Assembly: GCF_003260015.1 (NCBI RefSeq)
Contig: NZ_QCXS01000004.1
Span: 124,001 to 188,000, forward strand
Origin: Nakamurella deserti
GTDB taxonomy: Bacteria > Actinomycetota > Actinomycetes > Mycobacteriales > Nakamurellaceae
DNA length: 64,000 nt
Direction of reading: 5' to 3'
Below, in pieces: positions 1-64,000 of the stretch. Positions within the stretch are counted from its first letter, which is position 1, and the number at the start of each line of letters is the position of its first letter. The notes below the pieces were generated by a model, which was given only the letters and a program-made list of their open reading frames with translations, searched no databases and had not been told where the DNA came from. The translations under genes were made by a program, and so were the position numbers.

Positions 1-524
1 AGGTCGGCGGTGTACTGCGCCTGCGCGAACTGCCACGTCCACATCGACGACGCCCCGAGGTAGCGGGCCTTGCCGGACCGGACGACGTCGTGCAGCGCCT
101 CCATCGTCTCCTCGATCGGCGTCTGCGGGTCCCAGCGGTGGATCTGGTACAGGTCGATGTAGTCGGTGCCGAGCCGCCGCAGGCTGTCGTCGACGGCACT
201 GAGGATGTGCCGACGGGACAGCCCGCCGCCGTTGGGCCCCGGCCGCATCCGGCCGTTGACCTTCGTCGCCAGCACGACCTCCTCGCGGACCGCGAAGTCG
301 CGCAGCGCCCGGCCGACGATCTCCTCGCTGGTGCCGTCGGAGTAGACGTCGGCGGTGTCGAAGGTGGTGATGCCGAGCTCCAGGGCCCGCTGGATGAAGG
401 GCCGCGACTGCTCCTCCGGCATCGACCAGGGATGGCCACCGCGGTCCGGCGTCCCGAAGCTCATGCAGCCGAGGGTGACCGTCGAGACCTGCAGACCGCT
501 GCGGCCGAGGCGTGCGTACTCCAT
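1..524 (-). CDS. Aldo/keto reductase, 3' end cut by window
   Basis: NAD(P)H-dependent oxidoreductase with a TIM-barrel fold, expected in the cytosol. The first 174 residues are visible and the C-terminus lies beyond base 1. The catalytic tetrad of the family can be read: D56 and Y61 in DTADVY, K88 in LATKVNG and H129 in YQIHRWD. The sequence resembles the YghZ/YdjG-like group acting on aldehydes and ketones. The ATG at 524 follows a good ribosome site, GGAAGGA. The substrate cannot be told from sequence. The family call is firm. Confidence 0.9.
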   Translation of the reverse strand, partial: MEYARLGRSGLQVSTVTLGCMSFGTPDRGGHPWSMPEEQSRPFIQRALELGITTFDTADVYSDGTSEEIVGRALRDFAVREEVVLATKVNGRMRPGPNGGGLSRRHILSAVDDSLRRLGTDYIDLYQIHRWDPQTPIEETMEALHDVVRSGKARYLGASSMWTWQFAQAQYTAD

Positions 525-607
525 GGGGATGTCCTTCCGTCGTCGGCGGCCGGAACCGCCCTGCATGGTCTACCCGGGACACACCCGGTCGCGACGCCGG
601 GGTGCGG

Positions 608-1189
608 TCAGATCGGGCCCAGGAACTGCGTCGGGTCGAACTCCTCGATCGGGATGACCCGCAGCCGCGGCAGTTTGCGGTTGAACGCCTGCACGTCGTA
701 CTCCAGGTCCAGGAACTCCAGCCCCTGCGACCGCAGGTCGAGGTAGCGGCTGTTGAAGTGCTCGGGGAACCCGAGGAGGCCGACGCGCCGGGCGCCGCCG
801 AGCAGCGGGGTGAGGCCGGGCAGGAAGTCCTGGTCGTGGCTGGCCAGGATGACGTCCGCGCCGTCCTCCTGCGCGGCGATCGCGGCCAGCGTGCGCAGGA
901 TCGCCGCGTCGACCACCTTGACCTCCGACGGGCCGCTGAGCAGCACCGGCCGGTACCGCATCCCCACCAGTGCCTGCACGAAGGCGCTCGGCAGCTGCAG
1001 GTTGGCGGCGTTGAGGAAGAACAGCGGCCGCACGTCGCCGCCCCACCGGGTGCGCGCGTACTCCGTGAGCCGCTCCCAGCGCGGCCGCTCGCTGGACTCC
1101 GGCCGGTGCCGCAGGATCGTGTTCCCCAGGGTGCTGTCGAGGTTCTCGCCGTCGACCAGGATGTAGACGACGCGCGCGGGATCGGTCAT
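608..1189 (-). CDS. NYN-domain (PIN-like) nuclease family protein
   Basis: 193-residue protein of the NYN/PIN-like ribonuclease fold. The N-terminus has the acidic strand motif ILVDGENLD. The middle has a second acidic patch, VVDAAILRTL, and a third, DVILASHDQDFLPGL. This is the Asp arrangement that binds metal in these nucleases. The start was set at the ATG at 1189 because it falls directly before the conserved strand; upstream codons are low-complexity. It is divergent from the methyltransferase at 1247. RNA cleavage is known for the family; the target here is unknown. Confidence 0.8.
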   Translation of the reverse strand: MTDPARVVYILVDGENLDSTLGNTILRHRPESSERPRWERLTEYARTRWGGDVRPLFFLNAANLQLPSAFVQALVGMRYRPVLLSGPSEVKVVDAAILRTLAAIAAQEDGADVILASHDQDFLPGLTPLLGGARRVGLLGFPEHFNSRYLDLRSQGLEFLDLEYDVQAFNRKLPRLRVIPIEEFDPTQFLGPI

Positions 1190-1246
1190 CGGCTGAGTCT
1201 GGCAGGCGCGGGGCCGCGCGTGGGGCGGGCCCGGGATACTCGGGCG

Positions 1247-2116
1247 ATGCCGCACCGTCCCGTGGTCACCGCCCTGCAGGCCCTCGTCGACGACGACCGT
1301 GGCGCCGCCCGCTCCGCGCTGACCGGCGACCCCTCACTGCTGGGTCGCGCCCTCAGCCGGTTCCTCGACGACGATCCCCTGGCCGGCTCGGTCTACGACC
1401 GGCCGGCGGCGTTCGCGGCGTTCATCCGTGGTGGCGGCAACGTCGCGCTGTACGAGGCGACCAGCGCGGCCCTGGCCGCCGAGTACGCGACGCACGGGGT
1501 CGGCGCGCTGCTGGACATCGGCTGCGGGGACGGCACCGCGCTGCTGCCCGCCCTGACCCGTCGACCGGTCCCCCGCGTCGACGTGGTGGAGCCCTCCGGT
1601 GAGCTGCTCGCGGCCACCGCCGCGGCGCTGGCCGCGCTGTCCGGGATCACCGCCACCACCGCGGGCACCACGGTGCAGGAGTTCCTCGGCGACCTGGCGC
1701 CCGACCGCCGCTGGGACCTCGCGGAATCGACCTTCGCGCTGCACGCCCTGGCGCCGGGCGAGCGCACCCGGGTTCTCGAGGTGCTGGCCGGACGCGTCCG
1801 CCGGATCGCCGTCGTCGAGTTCGACGTCCCGGATCTGCCGCCCCGCGGTCCCGCGGCGCTGGCCTTCCTGGCCGACACCTACGAACGCGGCCTCGCCGAG
1901 TACACCGCCGACCGCGACCTGGTCGCCCAGGGGTTCCTGATGCCGGTGCTGGTCGGGCAGTTGGCCCCGGGCGCCGTCCGGTCGACGTGGGAGCAGCCCG
2001 CGCCCGCGTGGGCCGCGCAGTTCGCCGCCGCGGGGTTCACCGACGTCGCCGTCCGTCCCGTGGACGACTACTGGTCGTCACCGGCGTTCCTGCTGACCGC
2101 CGCCGGCTCCGGCTGA
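1247..2116 (+). CDS. Class I SAM-dependent methyltransferase
   Basis: 289 residues with a Rossmann methyltransferase core. Motif I is LLDIGCGDGTALLP (around residues 90-103), followed by an acidic end of strand 2 in VDVVEPSG. The C-terminus has a typical AGFTDVAVRPVDDYW segment. The first 80 residues look helical and may cap the active site. The ATG at 1247 is chosen because the frame upstream is antisense to the NYN gene. No neighbour suggests a substrate. Family confident, function unassigned. Confidence 0.8.
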   Translation: MPHRPVVTALQALVDDDRGAARSALTGDPSLLGRALSRFLDDDPLAGSVYDRPAAFAAFIRGGGNVALYEATSAALAAEYATHGVGALLDIGCGDGTALLPALTRRPVPRVDVVEPSGELLAATAAALAALSGITATTAGTTVQEFLGDLAPDRRWDLAESTFALHALAPGERTRVLEVLAGRVRRIAVVEFDVPDLPPRGPAALAFLADTYERGLAEYTADRDLVAQGFLMPVLVGQLAPGAVRSTWEQPAPAWAAQFAAAGFTDVAVRPVDDYWSSPAFLLTAAGSG

Positions 2117-2196
2117 CCGCGTCACCTCCCGGACTTCCGGCCGAGGGAGACTGCAGGGACCGACGCGCCCACCGGGGTCGCCGGAGGAGGGTGCTG

Positions 2197-3819
2197 ATGA
2201 CGACGATCCTGATCTTCGTGGTGGCGTCGGTGGCGGTGGTCGTCACGGTCGAGCTGCTGGCCGAACGGACCGGACTGCCGGCGGCGGCCATCCTGACGTT
2301 GGTCGGTGTCGTCTACGCGCTGCTCCCCGGGCCCAACGTCGAGCTCGACCCCGAGGTCGTGCTCGCGTTCGTCCTGCCGCCGCTGCTGTACAGCGCCGCG
2401 CTGCACGCCTCGCTGACCGCGATCCGGACGAACCTGCGGGCCGTCATCAGCCTGTCCGTCGGACTGGTGCTGGCCACCGCGCTGTTGGTCGGATGGGGCG
2501 TCGAGCTGCTGGTACCGGGGATCTCGCTGGCCGCCGGTATCGCCCTGGGCGCCGCGGTGGCGCCGCCGGACCCGGTGGCGGCGCTGGCCATCGGCCGCCG
2601 GGCGGGGCTGCCCGGACGGCTGGTGACGCTGATCGAGGGCGAGGGCCTGCTCAACGACGCCACCGCGCTGACCACCTTCACGGTGGCGGTGACCGCCGCG
2701 GTCAGCGGCACGTTCTCCGGTCTGGACTTCCTCGTCGAGTTCGCGGTGATGGCCCTCGGCGGCCTCGTCGTCGGACTGCTGGTGGCGTTCGGGGTCCGGC
2801 TGGTCAAGTCGCGGCTGCACGAGCCGGTGCTGGTCAACAGCGTCAGCCTGGTGACGCCGTTCGCCGCGTACGCGCTCGGTGAGGCGGTCCACGTGTCGGG
2901 CGTGCTGGCGGTGGTCATCGCCGGGCTGGTGGTCGGCCACGACACCCCGCGCTACAGCTCCGGGGCGAGCCGGCTGCAGACCAGCGCCGTGTGGCGGCTG
3001 GTCGACTTCCTGCTGGAGGGGTTCGTCTTCCTGCTCGTCGGACAGCAGCTGCCCACCGTGGTCGCCGGTCTCGGCGCCTACGAGACGTCGACCGTGGTGA
3101 CCGCGGCGGCGGTCACCCTGGGCGTCGTGGTGCTGCTCCGGCCGCTGTGGCTGTTCGTGACCCAGTACCTGCCCCGGGGCCTGCACGCGCGCCTGGGCGG
3201 TCGGTCGAACAGCCCCGACCGGCGGCTGGGGGCCCGCCAGATCGTCGTGCTCAGCTGGGCCGGCACCCGCGGCATCATCACGCTGGCCGCGATCTTCACG
3301 CTGCCGCTGACCGTCGCCGACGGCTCGCCGTTCCCCGGACGCGACCTGATGCTGTTCTGCGCCTACCTGGTGGTGCTGTTCACGTTGGTCGTGCAGGGCA
3401 TGACGTTCGCGCCCATCGCCCGGGCGACCGGGCTGCGACAGGACGCCGCGGCCGACGCGTTCATCCGCAACGAAGCCCGCATCGGCGCCGTCTCCGCGGC
3501 GCTGACCCGGTTGGACCAGCTGGCCGACGACCCGGAGCTGCAGCTGTCCGACACCGCCCGGGAGGCGTTGCGCCGCATCCTGGACCACCGGCTGGAGCGC
3601 TACCGGTCACGGCTGGAGCTGCTGGAGACCGCGGAGAACGGCGAGATCCCGGAGTCGCCGACCTACGACGCCGCGGTCCGGGCGCGCCGGATGCTCATCG
3701 AGGCACAGCGCGACGAGCTGCTCCGCTGGCGCGACGCCCGGCGCCTCACCGACGCCAACCTGCGCATCCTCGAGCACGAGCTGGACCTCGAGGAGCGCAC
3801 ACTGCCCCGCGCCCGCTGA
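2197..3819 (+). CDS. CPA1-family Na+/H+ antiporter
   Basis: 540-residue inner-membrane cation/proton antiporter. The first 400 residues hold about 12 hydrophobic helices with family signatures: FVLPPLLYSAALH in TM2-3, VAPPDPVAALAIG and EGEGLLNDATAL, where the ND pair supplies the ion-binding Asp. The last 120 residues are a charged, helical cytosolic tail (LERYRSRLELLE and following), as in YjcE/NhaP-type proteins. The start is ATG 2197, six bases after GGAGGAGG; the GTG at 2191 is too close to that site. A second CPA1 antiporter is at 27265. Likely role is pH and sodium homeostasis. Confidence 0.9.
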   Translation: MTTILIFVVASVAVVVTVELLAERTGLPAAAILTLVGVVYALLPGPNVELDPEVVLAFVLPPLLYSAALHASLTAIRTNLRAVISLSVGLVLATALLVGWGVELLVPGISLAAGIALGAAVAPPDPVAALAIGRRAGLPGRLVTLIEGEGLLNDATALTTFTVAVTAAVSGTFSGLDFLVEFAVMALGGLVVGLLVAFGVRLVKSRLHEPVLVNSVSLVTPFAAYALGEAVHVSGVLAVVIAGLVVGHDTPRYSSGASRLQTSAVWRLVDFLLEGFVFLLVGQQLPTVVAGLGAYETSTVVTAAAVTLGVVVLLRPLWLFVTQYLPRGLHARLGGRSNSPDRRLGARQIVVLSWAGTRGIITLAAIFTLPLTVADGSPFPGRDLMLFCAYLVVLFTLVVQGMTFAPIARATGLRQDAAADAFIRNEARIGAVSAALTRLDQLADDPELQLSDTAREALRRILDHRLERYRSRLELLETAENGEIPESPTYDAAVRARRMLIEAQRDELLRWRDARRLTDANLRILEHELDLEERTLPRAR

Positions 3820-3925
3820 CGGTGCGGTGCCGCTGGGTAAGGCACCCCTAGACCCGGACACCGCCGCGAGGCCGTGCCCACGCAGACAGCGCGTGCCCCC
3901 GGGGTCGCCTCGACAGGAGGCGCCG

Positions 3926-4444
3926 ATGGCCGCGCGCACGACCGACACGAGAAGCATCAGGGCTCCCGGGATCGTCCTCGGGGTGGGGCTGGGCGGCTTC
4001 GTCGACGGCATCCTGCTGCACCAGCTGCTGCAGTGGCACCACCTGCTCAGCAGCACCGACACCGACCGGGTCGGCGTGCCGACGTATCCCGTCGACACCG
4101 TCGAGGGACTGCAGATGAACACGCTCTGGGACGGGCTGTTCCACACCGTCACCTGGCTCGCGGTGCTGACCGGGCTGGGACTGCTGTACGGGAGGGTGAC
4201 CCGGTCCCGCGGGCGGCTGTGGACCTCGCGGGCGCTGTGGGGCTGGATCCTGGTCGGCTGGGGCGCGTTCAACCTCGTCGAGGGCGTCGTCGACCACCAC
4301 ATCCTCGGGATCCACCACGTCCGCGGCGGGCCGCACCAGCTGTGGTGGGACCTCGGCTTCCTGGCGCTGGGCGTGGTGCTGATCGCGCTCGGGTGGCTGC
4401 TCCAGCGCAACGCCCGGGTGGTGGACACCACCCGGTCCCCGTGA
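3926..4444 (+). CDS. DUF2243 membrane protein
   Basis: 172 residues with four predicted membrane helices. It carries the DUF2243 signature GFVDGILLHQLLQWHHLLS near the N-terminus and a second His-rich loop, VVDHHILGIHHV, before the last helix. The conserved histidines suggest metal or heme contact, but no activity is established for the family. Start ATG 3926 follows AGGAGG with five bases between. Its stop overlaps the start of the CtaG gene, so the two are probably translated together. Confidence 0.85.
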   Translation: MAARTTDTRSIRAPGIVLGVGLGGFVDGILLHQLLQWHHLLSSTDTDRVGVPTYPVDTVEGLQMNTLWDGLFHTVTWLAVLTGLGLLYGRVTRSRGRLWTSRALWGWILVGWGAFNLVEGVVDHHILGIHHVRGGPHQLWWDLGFLALGVVLIALGWLLQRNARVVDTTRSP

Positions 4445-5226
4445 ACCACGGTGACGCCGGGGCGGGTTACGGCGGTTCCGGTGTCGCGACCATCCTGCTG
4501 CTGACGGCGGCGCTGCTGGCCTACGTGCTGCCGGCGGTGGACCGTCGCGCCGAGCCGCGCGGCTGGAGCGGTTGGCGCACCGCCAGTTTCGCCCTCGGGG
4601 TGGTGCTGGTCGGCGTCGCCCTGCAACCCGGGCTGCTGCCGACCGACGACTTCCGCGGGCACATGGCCCAGCACCTGGTGATCGGCATGGTCGCGCCGCT
4701 GCTGCTCGTGCTCGGCGCGCCCGTGACGTTGCTGCTGCGGTCGGTGACACCACGGGTGGGGCGGTTCGTCGGTGAGCTGTTGCGGTCCCGCCCGGCACAC
4801 CTGATCGCGTCACCGGTCACCGCCCTGGTGCTCAACCTCGGCGGGTTGGCCGCGATCTACGGCACCCCGCTGTACGCGGAGATGCTGCGCAACGGCGCCG
4901 TGCACACCCTGGTCACGGTGCACGTCTTCCTGGCCGGCTACCTGTTCGCCTGGGTCGTCGCCGGTCCCGACCCGGCGCCGCGGCGGCCGTCGGTTCCGGT
5001 GCGTCTGGTGGTACTGGGGATCGCCGTGGCCGGCCACGCGGTGCTGTCGCAACTGCTCTACGCGGGCGTCCTGGACGTGCCGGTGCCGGCCGACCAGCGC
5101 CGGGGAGCCGCGGAGCTGATGTACTACGGCGGCGACATCGCCGAACTGCTCGTCGCGGTCGCGCTCGTGAGTCGCTGGCGGCCCCGGCGGCGGGCGCGGA
5201 CGGGTACAGCCGGGGCGGGCGGCTGA
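4441..5226 (+). CDS. CtaG-type cytochrome c oxidase assembly membrane protein
   Basis: 261 residues with about seven membrane helices, matching the caa3_CtaG family of copper-handling oxidase assembly factors. Visible markers are HMAQHLVIGMVAPLLLVLGAPVT-like helices 2-3 (residues ~65-90), VHVFLAGYLFAW and HAVLSQLLYAG, each with conserved His. It starts at a GTG at 4441 that overlaps the TGA of the DUF2243 gene (GTGA). The DUF2243-CtaG pairing suggests a shared role in respiratory or copper biogenesis; this is inference. Confidence 0.87.
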   Translation: MNHGDAGAGYGGSGVATILLLTAALLAYVLPAVDRRAEPRGWSGWRTASFALGVVLVGVALQPGLLPTDDFRGHMAQHLVIGMVAPLLLVLGAPVTLLLRSVTPRVGRFVGELLRSRPAHLIASPVTALVLNLGGLAAIYGTPLYAEMLRNGAVHTLVTVHVFLAGYLFAWVVAGPDPAPRRPSVPVRLVVLGIAVAGHAVLSQLLYAGVLDVPVPADQRRGAAELMYYGGDIAELLVAVALVSRWRPRRRARTGTAGAGG

Positions 5227-5245
5227 GCCACCCGCCCCGACCGCG

Positions 5246-6508
5246 TCAGGAGGCCAGTACCTCGGCCAGTTGCGCCACGGCCCAGTCGATCTCGTCGGCC
5301 GTGACGACCAGCGGCGGCGCGAAGCGCAGGGTGTCGCCGTGGGTGTCCTTGACCAGCAGGCCGCGGGCGGCGAGCCGCTTGCTCACGGCCTTGCCGCCAC
5401 CGGCCGCCGGGTCGATGTCGACCCCCGCCCACAGCCCCAGGCCGCGGACGGCGGTGACGCCGGAGCCGATCAGCCCCCGCAGACCCGCCTGCAGCTGCGC
5501 GCCGCGCTCGCGGGCCATCGCCTGGTACTCGCCGCGGGCCAGCATCCGGACGACGGCGGTGCCGACGGCGGCGGCCAGCGGGTTGCCGCCGAACGTCGAT
5601 CCGTGCTCGCCCGGGTGCAGCACGCCGAGCACGTCGCGGTCGGCCACGACGGCCGACACCGGGACGATGCCGCCGCCGAGCGCCTTGCCGAGGGTGTAGA
5701 TGTCGGGCACGACGCCCCAGTGCTGGGAGGCGAAGGTGTACCCGGTACGGCCGAGCCCGGACTGGATCTCGTCGCAGACGAGCAGCACGTTCTCCCGGGT
5801 GCACAGGTCGCGCACGGCGGGCAGGTAGTCCGCCGGCGGGACCAGCACGCCGGCCTCTCCCTGGATCGGCTCGAGCAGCACGGCGACGGTGTGCTCGTCG
5901 ATCGCGTCGGCGATCGCCCGGGCGTCGCCGTAGGGCACCGTCCGGAAGCCGGGGGTGAACGGACCGAACCCGCCCCGGGCCTGCGGGTCGTCACTGAAGC
6001 TGACGATGGTGATGGTGCGGCCGTGGAAATTGCCGCTGGCGACGATGATGTTCGCGCGATCGGCGGCGACGCCCTTGACGTCGGCGCCCCACTTGCGGGC
6101 CACCTTGAGCGCACTCTCGACGGCCTCGGCGCCGGTGTTCATCGGCAGCACCATGTCCTTGCCGGCCAGCGCGGCCAGTTCGGTGGTGAAGGTGCCGAGC
6201 TTGTCGGAGTGGAAGGCGCGGCTGGTGAGCGTGAGAGTGTCCAGCTGTGCGTGCGCGACGGCCGTCAACTCCGGGTTGCGGTGACCGAAGTTGACCGCCG
6301 AGTACGCGGCCAGGCAGTCCAGGTAGCGCCGTCCCTCGACGTCGGTGATCCAGGCGCCCTCGGCGGACGCGGCCACGACCGGCAGCGGCGCGTAGTTGTG
6401 GGCGGCGTGCTCGTCCACCCGCGCGATCTCGCGCTCGGTGGCCGCCCGCTCGGCGGCGTAGCCCAGGGCGGGGTCGAGGGTCGCGGTCGGCTCCATGGTC
6501 GAGGTCAC
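5246..6508 (-). CDS. rocD: Ornithine aminotransferase
   Basis: PLP-dependent class III aminotransferase of about 420 residues that converts ornithine plus 2-oxoglutarate to glutamate semialdehyde and glutamate. The pattern fits OAT: PMNTGAEAVESALKVARKW, the FHGRT loop, VCDEIQSGLGRTG with the cofactor Asp, and the Schiff-base Lys in YTLGKALGGG. I place the start at GTG 6508, which overlaps the ddaH stop (GTGA) and has GGAG eight bases upstream; the ATG at 6496 lacks a site. It forms an operon with ddaH, giving a route from arginine derivatives through ornithine to proline or glutamate. Confidence 0.93.
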   Translation of the reverse strand: MTSTMEPTATLDPALGYAAERAATEREIARVDEHAAHNYAPLPVVAASAEGAWITDVEGRRYLDCLAAYSAVNFGHRNPELTAVAHAQLDTLTLTSRAFHSDKLGTFTTELAALAGKDMVLPMNTGAEAVESALKVARKWGADVKGVAADRANIIVASGNFHGRTITIVSFSDDPQARGGFGPFTPGFRTVPYGDARAIADAIDEHTVAVLLEPIQGEAGVLVPPADYLPAVRDLCTRENVLLVCDEIQSGLGRTGYTFASQHWGVVPDIYTLGKALGGGIVPVSAVVADRDVLGVLHPGEHGSTFGGNPLAAAVGTAVVRMLARGEYQAMARERGAQLQAGLRGLIGSGVTAVRGLGLWAGVDIDPAAGGGKAVSKRLAARGLLVKDTHGDTLRFAPPLVVTADEIDWAVAQLAEVLAS

Positions 6509-7368
6509 GCCCGGATCTCCAACGTGCAGCACTTGACGCTCCCGCCACCCTTGAACAGCTCGGACAGATCCACGCCGATGGGCGCGAAGCCGCGTTCGGT
6601 CAACTGGGCGATCATGTCAGTCGCGCGCTCGCTGAGGATCACGTGGTATCCGTCGGACACGGCGTTGAGGCCGAGCACCACCGCGTCGGCCTCGGTCGCG
6701 ATGAGTGCGTCCGGGTAGAGCCGCTGCAGCGTGGCCAGCGCCGCCGGGCTGAACGCCGGCGGGTAGTAGGCGATGGTCTCGTCGGCGAGCACCGACAGTG
6801 CGGTGTCGAGGTGGTAGAACCGCGGATCGACCAGCTCCAGGGTGACGACCTCCATGCCGCTGAGCTCGGCGAGCTCCCGGTGCGAGGCGACGTCGGTGCG
6901 GAACCCGGTGCCGGCGAGGATGCGGGACCCGACGACGAGGTAGTCGCCCTCCCCCTCGTTGGTGAAGTGCGCGTCGCGGACGGGGCCGAGATCCTGGGAC
7001 TCGAGGAACGCGGCGTAGGCGTCGGCCTCACCGGCGCGTTCCGGGTAGGCGAACTTCGCCCTGTACGAGAACCCGGGGAGGCTGACGGCACCGTTGGCGG
7101 CGTAGACCATGTCGGGCAGGCCGGCCACCGGCGGCACCAGGTCGACGGTGTGGCCGAGCTCCAGGTAGAGGTCGCGCAGCACCTCCCACTGGGCGACGGC
7201 GCGTGCGGTGTCGACCGGCACGCTGATGTCCATCCACGGGTTGATGGCGTAGGTGACGACGAAGTGGTCGGGGCGCGTCATCGCGTAGCGGCGCGCGGTG
7301 GGGCGGCGGGATCCGGTGGCTGCGGACCCGGTCGACGCGGTCTCGGTGGTCGGGAAGGGCGCGGTCAT
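6505..7368 (-). CDS. ddaH: Dimethylargininase-family amidinohydrolase
   Basis: 287 residues of the guanidino-group-modifying superfamily. It has the DDAH-type C-terminal nucleophile motif GGGSVKCCTLEIR, the catalytic His in FYHLDTALSVL, and the substrate-side strand NEGEGDYLVVG. DDAH hydrolyses methylated arginine to citrulline; related enzymes act on arginine itself, and the sequence alone does not decide between them. ATG 7368 has GGAGG seven bases before it, while the ATG at 7374 sits one base from that site. It is followed immediately by rocD and is divergent from an AsnC-type regulator, consistent with arginine catabolism. Confidence 0.88.
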   Translation of the reverse strand: MTAPFPTTETASTGSAATGSRRPTARRYAMTRPDHFVVTYAINPWMDISVPVDTARAVAQWEVLRDLYLELGHTVDLVPPVAGLPDMVYAANGAVSLPGFSYRAKFAYPERAGEADAYAAFLESQDLGPVRDAHFTNEGEGDYLVVGSRILAGTGFRTDVASHRELAELSGMEVVTLELVDPRFYHLDTALSVLADETIAYYPPAFSPAALATLQRLYPDALIATEADAVVLGLNAVSDGYHVILSERATDMIAQLTERGFAPIGVDLSELFKGGGSVKCCTLEIRA

Positions 7369-7400
7369 CGTCATCCCTCCAGGCTAGGAGCGGTGATCGG

Positions 7401-7476
7401 CGCAAACAATCGCCGTCCGTTGCGTTGTTGATCTACGTTCGTTGCGTGACAACGGTTCGGACGGCGATCCGTTGCG
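7401..7476. promoter_or_regulatory. Probable AsnC/Lrp operator cluster
   Basis: The 129-bp gap between ddaH and the AsnC-type gene is full of symmetry. CGCAA at 7401-7405 pairs with TTGCG at 7420-7424. TCCGTTGCG occurs at 7416-7424 and 7468-7476, with a near copy TTCGTTGCG at 7438-7446. ATCGCCGTCCG (7409-7419) is exactly complementary to CGGACGGCGAT (7458-7468). Repeated, phased sites of this kind suit octameric Lrp-type regulators that wrap DNA. Binding by the neighbouring regulator is inferred. Confidence 0.6.
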
Positions 7477-7497
7477 CACGACGACGGGGAGAGCGGG

Positions 7498-7956
7498 ATG
7501 GGCGAGCTGGACCAGATCGACCGGCAGATCATCGCCTTCCTGGTGCGTGACGCCCGGGCGACGTTCGCCGAGATCGGCACGGAGGTGAGCCTGTCGGCCC
7601 CGGCGGTGAAACGGCGGGTGGACCGGCTCGTCGAGACCGGGATCATCCGGGGCTTCACCGCGGTGGTCGACGCGGCGGCCGCCGGCTGGAGCACCGAGGC
7701 GATCGTGGAGGTGTACTGCTCGGGAACCGTGGCGCCGCAGGCGCTGCAGCGCGCCTGGGAGGGCGTGCCCGAGGTGGTCGGCGCGTGGACGGTGACCGGG
7801 GCTCCCGACGCGGTGCTGCGGGTGGTGACCCGGGACGTGCGGCACCTCGAGCAGGCGCTGGAGCGGATCCGGTCGGCCGAGCACATCGACCACAGCGAAA
7901 CGGTGATCGTGCTGTCGACGCTCATCGACCGGCACAGTCCGGCGACGACCGACTGA
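7498..7956 (+). CDS. Lrp/AsnC-family transcriptional regulator
   Basis: 152 residues. The N-terminal helix-turn-helix begins LDQIDRQIIAFLVRDARATF and contains the recognition stretch SAPAVKRRVDRLVETG. The C-terminal RAM ligand-binding domain includes GAWTVTGAPDAVLRVVTRD and ends near residue 150. The ATG at 7498 follows a purine-rich GGGGAGAGCGGG. It is transcribed away from ddaH-rocD, and the shared intergenic repeats suggest that it controls both itself and that operon in response to an amino acid such as arginine or ornithine. Confidence 0.92.
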   Translation: MGELDQIDRQIIAFLVRDARATFAEIGTEVSLSAPAVKRRVDRLVETGIIRGFTAVVDAAAAGWSTEAIVEVYCSGTVAPQALQRAWEGVPEVVGAWTVTGAPDAVLRVVTRDVRHLEQALERIRSAEHIDHSETVIVLSTLIDRHSPATTD

Positions 7957-8486
7957 TCCCGCGCGGATCCGGCGTGGACGGCGCGCGCTGTCCGTGGGGG
8001 CGGCTCGCTGCGGCGGCGACGATCACGGGTCCCGGACCGGGTGCGGGCGGCGATCTGCGGCGCGGACGACGGGCTCGGCCAGGGCCCACCGGCTGGGCAG
8101 CGACGGCGTTGTCGGACACCGACCGGCCGCGCGTCGTCGGCGTCGCGGACGCCGACCTCGACGCCGTCGCACGGGGTCGGCGCGAGTGGGCCACCGGTTC
8201 CCGACGGCCGGCCGGGCCAGCCGCACCGCGATCTCCCGGTCCATCTCCGGGCGGCCCTGCCGACACCGGGAGCACGCGGTCGCGCGTGGAGCAGGTCGGT
8301 CGGCACCGGAGCCGCCGGGTGTCCGGACCGCTGCGGTCCGGCGTCGTGCGGTCGGCGGGTCGGCAGGGGCGCCGACGGCCGGGGTCGGGAGTCCCCGCCG
8401 CATGAAGCATCGCGGGGTCCGGTGGCGGAGCCGTGCCCCCTGACCACCGCGGAAGCATCAGGCCCCCCGGTGACGTTGCACCCCAC
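7957..8486 (+). pseudogene. Gene-poor stretch with a possible oxidoreductase remnant
   Basis: No intact gene is visible in these 530 bases. In one forward frame (around 8110-8200) the reading SDTDRPRVVGVADADLDAV and following residues looks like the second strand of a Gfo/Idh/MocA Rossmann fold. Fragments of a glycine-rich start (near 8070) and of later sequence sit in other frames. This would fit a decayed oxidoreductase gene, but the match is short and could be chance in GC-rich DNA. Confidence 0.25.
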
Positions 8487-9515
8487 ATGAGAGCAATCGT
8501 CTACCGCACCACCGGTGATCCGTCCGTCCTCGAAGCCGTCGACCGCGAGGTCCCGACGCCCGGTCCGGGCGAGGTCCGCGTCAGGGTCGTCGTCTCGGCC
8601 GTCAACCCGACCGACTGGAAGTCCCGGGCCGGCACCGGCGCCGGCGGCGGCCTGCCGTTCGCCGAGGTCGTGCCGAACCAGGACGGCGCCGGGATCGTCG
8701 ACGCCCTCGGCGACGGGGTCACGGGCCTGGCCGTCGGCGACCGGGTGTGGACCTATCTCTCGGCCCACCAGCGCCCGACCGGCACCGCGCAGGAGTTCAC
8801 GGTGCTGCCCGCGGAGCGGGTCGTGAAGCTCCCCGACAACGCCACCTTCGACCAGGGCGCCAGCATGGGCGTCCCCGCGATGACCGCCCACCGCGCTCTC
8901 ACCGTCTCCGAGTTCGGCCCCAGCCGTCTGCACCCGGGCGCACTGACCGGTAAGACCGTGCTCGTCGCGGGCGGCGCCGGCGCCGTCGGTCATGCCGCCG
9001 TCCAGCTCGCCCGCTGGGCCGGCGCCACCGTCATCACCACCGTCTCCTCCGATGCCAAGGCCGCCCTCGCGACCGCGGCCGGCGCGCACCACGCGGTCAA
9101 CTACCGCGAGCCCGGCGCCGCCGGGACGATCCGCGGCATCGCGCCCGAGGGCGTCGATCTGATCGTCGAGGTGTCCGCGGCGGCCAACGCCGCCCTGAAC
9201 CTCGAGGTCGCCGCCAACCATGCGTCGATCGCCGTCTACGCCGACAACGGCGGTGACGAGGTCGGGCTGGCCATCGTCCCGCACTTCGTGAAGAACATCC
9301 GCTATCAGTTCCTGCTGCTGTACACCGTCGGACAGGCCGCCCTCGACAACGCCGCCCAGGACATCACCGTCGCGCTGGTCGACGGCGCCCTCCCGGTCGG
9401 CGAGGACGCCGGGCTGCCGCTGACCCGGTTCCCGCTGGAGCGCACCGCCGACGCCCACGCGGCCGTCGAGAACGACACCGTCGGCAAGGTCCTCATCGAC
9501 GTCAGCGCCGCCTGA
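8487..9515 (+). CDS. NADPH:quinone reductase-like MDR oxidoreductase
   Basis: 342-residue medium-chain dehydrogenase/reductase without zinc ligands. It has the GroES-like N-terminal domain (VNPTDWKSRAG) and a nucleotide-binding motif VLVAGGAGAVGHAAVQLARW around residues 155-175, in the AxxGxxG form typical of NADPH-dependent quinone reductases. It lacks the Cys and His zinc set of alcohol dehydrogenases. The natural acceptor is unknown; quinones or enones are usual. A strong hairpin follows the stop, so it is probably a single-gene unit. Confidence 0.88.
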   Translation: MRAIVYRTTGDPSVLEAVDREVPTPGPGEVRVRVVVSAVNPTDWKSRAGTGAGGGLPFAEVVPNQDGAGIVDALGDGVTGLAVGDRVWTYLSAHQRPTGTAQEFTVLPAERVVKLPDNATFDQGASMGVPAMTAHRALTVSEFGPSRLHPGALTGKTVLVAGGAGAVGHAAVQLARWAGATVITTVSSDAKAALATAAGAHHAVNYREPGAAGTIRGIAPEGVDLIVEVSAAANAALNLEVAANHASIAVYADNGGDEVGLAIVPHFVKNIRYQFLLLYTVGQAALDNAAQDITVALVDGALPVGEDAGLPLTRFPLERTADAHAAVENDTVGKVLIDVSAA

Positions 9516-9540
9516 GCCGCATCCCGCGGTCGGACCGGTG

Positions 9541-9573
9541 CGCGCCCCGGACCTCGCGGTCCGCAGGGGCGCG
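9541..9573 (+). terminator. Rho-independent-like hairpin after the quinone reductase
   Basis: CGCGCCCC (9541-9548) pairs with GGGGCGCG (9566-9573), and inside it GGACC (9549-9553) pairs with GGTCC (9558-9562) around a TCGC loop. Three unpaired bases lie on one side. It begins 26 bases after the stop at 9515. There is no T-run, which is common for actinobacterial terminators. Confidence 0.65.
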
Positions 9574-9896
9574 TCCGGTGCGTCGCATCGGCGCGACACC
9601 GACGCCGTCGCGGTGTTCACGGGTCGGTGTCACGTCGGACCGCGGGCGAGACGGCGTCGGACCTCCGGCACAACCCCGGTCGGCAGCTCGAAGGGCCGGG
9701 GTTCCGGCCTGTGCGGCGCGACCCGTGCCGTGCCGCACCCAGCGTCGTCGACGGTCCGCCGCGGGCGACTCCGTGACCAGGGCGCGACCGGTGCGGCAGG
9801 AACGGGGTGCAACTCCCGGACCGTGCCGTACCCGAGCTGCACTGCGCTCCTTCCGGCGCGCATCGCCACCCGCCGCACTCCCCGGGTGAGTGCCGC
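9574..9896. other. Intergenic, no gene recognised
   Basis: Between the terminator hairpin and the 3' end of the lipoprotein gene. Open frames exist on both strands but are Arg/Pro/Ala-rich, have no recognisable motif and look like GC-driven noise. I see no further structure. Confidence 0.4.
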
Positions 9897-10649
9897 TCAG
9901 TAACGCTCGAGCAGACGCTGCAGCCCCGTGACGGCCCCGTCACGGGTGGCGGTGGGCCCGCCGAGCTGCACGGCGAAGGTGCCGTCGGGGTTCTGCGCCT
10001 GCGCGGTCCAGGTGTCGCCGGTGCCCAGGACGAAGGCGGCGTCGGCGATCCCGTCCAGCACCTCGGCATCGCCCGGCGGCGCGTACCGTGCCGGGTCGCC
10101 GAGCATCTGCAGCTGCAGGAAGCTGCTGTCCGACGTCGCGCCCGACCACAGGCAACCGGTACCGGACGCCGCGTCCACCGCTGCCCGTACCGGCGCCCCC
10201 AGCAGTACATCGACCTCGTCGACCGACAGCACCTCGCACAACGGGTTGGTGGCGACGCCCTGCGCCTCCACCTCCGCCGGGTCGGGGAACACCGACGGCG
10301 CCGCCGTCACGGTCGCGGCGACCGGCGGGGAGGACAGCGCGGTCGACTCCGCGAGCGTTCCGATCGGCGCCCCGCCGCCGGTGCCCACGGCGTCGGCCGG
10401 GGCCACCGCCGAGGTCGGCACGTCACTCGACACGGCTGACGGCGGCGGCGCGGGCGATTCGACCGAGGTCGGCGGCGGCACCGTCGCGGTCCCGGCCGCA
10501 GAACCCATGGCCGACGCGGGCGTCGGAGGCGCCGACGCGGTGGACACGGTGGACACGGAAGCGGGCGGCGCCTCGTCCGGCGTGCCGCAGGCCGCCGCCA
10601 GGGCCAGGACCACGGCGACGCCCACAGCACGGAGCAGAGCGATCCTCAT
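9897..10649 (-). CDS. DUF3558-like lipoprotein
   Basis: 250-residue predicted exported lipoprotein. The N-terminus MRIALLRAVG leads into a hydrophobic stretch ending in the lipobox LAAAC. A low-complexity Ser/Thr/Pro/Ala linker follows (residues ~25-120). The C-terminal half holds the folded part: NPLCEVLSVDEVDVLLG, then GTGCLW with a likely disulfide partner, and DGIADAAFVLG, which match the DUF3558 layout. Start ATG 10649 is the one that gives a clean signal peptide. Function unknown; members are surface lipoproteins of Gram-positive high-GC bacteria. Confidence 0.75.
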   Translation of the reverse strand: MRIALLRAVGVAVVLALAAACGTPDEAPPASVSTVSTASAPPTPASAMGSAAGTATVPPPTSVESPAPPPSAVSSDVPTSAVAPADAVGTGGGAPIGTLAESTALSSPPVAATVTAAPSVFPDPAEVEAQGVATNPLCEVLSVDEVDVLLGAPVRAAVDAASGTGCLWSGATSDSSFLQLQMLGDPARYAPPGDAEVLDGIADAAFVLGTGDTWTAQAQNPDGTFAVQLGGPTATRDGAVTGLQRLLERY

Positions 10650-10959
10650 GCCGGTCGAGCTTTCCACGACCCGGCCCCGCTGCACACCCTTCGTGACCTA
10701 CTTGGTACTCACAGTCGTCGATCGTCACGAAGCTCGGGCGGTGCCGTCCGGCTGTGGTGGGGTGGGACGACGGTCCGGGCCGGACCATCCGGGGTGTCGA
10801 ACCCGGACGGGTGGCCGGCGGCCGCGCAGACCCGGCCGGCGACAGCCGTCGCTGACCGGCGGGGACGGGGCAGTCCACTACCGGGTGACAACCCCGCACC
10901 GACGGCGGACACCGTTCGCCCACCGCACCGAGACGACAGCAGTGAACAGAGGAGAGTCC
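10650..10959. other. Divergent promoter region, no gene
   Basis: 310 bases between the lipoprotein gene (leftward) and the AI-2E permease gene (rightward), which must carry both promoters. The only clear structure is a hairpin, GGTCCG (10772-10777), GGC loop, CGGACC (10781-10786). Small frames here have no family features. Confidence 0.4.
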
Positions 10960-12123
10960 ATGGACGAGCAGCGCACCCGCGACGACGGGAAGGACGCCGC
11001 CCCCGTTCCCGACCTCCAGAAAGCCCCCGCCGGTCGCGGCGGCGTGGCGGCCCGCCGTCAGCTGGAGAAGGGCGTCGTCGCGCTGTTCCGCTGGACCCTG
11101 AGGGTGCTGGTCATCGCCGCCGGACTCTGGTTGCTCGGCTGGCTGGTCGGCCAACTGTGGAGCATCGTGCTGCCGGTCCTGCTGGCCCTGCTGCTCTCCA
11201 CCGTGCTGTGGCCGCCCGTCCGCTTCATGCGCCGCAAGCTGCCGGCGGCGCTGTCCGCGCTGGCCGCGGTGCTCGGACTGATCGTGGTGATCGGCGGACT
11301 GATCGCGCTGTTCGTCCCGGTGATCTCCAACGAGGGCCAGAACCTGGCCTCGCAGTTCTCCAGCGGCCTCGAGTCGCTGCAGAACTGGCTCTCCGGGCCG
11401 CCGCTGAACCTGGGCGACAACGCCGTCGGCACCCTGCTCGACCAGGCGGTGAGTTACCTGCAGGAGAACGCCCAGGACCTCGCCGGCACCGCACTGACGA
11501 CGATCGGCACCATCGGATCCGCGGTCGTGACCATCGTGTTCGCGCTGCTCTTCACCTTCTTCATGCTCAAGGACGGCCCCCGTTTCCTGCCGTGGCTGCG
11601 CGGCTGGATCGGCCGCGGCGCGGGCCGGCACGTCGGCGAGGTGTCCGGCCGGGTCTGGACGGCCCTCGGCCACTACGTCTGGTCGCAGGCCGCGGTCGCG
11701 GCCATCGATGGCGTGCTGATCGGCCTCGGGGTCTGGATCGTCGGCGTCCCGCTGGCGCTGCCGATCGCCGTGCTGACGTTCTTCGGCGGCTTCATCCCGA
11801 TCGTCGGCGCCTTCGCCGCCGGAGCGGTGGCCGTGCTCGTCGCGCTGGTGACCAAGGGTGTGGTGCCCGCCCTCATCGTGCTGGCGATCATCGTCGTGGT
11901 GCAGCAGCTCGAAGGGAACGTCCTGCAACCCATCCTGGTGAGCAAGAGCCTCAAGATCCACGCCGCCGTGGTGCTCGGCGGAGTGGCGCTCGGCAGCACC
12001 CTCTTCGGGGTCGTCGGCGCGTTCCTCGCGGTGCCCGCCATCGCGATCGTCATGGTCGTCGCCAACTACCTCCGCGAACAGGTCGTGGGCCGTCCCGCCG
12101 GCGAGGCGGCCGACGCCGACTGA
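10960..12123 (+). CDS. AI-2E-family transporter (TqsA/YdiK-like)
   Basis: 387-residue inner-membrane protein with about eight helices. The first pairs (WTLRVLVIAAGLWLLGWLVG; SALAAVLGLIVVIGG) are followed by a soluble loop. Then comes the conserved C-terminal block with FTFFMLKDGPRF, GGFIPIVGAFAAG, VVQQLEGNVLQPIL and LGSTLFGVVGAFLAVP. These are hallmark motifs of the AI-2E exporter family, whose members export autoinducer-2 or drive sodium/proton exchange. The ATG at 10960 follows AGAGGAG. An acidic hydrophilic N-terminal tail of about 40 residues is cytosolic. The substrate is not predictable. Confidence 0.9.
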   Translation: MDEQRTRDDGKDAAPVPDLQKAPAGRGGVAARRQLEKGVVALFRWTLRVLVIAAGLWLLGWLVGQLWSIVLPVLLALLLSTVLWPPVRFMRRKLPAALSALAAVLGLIVVIGGLIALFVPVISNEGQNLASQFSSGLESLQNWLSGPPLNLGDNAVGTLLDQAVSYLQENAQDLAGTALTTIGTIGSAVVTIVFALLFTFFMLKDGPRFLPWLRGWIGRGAGRHVGEVSGRVWTALGHYVWSQAAVAAIDGVLIGLGVWIVGVPLALPIAVLTFFGGFIPIVGAFAAGAVAVLVALVTKGVVPALIVLAIIVVVQQLEGNVLQPILVSKSLKIHAAVVLGGVALGSTLFGVVGAFLAVPAIAIVMVVANYLREQVVGRPAGEAADAD

Positions 12124-12192
12124 CCACCTCGTCCGGCCGTCGCGCTGCCTACATCCAGCACTGAATTCATCGTCGGGTGTACCGTTTGCACG

Positions 12193-13026
12193 GTGACGAC
12201 CATCCCGCCCGACCGCCGCGCCGTCCTCGTCCGCCGCGTGCGCTGGTTCGTCGCCGCCACCATCGCCTACAACGTCGTCGAGGCCGCGGTGGCCGTCACC
12301 GCCGGCACCGTCGCGTCGTCGGCGGCCCTGATCGGCTTCGGACTCGACTCCGTGATCGAGGTCGCGTCGGCCGCCGCGGTGGCCTGGCAGTTCGCCGGTC
12401 GTGATCCCGGGGCGAGGGAGAAGGTGGCGCTGCGCGTCATCGCGATGTCCTTCTTCGCCCTCGCCGCCTACGTCACCCAGGACGCCCTGCGGGCTCTGGC
12501 CGGGGCCGGGGCGGCGCGGCACTCCACCGTCGGACTGGTACTGGCCGGCGTCAGCCTCCTCGTCATGCCGTTCCTGTCCTACGGGCAGCGCCGGGCCGGC
12601 CGCGAACTCGGCTCCCGGTCGGCGGTGGCGGATTCGCGGCAGACGCTGCTGTGCACCTACCTGTCGGCCGTGCTGCTCGTCGGGCTGGCGGTGAACTCGT
12701 TGTTCGGCTGGTCGTGGGCCGACCCGGTGGCGGCCCTGGTCATCGCCGTCGTGGCGGTCCGGGAGGGCCGCGACGCCTGGCGCGGCGACGCCTGCTGCGC
12801 ACCGAACGCGGCTCTGCACGCCGCCGACGACCCGCACGACGGGTGCGGCCCGGGCGACGAGCCGGCACCGCCGTGCACCTGCTGCGCGATCGCCGCCCCC
12901 CGCCGGGCGGCGCTGCCGCTGACCGGGACCCGACGGACCCGACCCGACGGACGGCACGCCCGCTCCGCTCAGGGCGGCTCCGCGAAAGCCCGATCGGCGC
13001 CCCCGGCTCCCTTGACAGGCAAGTGA
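12193..13026 (+). CDS. Cation-diffusion-facilitator-like transporter with Cys-rich tail
   Basis: 277 residues. Residues ~10-195 form five to six membrane helices with the CDF-like motif ALIGFGLDSVIEVASA in helix 2, where Asp would bind metal, and a second polar site, GWSWADPVAALVIA. After the last helix there is a Cys/His tail, GDACCAP...HDGCGPGDE...PPCTCC, that could bind metal. The final ~45 residues are Arg/Ala-rich with no fold visible and may be read-through into GC-rich spacer. It starts at GTG 12193 inside the near-palindrome ACCGTTTGCACGGT. It lies just upstream of an ArsR-VOC unit. Confidence 0.78.
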   Translation: MTTIPPDRRAVLVRRVRWFVAATIAYNVVEAAVAVTAGTVASSAALIGFGLDSVIEVASAAAVAWQFAGRDPGAREKVALRVIAMSFFALAAYVTQDALRALAGAGAARHSTVGLVLAGVSLLVMPFLSYGQRRAGRELGSRSAVADSRQTLLCTYLSAVLLVGLAVNSLFGWSWADPVAALVIAVVAVREGRDAWRGDACCAPNAALHAADDPHDGCGPGDEPAPPCTCCAIAAPRRAALPLTGTRRTRPDGRHARSAQGGSAKARSAPPAPLTGK

Positions 13027-13047
13027 GCGCTTGCCTATGGTCGGTGC
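13012..13047 (+). promoter_or_regulatory. Leaderless sigma-A-type promoter with an operator in its spacer
   Basis: TTGACA (-35) is at 13012-13017 and TATGGT (-10) at 13036-13041, with an 18-base spacer. The inverted repeat AGGCAAG-N6-CTTGCCT spans 13017-13036 and so fills that spacer. The predicted transcription start falls on or next to the GTG at 13048, meaning a leaderless message with no ribosome site. A repressor bound here would block polymerase. The adjacent ArsR-family protein is the obvious candidate. Confidence 0.75.
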
Positions 13048-13341
13048 GTGGACGACGATCCGGCCCTGTACCGGGCGCTGTCGGACGCCACCCGGCGGCT
13101 CATCCTGGACGAACTCGCCGGGCGTGACCGCCAGACGTTGTTCGAGCTGTGCGCCCGGCTCGCCGGCCGGCACGGCATCACCTCGACCCGACAGGCGATC
13201 TCGCAGCATCTCGACGTCCTCGCCGACGCCGGCCTGATCCGCACCGAGCGGTCGGGGCGGTACCGGTTCCTGTCCCTGGACACCACACCCCTGCGCCGGA
13301 TCAGCGCCCGCTGGCCGGCACCCGAGGAAGGACCGCCGTGA
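13048..13341 (+). CDS. ArsR/SdpR-family winged-helix repressor
   Basis: 97 residues, the compact ArsR-type winged helix. ALYRALSDATRRLILDELAG is the classic first helices, TSTRQAISQHLDVLADAG is the recognition helix, and LIRTERSGRYRFLSLD is the wing. There are no Cys or His clusters for metal, so it is closer to the SdpR-like subgroup than to metal sensors. It starts at a leaderless GTG and overlaps the VOC gene by GTGA. Likely autoregulated through the site at 13017-13036. Confidence 0.9.
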   Translation: MDDDPALYRALSDATRRLILDELAGRDRQTLFELCARLAGRHGITSTRQAISQHLDVLADAGLIRTERSGRYRFLSLDTTPLRRISARWPAPEEGPP

Positions 13342-13724
13342 GGATCACCCTGATGAGCCTGTTCGTCGCCGACCAGGCCGCCGCGCTCGAGTTCTACACG
13401 CGGACGCTCGGATTCGTGAAGAAGACCGACGTCCCGATGGGCGAGTTCAGCTGGCTGACGGTGGTGTCGCCGGAGGACCCGGACGGCACCGAGCTGGTGC
13501 TCGAACCCGATCAGCACCCGGCGGCCCGCGCCTTCCAGACCGCACTGGTCGCCGACGGCATCCCGTTCACGTCGTTCGCCGTCGACAGCGTCGCCACCGA
13601 ACACGAGCGGCTGTCCGCGCTGGGAGTGGTCTTCACCCAGCCGCCGCTGTCGATGGGACCCGTCACCACCGCCGTCTTCGACGACACCTGCGGCAACCTC
13701 ATCCAGATCGCGGGCGGGCCCTGA
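13338..13724 (+). CDS. VOC-family (glyoxalase/bleomycin-resistance fold) protein
   Basis: 128 residues with two paired beta-alpha-beta-beta-beta modules: MSLFVADQAAALEFYTRTLGF opens the first (residues ~6-26) and FDDTCGNLIQI closes the second. This group often sits in two-gene operons with SdpR-like ArsR repressors. The GTG at 13338 overlaps the repressor stop and is preceded by GGAAGGA, so translation is coupled. Substrate unknown; a small toxic or reactive compound is plausible but inferred. Confidence 0.88.
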   Translation: MRITLMSLFVADQAAALEFYTRTLGFVKKTDVPMGEFSWLTVVSPEDPDGTELVLEPDQHPAARAFQTALVADGIPFTSFAVDSVATEHERLSALGVVFTQPPLSMGPVTTAVFDDTCGNLIQIAGGP

Positions 13725-13727
13725 CCG

Positions 13728-14303
13728 TCAGCGTCGCGACGCCCGGACGATCCGCCGGGTCAGCACCGCGACGCCGGCGCCGATCCCGACCCACGGCCCC
13801 GCCACCAGGATCGGGTCGATCCACTGGTGCTTGACGTCGGCACGGCGGTGCCCGAAGCGGGACGCCAGGCCGTGCCGTCGGCCCTCGCTGAGCACGCCGG
13901 TCTCGGTCACCGGGTTGTCGGGCCGCAGCGAGGCCAGGGACCGCAGATGGCTCCCCCAGGCGTCGACGCGGTCACCGGCGACGAGCAGCAGCCAGTGCGC
14001 GGCCCGACCCTCGCTGTACCGGTCGTAGGCGTAGCGCCGGATGGCGCCGGACACCCCGTGCAGCGGTGCGACCGTGCCGAACACCGGGGTCAGCATCGCG
14101 TGCTCGATGGACCGCTCGCGACTGCCGTCGTCCGGTTGCCGTTCCGGGAAGTCCCAGTGGGCGCCGGTGGCGCCGGGGTCGAACCGCTCCCGGGGGAACG
14201 ACGGCCGGTCGGCCGGGTCGAGATCGGCGCCCCATCCGGGGATCTCGGCGCGCAACTGCTCCGAGGACCGCGCGCGGCTGGGCTTGTCGGCGGTGTACGG
14301 CAT
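13728..14303 (-). CDS. Conserved hypothetical protein next to zinc dehydrogenase
   Basis: 191 residues, not assignable to an enzyme family. The N-terminal half is hydrophilic with DLDPADRPSFPRERF and WDFPERQ. The middle contains VSGAIRRYAYDRYSEGRAAHWLLLVAGDRVDAWG, as a short amphipathic stretch. One C-terminal hydrophobic segment, IDPILVAGPWVGIGAGVAVL, is probably a membrane anchor followed by basic residues. It ends three bases from the dehydrogenase stop-start region and is probably co-transcribed with it (ATG 14303, two bases after the upstream gene). Confidence 0.7.
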   Translation of the reverse strand: MPYTADKPSRARSSEQLRAEIPGWGADLDPADRPSFPRERFDPGATGAHWDFPERQPDDGSRERSIEHAMLTPVFGTVAPLHGVSGAIRRYAYDRYSEGRAAHWLLLVAGDRVDAWGSHLRSLASLRPDNPVTETGVLSEGRRHGLASRFGHRRADVKHQWIDPILVAGPWVGIGAGVAVLTRRIVRASRR

Positions 14304-14305
14304 GA

Positions 14306-15457
14306 TCAGGCCGCCTTTCCGGGAACGACGACCGGCTTGATGCAGCCGTCGAGCTTGGCCGAGAACATGTGGTAGCCCTCGGCGATGTGTTCCAGCGGTA
14401 TCCGGTGCGTGATCAGGTCACTCGGGTCGAAGTGGCCCGCCCGCAGGTGTTCCAGGAGCCGCGGCCACTGCCGTTTCACCGGCGTCTGGTTCATCCGCAG
14501 TGTCAGGCCCTTGTTCATCGCATCGCCGAACTTGACCGCGCTGAACAGCGGCCCGTAGGCGCCGATCACCGACACGGTGCCGCCCTTGCGGACGGCGTCG
14601 ATGGCCCAGTTCAACGCGATCGGTGAGCCGCCCTGCAGCTTGAACTTCGCCGCCGTGACGTGCTGCAGGAAGTTGCCGTCGGCCTCCGCGCCCACCGCGT
14701 CGATGACGACGTCGGCGCCGAGATGGTCGGTCTGCCGCTTGAGCTCGACCACGATGTCGTCGACCTCGCCGAAGTGGATGGTCTCGGCGTGGGCGAAGGT
14801 GCGCGCCTTCTCCAGCCGGTAGTCCAGGTGGTCGACGACGATGACCCGGCCCGCCCCCATCAGCCAGCACGACCGGGCGGCGTACAGCCCGACCGGGCCC
14901 GCACCGAAGACCACGACCGTGTCGCCCTCGACGATGTCGCCGAGCTGGGCGCCGAAGTAGCCGGTGGGCAGCGCGTCGGTGAGCAGCAGGGCGTTCTCCG
15001 CGGAGAGCCAGTCCGGGATCTTCGACGGTCCCACGTCGGCGAACGGCACCCGGACGTACTCGGCCTGGCCGCCGTCGTAGCCGCCCGTCGTGTGGGAGTA
15101 GCCGTAGATGCCACCCACCGCCGTCGCGTTCGGGTTGACGTTGTGGCAGTTGGAGAACAGACCCCGCGCACAGAAGAAGCAGGAGCCGCAGTAGACGTTG
15201 AACGGCACCATGACCCGGTCACCCGGCACCAGGGACCGGACGGAGGAACCGACCTCGTGGACGACGCCGATGAATTCGTGCCCGAAGGTGGTACCGATCC
15301 GGGTGTCGGGCATCATGCCGTGGTACAGGTGCAGGTCCGATCCGCAGATGGCGGCCAGCTCGACCCGGACCACGGCGTCGTTCGGGTGCTCGATCCGGGG
15401 CTCGGACTTCTCCTCGACACGGATCTTGTAGGGACCTCGGTAGACCATGGCGCGCAC
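14306..15457 (-). CDS. Zinc-dependent alcohol dehydrogenase (formaldehyde dehydrogenase-like)
   Basis: 383-residue medium-chain dehydrogenase. Catalytic zinc ligands are visible in ICGSDLHLYHG (Cys) and TFGHEFIG (His). The structural zinc site is CGSCFFCARGLFSNC. The Rossmann motif is VVVFGAGPVGLYAARSCWLMGA. The pattern with GGYDGGQAEYVRVPFAD and DALPTGYF matches glutathione-independent formaldehyde/alcohol dehydrogenases of the FdhA-like group. Start is GTG 15457, six bases after GGAGGA. The small membrane-anchored protein downstream likely shares its transcript. Confidence 0.88.
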   Translation of the reverse strand: MRAMVYRGPYKIRVEEKSEPRIEHPNDAVVRVELAAICGSDLHLYHGMMPDTRIGTTFGHEFIGVVHEVGSSVRSLVPGDRVMVPFNVYCGSCFFCARGLFSNCHNVNPNATAVGGIYGYSHTTGGYDGGQAEYVRVPFADVGPSKIPDWLSAENALLLTDALPTGYFGAQLGDIVEGDTVVVFGAGPVGLYAARSCWLMGAGRVIVVDHLDYRLEKARTFAHAETIHFGEVDDIVVELKRQTDHLGADVVIDAVGAEADGNFLQHVTAAKFKLQGGSPIALNWAIDAVRKGGTVSVIGAYGPLFSAVKFGDAMNKGLTLRMNQTPVKRQWPRLLEHLRAGHFDPSDLITHRIPLEHIAEGYHMFSAKLDGCIKPVVVPGKAA

Positions 15458-15552
15458 GGCGTCTCCTCCGGCGGTCCCGCCGCGGGCGGCCTGCTCTCTG
15501 ACCTGGACGGCGGTCGGGACACCCGGTGTCTACCCAGAACCGGCCGGAAGGG

Positions 15553-16638
15553 TCAGCTGTGGTGGCCGGCCTCGTGCGTGAGGTGGCTGGCCGGCTCCAG
15601 TTGGAACGTCGAGTGCTCGACGTCGAAGTGGCCCTGCAGGCACTCCTGGAGGTGGTCCAGGATCATCGGCGAGCGGCCGTTGGTGAAGCAGTCGTCGTCG
15701 ATCACCACGTGCGCCGAGAGCGCCGGCAGGTCCGATGTCACCGTCCAGACGTGCAGGTCGTGCACCCCCACGATCTCGGGCACCCCGAGCATGTGCTCGC
15801 GGACCTCGGCCAGCGCGACCGACTTCGGCGCGGCCTCCAGCAGCACCCGGCCGGAGTCACGCAGCAGCCCCCAGGCCGACCGCAGCATCAGCGCCACCAC
15901 GATCAGCGACGCGATCGCGTCGGCCCGGACGTAGCCCGTGGTGAGGATGACGATGGCCGCGATCAGGGTGCCGATGAAGGCGTACAGATCGGTGAGGATG
16001 TGCTGGAACGCGCCCTCCACGTTGAGGCTGCCGCGGTCGGCCCGGCTGAGCACCCAGGTCGCCACCACGTTGACGGCGACCCCGAGCAGCGCGACCGCCA
16101 GCACCGGGCCGCCGTCGACGGCCGGCGGGTCGAACAGCCGCTCGACGGATTCGATGCCGACGAGGATGCCGACCACCAGCAGCGTGATGCCGTTCACCGC
16201 CGCGGACAGGATCTCGGCACGTTTGAAGCCGAACGTCCAGTCGCCGGTGGCCGGACGGGCCGCGAGCCGGATCGCCCACAACGAACCGGCGATGGCCCCG
16301 GCGTCGGACAGCATGTGACCCGCGTCGGCGAGCAGGGCGACGGACCCGGACGCCAGCGCGACGACGACCTCGACGATCAGGAACCCGACGATGAGCGCCA
16401 GGGCGACGGCGAGGTGGCGGGTGTCGGCGTTCGCGCTGATCGCATGGCTGTGCCCGCCGTGCCCGCCGCGGCCGCCGTGCCCGCCGTGCCCGTCGCCGTG
16501 CCCGTCACCGTGGCCGCCGTGGCCGTGCCCGTCACCGTGGTCGGCGGTGGCGTGCACGTGCACCGGCGCGGCGGGTCCGGGTCCGGGTCCGCAGAGCGCG
16601 TCGCGCCGCGCGGCGTCCCGGGGGTCGTGGGCGGTCAT
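15553..16638 (-). CDS. CDF-family divalent cation efflux protein with His-rich N-terminus
   Basis: 361 residues, CzcD/ZitB-type. Residues ~30-65 are a His/Gly/Asp-rich metal-binding loop (HGDGHGHGGHGDGHGD and following). Six membrane helices follow, with the paired metal site in SVALLADAGHMLSDAGAI (HxxxD in helix 2) and HILTDLYAF (helix 5). The C-terminal domain of about 90 residues contains VHDLHVWTVTSDLPALSAHV. It exports Zn2+ or related ions using proton exchange. The ATG at 16638 overlaps the stop of the ArsR sensor gene (ATGA), which strongly links control and transport. Confidence 0.93.
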   Translation of the reverse strand: MTAHDPRDAARRDALCGPGPGPAAPVHVHATADHGDGHGHGGHGDGHGDGHGGHGGRGGHGGHSHAISANADTRHLAVALALIVGFLIVEVVVALASGSVALLADAGHMLSDAGAIAGSLWAIRLAARPATGDWTFGFKRAEILSAAVNGITLLVVGILVGIESVERLFDPPAVDGGPVLAVALLGVAVNVVATWVLSRADRGSLNVEGAFQHILTDLYAFIGTLIAAIVILTTGYVRADAIASLIVVALMLRSAWGLLRDSGRVLLEAAPKSVALAEVREHMLGVPEIVGVHDLHVWTVTSDLPALSAHVVIDDDCFTNGRSPMILDHLQECLQGHFDVEHSTFQLEPASHLTHEAGHHS

Positions 16639-16982
16639 GCGGTGGCCGCGCGGTCGAGATCGGGATCGAGGTCGGGCAGGTCGCACGACGCGGGGTCGAC
16701 CGCGAGCACCACGCTCATCAGATCGGTGAGCGCGTGCGCCAGCCGCGGGTCGGCCAACTCGTACCGCGAACGGCGTCCGTCGGGCACCGACACCACCAGA
16801 CCGCAGCCGCGCAGGCAGGCCAGATGGTTGGACAGACTCTGGCGGGACACCCCGATCAGGTCGGCCAGACCGGCCGGATAGGCCGGGCTCTCGCGCAGCG
16901 CGAGCAGGATCCGCACCCGGGTCGGGTCGGACAGGGCGTGCCCGAAACGGGCGAGCACCGCGGCGTGGGTCAACGTGGTCAC
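16635..16982 (-). CDS. ArsR/SmtB-family metal-responsive repressor
   Basis: 115 residues. The winged helix runs from FGHALSDPTRVRILLALRE through LIGVSRQSLSNHLACLRGCGLV to the wing VSVPDGRRSRYEL. Candidate metal ligands are the Cys pair in HLACLRGCG near the recognition helix and the C-terminal acidic tail with Cys (DPASCDLPDLDPDLD). This resembles CmtR/NmtR-like sensors in general layout, although I cannot assign the metal. It starts at GTG 16982 with no Shine-Dalgarno site and probably represses the transporter that it overlaps. Confidence 0.9.
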   Translation of the reverse strand: MTTLTHAAVLARFGHALSDPTRVRILLALRESPAYPAGLADLIGVSRQSLSNHLACLRGCGLVVSVPDGRRSRYELADPRLAHALTDLMSVVLAVDPASCDLPDLDPDLDRAATA

Positions 16983-16991
16983 CCCGCCGAC

Positions 16992-17011
16992 AGTACATCT
17001 GCCGCTGTACT
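16992..17011 (-). promoter_or_regulatory. Probable ArsR operator upstream of the metal efflux operon
   Basis: AGTACA (16992-16997) and TGTACT (17006-17011) form a perfect six-base inverted repeat with an 8-base centre, ten bases upstream of the sensor start. The stretch TACTGT on the minus strand at 16995-16990 could serve as a -10, giving a leaderless or nearly leaderless message. The -35 is weak. Confidence 0.5.
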
Positions 17012-17061
17012 CAGGGCCAGGTGACCGCCGTCATCCCGCCCCGGCACCGCCGCGCGCGGCG

Positions 17062-17133
17062 TCAGTGCCGGGGCGCATCCACGAACCGGCCGCCCCGCCG
17101 ACTCAGTGCCGGGGCGCGTCCACGAACCGGCCG
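17062..17133. repeat. Duplicated gene tail, 31-bp direct repeat
   Basis: Bases 17062-17092 repeat 17103-17133 with one mismatch in 31. The right copy is the last ten codons (including the stop) of the RidA-asparaginase gene. The left copy lies just beyond the stop, so the gene end has been duplicated in tandem with a 10-base gap. This is a slippage or recombination trace and has no obvious function. Confidence 0.85.
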
Positions 17134-17999
17134 ATGGTGGTGTCCTTGCGGACCGCGTCGGCGGCGAAGATGCGACCGCTCATGGCGATCCAGACACCCG
17201 GCGGCATCGTCTGCAGGGCCGCGACGGCCAACCCCAGGTTGAAGGCGGCGTCGGAGTCGGTCATCCGCGCGGGCACCATCGCCCCGGTCAGAACCACCAC
17301 CCGGTCCGCGACGTCGGACAGCACGGTGGCGGTGTCGACCATCGTGTCGGTGCCGTGGGTGATCAGCACCCGGTCGGCCGGTGCGGCCAGCACGTGCCGA
17401 CGGATCAGCGCCCGGTCTTCGTCGGTCAGGTCGAGACTGTCCTTGCCGCAGACCGCCTCGACGCTGAGGTCCAGCCAGGACCGCCCGGTCGCGAGGATCG
17501 CCGGCACCATCGGGTCGCCGATCTCCAGTTCGCCGGCGACCGAGTACTCCTTGTCGATGGTGCCGCCGGTGGCGATGACGTGCACCCGCAGGTCACCGGT
17601 CACCGCGCGCCGGGTCGGCGATGCGACCGCGGCCACCGCGTCAAGCTCGATCCGCGCTCCGAACGGCAACTGCGCCACCGCGACGCAGGTGCGGGCCGGC
17701 CGGGGCTCGCCCAGCGTGGCGACGTAGACCTCGTCCATCGCCGGCCGGTCGGCCATGTCCACCAGGTAGACGGTCACCTTGACCAGGTCGGCGGTCGTCA
17801 GGTCCTCGGCGGACAGCGCGGCGGTGAGGTTCGCGAACGCCTGCCGCGCCTCAGCCACCACCCCGCCCGCCACGATGTCGCCGCCCGCGACCCCGAGCTG
17901 CCCGGCCACGAACAGCACGTCGCCCGCGCGGCGCACCGTGCTGTAGGGGTGCTGGGCATCGGAGAAGCGGCGCGGCGCGGTCCCGGGAGTCGGTGTCAT
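17103..17999 (-). CDS. RidA-asparaginase domain fusion protein
   Basis: 298 residues with two enzyme domains. Residues 1-~128 are a complete RidA/YjgF imine deaminase. It keeps the reactive-imine-binding Arg (R103 in ARTCVAV) and Glu (E118 in RIELDAVA). Residues ~137-298 are the N-terminal catalytic domain of L-asparaginase, with TGGTIDK (144-150) and HGTDTM (215-220, Thr217-Asp218). The usual C-terminal asparaginase domain is absent. The position of the catalytic Lys in E. coli AnsB (before VxxGAM) is Arg here (R233). ATG 17999 starts directly at the RidA domain. Confidence 0.85.
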   Translation of the reverse strand: MTPTPGTAPRRFSDAQHPYSTVRRAGDVLFVAGQLGVAGGDIVAGGVVAEARQAFANLTAALSAEDLTTADLVKVTVYLVDMADRPAMDEVYVATLGEPRPARTCVAVAQLPFGARIELDAVAAVASPTRRAVTGDLRVHVIATGGTIDKEYSVAGELEIGDPMVPAILATGRSWLDLSVEAVCGKDSLDLTDEDRALIRRHVLAAPADRVLITHGTDTMVDTATVLSDVADRVVVLTGAMVPARMTDSDAAFNLGLAVAALQTMPPGVWIAMSGRIFAADAVRKDTTIGRFVDAPRH

Positions 18000-18063
18000 G
18001 CCGACGATCATCCCGCGGAACGCCCGAGGTGCCCGCCCGGCACAGCGGCGGCATGATCGGAGG

Positions 18064-18927
18064 ATGTTCGAGGGTTTCGTCACCGAGCGCGTCGACGTCG
18101 GCGAGGCCGAACTGCTCGTCCGCCACGGGGGCGAGGGTCCCCCTTTGGCGCTGCTGCACGGACACCCCCGGACGTCGGCCACCTGGCACCGCGTCGCGCC
18201 GCGGCTCGTCGCGGCCGGCTTCACCGTGGTCTGCCCCGACCTGCGCGGCTACGGCCGCTCACGCGGGCCGGATCCCGCTCCGGACCACCGGCCGCACAGC
18301 AAGCGCGTCGTCGCGGGCGACATCGCCGCCCTGATGACCCGTCTCGGGCACCCGACGTTCGCGGTGGCCGGCCACGACCGGGGCAGCTACGTCGCCCTGC
18401 GGCTGACCCTGGACCATCCGCGGCGGGTGACCCGGCTGGCGATGCTGGACGGCATCCCGATCACCGAGCACCTGTCCCGGATGGGCCCGGAGTTCGCCAC
18501 CCGCTGGTGGCACTGGTTCTTCTTCGCCCAGCCGGACATCCCGGAGCGGGTCATCACCGCCGATCCGGACGCCTGGTACCGCGCCGATCCGGCGGTGATG
18601 GGTGCGGACAACCACGCCGAGTTCCGCGCGGCCACCCGCGACCCGCGGGTGGTGCGGGCGATGCTCGAGGACTACCGGGCGGGGCTCACCGTCGACCGGG
18701 CCGACGAGGCGGCCGACCGCGCCGCGGGGGTGGGCGTCGACGTCCCGCTGCTGGTGCTGTGGTCGCTGCGTGACGACCTCGCACAGCTCTACGGTGACCC
18801 GCGGGCGGTCTGGGCCGGCTGGGCGGCCGATGTCCGCGGGCACGGCATCGACTCGGGTCACCACATGGCCGAGGAGGCACCGGAGGAGCTCGCAGCGGCG
18901 CTCGCCGGGTTCTTCGCCGGGCGGTGA
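18064..18927 (+). CDS. Alpha/beta hydrolase related to haloacetate dehalogenase
   Basis: 287 residues. The nucleophile elbow is GHDRGSY with Asp105 as nucleophile, which separates it from esterases and fits the haloalkanoate dehalogenase/epoxide hydrolase branch. HGHPRTSATW is the oxyanion loop, and SGHHMAEE gives the general base His. WHWFFFAQPDIP (H150, W151) matches the halide-pocket HW pair of fluoroacetate dehalogenases. However, the second carboxylate-binding Arg of that group (HDRGxR) is Tyr here, so the substrate may differ. ATG 18064 is close to the preceding divergent gene, with which it shares a promoter region. Confidence 0.82.
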   Translation: MFEGFVTERVDVGEAELLVRHGGEGPPLALLHGHPRTSATWHRVAPRLVAAGFTVVCPDLRGYGRSRGPDPAPDHRPHSKRVVAGDIAALMTRLGHPTFAVAGHDRGSYVALRLTLDHPRRVTRLAMLDGIPITEHLSRMGPEFATRWWHWFFFAQPDIPERVITADPDAWYRADPAVMGADNHAEFRAATRDPRVVRAMLEDYRAGLTVDRADEAADRAAGVGVDVPLLVLWSLRDDLAQLYGDPRAVWAGWAADVRGHGIDSGHHMAEEAPEELAAALAGFFAGR

Positions 18928-18953
18928 CGACGTTCCCGGCCCACGATGAGGGC

Positions 18954-19373
18954 ATGGGACCCGACCGCGCGCAACTCCGGCAGATCGTGCTGGACACCAC
19001 CGACGCCCGCGGGCTGGCCGAGTTCTACCGGCAGCTGCTGGGCCTGGTCTATCGGCCGGGTGACGAGCTCCCGCCCGACGGGGACGACGTCCGGGGCCGC
19101 GACTGGCTGGTGCTGCGTGACCCGGCGGGTGGCGTGTCGGTGGCGTTCCAGCAGGTGGCGGGACTGCCGCGGGCGACGTGGCCGACCGGTGACCGTCCGC
19201 AGCAGCTGCACCTCGATCTGACCGTGCGCGGTGTCGCAGCCCTGGACGCCGAACACCGGCGCATCCTCGGGCTCGGCGCGACCCTGCTGTCCGACCGCGC
19301 CGACGATCCCGAGGAACCGTTGCGCGTCTACGCCGATCCCGCCGGCCACCCGTTCTGCGTCTTCGTCGCCTGA
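18954..19373 (+). CDS. VOC-family protein
   Basis: 139 residues of the glyoxalase-like fold. QIVLDTTDARGLAEFYRQLL opens the first module and RVYADPAGHPFCVFV closes the second. The start is uncertain: ATG 18954 has GAGGG just upstream, whereas a GTG at 18924 would overlap the hydrolase stop (GTGA) and add ten residues. Its position 26 bases after the hydrolase suggests one transcript. No substrate is evident, and actinobacterial members are mostly uncharacterised. Confidence 0.82.
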   Translation: MGPDRAQLRQIVLDTTDARGLAEFYRQLLGLVYRPGDELPPDGDDVRGRDWLVLRDPAGGVSVAFQQVAGLPRATWPTGDRPQQLHLDLTVRGVAALDAEHRRILGLGATLLSDRADDPEEPLRVYADPAGHPFCVFVA

Positions 19374-19448
19374 GGGCCGCCCCGCCCGAGGGACACATCG
19401 CCCGAGGACCGCGCGACAGGGGTGGTGAGCAGCGGCACACCGAATTAC

Positions 19449-19524
19449 TTGACCGGTACAGTCGGCCGCCGTTACCGTGGTGGCAGTCCTTCTGTAGCGG
19501 TACAGAAGCCCGACCCCCGAGGAG
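19449..19524 (+). promoter_or_regulatory. Promoter and hairpin leader of the small ORF
   Basis: A promoter-like pair TTGACC (19449-19454) and TACCGT (19473-19478) would start transcription near 19485. The perfect inverted repeat CTTCTGTA-GCGG-TACAGAAG (19489-19508) would then form the very 5' end of the RNA. The ribosome site GAGGAG lies at 19519-19524. CGGTACAG also occurs as a direct repeat at 19454-19461 and 19498-19505, so the element could be an operator instead of, or as well as, an RNA hairpin. Confidence 0.5.
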
Positions 19525-19529
19525 TTCCC

Positions 19530-19715
19530 GTGCAGTACAGCCCGACCTTCCACGTGATGGCCCTCAGCGCTCAGCAGCGTGAGTTCGACCTCGTCCGGCC
19601 CGACGGACCCACCGTCGCCGAGCGCCCCGCCGGCCGCCTGCGGACCGTCCTGGGCCGCGGCCTCCCGTCCCGGGTGCACCTCCCCCGCGCCACCCGCCGG
19701 CACGCCACCGCCTGA
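19530..19715 (+). CDS. Small basic protein, unknown function
   Basis: 61-residue ORF that I do not recognise. It starts at GTG 19530, five bases after a good GAGGAG. The N-terminus, QYSPTFHVMALSAQQREFDLV, carries the only hydrophobic residues; the rest is Arg-rich (GRLRTVLGRGLPSRVHLPR). There is no signal peptide or membrane segment. The ordered promoter-hairpin-ribosome site arrangement upstream is the main reason to treat it as real. A regulatory leader peptide or small nucleic-acid-binding protein is possible but unsupported. Confidence 0.5.
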   Translation: MQYSPTFHVMALSAQQREFDLVRPDGPTVAERPAGRLRTVLGRGLPSRVHLPRATRRHATA

Positions 19716-19809
19716 GACTCCGGTGCGGGCCCCGCGGACGGTGACCGTCCGGGGACGACGGGTCGGTCCCGCCCCCCGGGCGGCGCCGGATCGGCTTCGC
19801 GCCGACAGC

Positions 19810-19823
19810 TGTGACCGCTACCG
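19810..19823 (+). promoter_or_regulatory. Possible LacI-type operator before the LacI gene
   Basis: TGTGACCGCTACCG lies 30 bases before the start of the LacI-family gene. It has the central CG typical of LacI operators and matches 11 of 14 bases with TGTGAACGCTAACA upstream of the GH51 gene (62765-62778). Autoregulation is suggested but not shown. Confidence 0.35.
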
Positions 19824-19853
19824 TCGTCCTCACCGACGAGGGAAGGTGGGCCG

Positions 19854-20921
19854 GTGGGCCGCGTGACGCTGCAGACCGTGGCCGACAAGGTCGGCGTCAG
19901 CCGGATGACGGTGTCCAACGCGTTCTCCCGTCCCGACCAGCTCTCCGCGCCGCTGCGCGACCGGATCCTCGCCGCGGCCGCCGACCTGGGCTACATCGGC
20001 CCCGACCCCGCCGCCCGGGCGCTGGCCCGTGGCACCACCAGCACCGTCGGCATCGTGTTGACCTCGCTGGTGCAGAGCGCTTTCGCCGACGAGGTCGCCA
20101 CGGCGTTCCTCGGCGCCATCGCCAGCGAGCTCGCGCCGTCCGGATTGTCGCTGACCCTGCTCTCCACCGTCGAGACCGCCGGCCGGGTCCCGGCGCGCGA
20201 CGTGCCGATGGACGGCGCCGTGGTCTTCCACTGCGATCCGCGGTCGCCCGCACTGGACTGGCTGCAGCGCCGCCGGCTGCCGATGGTCTACGTGGACCAG
20301 ATCCCCGCGCCCGACATCCCGAGCGTCAACGTGGACGACCGCGGCGGCGCCCGCGCCGGCGCCGAGCACCTGCTCGGCCTGGGTCACCGCCGGATCGGCA
20401 TCGTGAGCGCCGACATCGTGCCGCCGTACGGCGTGGTCAGCGGGGGCGGGGCACCCGACCGGCAGTCCTACGTCGCCTACGAACGCATCGCCGGCTGGCG
20501 GGAGGTGCTCACCGCGGCCGGGGTCGAGCCGGTCGTCGTGAACCGCCCGCACCCCACCGAGGGTGACGGCTACGAGGCGCTGGAGGCCCTGCTCGACGCC
20601 GACCCGTCCGTCACCGGGGTGCTCTGCTTCGCCGACACCCTCGCCCACGGGGTCATGCTCGCCGCCCAGAACCGCGGACTCGTGCTCCCGCAGGACCTCT
20701 CGGTGGTGGGGTTCGACGACAACCCGCTGGCGTCCCGGTTGCGCCCGGCCCTGACGACGGTCCGGCAGGACGTGCACGCGAAGGGCCGGCTGGCGGCCAG
20801 TGCGCTCGTCGAGCTCGTCGAGGCGGCCCGCTCCGACGAGCCGCCGGCCGCGGTCGCTGCCCAGATCGTGCTGCCCACCGAACTCGTGGTCCGGGAGAGC
20901 ACCGCGGCGCCACGGTCGTGA
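19854..20921 (+). CDS. LacI-family transcriptional regulator
   Basis: 355 residues. The N-terminal LacI helix-turn-helix and hinge are clear: TLQTVADKVGVSRMTVSNAF, then LGYIGPDPAARALARG. The periplasmic-binding-protein-like effector domain follows, with TSTVGIVLTSL, SVNVDDRGGARAGAEHLLGLG and DLSVVGFDDNPLASRLRPAL. Effectors of this family are usually sugars. Start is GTG 19854. No sugar transporter or glycosidase lies beside it, but the GH51 enzyme at 57228 has a similar candidate operator. Confidence 0.92.
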   Translation: MGRVTLQTVADKVGVSRMTVSNAFSRPDQLSAPLRDRILAAAADLGYIGPDPAARALARGTTSTVGIVLTSLVQSAFADEVATAFLGAIASELAPSGLSLTLLSTVETAGRVPARDVPMDGAVVFHCDPRSPALDWLQRRRLPMVYVDQIPAPDIPSVNVDDRGGARAGAEHLLGLGHRRIGIVSADIVPPYGVVSGGGAPDRQSYVAYERIAGWREVLTAAGVEPVVVNRPHPTEGDGYEALEALLDADPSVTGVLCFADTLAHGVMLAAQNRGLVLPQDLSVVGFDDNPLASRLRPALTTVRQDVHAKGRLAASALVELVEAARSDEPPAAVAAQIVLPTELVVRESTAAPRS

Positions 20922-20946
20922 CCGGCCCCCGGACTACGGTCGGCGC

Positions 20947-21537
20947 GTGGACATCCTCGACCCCGTCACCCTGTCCGGCGATCACGTGGTGCTCGAGCCC
21001 CTGTCGCACGACCATCTGGACGGCCTGATCACCGCCGTCGAGGACGGCGAGCTGTGGAGACTCAGCTACACCGCGGTGCCGAGTCCGGAGGGGATGGCCA
21101 CCGAGATCGACCGTCGGCTCGGCGAACACGCGGCCGGCCGGATGCTGCCGTTCACCGCTGTCCGGCGGGACACCGGTGCGGTGATCGGCATGACCACCTT
21201 CATGAACGTGGACACCCGGAACCGGCGGGTCGAGATCGGCTCGACGTGGAACGCCGTCTCCGCCCAACGCAGCGGTACCAACACCGAGAGCAAGCTGCTG
21301 CTGCTCGAACACGCCTTCGACACCCTGGACTGCATCGCCGTGGAGTTCCGCACGCACTGGCTCAACCTGCAGTCCCGGCGGGCCATCGAGAAGCTCGGCG
21401 CCAAACAGGACGGTGTGCTCCGCAGCCATCAGCGGATGGCGGACGGCTCGCTGCGCGACACCGTGGTGTTCTCGATCATCGCCGTCGAGTGGCCGGCCAT
21501 CCGCACCGAGTTGCGGCGGCGGCTCGCCGCGCACTGA
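20947..21537 (+). CDS. GNAT acetyltransferase (RimJ/RimL-like)
   Basis: 196 residues of the GNAT fold in the ribosomal-protein N-acetyltransferase-like group. The middle contains GMTTFMNVDTRNRRVEIGSTW, and the acetyl-CoA region is the unusual SAQRSGTNTESKLLLLEHAF. The hallmark NLQSRRAIEKLGAKQDGVLR comes near the C-terminus. The GTG at 20947 places the conserved first strand (VTLSGDHVVLEPL) correctly. It is 25 bases after the LacI gene and could share its transcript. Substrate unknown. Confidence 0.87.
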   Translation: MDILDPVTLSGDHVVLEPLSHDHLDGLITAVEDGELWRLSYTAVPSPEGMATEIDRRLGEHAAGRMLPFTAVRRDTGAVIGMTTFMNVDTRNRRVEIGSTWNAVSAQRSGTNTESKLLLLEHAFDTLDCIAVEFRTHWLNLQSRRAIEKLGAKQDGVLRSHQRMADGSLRDTVVFSIIAVEWPAIRTELRRRLAAH

Positions 21538-21592
21538 CGCGGCGCGTCGGGCACCGCGACCCTGGCGGGACGGCGGATCGCCGACACCGGAC

Positions 21593-23194
21593 TCAGCGGC
21601 CGGGGCGTTGCCCGCCACGACCGGGACCGCCGCCCGCGGTGTATTCGCCGGCGACGACGGTGCCGACCGTGGTGGCGCCGTCCAGCGTGCCCGACCCGAG
21701 GCCCGCTGACACGTCCGCGGTCGCGCCGGTGGACACCGTGTACGTCTGGCTCGCGACGATGTCCGCCGACGAGAAAACAAGCGACTGGGTGGATTTGGTG
21801 GGGACGAAGGTCGCGACGACGGTGCCTGCGCTGTCGGAGAGCGAGACCACGGAGCCGGCGGGCACCGCCGAGCCGAAGCTCACCTGCACCGACGACTGCG
21901 GCGACGCGACGGCGGGCGTGACCACCATTCCGGCGCTGCCGGCCGCCGCCAGGGTGCCACCGCTGACGGTGAGCTCACCGTTGACGTCCAGCGCTCCGTT
22001 GCCGCTGCCGGCGGGCCCGTTGACCACCACGGTGCCGCCACTGACGACGGCCGAGCCGTTGGAGTCCAGACCGTCGCCCTCGGCGGTGATCGTCACGCTG
22101 CCGCCGCTGATCTCGACCAGCTGCGCACCGGCCTGCTCTCCACCGGTGGCGGTGCCGCCGGCCGCGTTGACGCCGTCGTCGGTGGAGGTCACGTCGACCG
22201 TCCCACCGGACACGGCGATGGTCATGGCCTCGAGGCCCTCGGTGGACCCCGTGACGGTGACGGTGCCGCCGGTGACGCCGAGCTGATCGACGGCCTTGAT
22301 CCCGTCGTCGCCGGCCGCGACGGTGAGCGAGCCACCGCTGACCAGCAGCCAGCCCAGGTCGGCGTCCTCGTCGTTGTCCGACGTCACGCCGTCGCCCCCG
22401 GCGGTGACGGTGTGACTGCCGTCGAGCAGGGCCAGGTAGTCCTTGCCCCTGATGCCGTCGTCGACCGCATCGACGGTCACGGTGCCGGATGCGAGGACCA
22501 GTCCGTCCTTGCTCACGATGCCGTCGGCGTACCGGCCCTGGACGGTCAACGCGCCGCCGCCGGCGATGGTCAGGTCCGCCATCGAGTACAGCGCGGCATC
22601 CGGCGCGTCGTCGGCGGTGTCGGCGTAGGACGCGGCGTCGTCGAGGCTGTTGGCGCTGCCGTCGGCCAGGTACAGGATCGCTTCGTCCGCGCTGGTCACC
22701 ACGAACGCCGATCCGGTGGAGCTGGACACCGACACCCCGTCCAGGATGACGCGCACGACGTCCTCCTCGCCGGCGGCCACCACGATCCGGCCGTCGGTCA
22801 GGCTGCCGCTGAGGCGGTAGGTGCCGGCGGCGGAGATGGTGACGGTGTCGGCGTCGACGGTGACCCCCGCGGCGGGGGTGGAGGCGTCGTCGGCCAGGGT
22901 CACCGCGACCTCGGAGGCGGTGTCCCAGGTGAGGTCGTCGCCGTCGAAATGGGTGGCCGCGGCGATGTCGGCGGCCACGGTCGTGACGACGGCCGCGGTC
23001 GCCGCGGTACCGGCCGACGACGTCCCGGTGGCGGACGACGAAGTGGCCGCGGTCGTCGACGAGGACGCGCTGGTACCGGCGCCGGTGGAGCTGATCTGCG
23101 AGCTCTCGGCGGTGGTGGTGGTCGCGGCCGAGCAGGCGCTCAGGGTGAGCACGGCGCCGGTGGCGAGAGAGGCGACGAGGGAGCGGAGACGCAT
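21593..23194 (-). CDS. Cthe_2159-like carbohydrate-binding lipoprotein
   Basis: 533 residues. The signal peptide ends in lipobox LSAC, and a long Ser/Thr/Ala linker follows. The body is a right-handed beta-helix type repeat: many strands of the form SGGTVTV..DDGI (for example VSGGSLTVAAGDDGIKAVDQ and ISGGSVTITAEGDGLDSNGS). This matches the Cthe_2159/DUF4353 family, known to bind acidic polysaccharide. The protein ends in a Gly/Arg-rich tail, GGGPGRGGQRPGR. It is the third gene after the phosphodiester glycosidase and GT2-GtrA genes, so it is probably part of a surface polysaccharide system. Confidence 0.85.
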   Translation of the reverse strand: MRLRSLVASLATGAVLTLSACSAATTTTAESSQISSTGAGTSASSSTTAATSSSATGTSSAGTAATAAVVTTVAADIAAATHFDGDDLTWDTASEVAVTLADDASTPAAGVTVDADTVTISAAGTYRLSGSLTDGRIVVAAGEEDVVRVILDGVSVSSSTGSAFVVTSADEAILYLADGSANSLDDAASYADTADDAPDAALYSMADLTIAGGGALTVQGRYADGIVSKDGLVLASGTVTVDAVDDGIRGKDYLALLDGSHTVTAGGDGVTSDNDEDADLGWLLVSGGSLTVAAGDDGIKAVDQLGVTGGTVTVTGSTEGLEAMTIAVSGGTVDVTSTDDGVNAAGGTATGGEQAGAQLVEISGGSVTITAEGDGLDSNGSAVVSGGTVVVNGPAGSGNGALDVNGELTVSGGTLAAAGSAGMVVTPAVASPQSSVQVSFGSAVPAGSVVSLSDSAGTVVATFVPTKSTQSLVFSSADIVASQTYTVSTGATADVSAGLGSGTLDGATTVGTVVAGEYTAGGGPGRGGQRPGR

Positions 23195-23208
23195 GGTGGA
23201 GGTCCTTG

Positions 23209-24321
23209 TCAGGGGTGGGGTCGGGCGGGGACGGAGGGCCGGGCGGCGGGCGGGCCCGCGTCCGGTGCGGGCGCGGGTGACGGCGAGACGCCGAGCCGGC
23301 CGGCGAAGACGTACCGGCTCTGCGCGGTGTAGCCGAGGACGGCGAGGGCGATCTCGGTGGCGACCTTGGCCACCGGGAGGGGTACGGCCAGCGCGGTGAG
23401 ACCGGCCAGCACGCTGTAGTTCACGGTCAGCAGGACGGCGACCAGGGCGGCGTAGCGCACCGCGGCGGGACCGACCGGCCGGCGCCCCTCCCGGTCGAAG
23501 ACGACCCGCCGGTTGACCGCGAAGTTGACCGTGGCGCTGAGCAACCGTGCTCCCAGCACCGACAGCAGCAGCGATCCGGTGAGCGCGGTCAGCGCCAGCA
23601 GCGCGACGGCGTCGATGGCGAAGGCGGTGAGGGAGGAGCCGGCGAACCGCAGCAGCGGCGCCCAGATGCGCACCGAGTCGACCACCGGCCGGAAGTGCGA
23701 CGAGCGGTTGTCGTCGAGGTAGACGGTGGCGATGTCGACGCCGGCGATGGACCGCCCGTCGCGGCACGCCTGCAGCAGCAGGTTCAGCTCGTACTCGTAG
23801 CGGTCACCCCGGACCGACCGGAGCCAGCCCAGCATCGCGGGCGGGTAGCCACGCAGGCCGGTCTGGGTGTCGTGCAGGCGCCGTCCCGTGGTCAGCCGGA
23901 ACAGCAGCCGCGTGGCGCCGTTGCCCAGACGGCTGCGCAGCGGGACGACGCCGGTGAACCGGCGTTCCCCGAGCACCATGTCGGCACCGGTGCTCCCGAC
24001 GGCGTCGGCGACCCGCAGGATGTCGCTGACGCGGTGCTGACCGTCGGCGTCGGCGCAGACGATCGTGCGGCCCGGCAACCGGTGGGCGATCTCGGCGAAG
24101 CCGGTCTTGAGCGCCTGACCCTTGCCGCGGTTGTCCGGCAACGTCAGCAGCAGGCAACCGAGGCCGGCTGCGGTGGCGAAGATCTCGCCGGAGCCCGGGC
24201 CGCTGCCGTCGTCGACGACGACCACGACCAGGTCGGGGTCGGCGGCGTGCAGACCGCGGATCAGCGTCAGCAGCTCGGGGCCGGGTTCGTAGGCCGGGAC
24301 CAGCACCACCGCGGCCGTCAC
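23209..24321 (-). CDS. Bifunctional family 2 glycosyltransferase / GtrA protein
   Basis: 370 residues, two domains. Residues 1-~215 are a GT2 transferase: VVLVPAYEPGPELLTLI, VVVVDDGSGPGSG, CADADGQH (DxD-type metal site) and the HDTQTGLRGYP acceptor loop. Residues ~220-345 are four membrane helices of GtrA type, with NFAVNRRVVF and YTAQSRYVF. Such fusions transfer a sugar to a lipid carrier and move it across the membrane. The tail is Pro/Ala-rich. The GTG start at 24321 overlaps the stop of the glycosidase gene (GTGA). Confidence 0.92.
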   Translation of the reverse strand: MTAAVVLVPAYEPGPELLTLIRGLHAADPDLVVVVVDDGSGPGSGEIFATAAGLGCLLLTLPDNRGKGQALKTGFAEIAHRLPGRTIVCADADGQHRVSDILRVADAVGSTGADMVLGERRFTGVVPLRSRLGNGATRLLFRLTTGRRLHDTQTGLRGYPPAMLGWLRSVRGDRYEYELNLLLQACRDGRSIAGVDIATVYLDDNRSSHFRPVVDSVRIWAPLLRFAGSSLTAFAIDAVALLALTALTGSLLLSVLGARLLSATVNFAVNRRVVFDREGRRPVGPAAVRYAALVAVLLTVNYSVLAGLTALAVPLPVAKVATEIALAVLGYTAQSRYVFAGRLGVSPSPAPAPDAGPPAARPSVPARPHP

Positions 24322-25334
24322 GACGGCCCCGCGAGCCAGAGGATGTCGGAGGTGCCGCGTTCGGAGTTCCTGCCGAGCGGGTTGTTGACCAGCCGACCGT
24401 CGAAGTACATGGTGGACGACCCGCCACCGTCGATGTTGTACGCGACGGTCGCCCCGAGCTCCTGGAAGAGGGCGGCGAACCCGGTCATCGTCACCCCGGC
24501 GCTGTAACCGTCGCTGCGGCCGTCGACGACGACCAGCACGAGGTGGTTGCGGTCGAGGAGCCCGACACCGGTGCGCGGCTGCCGCCCCTGGATGGAGTGG
24601 TTGCCGACGTTGGTGTCGACCTCGACGTCGTCGATGCCGTCCACGATGCGGCCGTCGACGAGCAGTGCGGGTCCGAACGACAGGGTGTGCCAGACCCCCT
24701 CGGCGACGAGACGGTCGGCGGTGGTGGTGGTCTCGTCGTAGACCGTCATCGACCCGTCACGGTGGAGGGCCAATCCGGCGCGGGCTCCGGCATTTCGGAA
24801 GGCGATACCGTTGCGGATGACGATTCCGGTGTCGCGGAAGCCGTAGTAGTCACCGTTGACGGCGAAGATCGCGTTGTTGTCCCTGGCGATGTCGGAGGTG
24901 TTCTCGACGATGTTCTCGCCGAAGCTGTCGTCGGCGAAAGCCGATCGCAGTACGGTCATGTCGCTCAGGATGAGATCGGCGACGAAGTAGGTGACCTTCT
25001 CCGCGCCCGATCCCGTGGTCACGGTCGAGATGCTGACCGACGCGGCGTCGGAGACGTAGGACGTGGCACCGACGACCGGGGCGCTGCCCGCATCCGTCGT
25101 CGGGACCGCCGCGACCGACGATGTCGCCGACGCGCCGGTCGCCGGAGCGGTGTAGGTGGACTGCAGGGCACTGACGTCGGAGACCTCGACGTGGTCGATG
25201 ACGAAGCGGTCCAGGGCCCAGGCGGTCGCTCCGCCGGCCGAGACGCCGGCGGCGACCGCGCCGCCGAGGAGAGCCCGCCGGAGGAACCGGCGGCGGGAGA
25301 CGTCGGGAGCTCCCGGCGGGGTGGTGGGTTCCAT
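24318..25334 (-). CDS. Tat-exported phosphodiester glycosidase (NAGPA domain)
   Basis: 338 residues. The twin-arginine signal SRRRFLRRALLGG (R14-R16) and a hydrophobic stretch precede a short linker. The NAGPA domain covers residues ~110-335: NAIFAVNGDYYGFRDTGIVI, GLLDRNHLVLVVVDGR, and the C-terminal YNIDGGGSSTMYFDG and NSERGTSDILW. In this family the domain cleaves phosphodiester-linked sugars; bacterial members sit in exopolysaccharide clusters. It heads a three-gene operon with GT2-GtrA and the beta-helix lipoprotein. Upstream lies a 25-bp repeat array. Confidence 0.9.
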   Translation of the reverse strand: MEPTTPPGAPDVSRRRFLRRALLGGAVAAGVSAGGATAWALDRFVIDHVEVSDVSALQSTYTAPATGASATSSVAAVPTTDAGSAPVVGATSYVSDAASVSISTVTTGSGAEKVTYFVADLILSDMTVLRSAFADDSFGENIVENTSDIARDNNAIFAVNGDYYGFRDTGIVIRNGIAFRNAGARAGLALHRDGSMTVYDETTTTADRLVAEGVWHTLSFGPALLVDGRIVDGIDDVEVDTNVGNHSIQGRQPRTGVGLLDRNHLVLVVVDGRSDGYSAGVTMTGFAALFQELGATVAYNIDGGGSSTMYFDGRLVNNPLGRNSERGTSDILWLAGPS

Positions 25335-25484
25335 GCGGTCAGTTCTAGGCAGCCGCGCTGTGCCGATCCTGAGCGACGACCCAGGCCCGCCCCAGAGTCC
25401 ATCCGCGACCGCGACGTCACCTCGCGGACGGCTGCGGTGCCGACCACGTGCTCAGCGATGTGGACCGCGTCGTCGGCGGTGCCG

Positions 25485-25584
25485 GTCAGCACCGCTCGGT
25501 GCGGTCCCCGTCAGCACCGCTCGGTGCGGTCCCCGTCAGCACCGCTCGGTGCGGTCCCCGTCAGCACCGCTCGGTGCGGTCCCC
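25485..25584. repeat. Four perfect 25-bp tandem repeats with internal hairpin
   Basis: The unit GTCAGCACCGCTCGGTGCGG followed by TCCCC occurs four times without a mismatch (25485-25584), and GTCAGCAC begins a fifth copy. Each unit contains ACCGC/GCGGT arms around TCGGT. The array lies 151-250 bases upstream of the glycosidase start, immediately beyond the stop of a glycine-rich gene. It may act as a terminator array, as regulatory sites, or simply be a recent expansion. Confidence 0.9.
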
Positions 25585-25592
25585 GTCAGCAC

Positions 25593-25808
25593 TCAGTCAC
25601 CACCGCCGCCACCACCGCCGTCTCCCCCACCCCCGCCGTCACCCGGGTCCCCCCAGGAGCCGCCGTCCCCACCACCGCCGTCTCCGGCGGACCCACCGGT
25701 CCGCCGGCGGGCGAGGCCCGGGGAGCCGGCGCCTGTCGAGCGACCCCACCACAGCCCCAGCCCGACGACCAGGGCCGCCACCACCAGGAACAGCAAGGCA
25801 CTGTCCAT
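25593..25808 (-). CDS. Glycine-rich small membrane protein
   Basis: 71 residues. One membrane helix at the N-terminus (MDSALLFLVVAALVVGLGLWW) is followed by a basic patch (ARRRTGG) and a Gly/Asp-rich tail, with runs such as GDGGGGDGG and a final Asp. The same layout occurs in the next gene upstream, so the two are probably paralogues. The ribosome site is weak, and a coupled message is likely. Such proteins are common in actinobacteria and have no assigned function; a disordered tail outside or inside the membrane cannot be distinguished. Confidence 0.6.
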   Translation of the reverse strand: MDSALLFLVVAALVVGLGLWWGRSTGAGSPGLARRRTGGSAGDGGGGDGGSWGDPGDGGGGGDGGGGGGGD

Positions 25809-25838
25809 ACCGCTCAGCCTGCCGGACCGGGCGGCGGC

Positions 25839-26069
25839 TCAGCAGCCGCCACCGCCGCCGTCACCACCACCGCCCCCACCACCGCAGTCGCCGCCCCAAC
25901 CCCCGCCGCCGCCGTCGCCGCCCCAGCCGCCGTAGGTGGCGCCTCCCCACGCGCCGGCGGAACCACCGCCGGCGGTCCAGGAGCGCCGCCGCGACGACGA
26001 CGAGCGCCTCGATCCGAGGATCACCGCGACCACCACGATCACTGCCGCCACCACCACGAATGCGGTCAT
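25839..26069 (-). CDS. Glycine-rich small membrane protein, paralogue
   Basis: 76 residues. The N-terminal helix MTAFVVVAAVIVVVAVILG is followed by a basic Ser/Arg stretch (SRRSSSSRRRSW). The tail is Gly/Trp-rich (GGWGGDGGGGGWGGDCGGG) and ends in Cys. The layout matches the 71-residue neighbour 30 bases downstream. ATG 26069 follows GGGAGGG. The terminal and internal Cys could be modified or paired. Function unknown. The tail composition, not the fold, is what the two share, so common descent is likely but not certain. Confidence 0.6.
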   Translation of the reverse strand: MTAFVVVAAVIVVVAVILGSRRSSSSRRRSWTAGGGSAGAWGGATYGGWGGDGGGGGWGGDCGGGGGGGDGGGGGC

Positions 26070-26174
26070 CGGACCGCCCTCCCGTCGGACCCGGACGAGC
26101 GGCCCGGCGGGCCACCGACGATGCGTTCCGGTCGTACCCGGAGCGTGCGACACCAGGGAGATCCATGAAAGGCT

Positions 26175-26194
26175 GATTGCAATCTTGCAGGCAA
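26175..26194 (+). promoter_or_regulatory. Double palindrome upstream of the DUF5753 regulator
   Basis: GATTGCAATC (26175-26184) is a perfect palindrome. It is followed directly by TTGC-AG-GCAA (26185-26194). Both carry the TTGC/GCAA core and lie 17 bases before the ATG of the XRE gene, fitting an autoregulatory site. Confidence 0.5.
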
Positions 26195-26211
26195 CCCGGC
26201 AGAGAGTCACC

Positions 26212-27102
26212 ATGACCGATCCCGTCCCACCGTCCGTCCGGGAACGCCGGCTCGCGCGCGAGCTGCGGGAGGCGCGGGTCGGCGCGCAGCTCACCGGTGA
26301 CCGCGCCGCACGCGAACTGGGCTGGTCGGCGTCGAAGGTCTCGCGCATCGAGACCGGCCGGATCGGCGTCAACGCGGCCGATCTCGACCGCCTGCTGGCG
26401 CTGTACGCGGTGCCCGAGCGGCACGCCGAGTTCCTGCGGCGGCTGGCTCCGGCGGCCCGTGCCCGCGGCTGGTGGGACGCCTACGCCGAGTCGCTGTCCC
26501 CCGGGTACGCGGGGCTGCTCCGGCTGGAGGCCGGGTCGCGGGCGCTGCGCACCTACTGCGCGGTGGTGCCGCACGCCCTGCTGATGACGCCGCACTACAT
26601 CCGGAGGGTCATCACCGCGACGTGGCAGGTGCCGCCACCCGCGGAGGTCGAGCGCCGAGTGCGGGTGTGCCTGCGACGGCAGGCCGTCCTGGGTGACGGC
26701 CGTACCGGCGCCGACGCCGCGCTGGCGTTCACGGCGGTCCTCGACGAGGCGGTGCTGCGGCGGGCGCTGGGTCCGGCGGACGACCCCATCGCCGAGCCGG
26801 CCCGGGTCGAGCAGCTGCGGCACCTGATGACGGTGTCTCGCTGGCCGGCCGTCTCGCTGCGGGTGCTGCCGTTCAGCGCCGGGATCCCACCGGTCAGCGC
26901 CGGGTCGTTCTCGCTGCTCGAGTCACGTGCGACCGGCGCGCCCGACGTCGTCTACCTGGAGAACAAGACCCGGATCTCGTTCGTCGACGGCGAGAAGGAG
27001 GTCGACCGTTACGTCCGTGACGTCGGGATGCTGCTGTCGATGGCGCTGTCGGAGGACGATTCGGTGGGCTTTCTCGACGAGATCGCCTCCGGTCGACGCT
27101 GA
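26212..27102 (+). CDS. XRE-family regulator with DUF5753 domain
   Basis: 296 residues. Helix-turn-helix at residues ~15-70 (LAREL...GDRAARELGWSASKVSRIETGR), then a DUF5753 ligand/partner domain starting near residue 100, with YAGLLRLEAGSRALRTYCA and the typical end SAGSFSLLESR...VVYLENK. These regulators usually pair with a small DUF397 protein; none is seen next to it. ATG 26212 lies 17 bases after a double palindrome. It is divergent from the glycine-rich membrane protein genes and could control them. Confidence 0.9.
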   Translation: MTDPVPPSVRERRLARELREARVGAQLTGDRAARELGWSASKVSRIETGRIGVNAADLDRLLALYAVPERHAEFLRRLAPAARARGWWDAYAESLSPGYAGLLRLEAGSRALRTYCAVVPHALLMTPHYIRRVITATWQVPPPAEVERRVRVCLRRQAVLGDGRTGADAALAFTAVLDEAVLRRALGPADDPIAEPARVEQLRHLMTVSRWPAVSLRVLPFSAGIPPVSAGSFSLLESRATGAPDVVYLENKTRISFVDGEKEVDRYVRDVGMLLSMALSEDDSVGFLDEIASGRR

Positions 27103-27264
27103 TCCCGCCCCCCGGTGCGGCCCCGGCTGTCACGTCGACGACGGAAACGGGCAGACACTCACCGACGGCGACCGCATGGACGGGCGGTGTTTCACACCTG
27201 GACGGTCGCGCGCTCCCCTCGATCGCGTCGTCGCCCGGACTCCAGCGGAAGGACCGGTGACAGC

Positions 27265-29082
27265 ATGGAATCCCTGCTCCCGGTGATCGGACTCATCGTC
27301 GGCGTGCTGATGGTGACCACCCTCGCGGCCCGGTACAACGCGCCCGCCCCCATCGTCCTGGTGGTGGTCGGGTTCGCGGTCTCGTTCATCCCCGGGGTGC
27401 CGACCTTCGCGGCCAGCCCCGACCTGGTGCTGTACGTGCTGCTCCCGCCGCTGCTGTTCAGCGCCGCGTTCGAGTCGTCGGCGGTGGCCATCCGGCAGCT
27501 GATCCGGCCGATCCTGCAGATGTCGGTGGTGCTGGTGCTGCTCACGGCGTTCACCGTGGCGGCGGTGTTGAAGCTGGTGCTGCCGGACCTGCCGTTCGCC
27601 GCGGCCGTGGCGCTCGGCGCCATCGTCGCCCCGCCGGACGCGGTGGCCGCGGTCGCGGTGGGCCGCAAGGTCGGACTGCCACGGCGGCTGGTCACGGTGC
27701 TCGAGGGCGAGTCGCTGTTCAACGACGCGACGTCACTGGTGACCCTCAAGGTCGCCATCGCCGCGATCGGCGCCACCTCCCTGTCGTGGGGATCGGCTCT
27801 GGGCGAGTTCGGCTGGGCAGCGCTCGGCGGCCTGGCGATCGGCACCGCTCTGGGCTACCTGCTGTCCTTCGTCCGGCGGATCGCCGGCTCGCCGTTGACC
27901 GTCACCGTGCTGTCGCTCGTGTCGCCGTTCGCGGCCTATGCGATCGGCGAGGAGGCCCACGTCTCCGGCGTCATCGTGGTGGTGGTCGTGGGGCTCATCC
28001 TCGGGCACCGGTCGCCGCTGGAGGTGGCGGCCTCGGTGCGGTTGACGGAGGCCGCGAACTGGGCGGCGCTGCGCTTCGCGCTCGAGGGACTGGTGTTCGC
28101 GCTCATCGGTCTGCAGCTGTGGGAGATCGTCAACGACCTCGACACGAACCAGTACCACGTCTTCCTCGCCATCTTCGCGGTGGTGGCGACGGTGCTGGTG
28201 AGCCGGCCGCTGTGGCTGTCGGTGATCCACCTGCTGACCCGGCTCGGCCCCGGCTCCACCACGGTCGGTCCTCGCGGGGTCGCCGCACTGTCCTGGGCGG
28301 GGATGCGCGGCGTGGTCTCGCTGGCCGCTGCGCAGACCCTGCCCGTGGACACCCCGTACCGGGCGCTGCTGCTGGTCTGCACCACGACGGTGATCATCGG
28401 GACCCTCGTGCTGCAGGGCCTGAGCCTGCCGTGGGTGATCCGCCGGCTCGGCGTCGTCGAGGACCACCGCGCCGACGACCTGCAGCAACGCACCGACGCG
28501 CACGCCCGCGCCGCCGAGGAGGTCAACTCCCGGGTGGACGCGATGCTGGCCGCCGGCGAGGTCTCCGACCACCAGGCGGACCTGATGCGCCGCTGGGCGT
28601 CCATGCGCGACTGGCGCAACTGGGACGACGACGCGGCGTCCCGTGAGTTCGGCCGGCGACTCAGCGTCGTGTCGGACTGGCGGCTGCGGCTGCTCGCCAT
28701 CGAACGGTCGGTGATCGTGCAGATGCGCAACGACAGCGAGCTCACCGAGGAGGTGCTGGCGGAGATGCAGCGCGACCTCGACCTGGAGGAGGCGTTGCTG
28801 GAGCGCCGGTCGGAGGCCGTCGACGGGCATCTGGACGAAGCGCCCGAACGGGCCGCGGACAACCTCGAGCCCGAGGGCGACAGCACCCGCGAGGACGTCG
28901 ACACCAAGACGCGGCAGGACCCCGACACCGGCCCGTCGGGATCGACGATGCGCGACCGCGAGGACCCCGCCGACAGCGGTCCGCGGGATGTCGAGGACGT
29001 GGGTGACCTGACCGAGGACGCCGCCGGGATCGACGCGTCCGAGGTGCCGACGGGTGACGCGCGGGGCTCCTCCCCCGCCTGA
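27265..29082 (+). CDS. CPA1-family Na+/H+ antiporter with long acidic tail
   Basis: 605 residues. The membrane domain covers ~400 residues with YVLLPPLLFSAAFESS, VAPPDAVAAVAVG and EGESLFNDATSLV; the ND pair holds the ion-site Asp. Next comes a charged helical domain, then an acidic disordered extension of about 90 residues rich in Asp, Glu, Thr and Pro that the first antiporter (2197) lacks. ATG 27265 begins just before the first helix and follows a GGAAGGA site at some distance. The two antiporters are only moderately alike, so they are not a recent duplication. Confidence 0.9.
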   Translation: MESLLPVIGLIVGVLMVTTLAARYNAPAPIVLVVVGFAVSFIPGVPTFAASPDLVLYVLLPPLLFSAAFESSAVAIRQLIRPILQMSVVLVLLTAFTVAAVLKLVLPDLPFAAAVALGAIVAPPDAVAAVAVGRKVGLPRRLVTVLEGESLFNDATSLVTLKVAIAAIGATSLSWGSALGEFGWAALGGLAIGTALGYLLSFVRRIAGSPLTVTVLSLVSPFAAYAIGEEAHVSGVIVVVVVGLILGHRSPLEVAASVRLTEAANWAALRFALEGLVFALIGLQLWEIVNDLDTNQYHVFLAIFAVVATVLVSRPLWLSVIHLLTRLGPGSTTVGPRGVAALSWAGMRGVVSLAAAQTLPVDTPYRALLLVCTTTVIIGTLVLQGLSLPWVIRRLGVVEDHRADDLQQRTDAHARAAEEVNSRVDAMLAAGEVSDHQADLMRRWASMRDWRNWDDDAASREFGRRLSVVSDWRLRLLAIERSVIVQMRNDSELTEEVLAEMQRDLDLEEALLERRSEAVDGHLDEAPERAADNLEPEGDSTREDVDTKTRQDPDTGPSGSTMRDREDPADSGPRDVEDVGDLTEDAAGIDASEVPTGDARGSSPA

Positions 29083-29132
29083 CCGCGGAACCCACTGGCC
29101 GCGGGGCTCGGCTGCTGCCACACTGCTGCACC

Positions 29133-29918
29133 GTGCAGATCCGCTCCCTGGGGTACCGGACCGACCTCGCGCTGCTGCGGCTGGGCGGGTCGGTCGTCGA
29201 CGACCGCGGCGACCACCTGGTGGTGCGGAGCCTGCACAACCCGCACCATTTCTGGGGCAACTTCCTGCTGCTGGACGCCGTCCCGGCCCCGACGGACGTC
29301 GACCGGTGGGTGGACCGGTTCGCCGCCACCTTCCCCGGGGCCGGGCGGCTGACGCTGGGGTTCGACGGCACCGACGGCACGGTGGCCGATCTCGCCGCCT
29401 TCACGGCGCGTGGCTGCTCCGCCGAGGCGCAGGCCGTCCTGACCGCCACCGAGGTACGGCCGCCCGGACGGCGCGACCCCGCGGCCGAGTTCCGGCCCCT
29501 ACGCGACGACGCGGACTGGGCACAGAGCGTCGAGCTGCGCCTGCGCTGCAACACCGACGATCCTTCGTACGACCGGATGTTCGTCACCGCCCACGCCGCG
29601 ACGCAGCGACGGCTGGTGACCGACGGCCCCGGCGTGTGGTTCGGCGCCTTCGTCGACGGGCACCTCGTGGCCCAGCTGGGCCTGGTGCGGACCGGGGCGG
29701 GACTCGCCCGCTACCAGTCGGTCGAGACCGATCCCGCGTTCCGCCGGCGCGGGTTGGCCACCGGCCTGCTGCACGACGCAGGGCGGCACGGACTCGAGCG
29801 TCTCGGCGCGCGGACGCTGGTCATCGTGGCCGACTCCGACGACGTCGCCGTCCACCTCTACCGGGCCATCGGGTTCCGTGACGCCGAGACGCAGTGCCAG
29901 GTGGAGGGCCCCGGCTGA
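29133..29918 (+). CDS. GNAT acetyltransferase, C-terminal domain type
   Basis: 261 residues. The C-terminal ~120 residues are a standard GNAT domain: VWFGAFVDGHLVAQLGL, the acetyl-CoA binding YQSVETDPAFRRRGLATGLL, and HLYRAIGFRDAETQ. The N-terminal half (FWGNFLLLDAVPAP, FDGTDGTVADLAAF) looks like a second degenerate GNAT-like half without an acetyl-CoA loop. It starts at GTG 29133. A strong terminator lies downstream. Substrate unknown. Confidence 0.85.
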   Translation: MQIRSLGYRTDLALLRLGGSVVDDRGDHLVVRSLHNPHHFWGNFLLLDAVPAPTDVDRWVDRFAATFPGAGRLTLGFDGTDGTVADLAAFTARGCSAEAQAVLTATEVRPPGRRDPAAEFRPLRDDADWAQSVELRLRCNTDDPSYDRMFVTAHAATQRRLVTDGPGVWFGAFVDGHLVAQLGLVRTGAGLARYQSVETDPAFRRRGLATGLLHDAGRHGLERLGARTLVIVADSDDVAVHLYRAIGFRDAETQCQVEGPG

Positions 29919-29977
29919 TCCCGTGGCCCGGGGGGCGGCGCGTGCCCGTCGGCGCGGAACGATTCCCGAACGCAGAA

Positions 29978-30004
29978 GCGCCCGGACCTGGACGGTCCGG
30001 GCGC
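29978..30004. terminator. Strong bidirectional terminator hairpin
   Basis: GCGCCCGGACC (29978-29988) pairs perfectly with GGTCCGGGCGC (29994-30004) around a five-base loop. It lies between the converging GNAT gene (stop 29918) and the 49-residue gene (stop 30030), so it can serve both. Confidence 0.85.
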
Positions 30005-30029
30005 GGCGGTCGAGCGGCGGTCGGTGCGG

Positions 30030-30179
30030 TCAGCGACCGATGACGCCCTGGTTCTGGGCGATGACGATCAACTCGTTGCGCATCGCGGGCGTCGAGGCCT
30101 CGTCGATGGCTCGGTTCACCGCGCGCCGGTTGCGAGCGGCGATCCGGTGATTGCGGATGGTGCGTGCGACGTTGCTCAT
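30030..30179 (-). CDS. Small conserved basic protein (49 residues)
   Basis: 49 residues, highly charged and helical: VARTIRNHRIAARNRRAVNR, then DEASTPAMRNELIVIAQ. No membrane segment or signal. ATG 30179 has AAAGG seven bases upstream. Similar short Arg-rich proteins occur widely in actinobacteria without known function; that recollection supports reality but gives no role. It is flanked by the bidirectional terminator, which supports it as a separate transcript. Confidence 0.7.
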   Translation of the reverse strand: MSNVARTIRNHRIAARNRRAVNRAIDEASTPAMRNELIVIAQNQGVIGR

Positions 30180-30563
30180 GATCGAACCTTTCTCTCCGGC
30201 GCTGTGCGGACCGTGACGTACCGGTGGTGCAGACTGCCGAACCCTGGTGGTGGACGCCCCGGCGGCGTCACTGGGTACGACGCCGGAACCGCACCGGATG
30301 TTACCCGATTCGCCGGTGAACTGGGTCACGCGCCGTCAGATCGCCGGTCACCTTCCGTCTCGACAGGTGAACGACCGGTGAACACCGCTATTCACCGGAC
30401 GCGAATCAGTCGCCCGCCGGGCCCCGGCCGCCGGCCCCGTCCATCGGTGTCCGCCGTGGCCGCCGGCGCATCGGGAGGCCGGGCACCACCGTCGCGGTCA
30501 CCCGGAGCAACCGGTCCGCTGCACATGCGCCGGACCGGACCGAACCGGGTAAAAGGCCCGCCG
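30180..30563. promoter_or_regulatory. Long divergent regulatory region with CCGGTGAA sites
   Basis: 384 bases between the 49-residue gene and the kinase gene. CCGGTGAA (30375-30382) and TTCACCGG (30391-30398) form a perfect eight-base inverted repeat with an 8-base centre. A third CCGGTGAA stands at 30313-30320. The spacing suits a dimeric regulator controlling the kinase gene about 165 bases downstream. No coding sequence recognised. Confidence 0.5.
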
Positions 30564-32327
30564 ATGGACGAATCGAGCGACACCGCCACCTCCCCGACCG
30601 CAGCCACCACCGACCGGACCGGCGCGGACACCGGCACGGACGCCGCCGCAACCCGACCGTGGAGTCCGGCGCCTGCAGGGGCGACCGCACCGGACACCCG
30701 GGTGCTGGGCACGCGGTACCGGCTGCGCGAACGGATCGGCCGCGGCGGGACCGCCACCGTCCACCGGGCCTGGGACGGCCTGCTCCACCGTGAGGTCGCG
30801 GTCAAGGTCTTCGAGCCGTGGGCGGCCCCCGGCCCCGCACACCGCGACGACCGGCTCCGCGAGATGCAGGCACTGGCGGCGGTGGACCACCCCGGCCTGG
30901 TGTCGGTCTACGACGCCACGGTCGCCGACCCGGCCGATCCCGACGCGACGACCTACCTCGTGATGGAGCTGGTGGCCGGCAGCACCCTCGCCGACCGACT
31001 CGCCGACGGCGCGGTGCCCGAGCCCCTCGTTCGGTCGTGGGCCGTCACGTTGGCCGGCGCTCTCGCCGACGTCCATGCGGCCGGCCTGGTCCACCGCGAC
31101 GTCAAACCGGCGAACGTGCTGCTGGGCCCGGCCGACGGAGTCAAGCTGGGTGACTTCGGGCTGGCCCGCTCGCTGCACGCCGACGCGCGCATCACCCCCG
31201 GGCCCGACGTGGTCGGCACCCCGGCGTACCTCAGCCCGGAGCAGGCCGCGAGCGACCCGGTCGGACCTCCCACGGATGTCTACGCCCTCGGGCTCGTGCT
31301 GCTCGAATGCCTGACCGGGCGCCGTGAGTACCCGGGCGAGGCGATCAGCTCGGCGCTGGCCCGGCTGCTGCGCTCGCCCGACGTTCCCGACGATCTGCCG
31401 GCGCCGTGGCCGCGCCTGCTCGGCGCGATGACCGCCCGGGATCCGGAACGGCGGCCGGACGCCGCGACCGTCCTGCGGGTCCTCACCGCCGGTTCCGACA
31501 CCGTCGCGGTCTGGCCGCCGTCGTTGGAGGCGCTCTTCACCGCCGACGACCACGCCCCGAGCCGGCGGCGGCGTCGGATCGGCATCCTCGCCACCGCCGG
31601 ATCCCTCGCCGCGATCACCGCCACCGTGATCGCGACGCTCGTCGGCCCCGGCGACCCCGGTGCACCGCCGCCGGCCGCGGTCGCCGATCAGCCGGCTGTG
31701 ATCGCCGACGAGCCCGCGACGACGTCAGGCAGCACGGCGGGCACTCCCACCGGCACCGGGGGGGCGGCCGCGTCGACCGCGCCGATCACCTCGACCGTGG
31801 TCGTTCCGCCGGCCCCCGCCTCCTCGACCCCGGACGGAGCCGTCGTACCGGTGACCGCGTCGTCGACGGGCTCGGCCGGACCGACAGGGTCGGCAACGTC
31901 GACAGGGTCGGCAACGTCGACAGGGTCGGCAGGGTCGGCAGGGTCTTCCGGGTCGGCGACGTCACCGGTCGGCACGCCGCCGGCGGAGCCGACCGCGGCC
32001 GGCGCGGCCGAACCGGTACCGGTCGAAGTGGTCCCGGACCGGCCGGCCACCGCGGTGCCGACCACGGCACCCGCCGACGCATCCACGGTGCCGCCGGCTC
32101 CCGACGCCACCACGCCGGACGTGGAACCTGCCGACACCGGCAACGGCGCCGGCAACAACGGCAACGGCGGCAACCAGGGCAATGGCAACCAGGGCGGCGG
32201 CGGCAACCAGGGCGGCGGCAACCAGGGCGGCGACAACCAGGGCGGCGGGCGGGGTCAGGGCGGGGACGGTACCGGCAGCCAGGGCAACGGGAACGGCGGC
32301 GGCCGGGGTCAGGGCAACGGCCGCTGA
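30564..32327 (+). CDS. PknB-type Ser/Thr protein kinase with membrane anchor and Gly/Asn/Gln tail
   Basis: 587 residues. Kinase domain ~50-310: glycine loop IGRGGTATVHRAW, Lys81 in VAVKVF, catalytic HRDVKPANV (Asp179), DFG at 197-199 and activation-loop end GTPAYLSPEQ. A single membrane helix is at ~339-361. The rest is exported low-complexity sequence: Pro/Thr/Ser/Ala linker, TSTGSA repeats, then a tail of GNQGGG-like repeats from ~540. There is no PASTA domain, so ligand sensing at the cell wall is not implied in the usual way. ATG 30564 follows AAAAGG. Confidence 0.93.
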   Translation: MDESSDTATSPTAATTDRTGADTGTDAAATRPWSPAPAGATAPDTRVLGTRYRLRERIGRGGTATVHRAWDGLLHREVAVKVFEPWAAPGPAHRDDRLREMQALAAVDHPGLVSVYDATVADPADPDATTYLVMELVAGSTLADRLADGAVPEPLVRSWAVTLAGALADVHAAGLVHRDVKPANVLLGPADGVKLGDFGLARSLHADARITPGPDVVGTPAYLSPEQAASDPVGPPTDVYALGLVLLECLTGRREYPGEAISSALARLLRSPDVPDDLPAPWPRLLGAMTARDPERRPDAATVLRVLTAGSDTVAVWPPSLEALFTADDHAPSRRRRRIGILATAGSLAAITATVIATLVGPGDPGAPPPAAVADQPAVIADEPATTSGSTAGTPTGTGGAAASTAPITSTVVVPPAPASSTPDGAVVPVTASSTGSAGPTGSATSTGSATSTGSAGSAGSSGSATSPVGTPPAEPTAAGAAEPVPVEVVPDRPATAVPTTAPADASTVPPAPDATTPDVEPADTGNGAGNNGNGGNQGNGNQGGGGNQGGGNQGGDNQGGGRGQGGDGTGSQGNGNGGGRGQGNGR

Positions 32328-32399
32328 CGCAGCCCGACGCCCGACGCCCGACGCCCACCGACGCGCGAGCGCGAGGATCTCAGCTCGAGCGCACGGGTG

Positions 32400-32951
32400 T
32401 CAGCGCGCGGCGATCCTCGCCGGGTCGTTGCCGGCGACGTTGGCGCCGAGCGCGTAGGACAGGTGCCCGCCGAGGTAGCCCCCGGCCGCGAGGGCCACCG
32501 CGCCGGCCACCGCCACCACGGCACCCGCACGGTGCTTGCCGGCGGCGCGCAGACGCCAGGACGCGACGTAGGCACCGAGCGCCACCGAGTTCGAGGCGGC
32601 GTGCACCAGACCGACGCGACGCCCGGCCCCGGTGGTCGTACGCCAATCGGCCAGTCCGGTCACCGCGGCACCGACGGCCCCGATGATGCCCGCCCCGACG
32701 AGCTGCTGCGCCGCCCGCGGGCTGCGGCCGCTCACGTCGAGCAGGCTGGCGGAGGCCCAGCACCCGATCGGCAGCGTGATGAGCAGCGGGTGCACGGGAT
32801 GTCCCAACCAGGTGCCGTGCAGGGCCGCCCAGACCGGCGGCCGCAGCGCGGAGTCGAGTGCGGCGGCCACCGCGTCGGCGGGGCGGTCGAGGACCGTGGC
32901 CTGCTCCACGCGCTTGACGGTCGTGGCGAACAGAGGCGAGGTCATGGTCAT
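32400..32951 (-). CDS. DUF2231 membrane protein
   Basis: 183 residues with four predicted helices. The DUF2231 signature HGTWLGHPVHPLLITLPIGCW (near residues 45-65) has conserved His, and later there are LADWRTTTGAGRRVGLVHAA and a last helix ending GGYLGGHLSYALG. The family often occurs next to or fused with Rieske proteins; none is seen nearby. Start ATG 32951 is six bases after GGGAG; a second ATG is two codons in. It converges on the kinase gene. Confidence 0.87.
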   Translation of the reverse strand: MTMTSPLFATTVKRVEQATVLDRPADAVAAALDSALRPPVWAALHGTWLGHPVHPLLITLPIGCWASASLLDVSGRSPRAAQQLVGAGIIGAVGAAVTGLADWRTTTGAGRRVGLVHAASNSVALGAYVASWRLRAAGKHRAGAVVAVAGAVALAAGGYLGGHLSYALGANVAGNDPARIAAR

Positions 32952-33429
32952 GGCAGCTCCCGGCAGCGCAGTTCGTACCGCCGCCTGGGTCAGGCCGGTC
33001 GGTACACCGGAAGGAGTGACCCGATGACTGCCGTGGCAAACACCCGCCGGGTACCGGGGACCTGGTTCGCCGCACCCGAGAACGGGGGCATTCGGCCGTC
33101 AGGTCGAACCACGGCCTCCGAGCGATCGTGGGACGTGGCACCGGCACGACGGCCTGTCGCCGGCCACGTCCCCGGCCGCGGACGCCACCGTCGCCGCCCC
33201 GCACCGGTGTCGATCACTGCCCGGCGACCCGCCGCCCCGGCCGTCCGGAACCTGATGACCGTCGTCGGCGAGCCGACGTCGGGGGGCACGATCGACCGGG
33301 TCCGCCCGGCATTCGCGATGTGGAGCAGCTCCGGCATCACGCCGCCCACCTCCTCCGCCGCGGCTCGGACCCGACCTGTCGGCGTGACCGACGGCGGTCC
33401 CCCGCCCCCCGCCCCGACCGGAGGAACCG
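32952..33429. other. Gene-poor stretch upstream of the pseudogene
   Basis: 478 bases. A short frame begins at ATG 33024 after AAGGAG, but its sequence (TAVANTRRVPGTWFAAPENG, then Arg/Pro-rich) has no family features and may be a decayed start. AGGAAC before 33430 looks like the old ribosome site of the pseudogene. No other structure recognised. Confidence 0.35.
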
Positions 33430-34132
33430 ATGGATCTCACCGCCCGGCTGGGCGCGGAAGTGGCTCGCCTCCGACGAATCTCGGTCGACCGACCCGAGCT
33501 GGCGGCGGACCGGCTCGCCCGGGCGTGCGTGTCGATCCTGCCCGCCGCCGCCGCCGGGGTCAGTTGTTCTCCCCGGACGATTACCGGTTTCCGGCGGGTG
33601 CGAGCGACGTTGGCGCGTCGGTGGCCGAGCGCCTCCAGTTCACCCTCGGCGCCGGTCCTGCCTGAATGCCCACGACACCGGCAAGCCCGTGGAGGCGAGC
33701 GGGGCGGCGATGGCGCCGGTGGCCCGAGTTCCACCTGCAGCCGGTCAGCCGCACTCCGTGCCGCGCCATGTCGCCGCCGATGAGCGCTCATCCGCACGGG
33801 ATGGGTTGCGGGGATCTGTGCCTCGTCGACGACGCCGCGTTCGGCATGCTCGACCGGGCGGAGACGGGTGCCGTCCTCCGGCACATCCGGACCCTGCTGC
33901 TCGTGACGACGCCGACGTCGAACCGGCATGGGTGGGTGGCGCGGTCGGCTCTCCGCGAATCCGCGTTCTGACGGCGATCGGCATGCTCGACGTGGCCCTC
34001 GGGGTGACCGCCGCGCCGGCGCTGGACGTCCCGCGCACGCGTTCAGCGCGGACACCACGGTCGACGACATCGCGGCACGGCTGGTCAGCCGCGAGCTGCC
34101 CCCTCGCACCGGATCCCGGCAGCGACCGCTGA
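33430..34132 (+). pseudogene. Frameshifted GAF/ANTAR-like regulator
   Basis: An ancestral protein of ~230 residues can be read only by changing frame at least five times. It starts MDLTARLGAEVARLRRISVD in frame 1. It continues LFSPDDYRFPAGASDVGASV and ERLQFTLGAGP in frame 3, CLNAHDTGKPVEASGAAMA in frame 2 and RRWPEFHLQPVSRTP with CGDLCLVDDAAFGML in frame 3. Then come ADVEPAWVGGAVGSPRIRV and LTAIGMLDVALGVTAA in frame 2 and AHAFSADTTVDDIAARLVSR in frame 1. The order matches actinobacterial GAF-domain regulators with an ANTAR-like tail. Several single-base indels point to true decay. Confidence 0.8.
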
Positions 34133-34182
34133 CCGCTCGCGCGGGCCCCAGCCCGCCGACCCCGTGGGAGACCCGGAACGCC

Positions 34183-34210
34183 GACGACCCACGCCGCAGC
34201 GTGGGTCGTC
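34183..34210. terminator. Bidirectional terminator hairpin
   Basis: GACGACCCACG (34183-34193) pairs perfectly with CGTGGGTCGTC (34200-34210) around a six-base loop. It lies between the rightward pseudogene and the leftward catalase gene. Confidence 0.8.
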
Positions 34211-34279
34211 ACATCGCCGTCCCGGACGGTCCGGCACTACGGCAGACCTGCCGTGGACCGGACCGCGCCCGCGGATCGC

Positions 34280-35161
34280 TCAGCCGATGTTGAACGTGTC
34301 CTTGATCGTCGCGCCGGCCTTCTCGATGAGGTCGGGCCGTTCCGTGGTCCCGTAGAAGCGGGAATCCGGATGGGTGGGCGCCGGCATCGGGACGCCGGCG
34401 GGGGGCTCCGCCACATAGCTGAACTCGCCCTTGCCGTCGGGAGTCGGCCCACTGGCCCATTTCCCGTCCGCGGCGGCGGCCCCGTCGGAGAAGTTGATGT
34501 ACTGGTAGTGCACGTCCTGGTCCTCGTGGGACTGCGGGAACTTGCCCGGTACCGGGAACTCCTCGACCCCGTTCTCCTGCAGGTCCTGGATCGCGGCGAG
34601 CCACTGGTTCTGGTGCATGGTGTCGCGGGCGATGAGGAACCCCAACAGGTCTCGCACACCGTGGTCGTCGGTCATGTGGTAGAGCCGGGCGGCCTGCAGC
34701 CGGCCCTGCATCTCACCGTTGGCGTTGGCGGTGAAGTCGGCGAGCAGGTTGCCGCTGGCGGTGATGTAGCTGCCCATCCACGGGTTGCCGTTGCTGTCCA
34801 CGGCGCGCGCTCCGGCGCCGGCCACGATCGCGTGCTGGACATCCATACCACCCACGACCGCGGCGACCGCCGGGTCCGCCTGCAGCCCGTCGTCGGTGAT
34901 GCCGATCGGTGCCTTCTCCAACAGCTGGGCGATCATCGTGGCCAGCATCTCCACGTGTCCGAACTCCTCGGAGGCGATGCCGTACAGCAGGTCCCGGTAC
35001 TTGCCGGGGATGTGGGAGTTCCAGGCCTGAAACCCGTACTGCATGGCGATGGTGATCTCGCCGTACTGGCCGCCCAGCACCTCCTGCAGCTTGCGGGCGT
35101 AGACGGCGTCGGGGCGGTCGGGCTTGGCCTGGTGTTGCAGTTCCTGGCGATGGAGAAACAT
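34280..35161 (-). CDS. Manganese (non-heme) catalase
   Basis: 293 residues, dismutates hydrogen peroxide with a di-manganese centre in a four-helix bundle. Metal ligands can be placed: E35 (YGEITIAMQY), E66 and H69 (SEEFGHVEM), E150 (NGEMQGR) and H183 (RDTMHQNQW). Length and C-terminal extension (YINFSDGAAA, then a Pro-rich end) fit the actinobacterial and Bacillus-type enzymes. ATG 35161 follows a Shine-Dalgarno-like AAGGAGC. It is transcribed in the same direction as the DUF4383 gene upstream, 155 bases away. Confidence 0.94.
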   Translation of the reverse strand: MFLHRQELQHQAKPDRPDAVYARKLQEVLGGQYGEITIAMQYGFQAWNSHIPGKYRDLLYGIASEEFGHVEMLATMIAQLLEKAPIGITDDGLQADPAVAAVVGGMDVQHAIVAGAGARAVDSNGNPWMGSYITASGNLLADFTANANGEMQGRLQAARLYHMTDDHGVRDLLGFLIARDTMHQNQWLAAIQDLQENGVEEFPVPGKFPQSHEDQDVHYQYINFSDGAAAADGKWASGPTPDGKGEFSYVAEPPAGVPMPAPTHPDSRFYGTTERPDLIEKAGATIKDTFNIG

Positions 35162-35316
35162 GGCGCTCCTTCGTGTCCGGGATCAGACGGGATCGTGAGC
35201 AGGGCGACGCGCCCACCCGCCGCCCGCGGCTGGCGGGCGGTCGGGCAGGCGGATCGCGGTCCGCCGCACGTGTCGACGGACAGGTGCCGGGTCGCCCCGG
35301 CGGGGAGTGCGTCCGG

Positions 35317-35781
35317 TCAGCGGCTGCGCGGAGCGGCAGCCGCGTGGGAACGGCCGAGGATCGCGCCGAGCGCGATCATGCCGATACCGAGCACCAGGTG
35401 CAGCCAGTTGTCCGCGTTGTTGACGGGGACGAAGTTGGCCGAGCTGTCGTGGTCGATCACCAGACCGTAGATCCACAGCACCAGGTAGATGGCGCCGCCG
35501 CCGATCAGGTACGTCTTCGCCGAGGAGGACCGGCGCGACATCGCCAGCCCGGCGACGCCGAACAACAGGTGGACGATGTTGTGCAGGATCGACACCTGGA
35601 AGATGCCGAGCAGTTTCGCGTCGGACTCGTGCCCGGCGAAGCTGAGGGTGTCGTAGTCGCTGGTGATCCCGGGGATGAACCCGAGGACACCGACGAGCAG
35701 GAAGACGATGCCGACGATTCTCGCTGCGGTGCGCAGCAGGGAATGGGTGTCGCCGGTGGTACGGGGGGAGCTGCTGGTCAT
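35317..35781 (-). CDS. DUF4383 membrane protein
   Basis: 154 residues with four predicted helices: RIVGIVFLLVGVLGFIPGIT, ILHNIVHLLFGVAGLAMS with the conserved HNxVH motif, YLIGGGAIYLVLWIYGLVID, and a last one with NNADNWLHLVLGIGMIALG. These are the DUF4383 features. The Asn/His-rich motifs repeat in both halves. No function is known. ATG 35781 gives a hydrophilic Ser/Thr lead of 15 residues. It may share stress-related control with the catalase, which is only positional inference. Confidence 0.87.
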   Translation of the reverse strand: MTSSSPRTTGDTHSLLRTAARIVGIVFLLVGVLGFIPGITSDYDTLSFAGHESDAKLLGIFQVSILHNIVHLLFGVAGLAMSRRSSSAKTYLIGGGAIYLVLWIYGLVIDHDSSANFVPVNNADNWLHLVLGIGMIALGAILGRSHAAAAPRSR

Positions 35782-35968
35782 TGTCGGTTCCCGGAGGTGT
35801 GTCCCAAGCCGTGTCTGTCTCAGCTGCTTCCTGCGATGCCCCCGGTGACGGAGCGCGAAACACCCTCACGCCACGTACGTCCGGCGGGACCGCCGGCCGG
35901 GCGATGCACCGCGCGTCGACACCGGGCCCACCGGGGCCGCCGGCAGTCGACCGGCGGCCCCGGGCGGA

Positions 35969-36895
35969 TCACGTCGTGGGCAGCACGGCTGCCGACGTGG
36001 CGACCACGGTCGTGCCGGCAGCGTCGACGGACCCGGTGATCCGCACCTGATCCCCCACAGCGGCGGTGGTGGTGACGCCGGACAGGTCGACGGCGATGCG
36101 CAGACCCTCCCGGTTCGTCACGGTGGCGACGGTCGACGAGAGCGCGGTGACCGTGCCGTCGACATGGGCGACGACGATGCGCGCGCTCAGGATCTCGCCG
36201 CCGAGGACCCGGATCTCGACCCGGGAGCCGGGCACGAGCTCGGCAGCGGTGGTCCGGACCGGTGCCGCGTCGCCGTCCGCCGGCTTCGGGCCGGCGGGGC
36301 CGAACCGGGTGTCGTCGGTGAACGTCGCGCTGACGCTGTCACCGCTGTCGGACCGGACGGTGAGCCCCGTGTCACTCGAGTCGACGACGACCCCGACCGT
36401 CGCGGTCGAGCCGTCGGCGGCGGGCCCGGCCGTCGGGCCGCCGGGGGCGACACGGCCGGGACCCCCGGGGGGTGTAACAGGCGGGGTGGGCGCCGAGCCG
36501 TCGACCGGCGGGGTGGGCGCCGAGCCGTCGACCGGCGGGGTGGGCGCCGAGCCGTCGACCGGCGGGGTCGGCGGCGTGCCGTCGACCGGCGGCGTGGGTG
36601 CCGAGCCGTCGACCGGCGGCGTGGGCGCCGCACCGTCGACCGGCGGGGTCACGGCGGAGCCGTCGGGAGCCGGGCCGGCGGCGGCGGACGCCGCCGGGAC
36701 CGACGGTGCGGTGGGAGTGCCGGTGGCGCCGTCGTCGGCGGCGGCCGTGGTGGTGAGCAGCAGACCGGCGCCCAGCACGCCACCGATCAGCGCGGTGACC
36801 GGCAGCCGGCGGCGGCGCGCCGGGGCGACGGCGGCCGTGTCGACGGCCGGCGGGACGTCGGTGGAGCGGGGGGTGTGGTCGAACGGGTGGTTCAC
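35969..36895 (-). CDS. Membrane-anchored DUF5666-like protein with Pro repeat
   Basis: 308 residues. A cytosolic lead of ~30 residues (with ARRRRLPV) precedes one helix (TALIGGVLGAGLLLTTTAAA). Then follows a 9-residue repeat, GSAPTPPVD, in seven copies. Residues ~160-308 form a beta-rich region with VGVVVDSSDTGLTVRSDSGD, GSRVEIRVLGGEILSARIV and GDQVRITGSVDAAGTTVVA. This resembles DUF5666-type OB-like repeats. It is divergent from an OmpR-type two-component system, which may control it. Confidence 0.75.
   Translation of the reverse strand: MNHPFDHTPRSTDVPPAVDTAAVAPARRRRLPVTALIGGVLGAGLLLTTTAAADDGATGTPTAPSVPAASAAAGPAPDGSAVTPPVDGAAPTPPVDGSAPTPPVDGTPPTPPVDGSAPTPPVDGSAPTPPVDGSAPTPPVTPPGGPGRVAPGGPTAGPAADGSTATVGVVVDSSDTGLTVRSDSGDSVSATFTDDTRFGPAGPKPADGDAAPVRTTAAELVPGSRVEIRVLGGEILSARIVVAHVDGTVTALSSTVATVTNREGLRIAVDLSGVTTTAAVGDQVRITGSVDAAGTTVVATSAAVLPTT
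36480..36668. repeat. Seven 27-bp coding repeats
   Basis: Seven tandem 27-base units (first at 36480-36506, last degenerate at 36642-36668) encode the nine-residue GSAPTPPVD repeat of the DUF5666-like protein. Units 1-3 are nearly identical at the DNA level, so the number probably varies between strains. Confidence 0.9.
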
Positions 36896-37051
36896 GCTGG
36901 CTCCTCGGATCGGTCACCCGGAGTCGACCGGGTGCTCGACGACGACGCTGCCGGGCGCACCTGAAGCGGACCTGAAGGCGGCGGCCACCGCGGGCAGACT
37001 TCAGGAAACGCTCAGGTCCGGCGCAGCCGCCCCGCCGGCGGGCTCACCACA

Positions 37052-37753
37052 ATGGAGCGGGTGAGCCCACCCCGATCCGCCACCGCCGCCGCGCGCCCCC
37101 GGGTGCTGCTCGTCGAGGACGCGGACGCCATCCGGATCCCCGTCGAGGCCGCCTTGACCGGTGCCGGCTACGAGACCCTGGCGCTGCCCGACGGCGAGCG
37201 GTTCGAGGAGCACCTGGCCGGCTTCCGGCCCGATCTGGTGCTGCTGGACGTGATGCTGCCCGGCAGGGACGGGCTCGCCCTGCTGCAGGTGACCCGGTCG
37301 GGCACCGACGCCGGGGTCATCCTGGTCACCGCCCGGGACGCTGTCCCGGATCGGCTGACCGGCTTCGGCGCGGGCGCCGACGACTACGTCGGCAAACCGT
37401 TCGCGCTGGCCGAGCTGCTGGCCCGGGTGTCGGCGCTGCTGCGCCGGCTGGGCCGGGTGCCCAGCGTCGTGCAGGTGGGGAACGTGGTGATCGACGCCGG
37501 AGCGGGTACCGCGCTGCGTGGGAACGTGCCGCTGGACCTCACCGCCACGGAGCTGCGGCTGCTGGGCTATCTCGCCGCCCAGCGCGGGCGGACGGTGAGC
37601 AAGGTGCAGATCCTGACGTCGGTCTGGGGTTACGACGACTACGACCCGAACCTGGTCGAGGTCCACGTCAGCGCGCTGCGGCGCAAGCTGGAGGCGCACG
37701 GCGACCGGATTCTGCACACCGTCCGCGGCCTCGGTTACGTGCTCCGCGGATGA
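37052..37753 (+). CDS. OmpR/PhoB-family response regulator
   Basis: 233 residues. Receiver domain ~16-130 with acidic pocket LLVEDAD, phosphorylated Asp66 (LVLLDVMLPG) and Lys115 (YVGKPF). The winged-helix DNA-binding domain ends EVHVSALRRKLEAHGDRILHTVRGLGYVLRG. Start is ATG 37052; a GTG three codons on is also possible. Its last codons overlap the kinase start (ATGA), and it is divergent from the DUF5666-like gene. The signal sensed is not known. Confidence 0.94.
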   Translation: MERVSPPRSATAAARPRVLLVEDADAIRIPVEAALTGAGYETLALPDGERFEEHLAGFRPDLVLLDVMLPGRDGLALLQVTRSGTDAGVILVTARDAVPDRLTGFGAGADDYVGKPFALAELLARVSALLRRLGRVPSVVQVGNVVIDAGAGTALRGNVPLDLTATELRLLGYLAAQRGRTVSKVQILTSVWGYDDYDPNLVEVHVSALRRKLEAHGDRILHTVRGLGYVLRG

Positions 37754-39252
37754 CCGCGCCACGCCCCGGACGAGCGCTGAGGACCACGTCGCTGACCCGT
37801 CGGGTGCTGCTCTCCTCACTGACCGTGTTGATGCTGGTGCTGGGCGCCGCCGGCATCCTCACCGACGTACTGGTGGGTGCCCAGTTGCGCTCCGACGCGA
37901 TGAACCGGCTCACGAGCCGGGCCGATCTGGCGCAGCAGGCCCTCACCGACGGCGCCGACGCAGGAGAGATCGTGGCCGCGGCCAAGGGCGACGGCGTCAC
38001 CGTGTCGTTGCTGCGGGGGGACGGCCGCGTCGTCGGTGACCCGGCGGTACGGCCGGCGCCACCCGGACCCGGTGGCCCGGCCGGCCCGGTCCCGCCCGTC
38101 GCGGCCGACACCCTGTCCGCCGACCGCGAGACCCTGACCCGCCGGCTCAGCGACGGGACCCTGCTGACCGTCGCGGTCGACACCGCCGGGATCGGCCAGG
38201 TGCGGGGCCAGCTGCGGGCCGTGCTCTACCCCCTGCTGATCGGCGCCCTGGTGCTGGCCGGGCTGCTGCTGCTGGTCGCGACGCGCACCGCGTTGCGGCC
38301 ACTGGACCGGATGACCGCACTGGCCGGCTCCATCACCGGCGGACAACGCGGCCGCCGCCTCGGCCCGTCGCGGACGGACACCGAGCTGGGTCGCACCGCG
38401 GCCGCATTCGACGGGATGTTGGACGCCCTGGAGGGCGCGGAGGCGGCGGCGCGGCAGTCGGAGCGACGGACCAGGCAGTTCGTCGCCGACGCCGCGCATG
38501 AGCTGCGGACGCCGATCGCCGGGGTGCGGGCGGCGGCCGAGGCGGTCCTGTCGGCGGGCGCGGACGTCGCCGCGCAGGAGCGGGAGCGGCTGGAGCTGCT
38601 GGTGGTCCGGGAGGCGCGGCGCGCCGGCCGCCTCGTCGAGGACCTGCTGTCGCTGGCCGGGATCGAGTCGGGCCTGGCGCTGCGGGTGGAGCCGGTGGAG
38701 CTGTCGGCCCTGCTGGCCGCCGAGGTCGAGCGGACCCGCCTCGTCGGACGGGCGGGTCTCGGTGTCGAGCTCGACGCCCGTCCGTGCACCGTGCCAGCGG
38801 ATCCGGTTCGCCTCGGGCAGGTCGTGGCCAACCTGCTGGACAACGCCCGTCGCTACACCGACCGGCCCGGACGGGTCCGCGTGCACCTGGACCGCGACCC
38901 CGACGGGGTCCGGGTGCTCGTCGTCGACGACGGCCCCGGGGTCCCCGCGGCCGATCGCGAGCGGATCTTCGACCGGCTGGTGCGGCTCGACCGTGCGCGC
39001 GTCCAGGAGACGGTCACCGGCAGCACCTCCGGGTCGGGGCTGGGCCTGTCGATCGCCCGCGGGATCGCCCGGGCCCACGGCGGCGATCTCCTGTGCGTCG
39101 AGCCGCCGGCTCCGTGGACGGGAGCGGCGTTCGTGCTGTCGCTGCCGACGCGGACCGTCAGCCGAGCTGATCCCGCCACGAGTGCCGAGGCTCCCAGCCG
39201 AAGAGTTCCCGGGCCCGGTGGATCGCGTAACCACCGGCATCGGCCCGGCTGA
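37750..39252 (+). CDS. Sensor histidine kinase (HAMP, HisKA, HATPase)
   Basis: 500 residues. Two membrane helices (~17-42 and ~158-177) flank a 115-residue extracytosolic region rich in Pro and Gly. Then HAMP, the dimerisation box with His250 (VADAAHELRTPIAGV), and an ATPase domain with NLLDNARRYT, DDGPGVP and GSGLGLSIARGIA. Partner of the preceding regulator by overlap. The C-terminal ~30 residues are Pro/Arg-rich and run 95 bases into the convergent dehydrogenase gene, so the last part of each message is antisense to the other. Confidence 0.93.
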   Translation: MTAPRPGRALRTTSLTRRVLLSSLTVLMLVLGAAGILTDVLVGAQLRSDAMNRLTSRADLAQQALTDGADAGEIVAAAKGDGVTVSLLRGDGRVVGDPAVRPAPPGPGGPAGPVPPVAADTLSADRETLTRRLSDGTLLTVAVDTAGIGQVRGQLRAVLYPLLIGALVLAGLLLLVATRTALRPLDRMTALAGSITGGQRGRRLGPSRTDTELGRTAAAFDGMLDALEGAEAAARQSERRTRQFVADAAHELRTPIAGVRAAAEAVLSAGADVAAQERERLELLVVREARRAGRLVEDLLSLAGIESGLALRVEPVELSALLAAEVERTRLVGRAGLGVELDARPCTVPADPVRLGQVVANLLDNARRYTDRPGRVRVHLDRDPDGVRVLVVDDGPGVPAADRERIFDRLVRLDRARVQETVTGSTSGSGLGLSIARGIARAHGGDLLCVEPPAPWTGAAFVLSLPTRTVSRADPATSAEAPSRRVPGPGGSRNHRHRPG

Positions 39253-40000
39253 CCGCGTCGACCCGGACATCCGGATGGTGCGCCGCCAGGGCCGCCCGGA
39301 TGTCGCGGCCGCCGATGTTGTCCGCAGCGGCGGCGAAGACCGCTTCGTGGCCGGTGCTGTCGGACTCCACGGCACGCACGATGAGGTCGGCCAGATCCCG
39401 GACGTCGAGGTAGGACCAGAACACCGCGGTGGTCAGGGTCGGGTCGTCGACGAACGGACCGAGATGCCGGCGGTAGGTGTCCGGGGTGATGACCCAGGTC
39501 GCCCGGATCGACACCGCCGCCATGCCGGACCGCCGGCAGGCCGCGGCGCAGAGCTGTTCACCGACCAGCTTGGACTGTCCGTAGGGGTCGACCGGCGTCA
39601 GCGGGTGCGAGTCGTCGATGGGGAAGGACGCCGGTCGCAGGGCCCCACCGGACCAGGTGTAGCCGGTGACGCTGTCGCTGGACAGGTTCACCAGTCGGCG
39701 CACCCCGGCCCGCACACACGCCTCGGCGACGTTGAAGGTACCGACGGCGTTGACCGCGAACACCCGGTGGGCCGGGTCGCGGGTCGGTTCCGGGATGCCC
39801 GCGGTGTGCACGACGGCGTCCACACCGGTGACGGCGGCGAACATGTCGCCGGCATCGGTGACGTCGGCCCGCACGTACGGGGCTCCGTCGTAGTCCGGGA
39901 CCGCGAGGTCGAGGCCGACGACGGCGTGGCCGGCGGCGGTCAGGGCCTCGACCGCGGACCGGCCCACCTTGCCCCGCGCCCCGGTGACGAGGACCCTCAC
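39158..40000 (-). CDS. NAD-dependent sugar epimerase/dehydrogenase (uronate dehydrogenase-like)
   Basis: 280-residue extended SDR. Cofactor motif is VLVTGARGKVGRSAVEAL, catalytic Tyr-Lys is in DPYGQSKLVGE, and the Ser is in LVNLSSDSVTGY. The length and the ATWVITPDTY region resemble uronate dehydrogenases and related short epimerases. GTG 40000 overlaps the stop of the enolase-superfamily gene (GTGA), making it the last gene of the transporter operon. Oxidation of a sugar acid taken up by that transporter is plausible but inferred. Confidence 0.85.
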   Translation of the reverse strand: MRVLVTGARGKVGRSAVEALTAAGHAVVGLDLAVPDYDGAPYVRADVTDAGDMFAAVTGVDAVVHTAGIPEPTRDPAHRVFAVNAVGTFNVAEACVRAGVRRLVNLSSDSVTGYTWSGGALRPASFPIDDSHPLTPVDPYGQSKLVGEQLCAAACRRSGMAAVSIRATWVITPDTYRRHLGPFVDDPTLTTAVFWSYLDVRDLADLIVRAVESDSTGHEAVFAAAADNIGGRDIRAALAAHHPDVRVDAVSRADAGGYAIHRARELFGWEPRHSWRDQLG

Positions 40001-41103
40001 GGCAACCGGCTCGCCTCGACCACCGCGGGTGTCAGCGTCACCCCGAGCCCCGGCCGGTCCGGGATGGGCAGCCGCCCGTCCTCGATGGACGCGATACCGA
40101 ACTCGTCGCCGCCCGACTGGGTGCGCAGCACGGTGTCCAGGTGCACCGGGTATTCGAGCAGATCCACCTCGGGAGCGGCGGCGGCGGCCTGCAGCACCGC
40201 ACCCAGCCCGATCAACCCGGCGTGGTAGTGCAGCACCGCCCGGACCCCGAGACCGGCGGCCATCCGGGCGATCTCGCACGCCTCCGCGATACCACCGGAG
40301 ATGCACGGATCCGGCTGGACCACCGAGATCTCCCCCGCGGTCAGCGCGGCCAGCGCCTCCTCGGCACTGAACAGGTGCTCACCGGACGCCAGCGGCACCC
40401 GGCTGCGGGCGGCGGCCCGGGCCATCGCGCCGTGCCGGCTCTGCAGCAGCGGCTCCTCGAGCCATCGGATGTCCAGTTCCGCCATCCGGTCGGCCAGCCG
40501 CGCAGTCGTCGGCAGGTCCAGCGACTCGCTGGCGTCGACCATCATCTCGATGTCGCGGCCGAGCAGCGTCCGCAGGTCCCCGAGGACGTCGACCGCGCGG
40601 TCGGGACGCGGCCCGGTGCGCAGCTTCACGTGCCGGACGCCGCGGTCCAGCATCGGCTGCAGCCGTCCGAGGTGGAAGGCGGCGTCGTGATCGTCGAGGA
40701 ACGGGCTGCTGCCGGCGTAGACCGGGATGCTGTCGCGCACCCGCCCCAGCAGCGACGAGACCGACCGCTGCCGCTCCTGGCCGACGAGGTCCCACAGCGC
40801 GATCTCGATCGCGCTCCGGGCCTGGGCACTGGCCCAGCTCTCCCCCAGTTCGCGGCGGGTGGCGCGGCGCAGCCGACCGATCAGCGGGGCGACCGCGGTC
40901 AGCTCCTGCCCTTCCAGCAGCGGACCGAAGGCGTCCCGGACGATCGCGGCGTGCACGGTGGGATAGGAGATGCCGAAGCAGTCGCACGCCTCCCCGTGGC
41001 CGACCAGACCGGTGTCGGTCTCGATCCGCACCGCGAAGAAGGTCATCGGCCCGTTGGCCGACCGGGTGGTCATCGGCAGCGGGGTGATCCGCGAGATCCT
41101 CAT
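39997..41103 (-). CDS. Enolase-superfamily enzyme (mandelate racemase/muconate lactonizing type)
   Basis: 368 residues. The N-terminal capping domain runs to ~120 and the TIM barrel follows. The base is K160 (HVKLRTG), metal ligands are D190 (MMVDASE), E216 (WLEEPLL) and E242 (SGEHLF), and a His pair occurs in VLHYHAG (H292/H294). This set fits acid-sugar dehydratases and MLE-like enzymes; the KxR form at the base makes the exact reaction uncertain. The start at ATG 41103 overlaps the regulator stop (ATGA). Probably catabolises the imported compound. Confidence 0.87.
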   Translation of the reverse strand: MRISRITPLPMTTRSANGPMTFFAVRIETDTGLVGHGEACDCFGISYPTVHAAIVRDAFGPLLEGQELTAVAPLIGRLRRATRRELGESWASAQARSAIEIALWDLVGQERQRSVSSLLGRVRDSIPVYAGSSPFLDDHDAAFHLGRLQPMLDRGVRHVKLRTGPRPDRAVDVLGDLRTLLGRDIEMMVDASESLDLPTTARLADRMAELDIRWLEEPLLQSRHGAMARAAARSRVPLASGEHLFSAEEALAALTAGEISVVQPDPCISGGIAEACEIARMAAGLGVRAVLHYHAGLIGLGAVLQAAAAAPEVDLLEYPVHLDTVLRTQSGGDEFGIASIEDGRLPIPDRPGLGVTLTPAVVEASRLP

Positions 41104-41726
41104 TGCGGTGGTTCCTCTCGGTCGTGGACGGAGCGGGCCTCCAGGTCGGCGTCGTCGTGCGGTCCGGCCTGGACGACGAGGACGCGACTGGGCCACTTCG
41201 TCGGGATGCGCCAGCGGTGGTGGAGGAGTTCCGGGACGTACATCGAGTCGCCCGCCTGCAGGGTGTGCACCCCGCGGTCGTCGAGGTCGACCAGGAGCGT
41301 GCCCGACAGCACGTGCAGGAACTCGGCCACCGCGTGCCGCCAGTAGACGGTCTCGTAGCGGTCCGACGTCACGTGGAACTCGAGCGGGTTGAGACTGCGC
41401 ACACCGCGGACCAACGGCCGGGTGTAGCCCATCTCGTGGACGCTGACCAGCGGATCGTCGGCGCGCACGATCGAGATGTCGGTGTCGGACTCGCCCGCCG
41501 AGGCCTGCGCGCTGGCCGTCAGGACGGCCATGGTGGTGCCCAGCGCCGACGCGATCCGTTGCAGCGACTGCATGCTCGGTTGCGCCTTGCTGCGTTCGAT
41601 CTGGCTCAGGAAGGGATTGGACAGCCCGGTGAGGCCGGCCAGCTGCACCAGGGTGAGCCCCTGTACCTGGCGCATCGAGCGGATGGTGGCGCCGAGATCG
41701 GTGCCGACGGCGGGGGTGAGCGTCAT
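41100..41726 (-). CDS. XRE-cupin transcriptional regulator
   Basis: 208 residues. Helix-turn-helix at ~14-68 (LVQLAGLTGLSNPFLSQIER, then QPSMQSLQRIASAL). A cupin ligand domain covers ~110-195, with HAVAEFLHVLSGTLLVDL and GDSMYVPELLHHRWRIP. Members often respond to a small organic ligand of the neighbouring pathway. ATG 41726 overlaps the permease stop, and its own stop overlaps the next start. A likely operator lies at the head of the operon (45136-45156). Confidence 0.9.
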   Translation of the reverse strand: MTLTPAVGTDLGATIRSMRQVQGLTLVQLAGLTGLSNPFLSQIERSKAQPSMQSLQRIASALGTTMAVLTASAQASAGESDTDISIVRADDPLVSVHEMGYTRPLVRGVRSLNPLEFHVTSDRYETVYWRHAVAEFLHVLSGTLLVDLDDRGVHTLQAGDSMYVPELLHHRWRIPTKWPSRVLVVQAGPHDDADLEARSVHDREEPPQ

Positions 41727-43366
41727 ACGGTCGCCGCCGCGGGCGCCCAGGCGGAGTCACCGGCGTCGGGGACGTCCTGGGCGGCCCCCGTGACCCGGCC
41801 GCGGTAGCGGCGGGCGGCCAGTTTCTCGAGGAGCCCGACACCCGCGTACACGGCGAAGGACAACAGCGTGACGATGACGACCTCCGTCCACAGCAGGTCG
41901 TAGCGCGCCGACGTCATGGACAGGATCATGTCGTACCCGAGCCCGTCGCCGGTGGCCAGCCACTCGGCCAGCAGCGCCCCGGTGAAGGCCAACGGGGCCG
42001 CGATGCGCAGCGACGACAGCAGCCCGCTCAGGGCCACCGGGGCCTGGACGAGCACGAAGGTCCGCCACCGGCTCGCGGCGTAGGCGGCCATCAGGTCGGC
42101 GGAGTCCCGGGGGATCCGCTCCAGCGCGAGCAGCACCGTGACCAGGGTCGGGAAGAACGTGACCAGGCCACCGATCACCGCCACGCTGCCGACGCCGCGC
42201 CCGGCCACCAGCACGATGAGCGGTGCCATCGCCACCATCGGCACGGTGCGCAGCGCCAGCACCACGCCCATGAAGGCCGCCCGCAGGGTCCGGGACAGCG
42301 CGAACGCCGACGCCACCACGATGGCCGCGACCACCCCGGTGACCAGTCCGATCAGCGCGTCCCCCAGCGTCGCGACGGACAGCTCGAACAACCGCGCCCG
42401 GCGGTCGGGCCCGGCCGCCGGGCTGGTGGTCAGGAACGTCCACACGTCCAGCGGCGACCGCCCGATGAACGACGAGACGCCGGTGACGGACAAGAAGGCG
42501 GTCCACGCCAGCAGTACGGCGGCGAGACCGGCCAGCGCGCCGAGGGTCCCGGACACCAGCGCCGGCACCCGGCGCACCGGCGGCCGCGCGGCGCCGGCCA
42601 CCGCCTGGGCGGTCAGCTCGCGCGACCACGGCACCAGCAGCCGGGAGACCCACCCGAGCACGCCGTAGGCGACCCCCGCCAGCGCCGCCCCCACCAGGGC
42701 GACCGCCCACGTCCGCGGGATCTGCATGGACTGCTGTGAACTGATCATCAACACCCCGAGACCGCTGTCGGCGCCGATGTACTCGCCGATGATCGCCCCG
42801 AGGAGCGCCGCCGGGGCGGCGATCTGGAGCCCGGTGAACAGCGCGGGCAGGGCGGCGATGCTGCGGACCTTCCGCAGCGTCATCCACCGGCCGCCGCCCT
42901 GCGCGACGATCAGGTCCACGCTCGTCGGGTCCGCGGCCCGCAGGCCCGCGGCGGCGCCGACCAGGGTGGTGAAGAAGACCGACAGCGCGGCCAGCACGAT
43001 CCGCGCGGTGCCCTCGGCGAAGACGATCGCAAAGAGCGGACCGATCGCCACCACCGGGAGGCAGTAGGAGAACACCCCGATGTGCATGATCGGCCGCGCG
43101 AGAGCCGGCACGACCAGCGCCACCACCGCCAGCGCGACGGCGGCCAGGTTGCCCCACAGGTAGCCCTGCGCGGCGGCCGACACCGTCACCCAGGAGTTGG
43201 TCGCGTACAGCCCGGCTCCGTCCCTGACCATCTGGGCGATGATCTGCACCGGCCCGGGGACGGTGCCGCCGGCGCGCAGCACCGTGACCGAGGCGAGCTG
43301 CCACAGCAGCAGGATCACCGCGGTGCCGATGGCACCGGCGACCCGTGGTCGGCGCAACGGGTTCAC
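41723..43366 (-). CDS. ABC transporter permease, two SsuC-like halves fused
   Basis: 547 residues made of two binding-protein-dependent permease units in tandem. Each half has ~6 helices and its own cytosolic coupling loop: VDLIVAQGGGRWMTLRKVRS in the first and ADLMAAYAASRWRTFVLVQAP-type in the second. The halves correspond in order, so this is an internal duplication and fusion that supplies the usual homodimer as one chain. The GTG at 43366 overlaps the preceding stop. Belongs to the nitrate/sulfonate/taurine type. No ATPase gene accompanies it. Confidence 0.9.
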   Translation of the reverse strand: MNPLRRPRVAGAIGTAVILLLWQLASVTVLRAGGTVPGPVQIIAQMVRDGAGLYATNSWVTVSAAAQGYLWGNLAAVALAVVALVVPALARPIMHIGVFSYCLPVVAIGPLFAIVFAEGTARIVLAALSVFFTTLVGAAAGLRAADPTSVDLIVAQGGGRWMTLRKVRSIAALPALFTGLQIAAPAALLGAIIGEYIGADSGLGVLMISSQQSMQIPRTWAVALVGAALAGVAYGVLGWVSRLLVPWSRELTAQAVAGAARPPVRRVPALVSGTLGALAGLAAVLLAWTAFLSVTGVSSFIGRSPLDVWTFLTTSPAAGPDRRARLFELSVATLGDALIGLVTGVVAAIVVASAFALSRTLRAAFMGVVLALRTVPMVAMAPLIVLVAGRGVGSVAVIGGLVTFFPTLVTVLLALERIPRDSADLMAAYAASRWRTFVLVQAPVALSGLLSSLRIAAPLAFTGALLAEWLATGDGLGYDMILSMTSARYDLLWTEVVIVTLLSFAVYAGVGLLEKLAARRYRGRVTGAAQDVPDAGDSAWAPAAATV

Positions 43367-44016
43367 GACATGGTGTCCAGCGCCGCGTCGACGGACTCCC
43401 GCGGCGCCGGGGCGGTGTACCGGTCCTCGGTGTCCGGGTCCAGACCGTCGCCGCCGAGCAGCGTCCGGACGTAGGCCGACCAGGGCGAGCCCTCGGGGTG
43501 CAGCTCACCGGCCAGCCGGTGGCCACCGGCGGCCCACCAGAAGTCGGTGTCACGACCCAGCTGGACGCCACGCCGGGTGTGGTGGTCCACGTGCATCTCC
43601 CGCACCACGACGGCGCGCTCGCCGCTGTCCACCAGCGTGGAGGCCCAGAAGGCGAGCTCCATCGTGCTGCGGTCCTTGGCCGCGCCGGCGAGCAGCTTCA
43701 CGGCGTGCGCGGAGTACATCCAGCGCTCCAGGTCGGTGGTCTGGCGGGTGCGCTGTTCGTTCATCGCGTACAGCAGGGCGGGAGCGTTCGGCAGGCCCTC
43801 ACCGACGTCCTCGACGGCGATGATCTCCAGCCGTCGCCACAGCAGTTCCTCGGTCTGCACGCCGGTCCGGAACAGTTCGTACGCGGCCAGCGTGGCCTCC
43901 TCGATCAGCCCGCGGCGGATGGACTTCTGCAGGACGGAGCGGACCTCGTCGACCCGGAATCCGCCGACGGTGACGGCGCGGCTCCAGATGTCGGCGTTCT
44001 GTTCGGGTTGGGGCAC
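43363..44016 (-). CDS. Stand-alone RarA/MgsA C-terminal-like protein
   Basis: 217 residues, all-helical by appearance. EVRSVLQKSIRRG (24-36), AYELFRTG and LWRRLEIIAVEDVG (59-72) resemble the C-terminal helical region of RarA/MgsA AAA ATPases, where a similar ARRLxxxASEDVG is found. DHHTRRGVQLGRDTDFWW (144-161) completes a recognisable pattern of small stand-alone versions. No Walker motifs are present, so it is not an ATPase. The start is GTG 44016 seven bases after GAGGAG. It lies between the binding-protein and permease genes, an unusual place. Role unknown. Confidence 0.55.
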   Translation of the reverse strand: MPQPEQNADIWSRAVTVGGFRVDEVRSVLQKSIRRGLIEEATLAAYELFRTGVQTEELLWRRLEIIAVEDVGEGLPNAPALLYAMNEQRTRQTTDLERWMYSAHAVKLLAGAAKDRSTMELAFWASTLVDSGERAVVVREMHVDHHTRRGVQLGRDTDFWWAAGGHRLAGELHPEGSPWSAYVRTLLGGDGLDPDTEDRYTAPAPRESVDAALDTMS

Positions 44017-44051
44017 GGGCGATCTCCTCGGTTCGGTGGGACGGGACCGCC

Positions 44052-45080
44052 TCAGGCGGCGTGGACCTCGGCCAGCACGCTCATGTCGAACAGGTCCTCG
44101 GAAGCGGTGATCCCGCCGGCCGCCAGCGTCGCGATCGACTCGCTGATCAGCGCCGGGGTCATGGTGAACAGGCCGTTGGCCGTGGTGTCGGGGGTGACCA
44201 TCAGATCGTTGGACGCCTTGCACGACGCGGTCTGCCCCCCGAGGTCGAGACCGTTGTCCTTGCCGTAGGTCTCGACGGCGAGCTTGGCCCCCAGGGCCGG
44301 GTCGGCGATCGCGTCGGTCCAGCCCTTCACGTCGGCCTTCATGAACGCCACGATCTGGGCACGGGTGGTCGGGTCGGCCAGGGCGGCGGTGCGGACGGTG
44401 TAGGTACCGGTGGGCAGCAGGTAGCCGTGGTCGGCGAGGAGCATGACGGTGATGTCGTTGCCCTTCTCGCGCAGCTGGACGGCGTCGTCGTTGGAGTAGC
44501 CCCAGAAGCCGTCGACCTCACCGGACACCAGCGGAGTGAGGTCGTGCTGGACCGGCACCTGGGTGAAGGTGCCCGCGTCGATGCCGCTCAACTTCAGGAA
44601 GGCGTCCCAGGCCACCTGGTTCACCGCCTGGATGCCGATCTTCTTGCCGGCCAGATCGGCGGGCGAGGTGATCGGATCGGCCATCGAGATGATGGAGAAC
44701 GGGCTCTTCTGGTAGCTGGCACCGATGATCTTGAGGTCCGCCCCGGCGGCGACCGCGTTTGCGGTGAAGTCAGGCGAGCTCTGGGTGACCAGGGCCTTGC
44801 CGGACTCGGCCACCGCGTCGGTGGCCACGTTGGGACCGCCGGCCAGCAGGTCGACGGCGAGGCCGGCGTCCCGGTAGTAGCCCTTGTCGTCGGCGATGTA
44901 CTCGCCGGCGAACTGGAAGTTCTTGATCCAGCTCAGCTGGTACGCCATCGCGGTGGCACCGCCGGCGGAACTCGAGGGCGCGGCGGCGGAGGAACTGCTG
45001 CCGCAGGCGGACAGCAGCGGGGCGCCGACCACGAGGCCGGATGCGGCGATGCTGGTGCGCAGGAAGGCACGACGGTCCAT
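44052..45080 (-). CDS. ABC transporter substrate-binding lipoprotein (SsuA/NMT1-THI5-like)
   Basis: 342 residues. The N-terminus has MDRRAFLRTSIAASG with a twin-arginine character and a lipobox LLSAC. The mature part follows the NMT1/THI5 plan: LSWIKNFQFAGEYIADDKGYY, GADLKIIGASYQKSP, DLAGKKIGIQAVNQVAWDAF and VDGFWGYSNDDAVQLR. Ligands of this group include thiamine precursors, riboflavin, aromatic sulfonates and nitrate. ATG 45080 has AGGAG four bases from it. It is the first gene of the operon, 56 bases after an inverted-repeat operator. Confidence 0.92.
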   Translation of the reverse strand: MDRRAFLRTSIAASGLVVGAPLLSACGSSSSAAAPSSSAGGATAMAYQLSWIKNFQFAGEYIADDKGYYRDAGLAVDLLAGGPNVATDAVAESGKALVTQSSPDFTANAVAAGADLKIIGASYQKSPFSIISMADPITSPADLAGKKIGIQAVNQVAWDAFLKLSGIDAGTFTQVPVQHDLTPLVSGEVDGFWGYSNDDAVQLREKGNDITVMLLADHGYLLPTGTYTVRTAALADPTTRAQIVAFMKADVKGWTDAIADPALGAKLAVETYGKDNGLDLGGQTASCKASNDLMVTPDTTANGLFTMTPALISESIATLAAGGITASEDLFDMSVLAEVHAA

Positions 45081-45135
45081 GGGGACTCCTCGGGGATGGA
45101 CGGGCGGGCGGCCGGGCCACGCTGAACGGCGCTCG

Positions 45136-45156
45136 AATCTTGACGTGATCAAGATT
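45136..45156 (-). promoter_or_regulatory. Candidate operator of the XRE-cupin operon
   Basis: AATCTTGA-CGTGA-TCAAGATT (45136-45156) is a perfect eight-base inverted repeat with a five-base centre. It stands out as an AT-rich site in very GC-rich DNA and lies 56 bases before the binding-protein start. XRE-cupin proteins bind similar AT-rich palindromes, so the operon's own regulator is the natural candidate. Confidence 0.65.
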
Positions 45157-45338
45157 GGCAAGGGCTCGTTTCGCTCACGTTTCCACCGGTAACGATCGTG
45201 CGCCGGACTTCTCACCACCGTCAGCGCACAACGTTCTCGGTGTCGCCAAGATCGGTCGTTCCGGCGCGTCGCCTGCGGCCCGCTTGCCGGTGGTTCGGGA
45301 GATGCCCGCAGGCCACCCTGACGCCGTAGGGTCGCCTC

Positions 45339-45989
45339 GTGAAGAGATGGGCTATCCGACGGAACCTGACCGCCGGGCTGTGGCGGGTGTTCGGCTGGCG
45401 TTTCGTCGGTCAGCCCACCGAGAGCCGGGCGGGCATCCTGATCGGCGCACCGCACACGTCCAACTGGGACTACGTCGCGATGCTGGCCATCTGCTGGCGG
45501 TCCGGCATCGCACCGAAGTTCCTCGGCAAGAAGGAACTGTTCAGCGGGCCCATGGGCGTCCTGGCCCGCCTCAGCGGCGGCATCCCGGTGGACCGCGACA
45601 ATCCGCACGCCCTGGTCTCCGAACTCGTCGAGCTGGTGCGCCACGGCGACGAGTTCTTCCTGGTGATCGCACCCGAGGGCACCCGGGCGAAGAAGGACTA
45701 CTGGAAGTCCGGCTTCTACCGGCTCGCCGAGGACACCGGCCTGCCCGTGACGCTCGGCTTCATCGACCGGGCGACGAAGACGGCGGGCTGGGGCCCGACC
45801 CTGCACGTCACCGGCGACGTCGCCGCCGACATGCAGGTGCTGCGCGACTTCTACCGCGACAAGGGTGGAGTGCACCCGGCGAACAGGACCGAGCCCCGGT
45901 TCCGGGTCGAACGACCCACCCGGGCCGCCCTGGCCCGCGAGAAGGCCGCCGGCGACGTCCCGCCGACCGGACCCGGGCCGGTCGTCTGA
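45339..45989 (+). CDS. PlsC-like acyltransferase
   Basis: 216 residues. The acyltransferase block HTSNWDY is a variant of the family's HxxxxD, with His and Asp five apart. KFLGKKELFSGPMG is the acceptor region, GIPVDRDNP the second block, and FFLVIAPEGTRAKK the third (EGTR). These match the short lysophospholipid-acyltransferase-type proteins of actinobacteria, which are likely peripheral to the membrane. GTG 45339 starts in a basic segment. It is divergent from the transporter operon. Lipid substrate unknown. Confidence 0.88.
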   Translation: MKRWAIRRNLTAGLWRVFGWRFVGQPTESRAGILIGAPHTSNWDYVAMLAICWRSGIAPKFLGKKELFSGPMGVLARLSGGIPVDRDNPHALVSELVELVRHGDEFFLVIAPEGTRAKKDYWKSGFYRLAEDTGLPVTLGFIDRATKTAGWGPTLHVTGDVAADMQVLRDFYRDKGGVHPANRTEPRFRVERPTRAALAREKAAGDVPPTGPGPVV

Positions 45990-45992
45990 TCC

Positions 45993-46004
45993 GGTACTAG
46001 TACC
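45993..46004 (+). promoter_or_regulatory. GGTACTAGTACC palindrome, site A
   Basis: A perfect 12-base palindrome located 50 bases before the start of the exported repeat protein gene. The extended context CCGGTACTAGTACC-R-AGGTC is repeated at 48864-48883, upstream of the secreted protein gene after the two-component genes. It is a plausible binding site of the NarL-type regulator encoded between them. Confidence 0.65.
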
Positions 46005-46054
46005 AAGGTCGGATACCGCACTGCACACCTTCCGGGGGACAAAGGAGGTCGACA

Positions 46055-46795
46055 GTGAGGAGAACGGACATGAAGCGGATCGCCATCCTGGGCGGCCTGA
46101 TCGTCGCGGCGTGTGTGCCGGCGATCGCGGGTCTCGTCGGCAACGCGTCCTTCGGTGACAGCGTCCCGGTGCGGGTGCCGACGTCGGCGGTGCTGACCAC
46201 CGGGCCGCTCGACGACCGGGGCGGTCTCACCCTCCTGGACGACGACGGCCCTGCGACCGGCGGCACGCGGACCACGGGCGGGAGCACCGGCACCCCCGGC
46301 ACGTCGGTGGTGTCGTCGACCGACCCGGCTCCGGGGACGACCGGTGCCACACCCACCACCGGCGACACCGCCACCAGCACGTCGTCGTCCCGGACGTCGA
46401 ACGACCCGGTCGGCCCGGTCGGCCCGGTCACCAGCTCGCCCGGCGGCCCGGCGGGAAGCGGATCGAGCACCGCGGCGCCGACCGCGCCCACCACTCCGAC
46501 CGCGCCGACCGCGCCGACATCCGACGACCACGGCGGCGACCGCACCACCGAGCCGGCCGACGACCACGGCGGCGACCGCACCACCGAGCCGGCCGACGAC
46601 CACGGCGGCGACCGCACCACCGAGCCGGCCGACGACCACGGCGGCGACCGCACCACCGCACCGGCCGACGACCACGGCGGCGACCGCGACCGCGGTGGGG
46701 ACGACGGCGGCGATGACGGCACGGGCTCCCACGGCGGCGACGGCGGCACGGGATCCGGGCACGGCGGAGGGGAGGACGGCTCCGGCCGTCGATGA
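46055..46795 (+). CDS. Exported acidic repeat protein, probable lipoprotein
   Basis: 246 residues. The N-terminus KRIAILGGLIVAAC has a short hydrophobic core and a possible lipobox VAAC. The rest is low-complexity Thr/Ser/Gly/Pro, then four copies of the 12-residue unit DDHGGDRTTEPA, and an Asp/Gly/His-rich end. The Asp and His could bind cations. The GTG at 46055 lies five bases after AAAGGAGGT; an ATG five codons later is an alternative. It overlaps the sensor kinase gene (ATGA), so it may be an accessory to signal sensing. Confidence 0.7.
   Translation: MRRTDMKRIAILGGLIVAACVPAIAGLVGNASFGDSVPVRVPTSAVLTTGPLDDRGGLTLLDDDGPATGGTRTTGGSTGTPGTSVVSSTDPAPGTTGATPTTGDTATSTSSSRTSNDPVGPVGPVTSSPGGPAGSGSSTAAPTAPTTPTAPTAPTSDDHGGDRTTEPADDHGGDRTTEPADDHGGDRTTEPADDHGGDRTTAPADDHGGDRDRGGDDGGDDGTGSHGGDGGTGSGHGGGEDGSGRR
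46523..46690. repeat. 36-bp coding tandem repeat
   Basis: Four nearly perfect 36-base units from 46523 to 46666, then a partial fifth to 46690. They encode DDHGGDRTTEPA. The near-identity at all codon positions shows recent expansion and implies that copy number may vary. Confidence 0.92.
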
Positions 46796-48156
46796 ACGTC
46801 ACCGACCGCGACGGCCCGGCCTGGGTCGTTCTCGCCTCCGGCGCACCGGTCGCTCCCGAGCGGCCGGTGCGCCGCCGGCGTGTCTTCCTCCAGGTCATCC
46901 TGGGTGCCCTGGTGGTGATCGTCGCGGTCGCGATCGCCGGTGTGGTCGCGGCCCGGCGGCTCGCCGAGGCCGAGGCGGTGTCCGACGCGGCCGGGACCGC
47001 GGACCTGCTGGCCGAACTGCTGGTGCAACCCGCCCTGCGGGACGGGATCCTCGACGGTGACGCGGCCGCGGTGGACGCGGTGGACGCCGTCGTCCGTGCG
47101 CACGTCCTGGCCGGGCCGCCGGTGGTGCGGGTCAAGCTGTGGGATCCGGCGGGCCGGATCCTGTACTCGGACGAACCGCGGCTGATCGGCGCCACCTTCG
47201 CCCTGGGCGAGGACGAGCGGGAGGTCTTCGCCGACCCCCGGACCCGGGCCGAGGTGTCCGACCTCGACGCCCCCGAGAACGTCTACGAACGCGGCCGCGG
47301 ACAACTGCTCGAGACCTACCGCCCGGTGTGGGCGCCGTCCGGGCAGCCGTTGCTGTTCGAGGCGTACTTCCGCTACGACGAGGTCACCGCCCGCAGCGGA
47401 CAGCTGTTCCGCGGCTTCGCCGGCATCACCCTGAGCAGCCTGCTGCTGTTGGTGGTGCTGTTGCTCCCGGTGCTCTGGCGCCTGCTGGACCGCCTGAGAC
47501 TGGCGCAGGCCCAACGCGAGTCGTTGCTGCAGCGCGCCGTGGACGCCTCCGCGGACGAACGCCGCCGGATCGCCGGGACCCTGCACGACGGTGTCGTGCA
47601 GGACCTGGTGGCCACGTCGTTCGCCGTCGCCGGCGCGGCCGAGCAGGCGGCCACCGACGGCCGCACGGGACCGGCCGCCGAGCTGCGCCGGGCCGCCGCC
47701 ACGGTCCGGACCAGCATCGGCGGGCTGCGCTCGCTGCTCGTCGACATCTACCCGCCGGGGCTCGCCGACGGAGGGCTGGCCGCGGCGCTGGACGACCTGG
47801 CGGCCGGCCTGCGGAGCCGGGACATCCGCGTCGACGTCGAGGTCGACGCCGTCGATCTCGACCCCGACCGGCAGCGGCTCGCCTACCGGGTGGCCCGGGA
47901 ATGCCTGGGCAATGTCTCCCGGCACTCCGGCGCCACCACGGCCGTCGTCCGACTGACCCGGCAGGACGGCGCCGATGTCCTCGAGATCGCCGACGACGGG
48001 GTCGGTTTCGATGTGGAGGCGGCGCTGGCCCGGCCCGCCGAGGGTCATTTCGGGCTGCGGGTGCTCGGCGACGTCGCCGGCGACGCGGGCGCCGGACTGC
48101 GGGTGGCGAGCGCCCCGGGGGCCGGTACCCGTTGGCAGCTACGGTTCCCGGTATGA
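46792..48156 (+). CDS. NarL-type sensor histidine kinase (HisKA_3)
   Basis: 454 residues. Two membrane helices (~31-52 and ~210-230) enclose a ~155-residue extracytosolic sensor domain with VVRVKLWDPAGRILYSDEPR, resembling a PDC/CHASE-type fold. The phosphoacceptor region is ERRRIAGTLHDGVVQDL (His265), and the ATPase part has ECLGNVSRHSGAT, ADDGVGFD and GHFGLRVLGD. It overlaps both its upstream exported protein and its downstream regulator. The signal is probably outside the cell. Confidence 0.93.
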   Translation: MNVTDRDGPAWVVLASGAPVAPERPVRRRRVFLQVILGALVVIVAVAIAGVVAARRLAEAEAVSDAAGTADLLAELLVQPALRDGILDGDAAAVDAVDAVVRAHVLAGPPVVRVKLWDPAGRILYSDEPRLIGATFALGEDEREVFADPRTRAEVSDLDAPENVYERGRGQLLETYRPVWAPSGQPLLFEAYFRYDEVTARSGQLFRGFAGITLSSLLLLVVLLLPVLWRLLDRLRLAQAQRESLLQRAVDASADERRRIAGTLHDGVVQDLVATSFAVAGAAEQAATDGRTGPAAELRRAAATVRTSIGGLRSLLVDIYPPGLADGGLAAALDDLAAGLRSRDIRVDVEVDAVDLDPDRQRLAYRVARECLGNVSRHSGATTAVVRLTRQDGADVLEIADDGVGFDVEAALARPAEGHFGLRVLGDVAGDAGAGLRVASAPGAGTRWQLRFPV

Positions 48157-48797
48157 CGACGCGCCCGACACCGACCCGGGTGCTGCTGGTGGACGACCAC
48201 CCGCTGGTCCGGGCCGGGCTGGCCGCGTTGATCTCCGGCGCGCCCGACCTCGAGGTCGTCGCCGAGGCGCCCGGCGGTGAGTCGGCCGCGGACGTCGCCG
48301 CCGAGCACCGGCCCGACGTCGTGCTGATGGACCTGTCGATGCCCGGCGTCGACGGCGTCGAGGCCACCCGGCGGGTCCTGGCGGTCCGCCCGGCGACCCG
48401 GGTCGTCGTGCTCACCTCGTTCTCCGACACCGCCCGCGTCACCGAGGCCCTGCGGGCGGGCGCGATCGGCTACCTGCTCAAGGACAGCGATCCGGCGCAG
48501 CTGCTGTCGGCCATCCGGTCGGCCGCCCGCGGTCACGCGCCCCTGGATCCGCGCATCGCCACGGCGCTGCTGCCGACCGCGGCGGTGCCGCTGAGCGAAC
48601 AGCTGAGCGCCCGGGAGCGGCAGGTACTGGTCCTGCTCACCCGGGGCCTGTCCAACCGGCAGATCGGGCGCGACCTCGGGATCGCCGAGCGGACGGTGAA
48701 GGTCCATGTGGGGAGCCTGTTCCGGCGGCTCGGGGTGGCCGACCGGACGAGCGCGGCGATGTGGGCCCGGGACCACCTGCCGGACGCCCGGCGCTGA
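48153..48797 (+). CDS. NarL/FixJ-family response regulator
   Basis: 214 residues. Receiver domain with LLVDDHP, phospho-Asp60 (VVLMDLSMPG) and Lys in GYLLKDSD. The LuxR-type helix-turn-helix is LSARERQVLVLLTRGLSNRQ followed by RTVKVHVGSLFRRLGV. The start overlaps the kinase stop (ATGA). NarL-type proteins bind short inverted repeats as dimers, and two copies of GGTACTAGTACC flank this operon. That makes a self-contained regulon likely. Confidence 0.94.
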   Translation: MTTRPTPTRVLLVDDHPLVRAGLAALISGAPDLEVVAEAPGGESAADVAAEHRPDVVLMDLSMPGVDGVEATRRVLAVRPATRVVVLTSFSDTARVTEALRAGAIGYLLKDSDPAQLLSAIRSAARGHAPLDPRIATALLPTAAVPLSEQLSARERQVLVLLTRGLSNRQIGRDLGIAERTVKVHVGSLFRRLGVADRTSAAMWARDHLPDARR

Positions 48798-48831
48798 CGT
48801 CGGCGCCGGACCCCGCGGCCGCGTGACCGGA

Positions 48832-48893
48832 ACCGGTACCGGCACCGAGGTTTCATGGCGGGACCGGTACTAGTACCGAGGTCTCATGGCGGG
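48832..48893 (+). promoter_or_regulatory. Tandem 31-bp repeat with GGTACTAGTACC, site B
   Basis: Two direct 31-base repeats, 48832-48862 and 48863-48893, agree at 27 positions. The right copy contains the perfect palindrome GGTACTAGTACC (48866-48877); the left has the degraded GGTACCGGCACC. They lie 85-146 bases before the start of the next secreted-protein gene and 35 bases after the response-regulator stop. Confidence 0.7.
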
Positions 48894-48977
48894 ACCGACC
48901 TGCGTCGCCCCACAGTCGACGTACCGCCAGATGCGGTCCCCTGCGGCCGCGGCCGCCCGACTCCTCCAGGAGACCCC

Positions 48978-49832
48978 ATGTCCCGATCCCGTTCGTTGCT
49001 CCGGGCCGCCCGGGTGACGCTGCTCGTCGGCGCCGTCGCCGCCACCACGCTGGTCACCGGCGGCACCGCCCAGGCCTCCGGAAAGACCTCGGCGGGCGGT
49101 GATTTCGCGGTCACGCTGAACGGCACCGTGTACAACCCGGCGGCCGGCCAGTCGGTGTCGGTGAAGTCCGTGACGCCGCGGGGCACCATCGCCGTCCGCG
49201 GCCGCAACGTGGGCTTCGACCTCGATCCGGCGACGCTGGGCGCCTACGCCTACACCCTCACCGGTGCACCCGACAGCCAGCGCATGGTCACGGCACCGAC
49301 CGTGGTCTTCGCGTCCAAGGTGCCGACGCTGACCGCCGCACAGCGGTCGGGAGTGTCGATCAGGGAACTGCAGGTCAGGGACGACACCCTGGTCCTGATC
49401 TTCCAGACGGCCGGCGGCAAGCTCAAGATCCAGGCCAAGGACGGTGCGCAGGGCGGCATCTTCCAGATGGAGCCCGAGTTCGCCGCGCCGGTCGAGATCG
49501 TGCACACCCTCGGCGCCGGGCTCTTCTACTTCGTCAACCCGTTCACCGGCAAGGTCAACTTCGGCGACGGTGTGGACGCCGTCGCCGGATCCCACCAGAT
49601 GCTGCTGGGCAAGGACAGCCCGCAGGTGGCGACGAAGACGTTCCAGGACGCCACGGTCACCCGCTGGTCGGTCGCCTCCGGCGGCCGGATGGGCGGGGTG
49701 CTCGGCGAGGACGCCGTGGAACTCTCGGCCGGCGCGACGAACTGCACCAGCCAGTGCCAGGCCCGCAACCAGATCCGCGGCTCGCTGCCGGTGCCGCCGA
49801 ACCCGACCGCGCCGACGCCGATCGGCGGCTGA
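48978..49832 (+). CDS. Secreted protein of unknown function
   Basis: 284 residues. A Sec signal peptide (SRSRSLLRAARVTLLVGAVA..., cleavage near AQASG, residue ~34) precedes a beta-rich mature part that I do not recognise: DFAVTLNGTVYNPAAGQSVS, VSIRELQVRDDTLVLIFQT, and GLFYFVNPFTGKVNFGDGVD. Two close Cys (NCTSQCQ) near the C-terminus may pair. The ATG at 48978 follows AGGAG. Its promoter region holds the GGTACTAGTACC site, so it is probably the output gene of the two-component system. Confidence 0.75.
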   Translation: MSRSRSLLRAARVTLLVGAVAATTLVTGGTAQASGKTSAGGDFAVTLNGTVYNPAAGQSVSVKSVTPRGTIAVRGRNVGFDLDPATLGAYAYTLTGAPDSQRMVTAPTVVFASKVPTLTAAQRSGVSIRELQVRDDTLVLIFQTAGGKLKIQAKDGAQGGIFQMEPEFAAPVEIVHTLGAGLFYFVNPFTGKVNFGDGVDAVAGSHQMLLGKDSPQVATKTFQDATVTRWSVASGGRMGGVLGEDAVELSAGATNCTSQCQARNQIRGSLPVPPNPTAPTPIGG

Positions 49833-49870
49833 TCGGCGGCCGATCGGCGGCTGATCGGCGGCTGATCGGC
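49821..49870. repeat. 11-bp tandem repeat across a stop codon
   Basis: ATCGGCGGCTG is repeated four times (49821-49864, one copy with a single change), followed by a partial copy. The first unit includes the stop of the secreted-protein gene. Because 11 is not a multiple of three, copy-number change would leave the stop intact but vary the spacer. Confidence 0.85.
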
Positions 49871-49962
49871 ATCGCGCCGGACCGGTGGTCCCCACCCGCC
49901 GCCGGTGTGCTTGCATCGTCGGGGCTCCGCGACCTCGCGGAGTCCCGTGGTGAGGAGCGCAC

Positions 49963-50949
49963 ATGTCGCAGCGGCAGGCAGCGCCGAGGGCGGGCACCGG
50001 CGACGGACCGCGCCTGCGGCTGGGCAGCTGGCCCACCCCGCTGGAGGCCGCTCCGCGACTCGCCGCAGCCCTCGGCCTGGGCGCGGACGACCTGTGGATC
50101 AAGCGCGACGACCTGATCGGGCTCGGCGGCGGTGGCAACAAGGTCCGCAAACTCGAGTACACCCTCGGGGGCGCGGTGGCCGACGGCGCCCGCACCGTGG
50201 TCACCAGCGGCGCACCCCAGAGCAACCACGCCCGGCTGACCGCGGCGGCCGCGGCCCGGCAGGGCCTGACCGCGGTGCTGGTCCTCGAGGGTGACGCCCC
50301 GACCGACGTCCGCGGGAACCTGCTGCTCGACGGCCTTCTCGGGGCGGAACTGGTCTGGGCGGGGCACGTCGGGCCCGCTGCCCTCGCCGCCCGCGTCGAG
50401 CAGGAGGCGACCGTGCGCACCGCCGCCGGCCGGCCCGCCGCGGTGATCCCCTTCGGCGGCTCGAGCGTCCTGGGCGCCCACGGCTACGTCCGGGCGGGTG
50501 AGGAACTCCTGGACCAGGCGCCGGAGCTCACCACGGTGGTGACCGCGGTCGGGTCGGGCGCCACCATGGCCGGTCTGGTGCACGCCCTCGGCGCGGGGCG
50601 CGTTCTCGGGGTCGACACCGGCGCGGTGTCCGACGGCCCGGACCGGGTCGCCGGCCTGGTCGCCGGGCTCTCGGGCACCCCGGCCGACCCCGAGGCCCTC
50701 CGCTGGGACGGTGACCAGGTGGGGGCCGGCTACGGAACCCTCACCGCGGCCGTGCGTTCCGCCCTCCGCCTGCTGGCCCGCACCGAGGGCGTGGTGCTGG
50801 ACCCGGTGTACACCGGGCGGGCCGCCGCCGGTCTGGTCGACGCCGTCCGGACCGGCGCCGTCAGCCCCGGCGAGCGCACGGTCCTGCTGCACAGCGGTGG
50901 TCTGCCCGGGCTCTTCGGGCATCCGGACGCGGCGACGCTGACCGGCTGA
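49963..50949 (+). CDS. D-cysteine desulfhydrase/ACC deaminase-family PLP enzyme
   Basis: 328 residues, fold type II. The cofactor Lys is in GGGGNKVRKLEY, with DLWIKRDDL just before it. SGAPQSNHARLTAAAA forms the phosphate/substrate region, and AVGSGATMAGLVHAL and LLHSGGLPGLFGH are C-terminal motifs. The layout fits D-cysteine desulfhydrase (pyruvate, H2S and ammonia from D-cysteine) and its ACC deaminase relatives; sequence alone leans to the first. It has its own start at ATG 49963. No partner gene is evident. Confidence 0.87.
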   Translation: MSQRQAAPRAGTGDGPRLRLGSWPTPLEAAPRLAAALGLGADDLWIKRDDLIGLGGGGNKVRKLEYTLGGAVADGARTVVTSGAPQSNHARLTAAAAARQGLTAVLVLEGDAPTDVRGNLLLDGLLGAELVWAGHVGPAALAARVEQEATVRTAAGRPAAVIPFGGSSVLGAHGYVRAGEELLDQAPELTTVVTAVGSGATMAGLVHALGAGRVLGVDTGAVSDGPDRVAGLVAGLSGTPADPEALRWDGDQVGAGYGTLTAAVRSALRLLARTEGVVLDPVYTGRAAAGLVDAVRTGAVSPGERTVLLHSGGLPGLFGHPDAATLTG

Positions 50950-50952
50950 CCG

Positions 50953-51015
50953 CCCTACCGTCCCTACCGTCCCTACCGCGCCTCCTGCGCCTCCTGCGCC
51001 TCCTGCGCCTCCTGC
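50953..51015. repeat. Two adjacent 9-bp tandem repeats between convergent genes
   Basis: CCCTACCGT occurs twice from 50953 plus a near copy, followed by GCCTCCTGC four times (50980-51015). They fill the 69-base gap between the PLP enzyme and the SDR gene, which converge. Low-complexity spacer, possibly variable in length. Confidence 0.8.
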
Positions 51016-51018
51016 GCC

Positions 51019-51774
51019 CTACTGCGCGGTGTAGCCGCCGTCGACCAGGTGGTAGCTGCCGGTGATGAACGACGCCGCGTCGCTGGCCAGGAAGGCCACC
51101 AGGGCGGCCACCTCGTCCGGGCGGCCCATCCGGCCGAGCGCGTGCTTGCCGTCCAGATGGGTGCGGGTCGGTTCGTCGAGGCTGCGCTCGACGAGGGGCG
51201 TGGCGATGAAGCCGGGGCCCACGCTGACCACCCGGACGCCGTGCGCCGCGTACTCCAGGGCGGCGTTCCTGGTCAGTCCGATCAGTCCGTGCTTGCTGGT
51301 GACGTAGGCCGACGAGTTCGCGAACCCGACGCTGCCCAGGATCGACGCCATGTTCACGATAGCCCCACCTCCGGCGGCGATCATCGCCGGGATCTGCGCC
51401 CGCATGCCCAGGAACACGGCGTCGAGGTTGACGTCGAGGACCTTGCGCCAGTCCGCGACCGACAGGTCGGCGACCGGGGCGGCGGCCCCACCGATGCCGG
51501 CGTTGTTCACCGCGATCCGCAGTGGGCCCAGACGACCGGCTGCGGCGACCATCGCGGTCACGTCGGCCTCGTCGGTGACGTCGCCGCCGAGGGTCTCGGC
51601 GGTCCCGCCGGCTGCGGTGATCCGCTCGGTGACCTGCCGGGCGCCCGCTTCGTCACGGTCCACCACCAGTACCGCCGCGCCGGACGCGGCCAGTACCTCC
51701 GCCACCGCGGCGCCGATCCCGGAGCCACCGCCGGTCACGATCGCCGATCGTCCCGCCACGTCGTAGGTCGCCAT
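51019..51774 (-). CDS. Short-chain dehydrogenase/reductase (FabG-like)
   Basis: 251 residues, classical SDR. Cofactor motif [22 protein letters not shown], catalytic Ser in [20 protein letters not shown] with the Tyr-Lys pair, and the end [20 protein letters not shown] after the second strand has the Asp that favours NAD+. Substrates may be hydroxy-acids, sugars or cyclic alcohols; none is implied by neighbours. ATG 51774. Divergent from the glycosyltransferase gene. Confidence 0.92.
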
Positions 51775-51907
51775 CTCGTCTCCCGGTGCTCGTCGGGGTC
51801 CGCCACCGTCCGGTGGGCCCGTCGCTCCATCCTCACCCCCGGCCCGGCGGGGTGCCCGTCGGCGCCCCCGGTGGCGCCCGGCGACGGCGTCCCTAGACTC
51901 CGGGTCG

Positions 51908-53824
51908 ATGACCGATCGTCGCTACCGGGCCGCGTTGGCGCTGCTCGCGCTGGGTTCCGCCGCGGCGGCGGTCGCGGTCCACCACTGGTTGTTCCCGCTG
52001 TACTCGCTCAACCGCGACGACTCGGTCTACGTCGCGATGTCGCGCCTGCTGCAGCAGGGGCACGCCACCTATCCGTTGGACTTCGCGCCGTTCCGGCCGT
52101 GGGCGTCGGCTCCGGTGGGTGACCGCATCGTGCTGAAGTACAGCCCGCCGTGGCCGGCGGTCCTCGCCGTCGCGGAGACGCTCAGCGGTGCGTCCTGGGT
52201 GGCGCTCGGCGTGGTCGCCGCCGCGGTGGTGGTGCTCACCGCGACGGTGACCGCGGAGGTGTTCACCGACCGGGCCGCCGCCCTGGTGGCCGGGGTGCTG
52301 GCCGCGTGCTCGCCGGCGATCCTGCTGCAGAGCGGCACCTACCTGCCGTACCTGTTCCAGCTGGCGCTCGGTCTCGCCGCTGTCGTCCTGCTCCTGCGGG
52401 GCGTGCGTCGGCCGTCCGCCGCCACCACGGTCGCCGCCGGCACGGTGATGGGTGTCGCGGCCTGGGCCCGGCCCTACGACGCCGTCCTGGACCTGGTCCC
52501 GTTCCTGGTGTACGTGGTGATCCACCGGTGGCGGCCGTCGTCGACCGGCCCGCGCTGGTGGGTGGTGCTGCTCCGGGTCGCCGTCGGTGCCGCACCGGTG
52601 CTGCTGGTGATGCTCGCCTGGAACGCCGCGGTGCTCGGCGACCCGCTGCGCCTGCCGTACACCGTCACGGGTCCGCAGGACGGCTTCGGGTTCGGGATGC
52701 GTGGGGTCTTCCCGCAGTACACCTCCCTGTTCACCGCCGGGGACGGCGTCGCCGGCACGGTGGGCAATCTCGGGGCCCTGCCGGCCTGGACCGCGGGCGG
52801 CCTCGTGGTGATCGCACTGGCCGGTGTCGGCGTCGTCCGCCGCGCCCGGGGTCCGGCGATCCCGCTGGCCGCGCTGGCGGTGGTGGTGCCGCTCGGGTAC
52901 CTGCCGTTCTGGGGGCCGTGGGCGATCAGTGAGGTGTGGGACGGCATCGCGCATTTCGGGCCGTACTACCACCTGGCCGTGCTCGTTCCGCTGGTGGCGT
53001 TCGCGGCGGTCACGCTGGTCGAGGCGGCCCGCCGGGTCCGGTCACCGGCGCCCCGGTGGGCGCGGGCCGCGCTGACCGCGGTGGTCGCCGCGATGGTGGC
53101 CGTGACGGTGGTGGCGGTGCCCGGCAAGGTCGCGGTCAACCTCGCCGTCCGCGACGACTTCCGTTCCCTGCAGCGGTTCGTCGCCGACGCACCGCTCGGG
53201 CGGGCGGTGCTCCTGCTGCCCGGCCGCGGGGATCTCGGCTTCGACAGCACCACCCCGTTCCTGGAGAACCGGCCCGACCTCGACCAGCCGGTGCTCTACG
53301 CGGAGACCCGGGGCGGGCCCGACCTCGAGCTGATCGACCGCTTCCCCGACCGCGCCCTGTACCGGCTGAGTCAGCAGCTGCCGCCCGGCCGGCCCACCGG
53401 CGGCACTGTCGTGCTGGACCGGCTGTCGGTCGACACCGGCGACGACGTGGACGTGCGCGTGGCCCTGTCGGTCCCGCGCGGGGGCACCGCGACCGCGTAC
53501 CTCTTCGACGGCACCACCGAGCACCGGATCCCGCTCGACGGGAGCATCGATCTCGACTGGACACTCACCACCCTGTCCCACCCCGGCCCAATGCCGACCG
53601 GAACCGTCCGGATCGCCGGCGGCACCGGGGTGGTCGCCGTCGGACTCGAGGTCGCCGGCGGCGGCGGCGTCTCGCGCTGGGAGCGCCGGTTCGCCTACCG
53701 GGTCACCGCTGACGGCTCCCGACTGCAACTGCTCCGGCCCGGGCAGGGCTGGTCGCTGAACGGGACGCCCGGCGCCGGTTGGCAGCTCGACGTCGCCGAC
53801 AGCCCGGTGACCGAACGGGAGTGA
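51908..53824 (+). CDS. GT-C-type membrane glycosyltransferase (family 39-like)
   Basis: 638 residues. About ten membrane helices occupy residues 10-410. The first extracytosolic loop holds [14 protein letters not shown] with the double Asp typical of GT-C enzymes that use polyprenyl-phosphate sugars, and [11 protein letters not shown] follows. After the last helix there is a ~220-residue soluble domain, beta-rich, with [16 protein letters not shown], outside the membrane. ATG 51908. It likely transfers a sugar to a protein or envelope glycan; specificity is not known. Confidence 0.8.
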
Positions 53825-53968
53825 GGTTCCGGCGGTCCGCGTCCGGAACCACGGCACCGGCCCGGCGGCCGTCCCCGGCCCGTGTCGATCCGTGGCCCGC
53901 GCCCGCCCGGCGTGCCGGAACGGCAACAGGACTCGCCGGGCCGGCACCCCACGGACCACGATGGAGCC

Positions 53969-54631
53969 ATGACCGAACACGCGCCGACCACCGTTCCCGC
54001 CGCCGCCGACGCCTACGTCGGCGATCCCGACGTCCGCACCTACTGGGACGGCGTGTACGCCGACCGGGAGCGGCTGTGGAGCGGCAACCCCAACGGCGCC
54101 CTGGTGGCCGAGGTCGCCGATCTCACCCCGGGCCGGGTGCTGGACGTGGGTTGCGGTGAGGGCGCCGACGCGGTGTGGCTGGCCCGGCAGGGGTGGGACG
54201 TCACCGCCCTCGAGGTGTCGGGCGTGGCCCTGGACCGGGCGCGCGGACACGCCCGCGACGCCGGCGTCGACATCCGCTGGGTGCACGCCGGTCTGGCCGA
54301 GGCGGAGCTGGCCGCCGGGTCCTTCGACCTGGTGTCCGCCCAGTACCCCGCGCTCCCCCGCACACCGGACGCCGCCGCGGAACGTGCACTGCTCCGGGCG
54401 GTCGCCCCGGGAGGTGTGCTGCTGCTGGTGCACCACGCGGGCATGGAGTCGGCCGAGCCGCGGGAGGGTTTCGACCCGCTGGCCTACGTCTGGCCGTCGA
54501 TGGTCACCGCCGCACTGGACGACGGCTGGGCGATTGAGGTCGACGAGGTGCGCCCGCGGGTCATCCCCGACGGCGGTGCGGGAGCGCACCACACGGACGA
54601 TCTCGTGGTGCGGGCCCGCCGGTTGCGGTGA
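53969..54631 (+). CDS. Class I SAM methyltransferase (tellurite-resistance/thiopurine-like)
   Basis: 220 residues. DPDVRTYWDGVYADRERLWSG at residues ~19-40 is the lead seen in small TehB/Tam-like methyltransferases. Motif I is VLDVGCGEGADAVWLARQG, motif II VTALEVSG, and SAQYPALP lies at the motif IV position. The C-terminus has AGAHHTDDLVVRARR. Substrate not predictable. ATG 53969 is the only start that leaves this lead intact. Confidence 0.85.
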   Translation: MTEHAPTTVPAAADAYVGDPDVRTYWDGVYADRERLWSGNPNGALVAEVADLTPGRVLDVGCGEGADAVWLARQGWDVTALEVSGVALDRARGHARDAGVDIRWVHAGLAEAELAAGSFDLVSAQYPALPRTPDAAAERALLRAVAPGGVLLLVHHAGMESAEPREGFDPLAYVWPSMVTAALDDGWAIEVDEVRPRVIPDGGAGAHHTDDLVVRARRLR

Positions 54632-54651
54632 CCGTGGGCGGGTGCGGGTGC

Positions 54652-55590
54652 TCAGAGCGCGGGGAACTCCCGCCGCTCCACGTTCCCGTTCTCGAACAGG
54701 CCGGCCGCCGAGCCGACGATCAGCGGGTCGACCTCACCGATCGCCGCCGGGTCCTTGCCGGCGTAGTCGAACCGGCTCAGCACGTGCCGCATGGCGTTGA
54801 GCCGTGCCCGCTTCTTGTCGTTGCTCTTCACGACGGTCCACGGCGCGTGCTCGGTGTCGGTGTCGGTGTAGAAGAACATCGCCTCCTTCGCCTCCGTGTA
54901 GGCGTCCCACCGGTCCAGCGAGGCGAGGTCGGTCGGACTCAGCTTCCACTGCCGTACCGGGTCGATGTGGCGCACCATGAACCGGGTGCGCTGCTCGGCC
55001 TGGGTCACGGAGAACCACAGCTTGATCACGTGGATGCCGCTGCCGGCCAGCATCCGTTCCAGCGCGGGGACCTCGCGCATGAACTCCTCGTACTCGCGTT
55101 GCGAGCAGTAGCCCATGACCCGTTCGACGCCGGCCCGGTTGTACCAGGAGCGGTCGAACAGCACGATCTCGCCCGCACCGGGCAGGTGGGCGACGTACCG
55201 CTGGAAGTACCACTGGGTGCGTTCCCGCTCCGACGGCTTCTCCAGTGCGACGACTGTCGCGCCACGCGGGTTGAGATGCTCGGTGAAACGCTTGATGGTG
55301 CCGCCCTTGCCGGCGGCGTCGCGGCCCTCGAACAGGATCACGATCCGCTGGCCGGTGTCCTTCACCCACCGCTGCAACCGCAGCAGCTCGATCTGCAGCG
55401 TGCGTTTGGTCCGCTCGTACTCGCGTCGTGACATCCGCTGGTCGTACGGGTAGTCCTCCCGCCAGGTCTCGACCGGCCGGCCGTCCGGGCCGAGCAGGAC
55501 GGGATCGTCGTCGTGGTCGTCCACGTCCACGTCGAACTCGTCGGTGAACAACCGTTCGGCGAGCTCGGCGTCGTCGTCGGTGGCGGTCAT
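54652..55590 (-). CDS. ppk2: Polyphosphate kinase 2
   Basis: 312 residues. Transfers phosphate between polyphosphate and nucleotides in the cytosol. Walker A is GRDAAGKGG (89-97), Walker B contains D146 in LFDRSWYNR, and the lid module is YFQRYVAHLPGAG. MVRHIDPVRQWKLS and ARLNAMRHVLSRFDY complete the PPK2 domain. An acidic N-terminal extension of ~45 residues precedes it. ATG 55590. The single-domain type mostly makes GTP/ATP or phosphorylates GMP/AMP; the class cannot be fixed from the motifs that I read. Confidence 0.94.
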   Translation of the reverse strand: MTATDDDAELAERLFTDEFDVDVDDHDDDPVLLGPDGRPVETWREDYPYDQRMSRREYERTKRTLQIELLRLQRWVKDTGQRIVILFEGRDAAGKGGTIKRFTEHLNPRGATVVALEKPSERERTQWYFQRYVAHLPGAGEIVLFDRSWYNRAGVERVMGYCSQREYEEFMREVPALERMLAGSGIHVIKLWFSVTQAEQRTRFMVRHIDPVRQWKLSPTDLASLDRWDAYTEAKEAMFFYTDTDTEHAPWTVVKSNDKKRARLNAMRHVLSRFDYAGKDPAAIGEVDPLIVGSAAGLFENGNVERREFPAL

Positions 55591-55700
55591 GGCTGGTGCC
55601 CTTCGCGGAACCGGCGGGCCACGTGCTGTCCACGTCCACGCCTGCTCGCCCGGTTACCCGGCGGCCCACCTCGGCAACCGCCCACCGGCGCGGCCCACGG

Positions 55701-56972
55701 TCAGAACGTCACCGGCAGCCGGCGCGGACCGCGCAGCACCGTCCCGGGGCGCATCACGACCGGGCCGGCCGGCCGCAGCCCGGGGAACCGTACGGCCAGC
55801 GCCCGGAACGCCGCGGCCAGCTCCATCCGGGCCAGCGCCGCGCCCAGGCAGTAGTGGATGCCGCCGGAGAACGCCAGGTGCTCCCCCATGTCGGGACGGG
55901 TCACGTCGAACCGGTGCGGGTCGGTGAAGACGTCGGGATCCCGGTTGGCCGCGGCCAGCAGCAGCATCACCCACTGGCCACGCCGCGCCTCGACCCCGGC
56001 GAGCCGGACCGGTTCGGGGGTGAGCAGCACGCGCGCGGTCTGCTGCACCGGAGGGTCGTACCGCAGGACCTCCTCGACGACGGCGCCCGCCCGGGAGGGA
56101 TCGTCGACCAGCAGCTGCCACTGTTCCCGGTCGGCCAGCAGGGCGCGGACACCGTTGCCGATCGCGTTGACCGTCGTCTCGAAACCGGCCAACAGCAGCA
56201 GGCCAACCAGGGCCGACAGCTCCTCCAGGGTGATCTGGTCGCCCTCCTGGGCCAGCAACGCCGACGTCAGGTCGTCGCCCGGGTCCGCGGCGGCGCGCAC
56301 CAGCAGGGCGTCGAAGGTCTGCTTGAGGTCGCGGTCGGCCAGATACAGCGTGAGGGCGTGCCCGATGGAACGCACCCCGTCCAGCGCCGAGGCCACGGTG
56401 GCGCCGATGTGCCGCAGCCGGCCGGGCTCGTCGGGCAGCCCGAGCATCCGGGTGATCACCGCGATCGGCAGTGGCGAGGCGAACGCCGCCATCAGGTCGA
56501 ACGACCGCCCCTGCCGGGCGACGGGGTCGAGGAGCCGGTCGATGGCCGTCTCGACCAGCGCCTCGTAGCCGGCCATCCGCCGCGGGGTGAACGCGGGCGC
56601 GGCGAGCCGCCGCAGCCGGGTGTGGTCGGGTGGGTTCAGCGCCAGCAACGACAGGTCCAGCATGTCCGAACCGGGACGCGGCGCCGCCGGGTCGTCCACC
56701 CCGAAGGCACGGCTGCGCAGCACCTGCTGGCAGACGGCGTGACTGGTGGTGCTGAGGTTGCCCAGCCGGGTGGGCAGGACGGGCCCCAGGGCGCGCATCC
56801 GCTCGTGGACGGCGTGCGGGTCGGCACGGCCGGCGGCGAGCTGCAGCTGGCTGAGCGGGTCGCCCCGGACCAGCCCGTGGTAGGCGTTCTGCGCCCGCAT
56901 CGCGTAGATCTCCCGGGCGAACCGCCCGATCCCGAGCGCCTGTCTGCTGAGCTGCTGCACGTTGACGGCCAC
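55701..56972 (-). CDS. Cytochrome P450
   Basis: 423-residue soluble bacterial P450. The heme-ligand loop is FSGGIHYCLGAALARME (Cys is the iron ligand). The I-helix is LLLLAGFETTVNAIG, with the oxygen-activating Glu-Thr. ExxR is in EEVLRYDPP, and NPPDHTRLRRLAAPAF is the usual B-C region. It ends within ten residues of the usual point. Start is set at GTG 56972, as further upstream is noncoding in character. It needs a ferredoxin and reductase from elsewhere; none is nearby. Substrate unknown. Confidence 0.92.
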   Translation of the reverse strand: MAVNVQQLSRQALGIGRFAREIYAMRAQNAYHGLVRGDPLSQLQLAAGRADPHAVHERMRALGPVLPTRLGNLSTTSHAVCQQVLRSRAFGVDDPAAPRPGSDMLDLSLLALNPPDHTRLRRLAAPAFTPRRMAGYEALVETAIDRLLDPVARQGRSFDLMAAFASPLPIAVITRMLGLPDEPGRLRHIGATVASALDGVRSIGHALTLYLADRDLKQTFDALLVRAAADPGDDLTSALLAQEGDQITLEELSALVGLLLLAGFETTVNAIGNGVRALLADREQWQLLVDDPSRAGAVVEEVLRYDPPVQQTARVLLTPEPVRLAGVEARRGQWVMLLLAAANRDPDVFTDPHRFDVTRPDMGEHLAFSGGIHYCLGAALARMELAAAFRALAVRFPGLRPAGPVVMRPGTVLRGPRRLPVTF

Positions 56973-57227
56973 AACCCATGATGCGACAGCGTGGCCGGGT
57001 CGGGAGCGAACCGCCCGCGGTGGATGCCCGGTGCCGCCGGTCGCCGCCTGCTGCACCGGCGCGTCGTCGGCGCCCTCGGTGCTGTCGATCCCGCACCGGT
57101 GCGGTGCGGCACCGCTGCCGTGCGTCGGGTGCGCAGCCCGTCACCGGAGGCCGATCGGCGGGGGCGGGACGCGCGAACGGCCGGGCCGACGACACCGTGG
57201 TGCTGTCGGCCCGGCCGTTCCCCACCG

Positions 57228-60200
57228 TTACCGGACGGTCACCTTCACCGTCGCGGACGGGTCGCCGTCACTGCCCCGGGCGGTGACCGTGGCCGCCCCG
57301 ACCGGCATCGCGGCGGGCACCTTCACGGTGACCCTGGCGGCACCGTTGTGGTCGGTGAACACCGAGCCGAGGGTGAGCCCCGCGGCGGACAGCGCGACCG
57401 TGTCGAAGCGGTCGAAGCCGGCCAGCGAGAACGTCACGAACCCCCCGCGGGCGACGGTCGTGACGCTGGCCTTGACCGTGGTCGCGACGTCCGCGGTGAT
57501 GCGCACCGTCACGGTCCGCAGCACCGAGGCGTTGCCGGCGACGTCGTAGGAGCGGTAGCTGACCAGGTGGTCGCCGACGGTACCGAAGGTCAGGGTGCGA
57601 CCGGCGTCGATGGGCGTCCACGACGACCGGTTGACCATGTACTCGATGCGGTCGACCCCGGACAGCGTGTCGGCGGCCCCGAACGACAGCGTCACCGGGT
57701 TGCGTGGCGTGCCGTTGCCGGTGGTGGGCACCCGGACGACGGTGGCGGTCGGCACGGCCTTGTCGACCTTGACCGGCACGGAGCCGGCCGAGTTCGCCAC
57801 CACGAGGTTGCTGCGGACCAGCCGGTGATCGAGGACGTGGGAACCGTTGGCGGACACCGTGACGCCCCGGGTGTAGGTGCGCCAGGTCCCGCCGTCGAGC
57901 CGGTACTGCGCGATCGTGCCGGCCGGAGCCGTCATGGTCACCAGGACGTCGGAGGTGTACCAGCCGTCGTCCGTCGGCTCGTCCCCGGAGGTCAGCGTGA
58001 CGGTGGCGGTGCCGGTGCCCCCGCCGGTGGCCGGCACGGACGCCGACCCGGTGCTGCCGACGTTGCCGGCCACGTCGACCGGTCGGTACTCGACCGTCGC
58101 GGCGGCGGCGCCCACGGTCACCACGGCGCGGGCGCCGTCCGCCGTCGTCCAGGCGCCGCCGTCGACGCGGTACTCCAGCCGTTGCACGCCCGAACCCGAC
58201 GCGGCGTCCGCCGCGTCGACGGTGACCGTGCGGGCCGCGGTGTCGACCGCGGCTGTCGCGGTCGGTGCGACACCGTCGACCTTGACGGTCTTCTCGACGA
58301 CGGTGCTGATGATGCCGGCGGCGTCCACCGCACGGAACCACAGGGTGCGGGTCCCGTCGGTGATGCGCCGCGCGGTGGCGGTGTCCCACGTGGTGCCGCC
58401 GTCCTCGGACAGCTGCACGACCGGGGCGGCGCCGCTGTCGTCGGTCGCGGTGGCGGTGACGTCCACCGCGGACCTCCACCAGCCGCCGGCACCGTCGGGT
58501 GCCGCCGGGGCGACCGTGACGGTCAGCACCGGTGCGGTGCCGTCGAGCACGGTGACCGTGGCGGTCGCGGTGACCGTGGCGGAACCTGCGACGACTCCGG
58601 ACACCGGAAAGGTTCCCGGCTTCGCGTAGGACGCCGGGTCCACGGCCGCCCAGGTCACGCCGACCTGGCGGGTGGCGCCGTCGGTGTAGGTCGCCGCGAC
58701 CGTCGCCGGCAGCACCGGGGCGACGCCGGACGCGGTGGACACGGCCACCGGTGCCGTCGAGGTGGGCACCGGGGCGTCGGCTGCGACCGGGAGCCGCAGG
58801 AACGTCACGGAACTCGCCGGGAAGTCGTAGGCGAAGGTGCCGCCCAGGCCGCTCAGCGTCCTGGTCGTGGGCGTCACCGTGTTCTTGGCCGCCTTGGTGT
58901 TCTGCGCCGCCGGGTCATCGGTGAGCTCGGTGACGGTGGCGGTGCCCTGCAGCGCGACGTCGGCCACCTGGACCGAGGTGCGCTGGGTGGCGGTGGTGGT
59001 GTTGACCACCTTGACCAGCAGGTCACCGGTGGTGGTGTCGCGGGTGGCGACCTGGAAGAACTTCTCCGCGGCCGGCTCGGTGTAGGTCATCTGCAGCACA
59101 CCGTCGAGGTACAGGTCGATGGTGCGGTCCTTGACCTCGATCTTCACCTTGTAGGTCTGACCGGTGGTCAGGGTGCGGTTCTCCAGGGCCTTGACCTCGG
59201 TGGCGCCACCGCCGTCGGCCTTCTGCAACACGGAGCGGGTGTTGTTCCAGCCGCCCAGGTTCCACCAGTAGTAGTCGTCGGCACCGCCGGCGGCGAAGCC
59301 GACGAGGAAGCCCTCGGCTCCGGCGGTCTTGGTGGCGTCCACCTCCACGGTGTAGTCGTTCCAGTCCTTGGTGTAGGCGCCGGTGATGATGCTGCGGGCG
59401 TCGGTGACGTCGGTGGCGCTCTGCACGTACCGGCCGCCGGTCGCGGCCCAGGTCCCGCGCTGCGGGAGCCATTGCGCGGCGGTGGCGAAGTCGTCGGCGA
59501 ACAGCGTCGCGCCGTCGGCGCCGGAGGTGACCTTCACGTTGTCGTAGGTGGCGGCGGTGTTCCAGGTGGAGAGGAAGATGCCGCCGTCCAGCGGCGCGGC
59601 GGTGTTGGCCCCGCCGCCGTAGGTGCTCGGGACGACCTCGTCCCCGACGTTGTTCATGAACATGTGCTGGACGTGGTAGTTCGGCGTCAGCCAGCGCTCG
59701 TCGTTGTCGAACCAGATCATGTCCGGGTTCCACTGGATGTAGTCCTCGTTGGCGTAGACCGGCGCGTAGGACGCCATCTTCACCACGTCGGAGTTGCGCT
59801 CCAGGGCGGTCATGTAGGCGGCCTCGGACAACGCGTTGTACAGCGTGTTGCCACGGGAGGCGTACTCACCGAGGAAGACCTTCGGCCCGTTGCGGTCGTA
59901 GGAGTCGTAGCGGTGGGTGTTGGACAGGAACCATGACGGGTCGCGGTAGTAGTGCTCGTCGACCAGGTCGACCTTCTGCGCCCGGTTGAACTCCCACAGC
60001 TGGTCGAAGCGCGCACCGGAGGAATCCGGACCGGAGTTCGAGACGATCAGGATGTCGGGGTACTTCGCCTTGACCGCGTCCCGGAACGCCGCGAAGTTGG
60101 CCTGGAAGGTGTCGGTGTTCTCCTCGTTGCCCAGCCCGATGTAGCGCATGCCGAACGGTTCCGGGTGGCCCAGCGCGATCCGCTTGGCGCCCCACTCGGT

Positions 60201-62357
60201 GCCGGCGTCACCGTTGGCGAACTCGATGAGGTCGACGGTGTCGTCGACCCAGCGCTGGAAGCGGGGGTCGTCGTTCTTCATCTCGGCCAGACCCGCGCCA
60301 CCGCAACCGTTCGCGCCGACCGACAGCACCGGCAGCGGGGTGGCACCCATGTCCTCGGCCAGCTCGAAGTACTCCAGGTACCCGATGCCGTAGGACTGGT
60401 TGTAGCCCCAGAAGTTCCAGTTGGTCGGCCGTTCCTCGACCGGGCCGAGGGTCTCCTTCCACTGGTAGGTGCGCTTGCGCTCGGTGAACCCGCTCTCCTC
60501 GTAGCCGGAGAAGGTGCCCACGTTGGTGACGCAGCCACCCGGGAACCGCAGGAAGGAGGGGTTGAGGTCGTCGACGGCCTGGGCGAGATCCTTGCGCAGC
60601 GCGGTCTTCCCGTTCACCGGACCGACCCAGGTGTCCTGCGGCATCAGCGACACCATGTCCAGCTTGATCCGGCCCGGCGCACCGGCGAGGACGGCGTACC
60701 GGCCGGCGGCGGTGGTGCCGGTCGCGGTCACCGTGACCCCGTACTTCTTCCAGGTGTCGCTGCCGTCGACGGCGACGGTGCCCGTGGCGTACACGGTGCC
60801 GGCGGCGTCGGCCACCCGGACGGTGAGGGTCTGCGCGACCGCGGAACGGGCCCAGAGCGACGCGTCGTAGGACTTGCCGGACTCGACGGCGATCCCGCTG
60901 TTGTACGACAGGTTGCGGACGCCGTCACCGGCCGCCGTGGCGTCGAGGTCGAGGTAGAAGCGGTTGTTCTTGTTCATCATCGCCGCGTCGCTGACCACGG
61001 TGGTGGTCGGCGTCCCGGCGGCCGGGGCGTCCACGGTCTGCCAGCCGGTCAGGCCGTTGAACGAGCCGTTGTCGGCGGAGTTGAACTCGAACGAGCGGTT
61101 GCGGACGAGCTCGGCGTAGAGACCGCCGTCGGCGGCGTAGTTGATGTCCTCGTAGAACAGGCCGTAGAGGTCCTTGCTGATGTCGACCGTCTTCCCGTCG
61201 CCGTCGACAGCGAGAGTGCCGGCTCCGGCGATGGTCTCGGTGTTGACGGTGACCGCCGCGGCCTTGCCGCCGACGACGAGCGCACCGCCGGTACCGACGC
61301 CCACGTACCCGGCGTCACCCGTCGAATCGGCCGTCCGCAGGTACAGTCTGCCGCCCCCGGCGTCGGTCAGCCGCAGCGCCGCCGGCGCCTCGCCCGCAGC
61401 GCCGACCCGGACGGAGCCGCCTACGAGCACGATCGGCAGGTCGTTCCCGGACGTCCGCAGCGAGAACGCCGAATCCGCCAGCGGGGTGACGGTGACGGCC
61501 AGGACACCGGCGGGCCGGTCCGGTACCAACGCGAGGGCGGAGCCGGCGGCGCCGCCCGTCAGGTAGGTGCCCGCGGCGGTCCCGCGCAGGGTGAAGGTGC
61601 CCTGCGGGACGACGCTGCGACCCTCGGCGGCGGTCAGCGAGAAGTGGTCGAAGACGACCTCGTGGGACGCGCCGGCGCCGGCCGCGAGGGCGTACAGGCC
61701 CACCTTGGTCGTGTCGAACGAGACCGTGACCTGAGCCGCCTGGACCCAGATCCCGTCGGCGAGATAGCTGGTGGTGACGACGTTCCCGACACGCTGCAGC
61801 TTGAGCGTCTCACCGGTGGAGCCGGCCCGGGGGGTGAAGGTGGAGCTGTACGCCGCGTCGGTCTCCAGACCGTTCTCGATGACCGTCGGGCCGCCGGGGG
61901 CGAAGCTCACGTGGGACAGTCCGGCCCGCACGTAGCTGTCGAGGTCCTTCATCGCGATCAACCCAGCGCCCTGGAAGTCCTGCGTCACCAGGCCCCGGAA
62001 CGTCGTGACGGCGGTGAAGTCACCGGCCGGCACGTCGACCAGGAAGACGTTCTTCGCGGAGTTGTCGCCCTGGTAGGTGTCGCCCGGCTGTGACTTCACG
62101 GTGAGGTTGCCGGGATTGCTGGTCAGCGACCAGTTCGCACCCGATTCGTTGAGGATCGACCACTGCGGACCCAGGGTCGCCGCTTCGAACTCGTCCGTGG
62201 TCGCGCCGGCGGGAACCGCGCCCACGGGGGCGGCGGCGGCGAAGGTCGGTGGCGCGGCGACGGCGGGAAGGCCGCCGAGGCCGGACAGGGCGAGGCCGAT
62301 CACCGTCGCGGTGGCGAGGCAGACCGGCACGGGCCGGCGCCGAGGGGGCATTCTCAT
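57228..62357 (-). CDS. Large secreted GH51-type alpha-L-arabinofuranosidase with accessory domains
   Basis: 1709 residues, exported. Signal peptide (PVCLATATVIGLALSGL, cleavage near AVAA), then a concanavalin-like domain (~40-240), a carbohydrate-binding-like part (ELVRNRSFEFNSADNGSFNG) and the GH51 barrel. Acid/base Glu is at ~745 (GLGNEEN) and nucleophile Glu at ~830 (FLGEYASRG). A second concanavalin-like domain (~945-1100) is inserted before the C-terminal beta-domain. It ends in a Big_4-type Ig domain and several OmpL47/Ig-like repeats. It releases arabinose from plant polysaccharides. ATG 62357 follows AGGAG. Confidence 0.9.
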   Translation of the reverse strand: MRMPPRRRPVPVCLATATVIGLALSGLGGLPAVAAPPTFAAAAPVGAVPAGATTDEFEAATLGPQWSILNESGANWSLTSNPGNLTVKSQPGDTYQGDNSAKNVFLVDVPAGDFTAVTTFRGLVTQDFQGAGLIAMKDLDSYVRAGLSHVSFAPGGPTVIENGLETDAAYSSTFTPRAGSTGETLKLQRVGNVVTTSYLADGIWVQAAQVTVSFDTTKVGLYALAAGAGASHEVVFDHFSLTAAEGRSVVPQGTFTLRGTAAGTYLTGGAAGSALALVPDRPAGVLAVTVTPLADSAFSLRTSGNDLPIVLVGGSVRVGAAGEAPAALRLTDAGGGRLYLRTADSTGDAGYVGVGTGGALVVGGKAAAVTVNTETIAGAGTLAVDGDGKTVDISKDLYGLFYEDINYAADGGLYAELVRNRSFEFNSADNGSFNGLTGWQTVDAPAAGTPTTTVVSDAAMMNKNNRFYLDLDATAAGDGVRNLSYNSGIAVESGKSYDASLWARSAVAQTLTVRVADAAGTVYATGTVAVDGSDTWKKYGVTVTATGTTAAGRYAVLAGAPGRIKLDMVSLMPQDTWVGPVNGKTALRKDLAQAVDDLNPSFLRFPGGCVTNVGTFSGYEESGFTERKRTYQWKETLGPVEERPTNWNFWGYNQSYGIGYLEYFELAEDMGATPLPVLSVGANGCGGAGLAEMKNDDPRFQRWVDDTVDLIEFANGDAGTEWGAKRIALGHPEPFGMRYIGLGNEENTDTFQANFAAFRDAVKAKYPDILIVSNSGPDSSGARFDQLWEFNRAQKVDLVDEHYYRDPSWFLSNTHRYDSYDRNGPKVFLGEYASRGNTLYNALSEAAYMTALERNSDVVKMASYAPVYANEDYIQWNPDMIWFDNDERWLTPNYHVQHMFMNNVGDEVVPSTYGGGANTAAPLDGGIFLSTWNTAATYDNVKVTSGADGATLFADDFATAAQWLPQRGTWAATGGRYVQSATDVTDARSIITGAYTKDWNDYTVEVDATKTAGAEGFLVGFAAGGADDYYWWNLGGWNNTRSVLQKADGGGATEVKALENRTLTTGQTYKVKIEVKDRTIDLYLDGVLQMTYTEPAAEKFFQVATRDTTTGDLLVKVVNTTTATQRTSVQVADVALQGTATVTELTDDPAAQNTKAAKNTVTPTTRTLSGLGGTFAYDFPASSVTFLRLPVAADAPVPTSTAPVAVSTASGVAPVLPATVAATYTDGATRQVGVTWAAVDPASYAKPGTFPVSGVVAGSATVTATATVTVLDGTAPVLTVTVAPAAPDGAGGWWRSAVDVTATATDDSGAAPVVQLSEDGGTTWDTATARRITDGTRTLWFRAVDAAGIISTVVEKTVKVDGVAPTATAAVDTAARTVTVDAADAASGSGVQRLEYRVDGGAWTTADGARAVVTVGAAAATVEYRPVDVAGNVGSTGSASVPATGGGTGTATVTLTSGDEPTDDGWYTSDVLVTMTAPAGTIAQYRLDGGTWRTYTRGVTVSANGSHVLDHRLVRSNLVVANSAGSVPVKVDKAVPTATVVRVPTTGNGTPRNPVTLSFGAADTLSGVDRIEYMVNRSSWTPIDAGRTLTFGTVGDHLVSYRSYDVAGNASVLRTVTVRITADVATTVKASVTTVARGGFVTFSLAGFDRFDTVALSAAGLTLGSVFTDHNGAARVTVKVPAAMPVGAATVTARGSDGDPSATVKVTVR

Positions 62358-62958
62358 CGTGCTCCTGAACATGGGGCGGGAGGTGTGACGGTTGCGCGTC
62401 GCCGGGGCCGCCGTGGTGGCAGCACCGGTACAGCGGCGCACGCGTCACCAGCGGAGCCGCGGGAGCGGCACCGCTGTGCAAGCGACGGGGGGGGTGGTGC
62501 GACGGGGCAGGGGTCGACCGAAGTCGACTCGGGGAACGCCGGACGGGCCGGCGCAGGGTCGGTGACGCTCAGGACGGATCTGACCGGCGCTCCTTTGCGG
62601 CGGTGACACGGACGGGCGGACACGGACGGGCGGAGTCGGACAGACACGACGGACGGGCGGGTACGGACGAGCGGTCGGACGGTTCCGGGACGGACACCGC
62701 CGGCGCTGCGGCTCCCTCGTCGGAGCAAAGCTGCGGATGTTGCGCACGACACATCCGGGAACAGTGTGAACGCTAACACCACGGTCGTCAAGAGGGCGTC
62801 GCGGCCGAAGTCGTCGATCCGAGGACGGCGGGGCGTCGATGACCCGCACGATGTGCAGTCGCCGTCGTCCGGGGCGGCTGCCGCGTGGCGGGATGACGGC
62901 CCGGCGATGCAGGGGCACGCGGCGGTGCGGACCGGAGACCCGTCCGCCGGTGGCGCTC
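62358..62958. promoter_or_regulatory. Long upstream region of the GH51 gene with LacI-type site
   Basis: About 600 bases with no recognisable gene. GTGTGAACGCTAACAC (62764-62779) is a 16-base near-palindrome with central CG; on the gene strand it reads GTGTTAGCGTTCACAC, close to the GTTAGCG-type operators used by LacI regulators of plant-polysaccharide genes. A 14-base direct repeat, CACGGACGGGCGGA, lies at 62607-62620 and 62621-62634. The long distance to the gene implies an untranslated leader of several hundred bases. Confidence 0.5.
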
Positions 62959-63481
62959 AGGTGGACATTGGTCGGCACGGTCACGCAGCGACGACTGACA
63001 CCCGTAGGAACCCGTCGGTCCGCGCGGTCACCCAGCGGCAGCGGGCCCCGGCGGGCGCACCGGCCGATACCGGCACGCAGCGACGACAAGTTCCTGGTGG
63101 GCGCACCGATCGGGACCGGCACACGGCGACGGCAGGCCCCGGGTGGGCGCATCGGTCGACGCTTGGAGCGACAGCAGGACCGTGATGCGCACCGGTCGAC
63201 CCGGCGCCCAGCGACGACAGGCCCCGGGTGGGCGCACCGGCCGATACCGGCACACAGCGACGACAAGTTCCTGGTGGGCGCACCGATCGGGACCGGCACA
63301 CAGCGACGACAGGCCCCGGGTGGGCGCATCGGTCGATGCTTGCAGCGACAGCAGGCCCACGCGGCGCACCGTCGACCCGGGCGCCCAGTGAGAGCGGGCC
63401 CCGGCGGGCACACCGGCCGATACCGGCACGCAGCGACGACAGGCCCGGGTGAGCGCACAGGTCCGGGTGCGCCAAGGGCAC
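62959..63481. repeat. Higher-order tandem repeat array (42-46 bp units)
   Basis: About twelve contiguous units share the plan GGTGGGCGCACCGRYCG then ACCGGCACRCAGCGACGAC. Boundaries: 62959, 62996, 63043, 63088, 63134, 63176, 63219, 63265, 63311, 63353, 63396 and 63441. Unit types recur in order every four units: units starting 63088, 63134 and 63176 match those at 63265, 63311 and 63353, giving a 177-base super-repeat. There are no spacers, so it is not CRISPR. Unit lengths change the frame, so it is unlikely to be coding. Confidence 0.85.
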
Positions 63482-63543
63482 GAACGGGCCGCGACGAGTG
63501 ACCGGCGTGTGACGCACCCGCGGCGCCGGGGGGGCCTGCCGTA

Positions 63544-63577
63544 CCCGGCGCCGCCGTATGTGGGCGGCGGCGCCGGG
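63544..63577 (-). terminator. Very GC-rich terminator hairpin after the CsbD gene
   Basis: CCCGGCGCCGCC (63544-63555) pairs perfectly with GGCGGCGCCGGG (63566-63577) around a ten-base loop, nine bases beyond the stop of the CsbD-family gene. Confidence 0.75.
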
Positions 63578-63585
63578 CCGGAGGA

Positions 63586-63768
63586 TCAGTCGAGCAGCTT
63601 GCCCGCGGCGTCCTTGGCCTTCTCGCCGGCCTGCTTGACGTTCGCGCCGGCCTGGTCGCCGTGACCTTCGGCCTCCAGGCTCTTGTCGTCGGTGGCCTTG
63701 CCGACGCCTTCCTTGATCTTGCCGGCGGCCTGCTGGCCGGCGTTCTCGATCTTGTCCCCGAGAGCCAT
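63586..63768 (-). CDS. CsbD-family stress-response protein
   Basis: 60 residues, highly charged and helical. DKIENAGQQAAGKIKEGVGK followed by ATDDKSLEAEG is the CsbD signature, and an Ala/Lys repeat-rich end (GEKAKDAAGKLLD) resembles LEA-like sequence. Such proteins are abundant in stationary phase and under general stress; their mechanism is not known. ATG 63768 has AAGGAG eight bases upstream. No partner gene remains in the window: the last 230 bases hold only its promoter region. Confidence 0.92.
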   Translation of the reverse strand: MALGDKIENAGQQAAGKIKEGVGKATDDKSLEAEGHGDQAGANVKQAGEKAKDAAGKLLD

Positions 63769-64000
63769 CGTGGGCTCCTTCCCTTGACGGGCCGCCGCCG
63801 TGGCGGCGGTGCGACCGAACGTCTCGGTCCCTTCCGCCCGGTACCCGTTGCCGGAGCACGGGTCACGGCACGGCGGCGGCGGGGACCGCCCGCTGCACCG
63901 TCGATCCGTCCGTCGGCGCGGGGAACCGTCAGCAGCCGGGTGACGGTCACCCGGCCACCACAGGCCCACCCCGGCCGAGCTGTGGACGGCGGACGGCACG

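Follow-up and report, generated by a model that had tools for sequence, protein, structure and literature searches.

A gene for an exported protein (REP) is followed in the window, the 64-kb stretch of Nakamurella deserti DNA that was analyzed, by genes for a sensor histidine kinase (HK), a NarL/LuxR-type response regulator (RR) and a second secreted protein (OUT). This gene layout agrees with the original prediction, and the two perfect 12-bp palindromes that it had placed at 45993-46004 and 48866-48877 were likewise reproduced, together with their common flanks (CC on the 5' side and R-AGGTC on the 3' side, the latter being AAGGTC at the first copy and GAGGTC at the second). The features of the locus are as follows.

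45993 to 46004, plus strand: candidate operator 1, palindrome GGTACTAGTACC, in front of the REP-HK-RR operon
45998 to 46013, plus strand: 16-bp 7-2-7 site of operator 1, reading TAGTACC-AA-GGTCGGA and fitting T(X)4C(X)4G(X)4A
46005 to 46016, plus strand: directional downstream block of operator 1, AAGGTCGGATAC, a conserved block at fixed spacing in other genomes
46070 to 46795, plus strand: REP, exported protein
46521 to 46687, plus strand: 36-bp tandem repeat within REP, 4.6 copies, encoding DDHGGDRTTEPA
46792 to 48156, plus strand: HK, sensor histidine kinase (HisKA_3, HATPase_c)
48153 to 48797, plus strand: RR, NarL/LuxR-type response regulator
48828 to 48897, plus strand: 31-bp tandem duplication of a promoter module, upstream of OUT
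48835 to 48846, plus strand: candidate third operator, degenerate in sequence (GGTACCGGCACC), within the left-hand duplicated unit
48866 to 48877, plus strand: candidate operator 2, palindrome GGTACTAGTACC, in front of OUT
48871 to 48886, plus strand: 16-bp 7-2-7 site of operator 2, reading TAGTACC-GA-GGTCTCA and fitting T(X)4C(X)4G(X)4A
48878 to 48889, plus strand: directional downstream block of operator 2, GAGGTCTCATGG
48978 to 49832, plus strand: OUT, secreted protein with a predicted galactose-mutarotase-like beta-supersandwich

RR combines a receiver (Response_reg, 98.4 bits) with a GerE/LuxR helix-turn-helix (GerE, 70.2 bits), and the adjoining HK carries HisKA_3 (39.1 bits) and HATPase_c (29.4 bits), all above the Pfam cut-offs; the pair is thus a NarL/LuxR-type two-component system, for which the closest solved structures are VraR (for RR) and VraS (for HK). 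HK has two membrane helices and, at about 53-208, an extracytoplasmic Cache-like domain, which agrees with the Cache (PDC) fold. The REP and HK genes overlap by four bases, as do HK and RR.

Confirming that the accessory and output proteins are undescribed at the level of family profiles, neither REP nor OUT matched any family in Pfam or in NCBIfam (E≤0.001). REP was assigned the start codon ATG 46070 (its orthologs begin MKR), a longer option being GTG 46055. Its N-terminus is conserved (MKR..GLxGNxSFxxxVPVRVP) and is followed by a disordered, D/G/T-rich tail with DDHGG repeats. Because this tail is of low complexity and the protein search requires exact words, only one REP homolog was found in that way, and the family was traced by synteny instead; recognition by the N-terminal pattern missed, depending on the count, L109, L115, L116 or L134, and our simple gene caller, based on GC content by codon position, often missed REP. 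OUT, which starts at ATG 48978 behind AGGAG, has a conserved Cys pair close to its C-terminus and, by prediction, the fold listed above; its 1090 homologs (E≤0.001) are hypothetical proteins wherever a row is named. One genome, G001, has OUT with neither the site nor such an HK.

The palindrome is rare in N. deserti. In the whole genome (4,625,266 bases), GGTACTAGTACC was found with 0 or 1 mismatch only at 45993 and 48866, as against 17 matches for the reversed pattern; the genome-wide search advised in the original prediction thus did not turn up the many unrelated copies that would have counted against it. With up to two mismatches, the same two copies were the sole matches in the window, and shuffled windows gave a mean of 0.26 matches (5 of 100 shuffles reached two). 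The GTAC-N2-GTAC core alone was rejected as an operator; it is uninformative, since its 53 genomic copies are fewer than the 65 of the reversed control. Operator 2 sits in the right-hand unit of the 31-bp duplication, a repeat that the original prediction had overlooked.

Among 17 Nakamurella genomes, the exact palindrome occurs in six, which are exactly those with an HK ortholog, and always beside HK; the chance of this co-occurrence is 1/12376 if genomes are independent, which relatives are not. The site in front of the operon is also present in G012, G015, G013 and G006. Paralogous Nakamurella kinases (six loci, 31-36% identity) were considered and rejected; GGTAC-N2-GTACC is absent from those loci.

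We then considered the best 80 named HK loci, which were chosen by the kinase protein only. An exact site is present in 26 and a site with at most one mismatch in 46, leaving 34 without a site even at one mismatch; many kinase relatives thus lack the exact word. In the same 80 loci, 179 control palindromes of the same composition yielded a mean of 0.017 exact copies (maximum 1), and 30 of these, at up to one mismatch, a mean of 0.67 loci (maximum 4). Across 27 genomes that carry the system there are 22 exact copies, of which 21 lie at the HK locus; of the 21 system genomes having an exact copy, 20 contain no further one. The arrangement is found again in several orders of actinobacteria, among many soil and plant-associated members that are only distantly related. 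The compact, palindrome-marked NarL-type regulon originally proposed is supported, with a wider scope than had been noted. Gene order varies (site-REP-HK-RR-site-OUT, HK-RR-site-OUT, site-OUT-HK-RR and HK-RR-site-REP); as the recommended comparison of relatives revealed, the site nevertheless remains before a secreted-protein gene, usually one encoding the uncharacterized REP, OUT or OUT2, the last of which is a further secreted protein absent from the N. deserti genome.

Unselected genomes gave a different picture of the word itself. In a random sample of the class, the exact 12-mer occurs in 7 of 394 genomes including N. deserti (six sites in the other 393) and HK (E≤1e-70) in 35, with both present in N. 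deserti alone; of the six other copies, one has as its neighbor a distant HK (33%), together with a similar kind of block. The family of G680 yielded seven exact copies, spread over 6 of 186 genomes, and two of these copies adjoin OUT2 and HK-like genes. Most copies in unselected genomes therefore lie elsewhere than at this two-component system, the 12-mer alone is not diagnostic, and its use as a stand-alone marker was abandoned.

The palindrome forms the left portion of a directional element, GGTACTAGTACCAASGTCCGATGG, whose second half completes a 7-2-7 site. The block to the right is as invariant as the palindrome; the RAGGTC originally described as a flank does follow both copies, but as part of the conserved element rather than as mere flank. 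DNA outside the element, compared at 39 of the 46 sites, showed no conservation except for a single weak column 5' of the palindrome. Of the 46 element sites, 39 fit, as T6-C11-G16-A21, the LiaR motif T(X)4C(X)4G(X)4A (PMC7191749). Its sole match in 45960-46069 is at 45998 and its sole match in 48800-48977 at 48871, though the motif is loose, with 175 matches across the window. When the right half-site alone (columns 15-24) served as the anchor, giving 82 matches in the 80 loci, chance matches included, T.G.ACC stood in register (at least 4 of 5) at 38, whereas six shifted registers gave 0-2; GGTAC also precedes 34 of these 38.

Symmetry is often imperfect. One arm is broken in 20 of the 46 sites, where 5 of 6 pairs remain, and palindrome symmetry itself may therefore not be what is read; column 9 departs from T in 13 of the 46, and one-arm changes are commoner than compensatory ones. 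Of the perfect palindromes with a CTAG core, 36 of 39 are GGTNCTAGNACC, a count that we rejected as proof of compensatory change because these are perfect by construction and include duplicate records (e.g., L150/L202 and L158/L207). The strict palindrome as sole binding site was retained merely as one reading. With a site accepted anywhere in the locus, 37 of the 38 regulators having a GGTACTAGNACC site carry the recognition helix H[VLA]G, and five of the six with G or C at that position carry HLT; this match tracks phylogeny, with L131 and L130 as exceptions.

Sequence shows that the site is rare, that it is tied to HK and RR in different orders, that it precedes genes for secreted proteins and that its internal geometry is fixed. 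Taken together, these features make it probable that this is a closed NarL-type regulon in which the regulator binds the element and activates its own operon as well as the genes for the secreted outputs. HK would read a signal, plausibly from the envelope, through its Cache domain and phosphorylate RR, which would bind an element composed of the half-sites GGTACTA / (TA)GTACC - AA - GGTCCGA, three in number, the first two forming the palindrome and the last two the LiaR-like 7-2-7 site. As the element fronts two transcription units, binding would activate REP-HK-RR, giving positive feedback, and OUT. We infer binding by RR, activation rather than repression, and a role for exported REP and OUT at the cell surface, where they may act or from which they may feed back.

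The same binding could instead repress, with RR limiting its own operon and silencing OUT until a signal arrives. Because the palindrome ends 44 bases (in G015) or 63-80 bases (in other Nakamurella) before the start codon, overlap of a repressor with the core promoter is conceivable; a search of 45800-49990 for a sigma-70-like promoter pair or a terminator found none. Regulators of autoregulated operons of the NarL/LiaR/VraR type are, however, mostly activators, and we regard repression as unlikely. Still less credible is an unlinked transcription or sigma factor that reads the element and has the two-component system as merely one target: the invariant right-hand block could be a promoter element, and exact copies exist in genomes without this system, but among Nakamurella the site tracks the system, a further exact copy is lacking from nearly all system genomes that have one, and the right-hand block can be read as the other half of a site of the LiaR type. 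That the sites are identical only as recent copies, in a horizontally moved cassette with undiverged promoter DNA, is the most improbable account, for although OUT is 72-78% identical between the N. deserti window and named Microbacteriaceae matches and is patchily distributed (8 of the 394 genomes in the class sample, with two partial cases), making transfer of OUT plausible, HK and RR at the 26 exact loci are only 51-68% and 54-70% identical, and the DNA flanking the element is unconserved.

If the activating, closed regulon is the correct reading, regulator and candidate operator form a pair with targets that sequence may reveal across many genera (Nakamurella, Cellulomonas, Nocardioides, Aeromicrobium, Frigoribacterium, Curtobacterium, Herbiconiux and others), and three unnamed secreted families (REP, OUT and OUT2) acquire a common regulatory context. 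A single 26-bp element in a reporter would offer a route to the signal, and the natural site variants beside differing recognition helices a case for the study of NarL-type regulator specificity.

The papers listed by full-text literature searches for GGTACTAGTACC, GTACTAGTAC and TGAGTACNNGTACTCA were unrelated by title, one of them being on a Burkholderia two-component system; no description of this system was found in a literature that covered few subscription papers, and the system may thus be undescribed. The best NCBIfam match of HK is MctS of MctS/MctR, at 118.8 bits over the kinase core (213-453) only, with the sensor part unmatched and the score far under the curated cut-off of 700. 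AbrB1/B2 of S. coelicolor is an actinobacterial homolog of VraR/S-LiaR/S; unlike the N. deserti system, it is described in the accessible text of its report with no mention of REP/OUT-like accessory proteins or of the palindrome (PMC7581861).

The parallel to Streptomyces MacR drawn in the original prediction may hold for the GTAC-N2-GTAC core, which both N. deserti sites contain and which the MacR site, reportedly TGAGTACNNGTACTCA, would share, but not for the outer arms, which would differ; the element fits the LiaR motif instead. MacRS of Streptomyces coelicolor is also a NarL-type two-component system, which controls membrane proteins and lipoproteins, with multiple direct targets of MacR (PMC9739842), compared with the one or two exact sites that each genome holds here. 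Streptomyces appears in none of the record titles of the best 80 HK loci, which hints against orthology of HK/RR to MacRS (SCO2121/SCO2120).

Kinship with LiaR/VraR is better founded. Both candidate operators (45998 and 48871) share the LiaR motif with LiaFSR/VraTSR of Bacillota, but the N. deserti operon has no LiaF/VraT homolog, its third gene being REP, and HK scores 63.8 bits against NCBIfam LiaS (cut-off 450). LiaS has a short sensor loop, in contrast to the large extracytoplasmic Cache domain of HK. Also unlike those systems are the third half-site, GGTACTA, which overlaps the 7-2-7 site, and the outputs REP, OUT and OUT2. More tentatively, we speculate that these loci may represent an undescribed class-wide actinobacterial surface-sensing module, in which a Cache kinase and a NarL-type regulator have their own secreted partners as the whole regulon: REP, which is acidic, histidine-bearing and disordered with a conserved N-terminus, could be a third signaling component that modulates HK (e.g., as a cation- or wall-polymer-binding ligand buffer), and OUT and OUT2 could be interchangeable carbohydrate-binding wall proteins. 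If true, such a self-contained extracellular feedback loop would be the actinobacterial answer to LiaFSR.

Two perfect copies of the palindrome GGTACTAGTACC lie at window positions 45993-46004 and 48866-48877, each preceded by CC and followed by AAGGTC (operator 1) or GAGGTC (operator 2), in agreement with the original prediction. The NarL-type regulator that it placed between them is also present, and the genes of the locus are as follows.

45339-45989, acyltransferase gene (PF01553)
46070-46795, REP, exported disordered repeat protein, downstream of operator 1
46792-48156, HK, sensor histidine kinase (HisKA_3 and HATPase_c)
48153-48797, RR, NarL/LuxR-type response regulator (Response_reg and GerE)
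48978-49832, OUT, secreted protein, downstream of operator 2

Operator 1 starts 3 bases past the stop codon of the acyltransferase gene, and both the REP/HK and HK/RR junctions are gene overlaps of 4 bases. The accessory and output proteins had been called undescribed, and indeed neither REP nor OUT matched a Pfam or NCBIfam family at E<=0.001; relaxing Pfam to E 10 yielded one match for OUT (E 0.11) and none for REP. Operator 2 is contained in a 31-bp tandem duplication (48828-48897), the left unit of which carries a degenerate copy of the palindrome at 48835-48846. Other repeats occur nearby: an 11-mer tandem repeat, GATCGGCGGCT (4.6 copies, 49820-49870), spans the OUT stop codon and adjacent downstream DNA, and a pair of 9-mer tandem repeats, ACCGTCCCT together with GCGCCTCCT (50949-51027), lies in the short gap between a PLP-dependent enzyme gene and a convergent SDR gene.

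The genome-wide search proposed with the original prediction returned only these two copies: no further GGTACTAGTACC was found at 0 or 1 mismatch in the whole genome (4,625,266 bases, six contigs), as against 17 matches to the reversed pattern. Within the genus, HK orthologs (E below 1e-90) were found in six of 17 Nakamurella genomes (G000, G012, G006, G015, G013, and G002), the next-best full-length matches having 31-36% identity (E 1.7e-55 and weaker). These six genomes, and none of the others, have the exact palindrome, a coincidence with a chance of 1/12376 if the genomes are assumed independent; each of the nine sites is no more than about 1 kb from HK or RR, while the reversed control gave six sites in five genomes. 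Gene order, the other comparison proposed, varies across the genus, but the site keeps its position before a secreted gene. G000, G012, and G013 share the order site-REP-HK-RR-site-OUT; G006 has site-REP-HK-RR, with no OUT match in that genome. In N. silvestris (G015), REP-HK-RR is divergent from OUT2-OUT (OUT2 being a further secreted family); one exact site is oriented toward REP and a degenerate site toward OUT2. G002 has HK-RR-site-REP-like, and its HK has a degenerate site, GGTACTACGACC, in front and an in-frame TAG (locus L067, 7964); this kinase gene is possibly decaying or mis-sequenced. In G001, which carries OUT without this two-component system (L026:6609-9499), OUT immediately follows genes for an OmpR-type regulator and a HisKA kinase, so the output gene has been recoupled to another two-component system, that is, has changed regulator. 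The OUT match in G014 is limited to the last 32 residues.

Beyond the genus, HK at E<=1e-60 was present in 38 of 397 genomes of the order, representing 19 of 85 genera. A named collection was scanned with the HK alignment and the best 80 of 427 loci encoding a relative were kept, picked by protein alone. Among these 80 loci, 26 had the exact palindrome and 46 had it with at most one mismatch. For 179 control palindromes of the same bases in the same 0.81 Mb, exact copies averaged 0.017 (maximum 1); for the 30 of these run at up to one mismatch, the mean was 0.67 loci (maximum 4). Whole genomes of 27 of the 80 organisms held 22 exact copies, in 21 genomes, and 21 of the copies were at the HK locus; the lone exception, in Cellulomonas humilata, is beside a distant RR-like gene (31%). 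The reversed control gave 15 scattered copies in the same genomes.

In genomes unselected for HK, the majority of exact palindromes are background. In a class-wide sample of 394 genomes, seven have the exact palindrome, the window's own included; the 393 others hold six copies, and the 35 genomes that have HK at E<=1e-70 contain none of these six. The family of genome G680 has seven copies in 186 genomes, two of which adjoin OUT2 and HK-like genes. Many HK relatives have a degenerate site or no recognizable one. Found without kinase selection, loci L189 (G744) and L247 (G945) each have an exact palindrome with a variant block, GGACGATG, after it, and one of the two adjoins a distant kinase (33%); these may represent a sister regulon.

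The palindrome is the left part of a longer, directional element. When the 46 sites were aligned on the better-scoring strand, the columns after GGTACTAGTACC read A 41, A 37, C 22 or G 21, G 46, T 41, C 41, C 36, G 34, A 39, T 44, G 30, and G 45. The strand, itself picked by right-block score, reaches 8-10 out of 10 at 37 of the 46 sites, and the opposite strand 0-6. Conservation drops outside the element, where columns 34-38 and 45-53 are weakly conserved (39 sites scoring 7 or more). Anchoring on columns 15-24 alone across the 80 loci removes the bias from palindrome-based site choice: of 82 right-block matches, 38 had at least 4 of the 5 fixed bases of T.G.ACC in register, compared with 0-2 when the register was shifted in six ways; GGTAC at columns 1-5 was also present in 34 of these 38. 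Seven in-register sites were outside the 46 (L106, L110, L113, L131 at 4489, L154, L164, and L172); three of them read GGTACTACGACC or GGTACTAAGACC and have a palindrome interrupted in its middle.

An imperfect 7-2-7 inverted repeat, TAGTACC-AA-GGTCCGA, occupies columns 6-21, with 2-6 of 7 pairs (mode 5) versus 0-3 for shifted centers. Of the 46 sites, 39 contain the motif of LiaR, T(X)4C(X)4G(X)4A, which within both window leaders is present at 45998 and 48871 only; the motif is permissive, with 175 matches in 64 kb. The block to the right of the palindrome (46005-46016 and 48878-48889) is in part a LiaR-type second half-site, at columns 15-21, which leaves out conserved columns 22 and 24 (T 44 and G 45 of 46) and weak columns 45-53. 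The GGTACTAGTACC palindrome contributes a third half-site overlapping the 7-2-7 repeat, with both symmetries present; a dimer may use either.

The recognition helix was H[VLA]G in 37 of 38 regulators from loci with a GGTACTAGNACC site (the window included; L131 excepted), and HLT in five of six whose site carries G or C in column 4 (L130 excepted), a match that is confounded with phylogeny. CTAG-core perfect palindromes in HK loci were GGTNCTAGNACC in 36 of 39 cases, these being perfect by construction and including some duplicates.

Automatic labeling of the gene after the 46 sites gave REP for 23, REP with divergent OUT for one, OUT for 16, and other for six; of the last, L116 precedes REP, L145 and L125 face OUT2, and L131, L158, and L168 have no assigned downstream family. 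Across the 80 loci, REP was found in 27, OUT in 18, OUT2 in 13, and at least one of the three in 53; the REP count scores as lacking it L109 and L134, where other counts show REP, and L115, where the label does. A site by a looser definition was found in 50 of the 80 and a site plus a secreted family in 44, with six loci having <900 bases upstream, too short to judge. Near full-length OUT occurs in six of 394 class genomes (own included), adjoining HK in all six; two more have partial matches (36-56%). OUT2, a third secreted family of about 130 aa (GTWKLKAKHDDGxIE...EVDTNRxGQxW; 338 homologs at E<=0.001), adjoins the kinase in its 13 loci. It had no match in the window's genome and occurs in one of 17 Nakamurella, N. 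silvestris, between site and OUT. Examples are:

L025:7857-8162, OUT2
L145:3777-4169, OUT2
L118:2041-2439, OUT2
L150:4488-4880, OUT2

The sequence establishes the architecture of the locus, the exclusivity of the site in this genome, its conservation, and the element's internal geometry. In the most probable reading, a signal would be perceived by the Cache domain of HK and passed by phosphotransfer to RR, which would then occupy the element; activation of REP-HK-RR would constitute positive feedback, and the secreted outputs, presumably acting at the surface, would be activated too. Given the extracytoplasmic sensor, the exported products, the VraS/VraR kinship, and the LiaR-type site, envelope sensing is plausible, if slightly short of an even chance. 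No published description of this system was found in the open-access literature, chiefly titles and abstracts. The system belongs to the broad NarL-type two-component kind. It differs from LiaFSR/VraTSR in having no LiaF/VraT component and is thus not a strict member of that group; the nearest solved relatives of its two-component proteins and the LiaR site motif concur in suggesting, by analogy, that it works most like LiaSR/VraSR.
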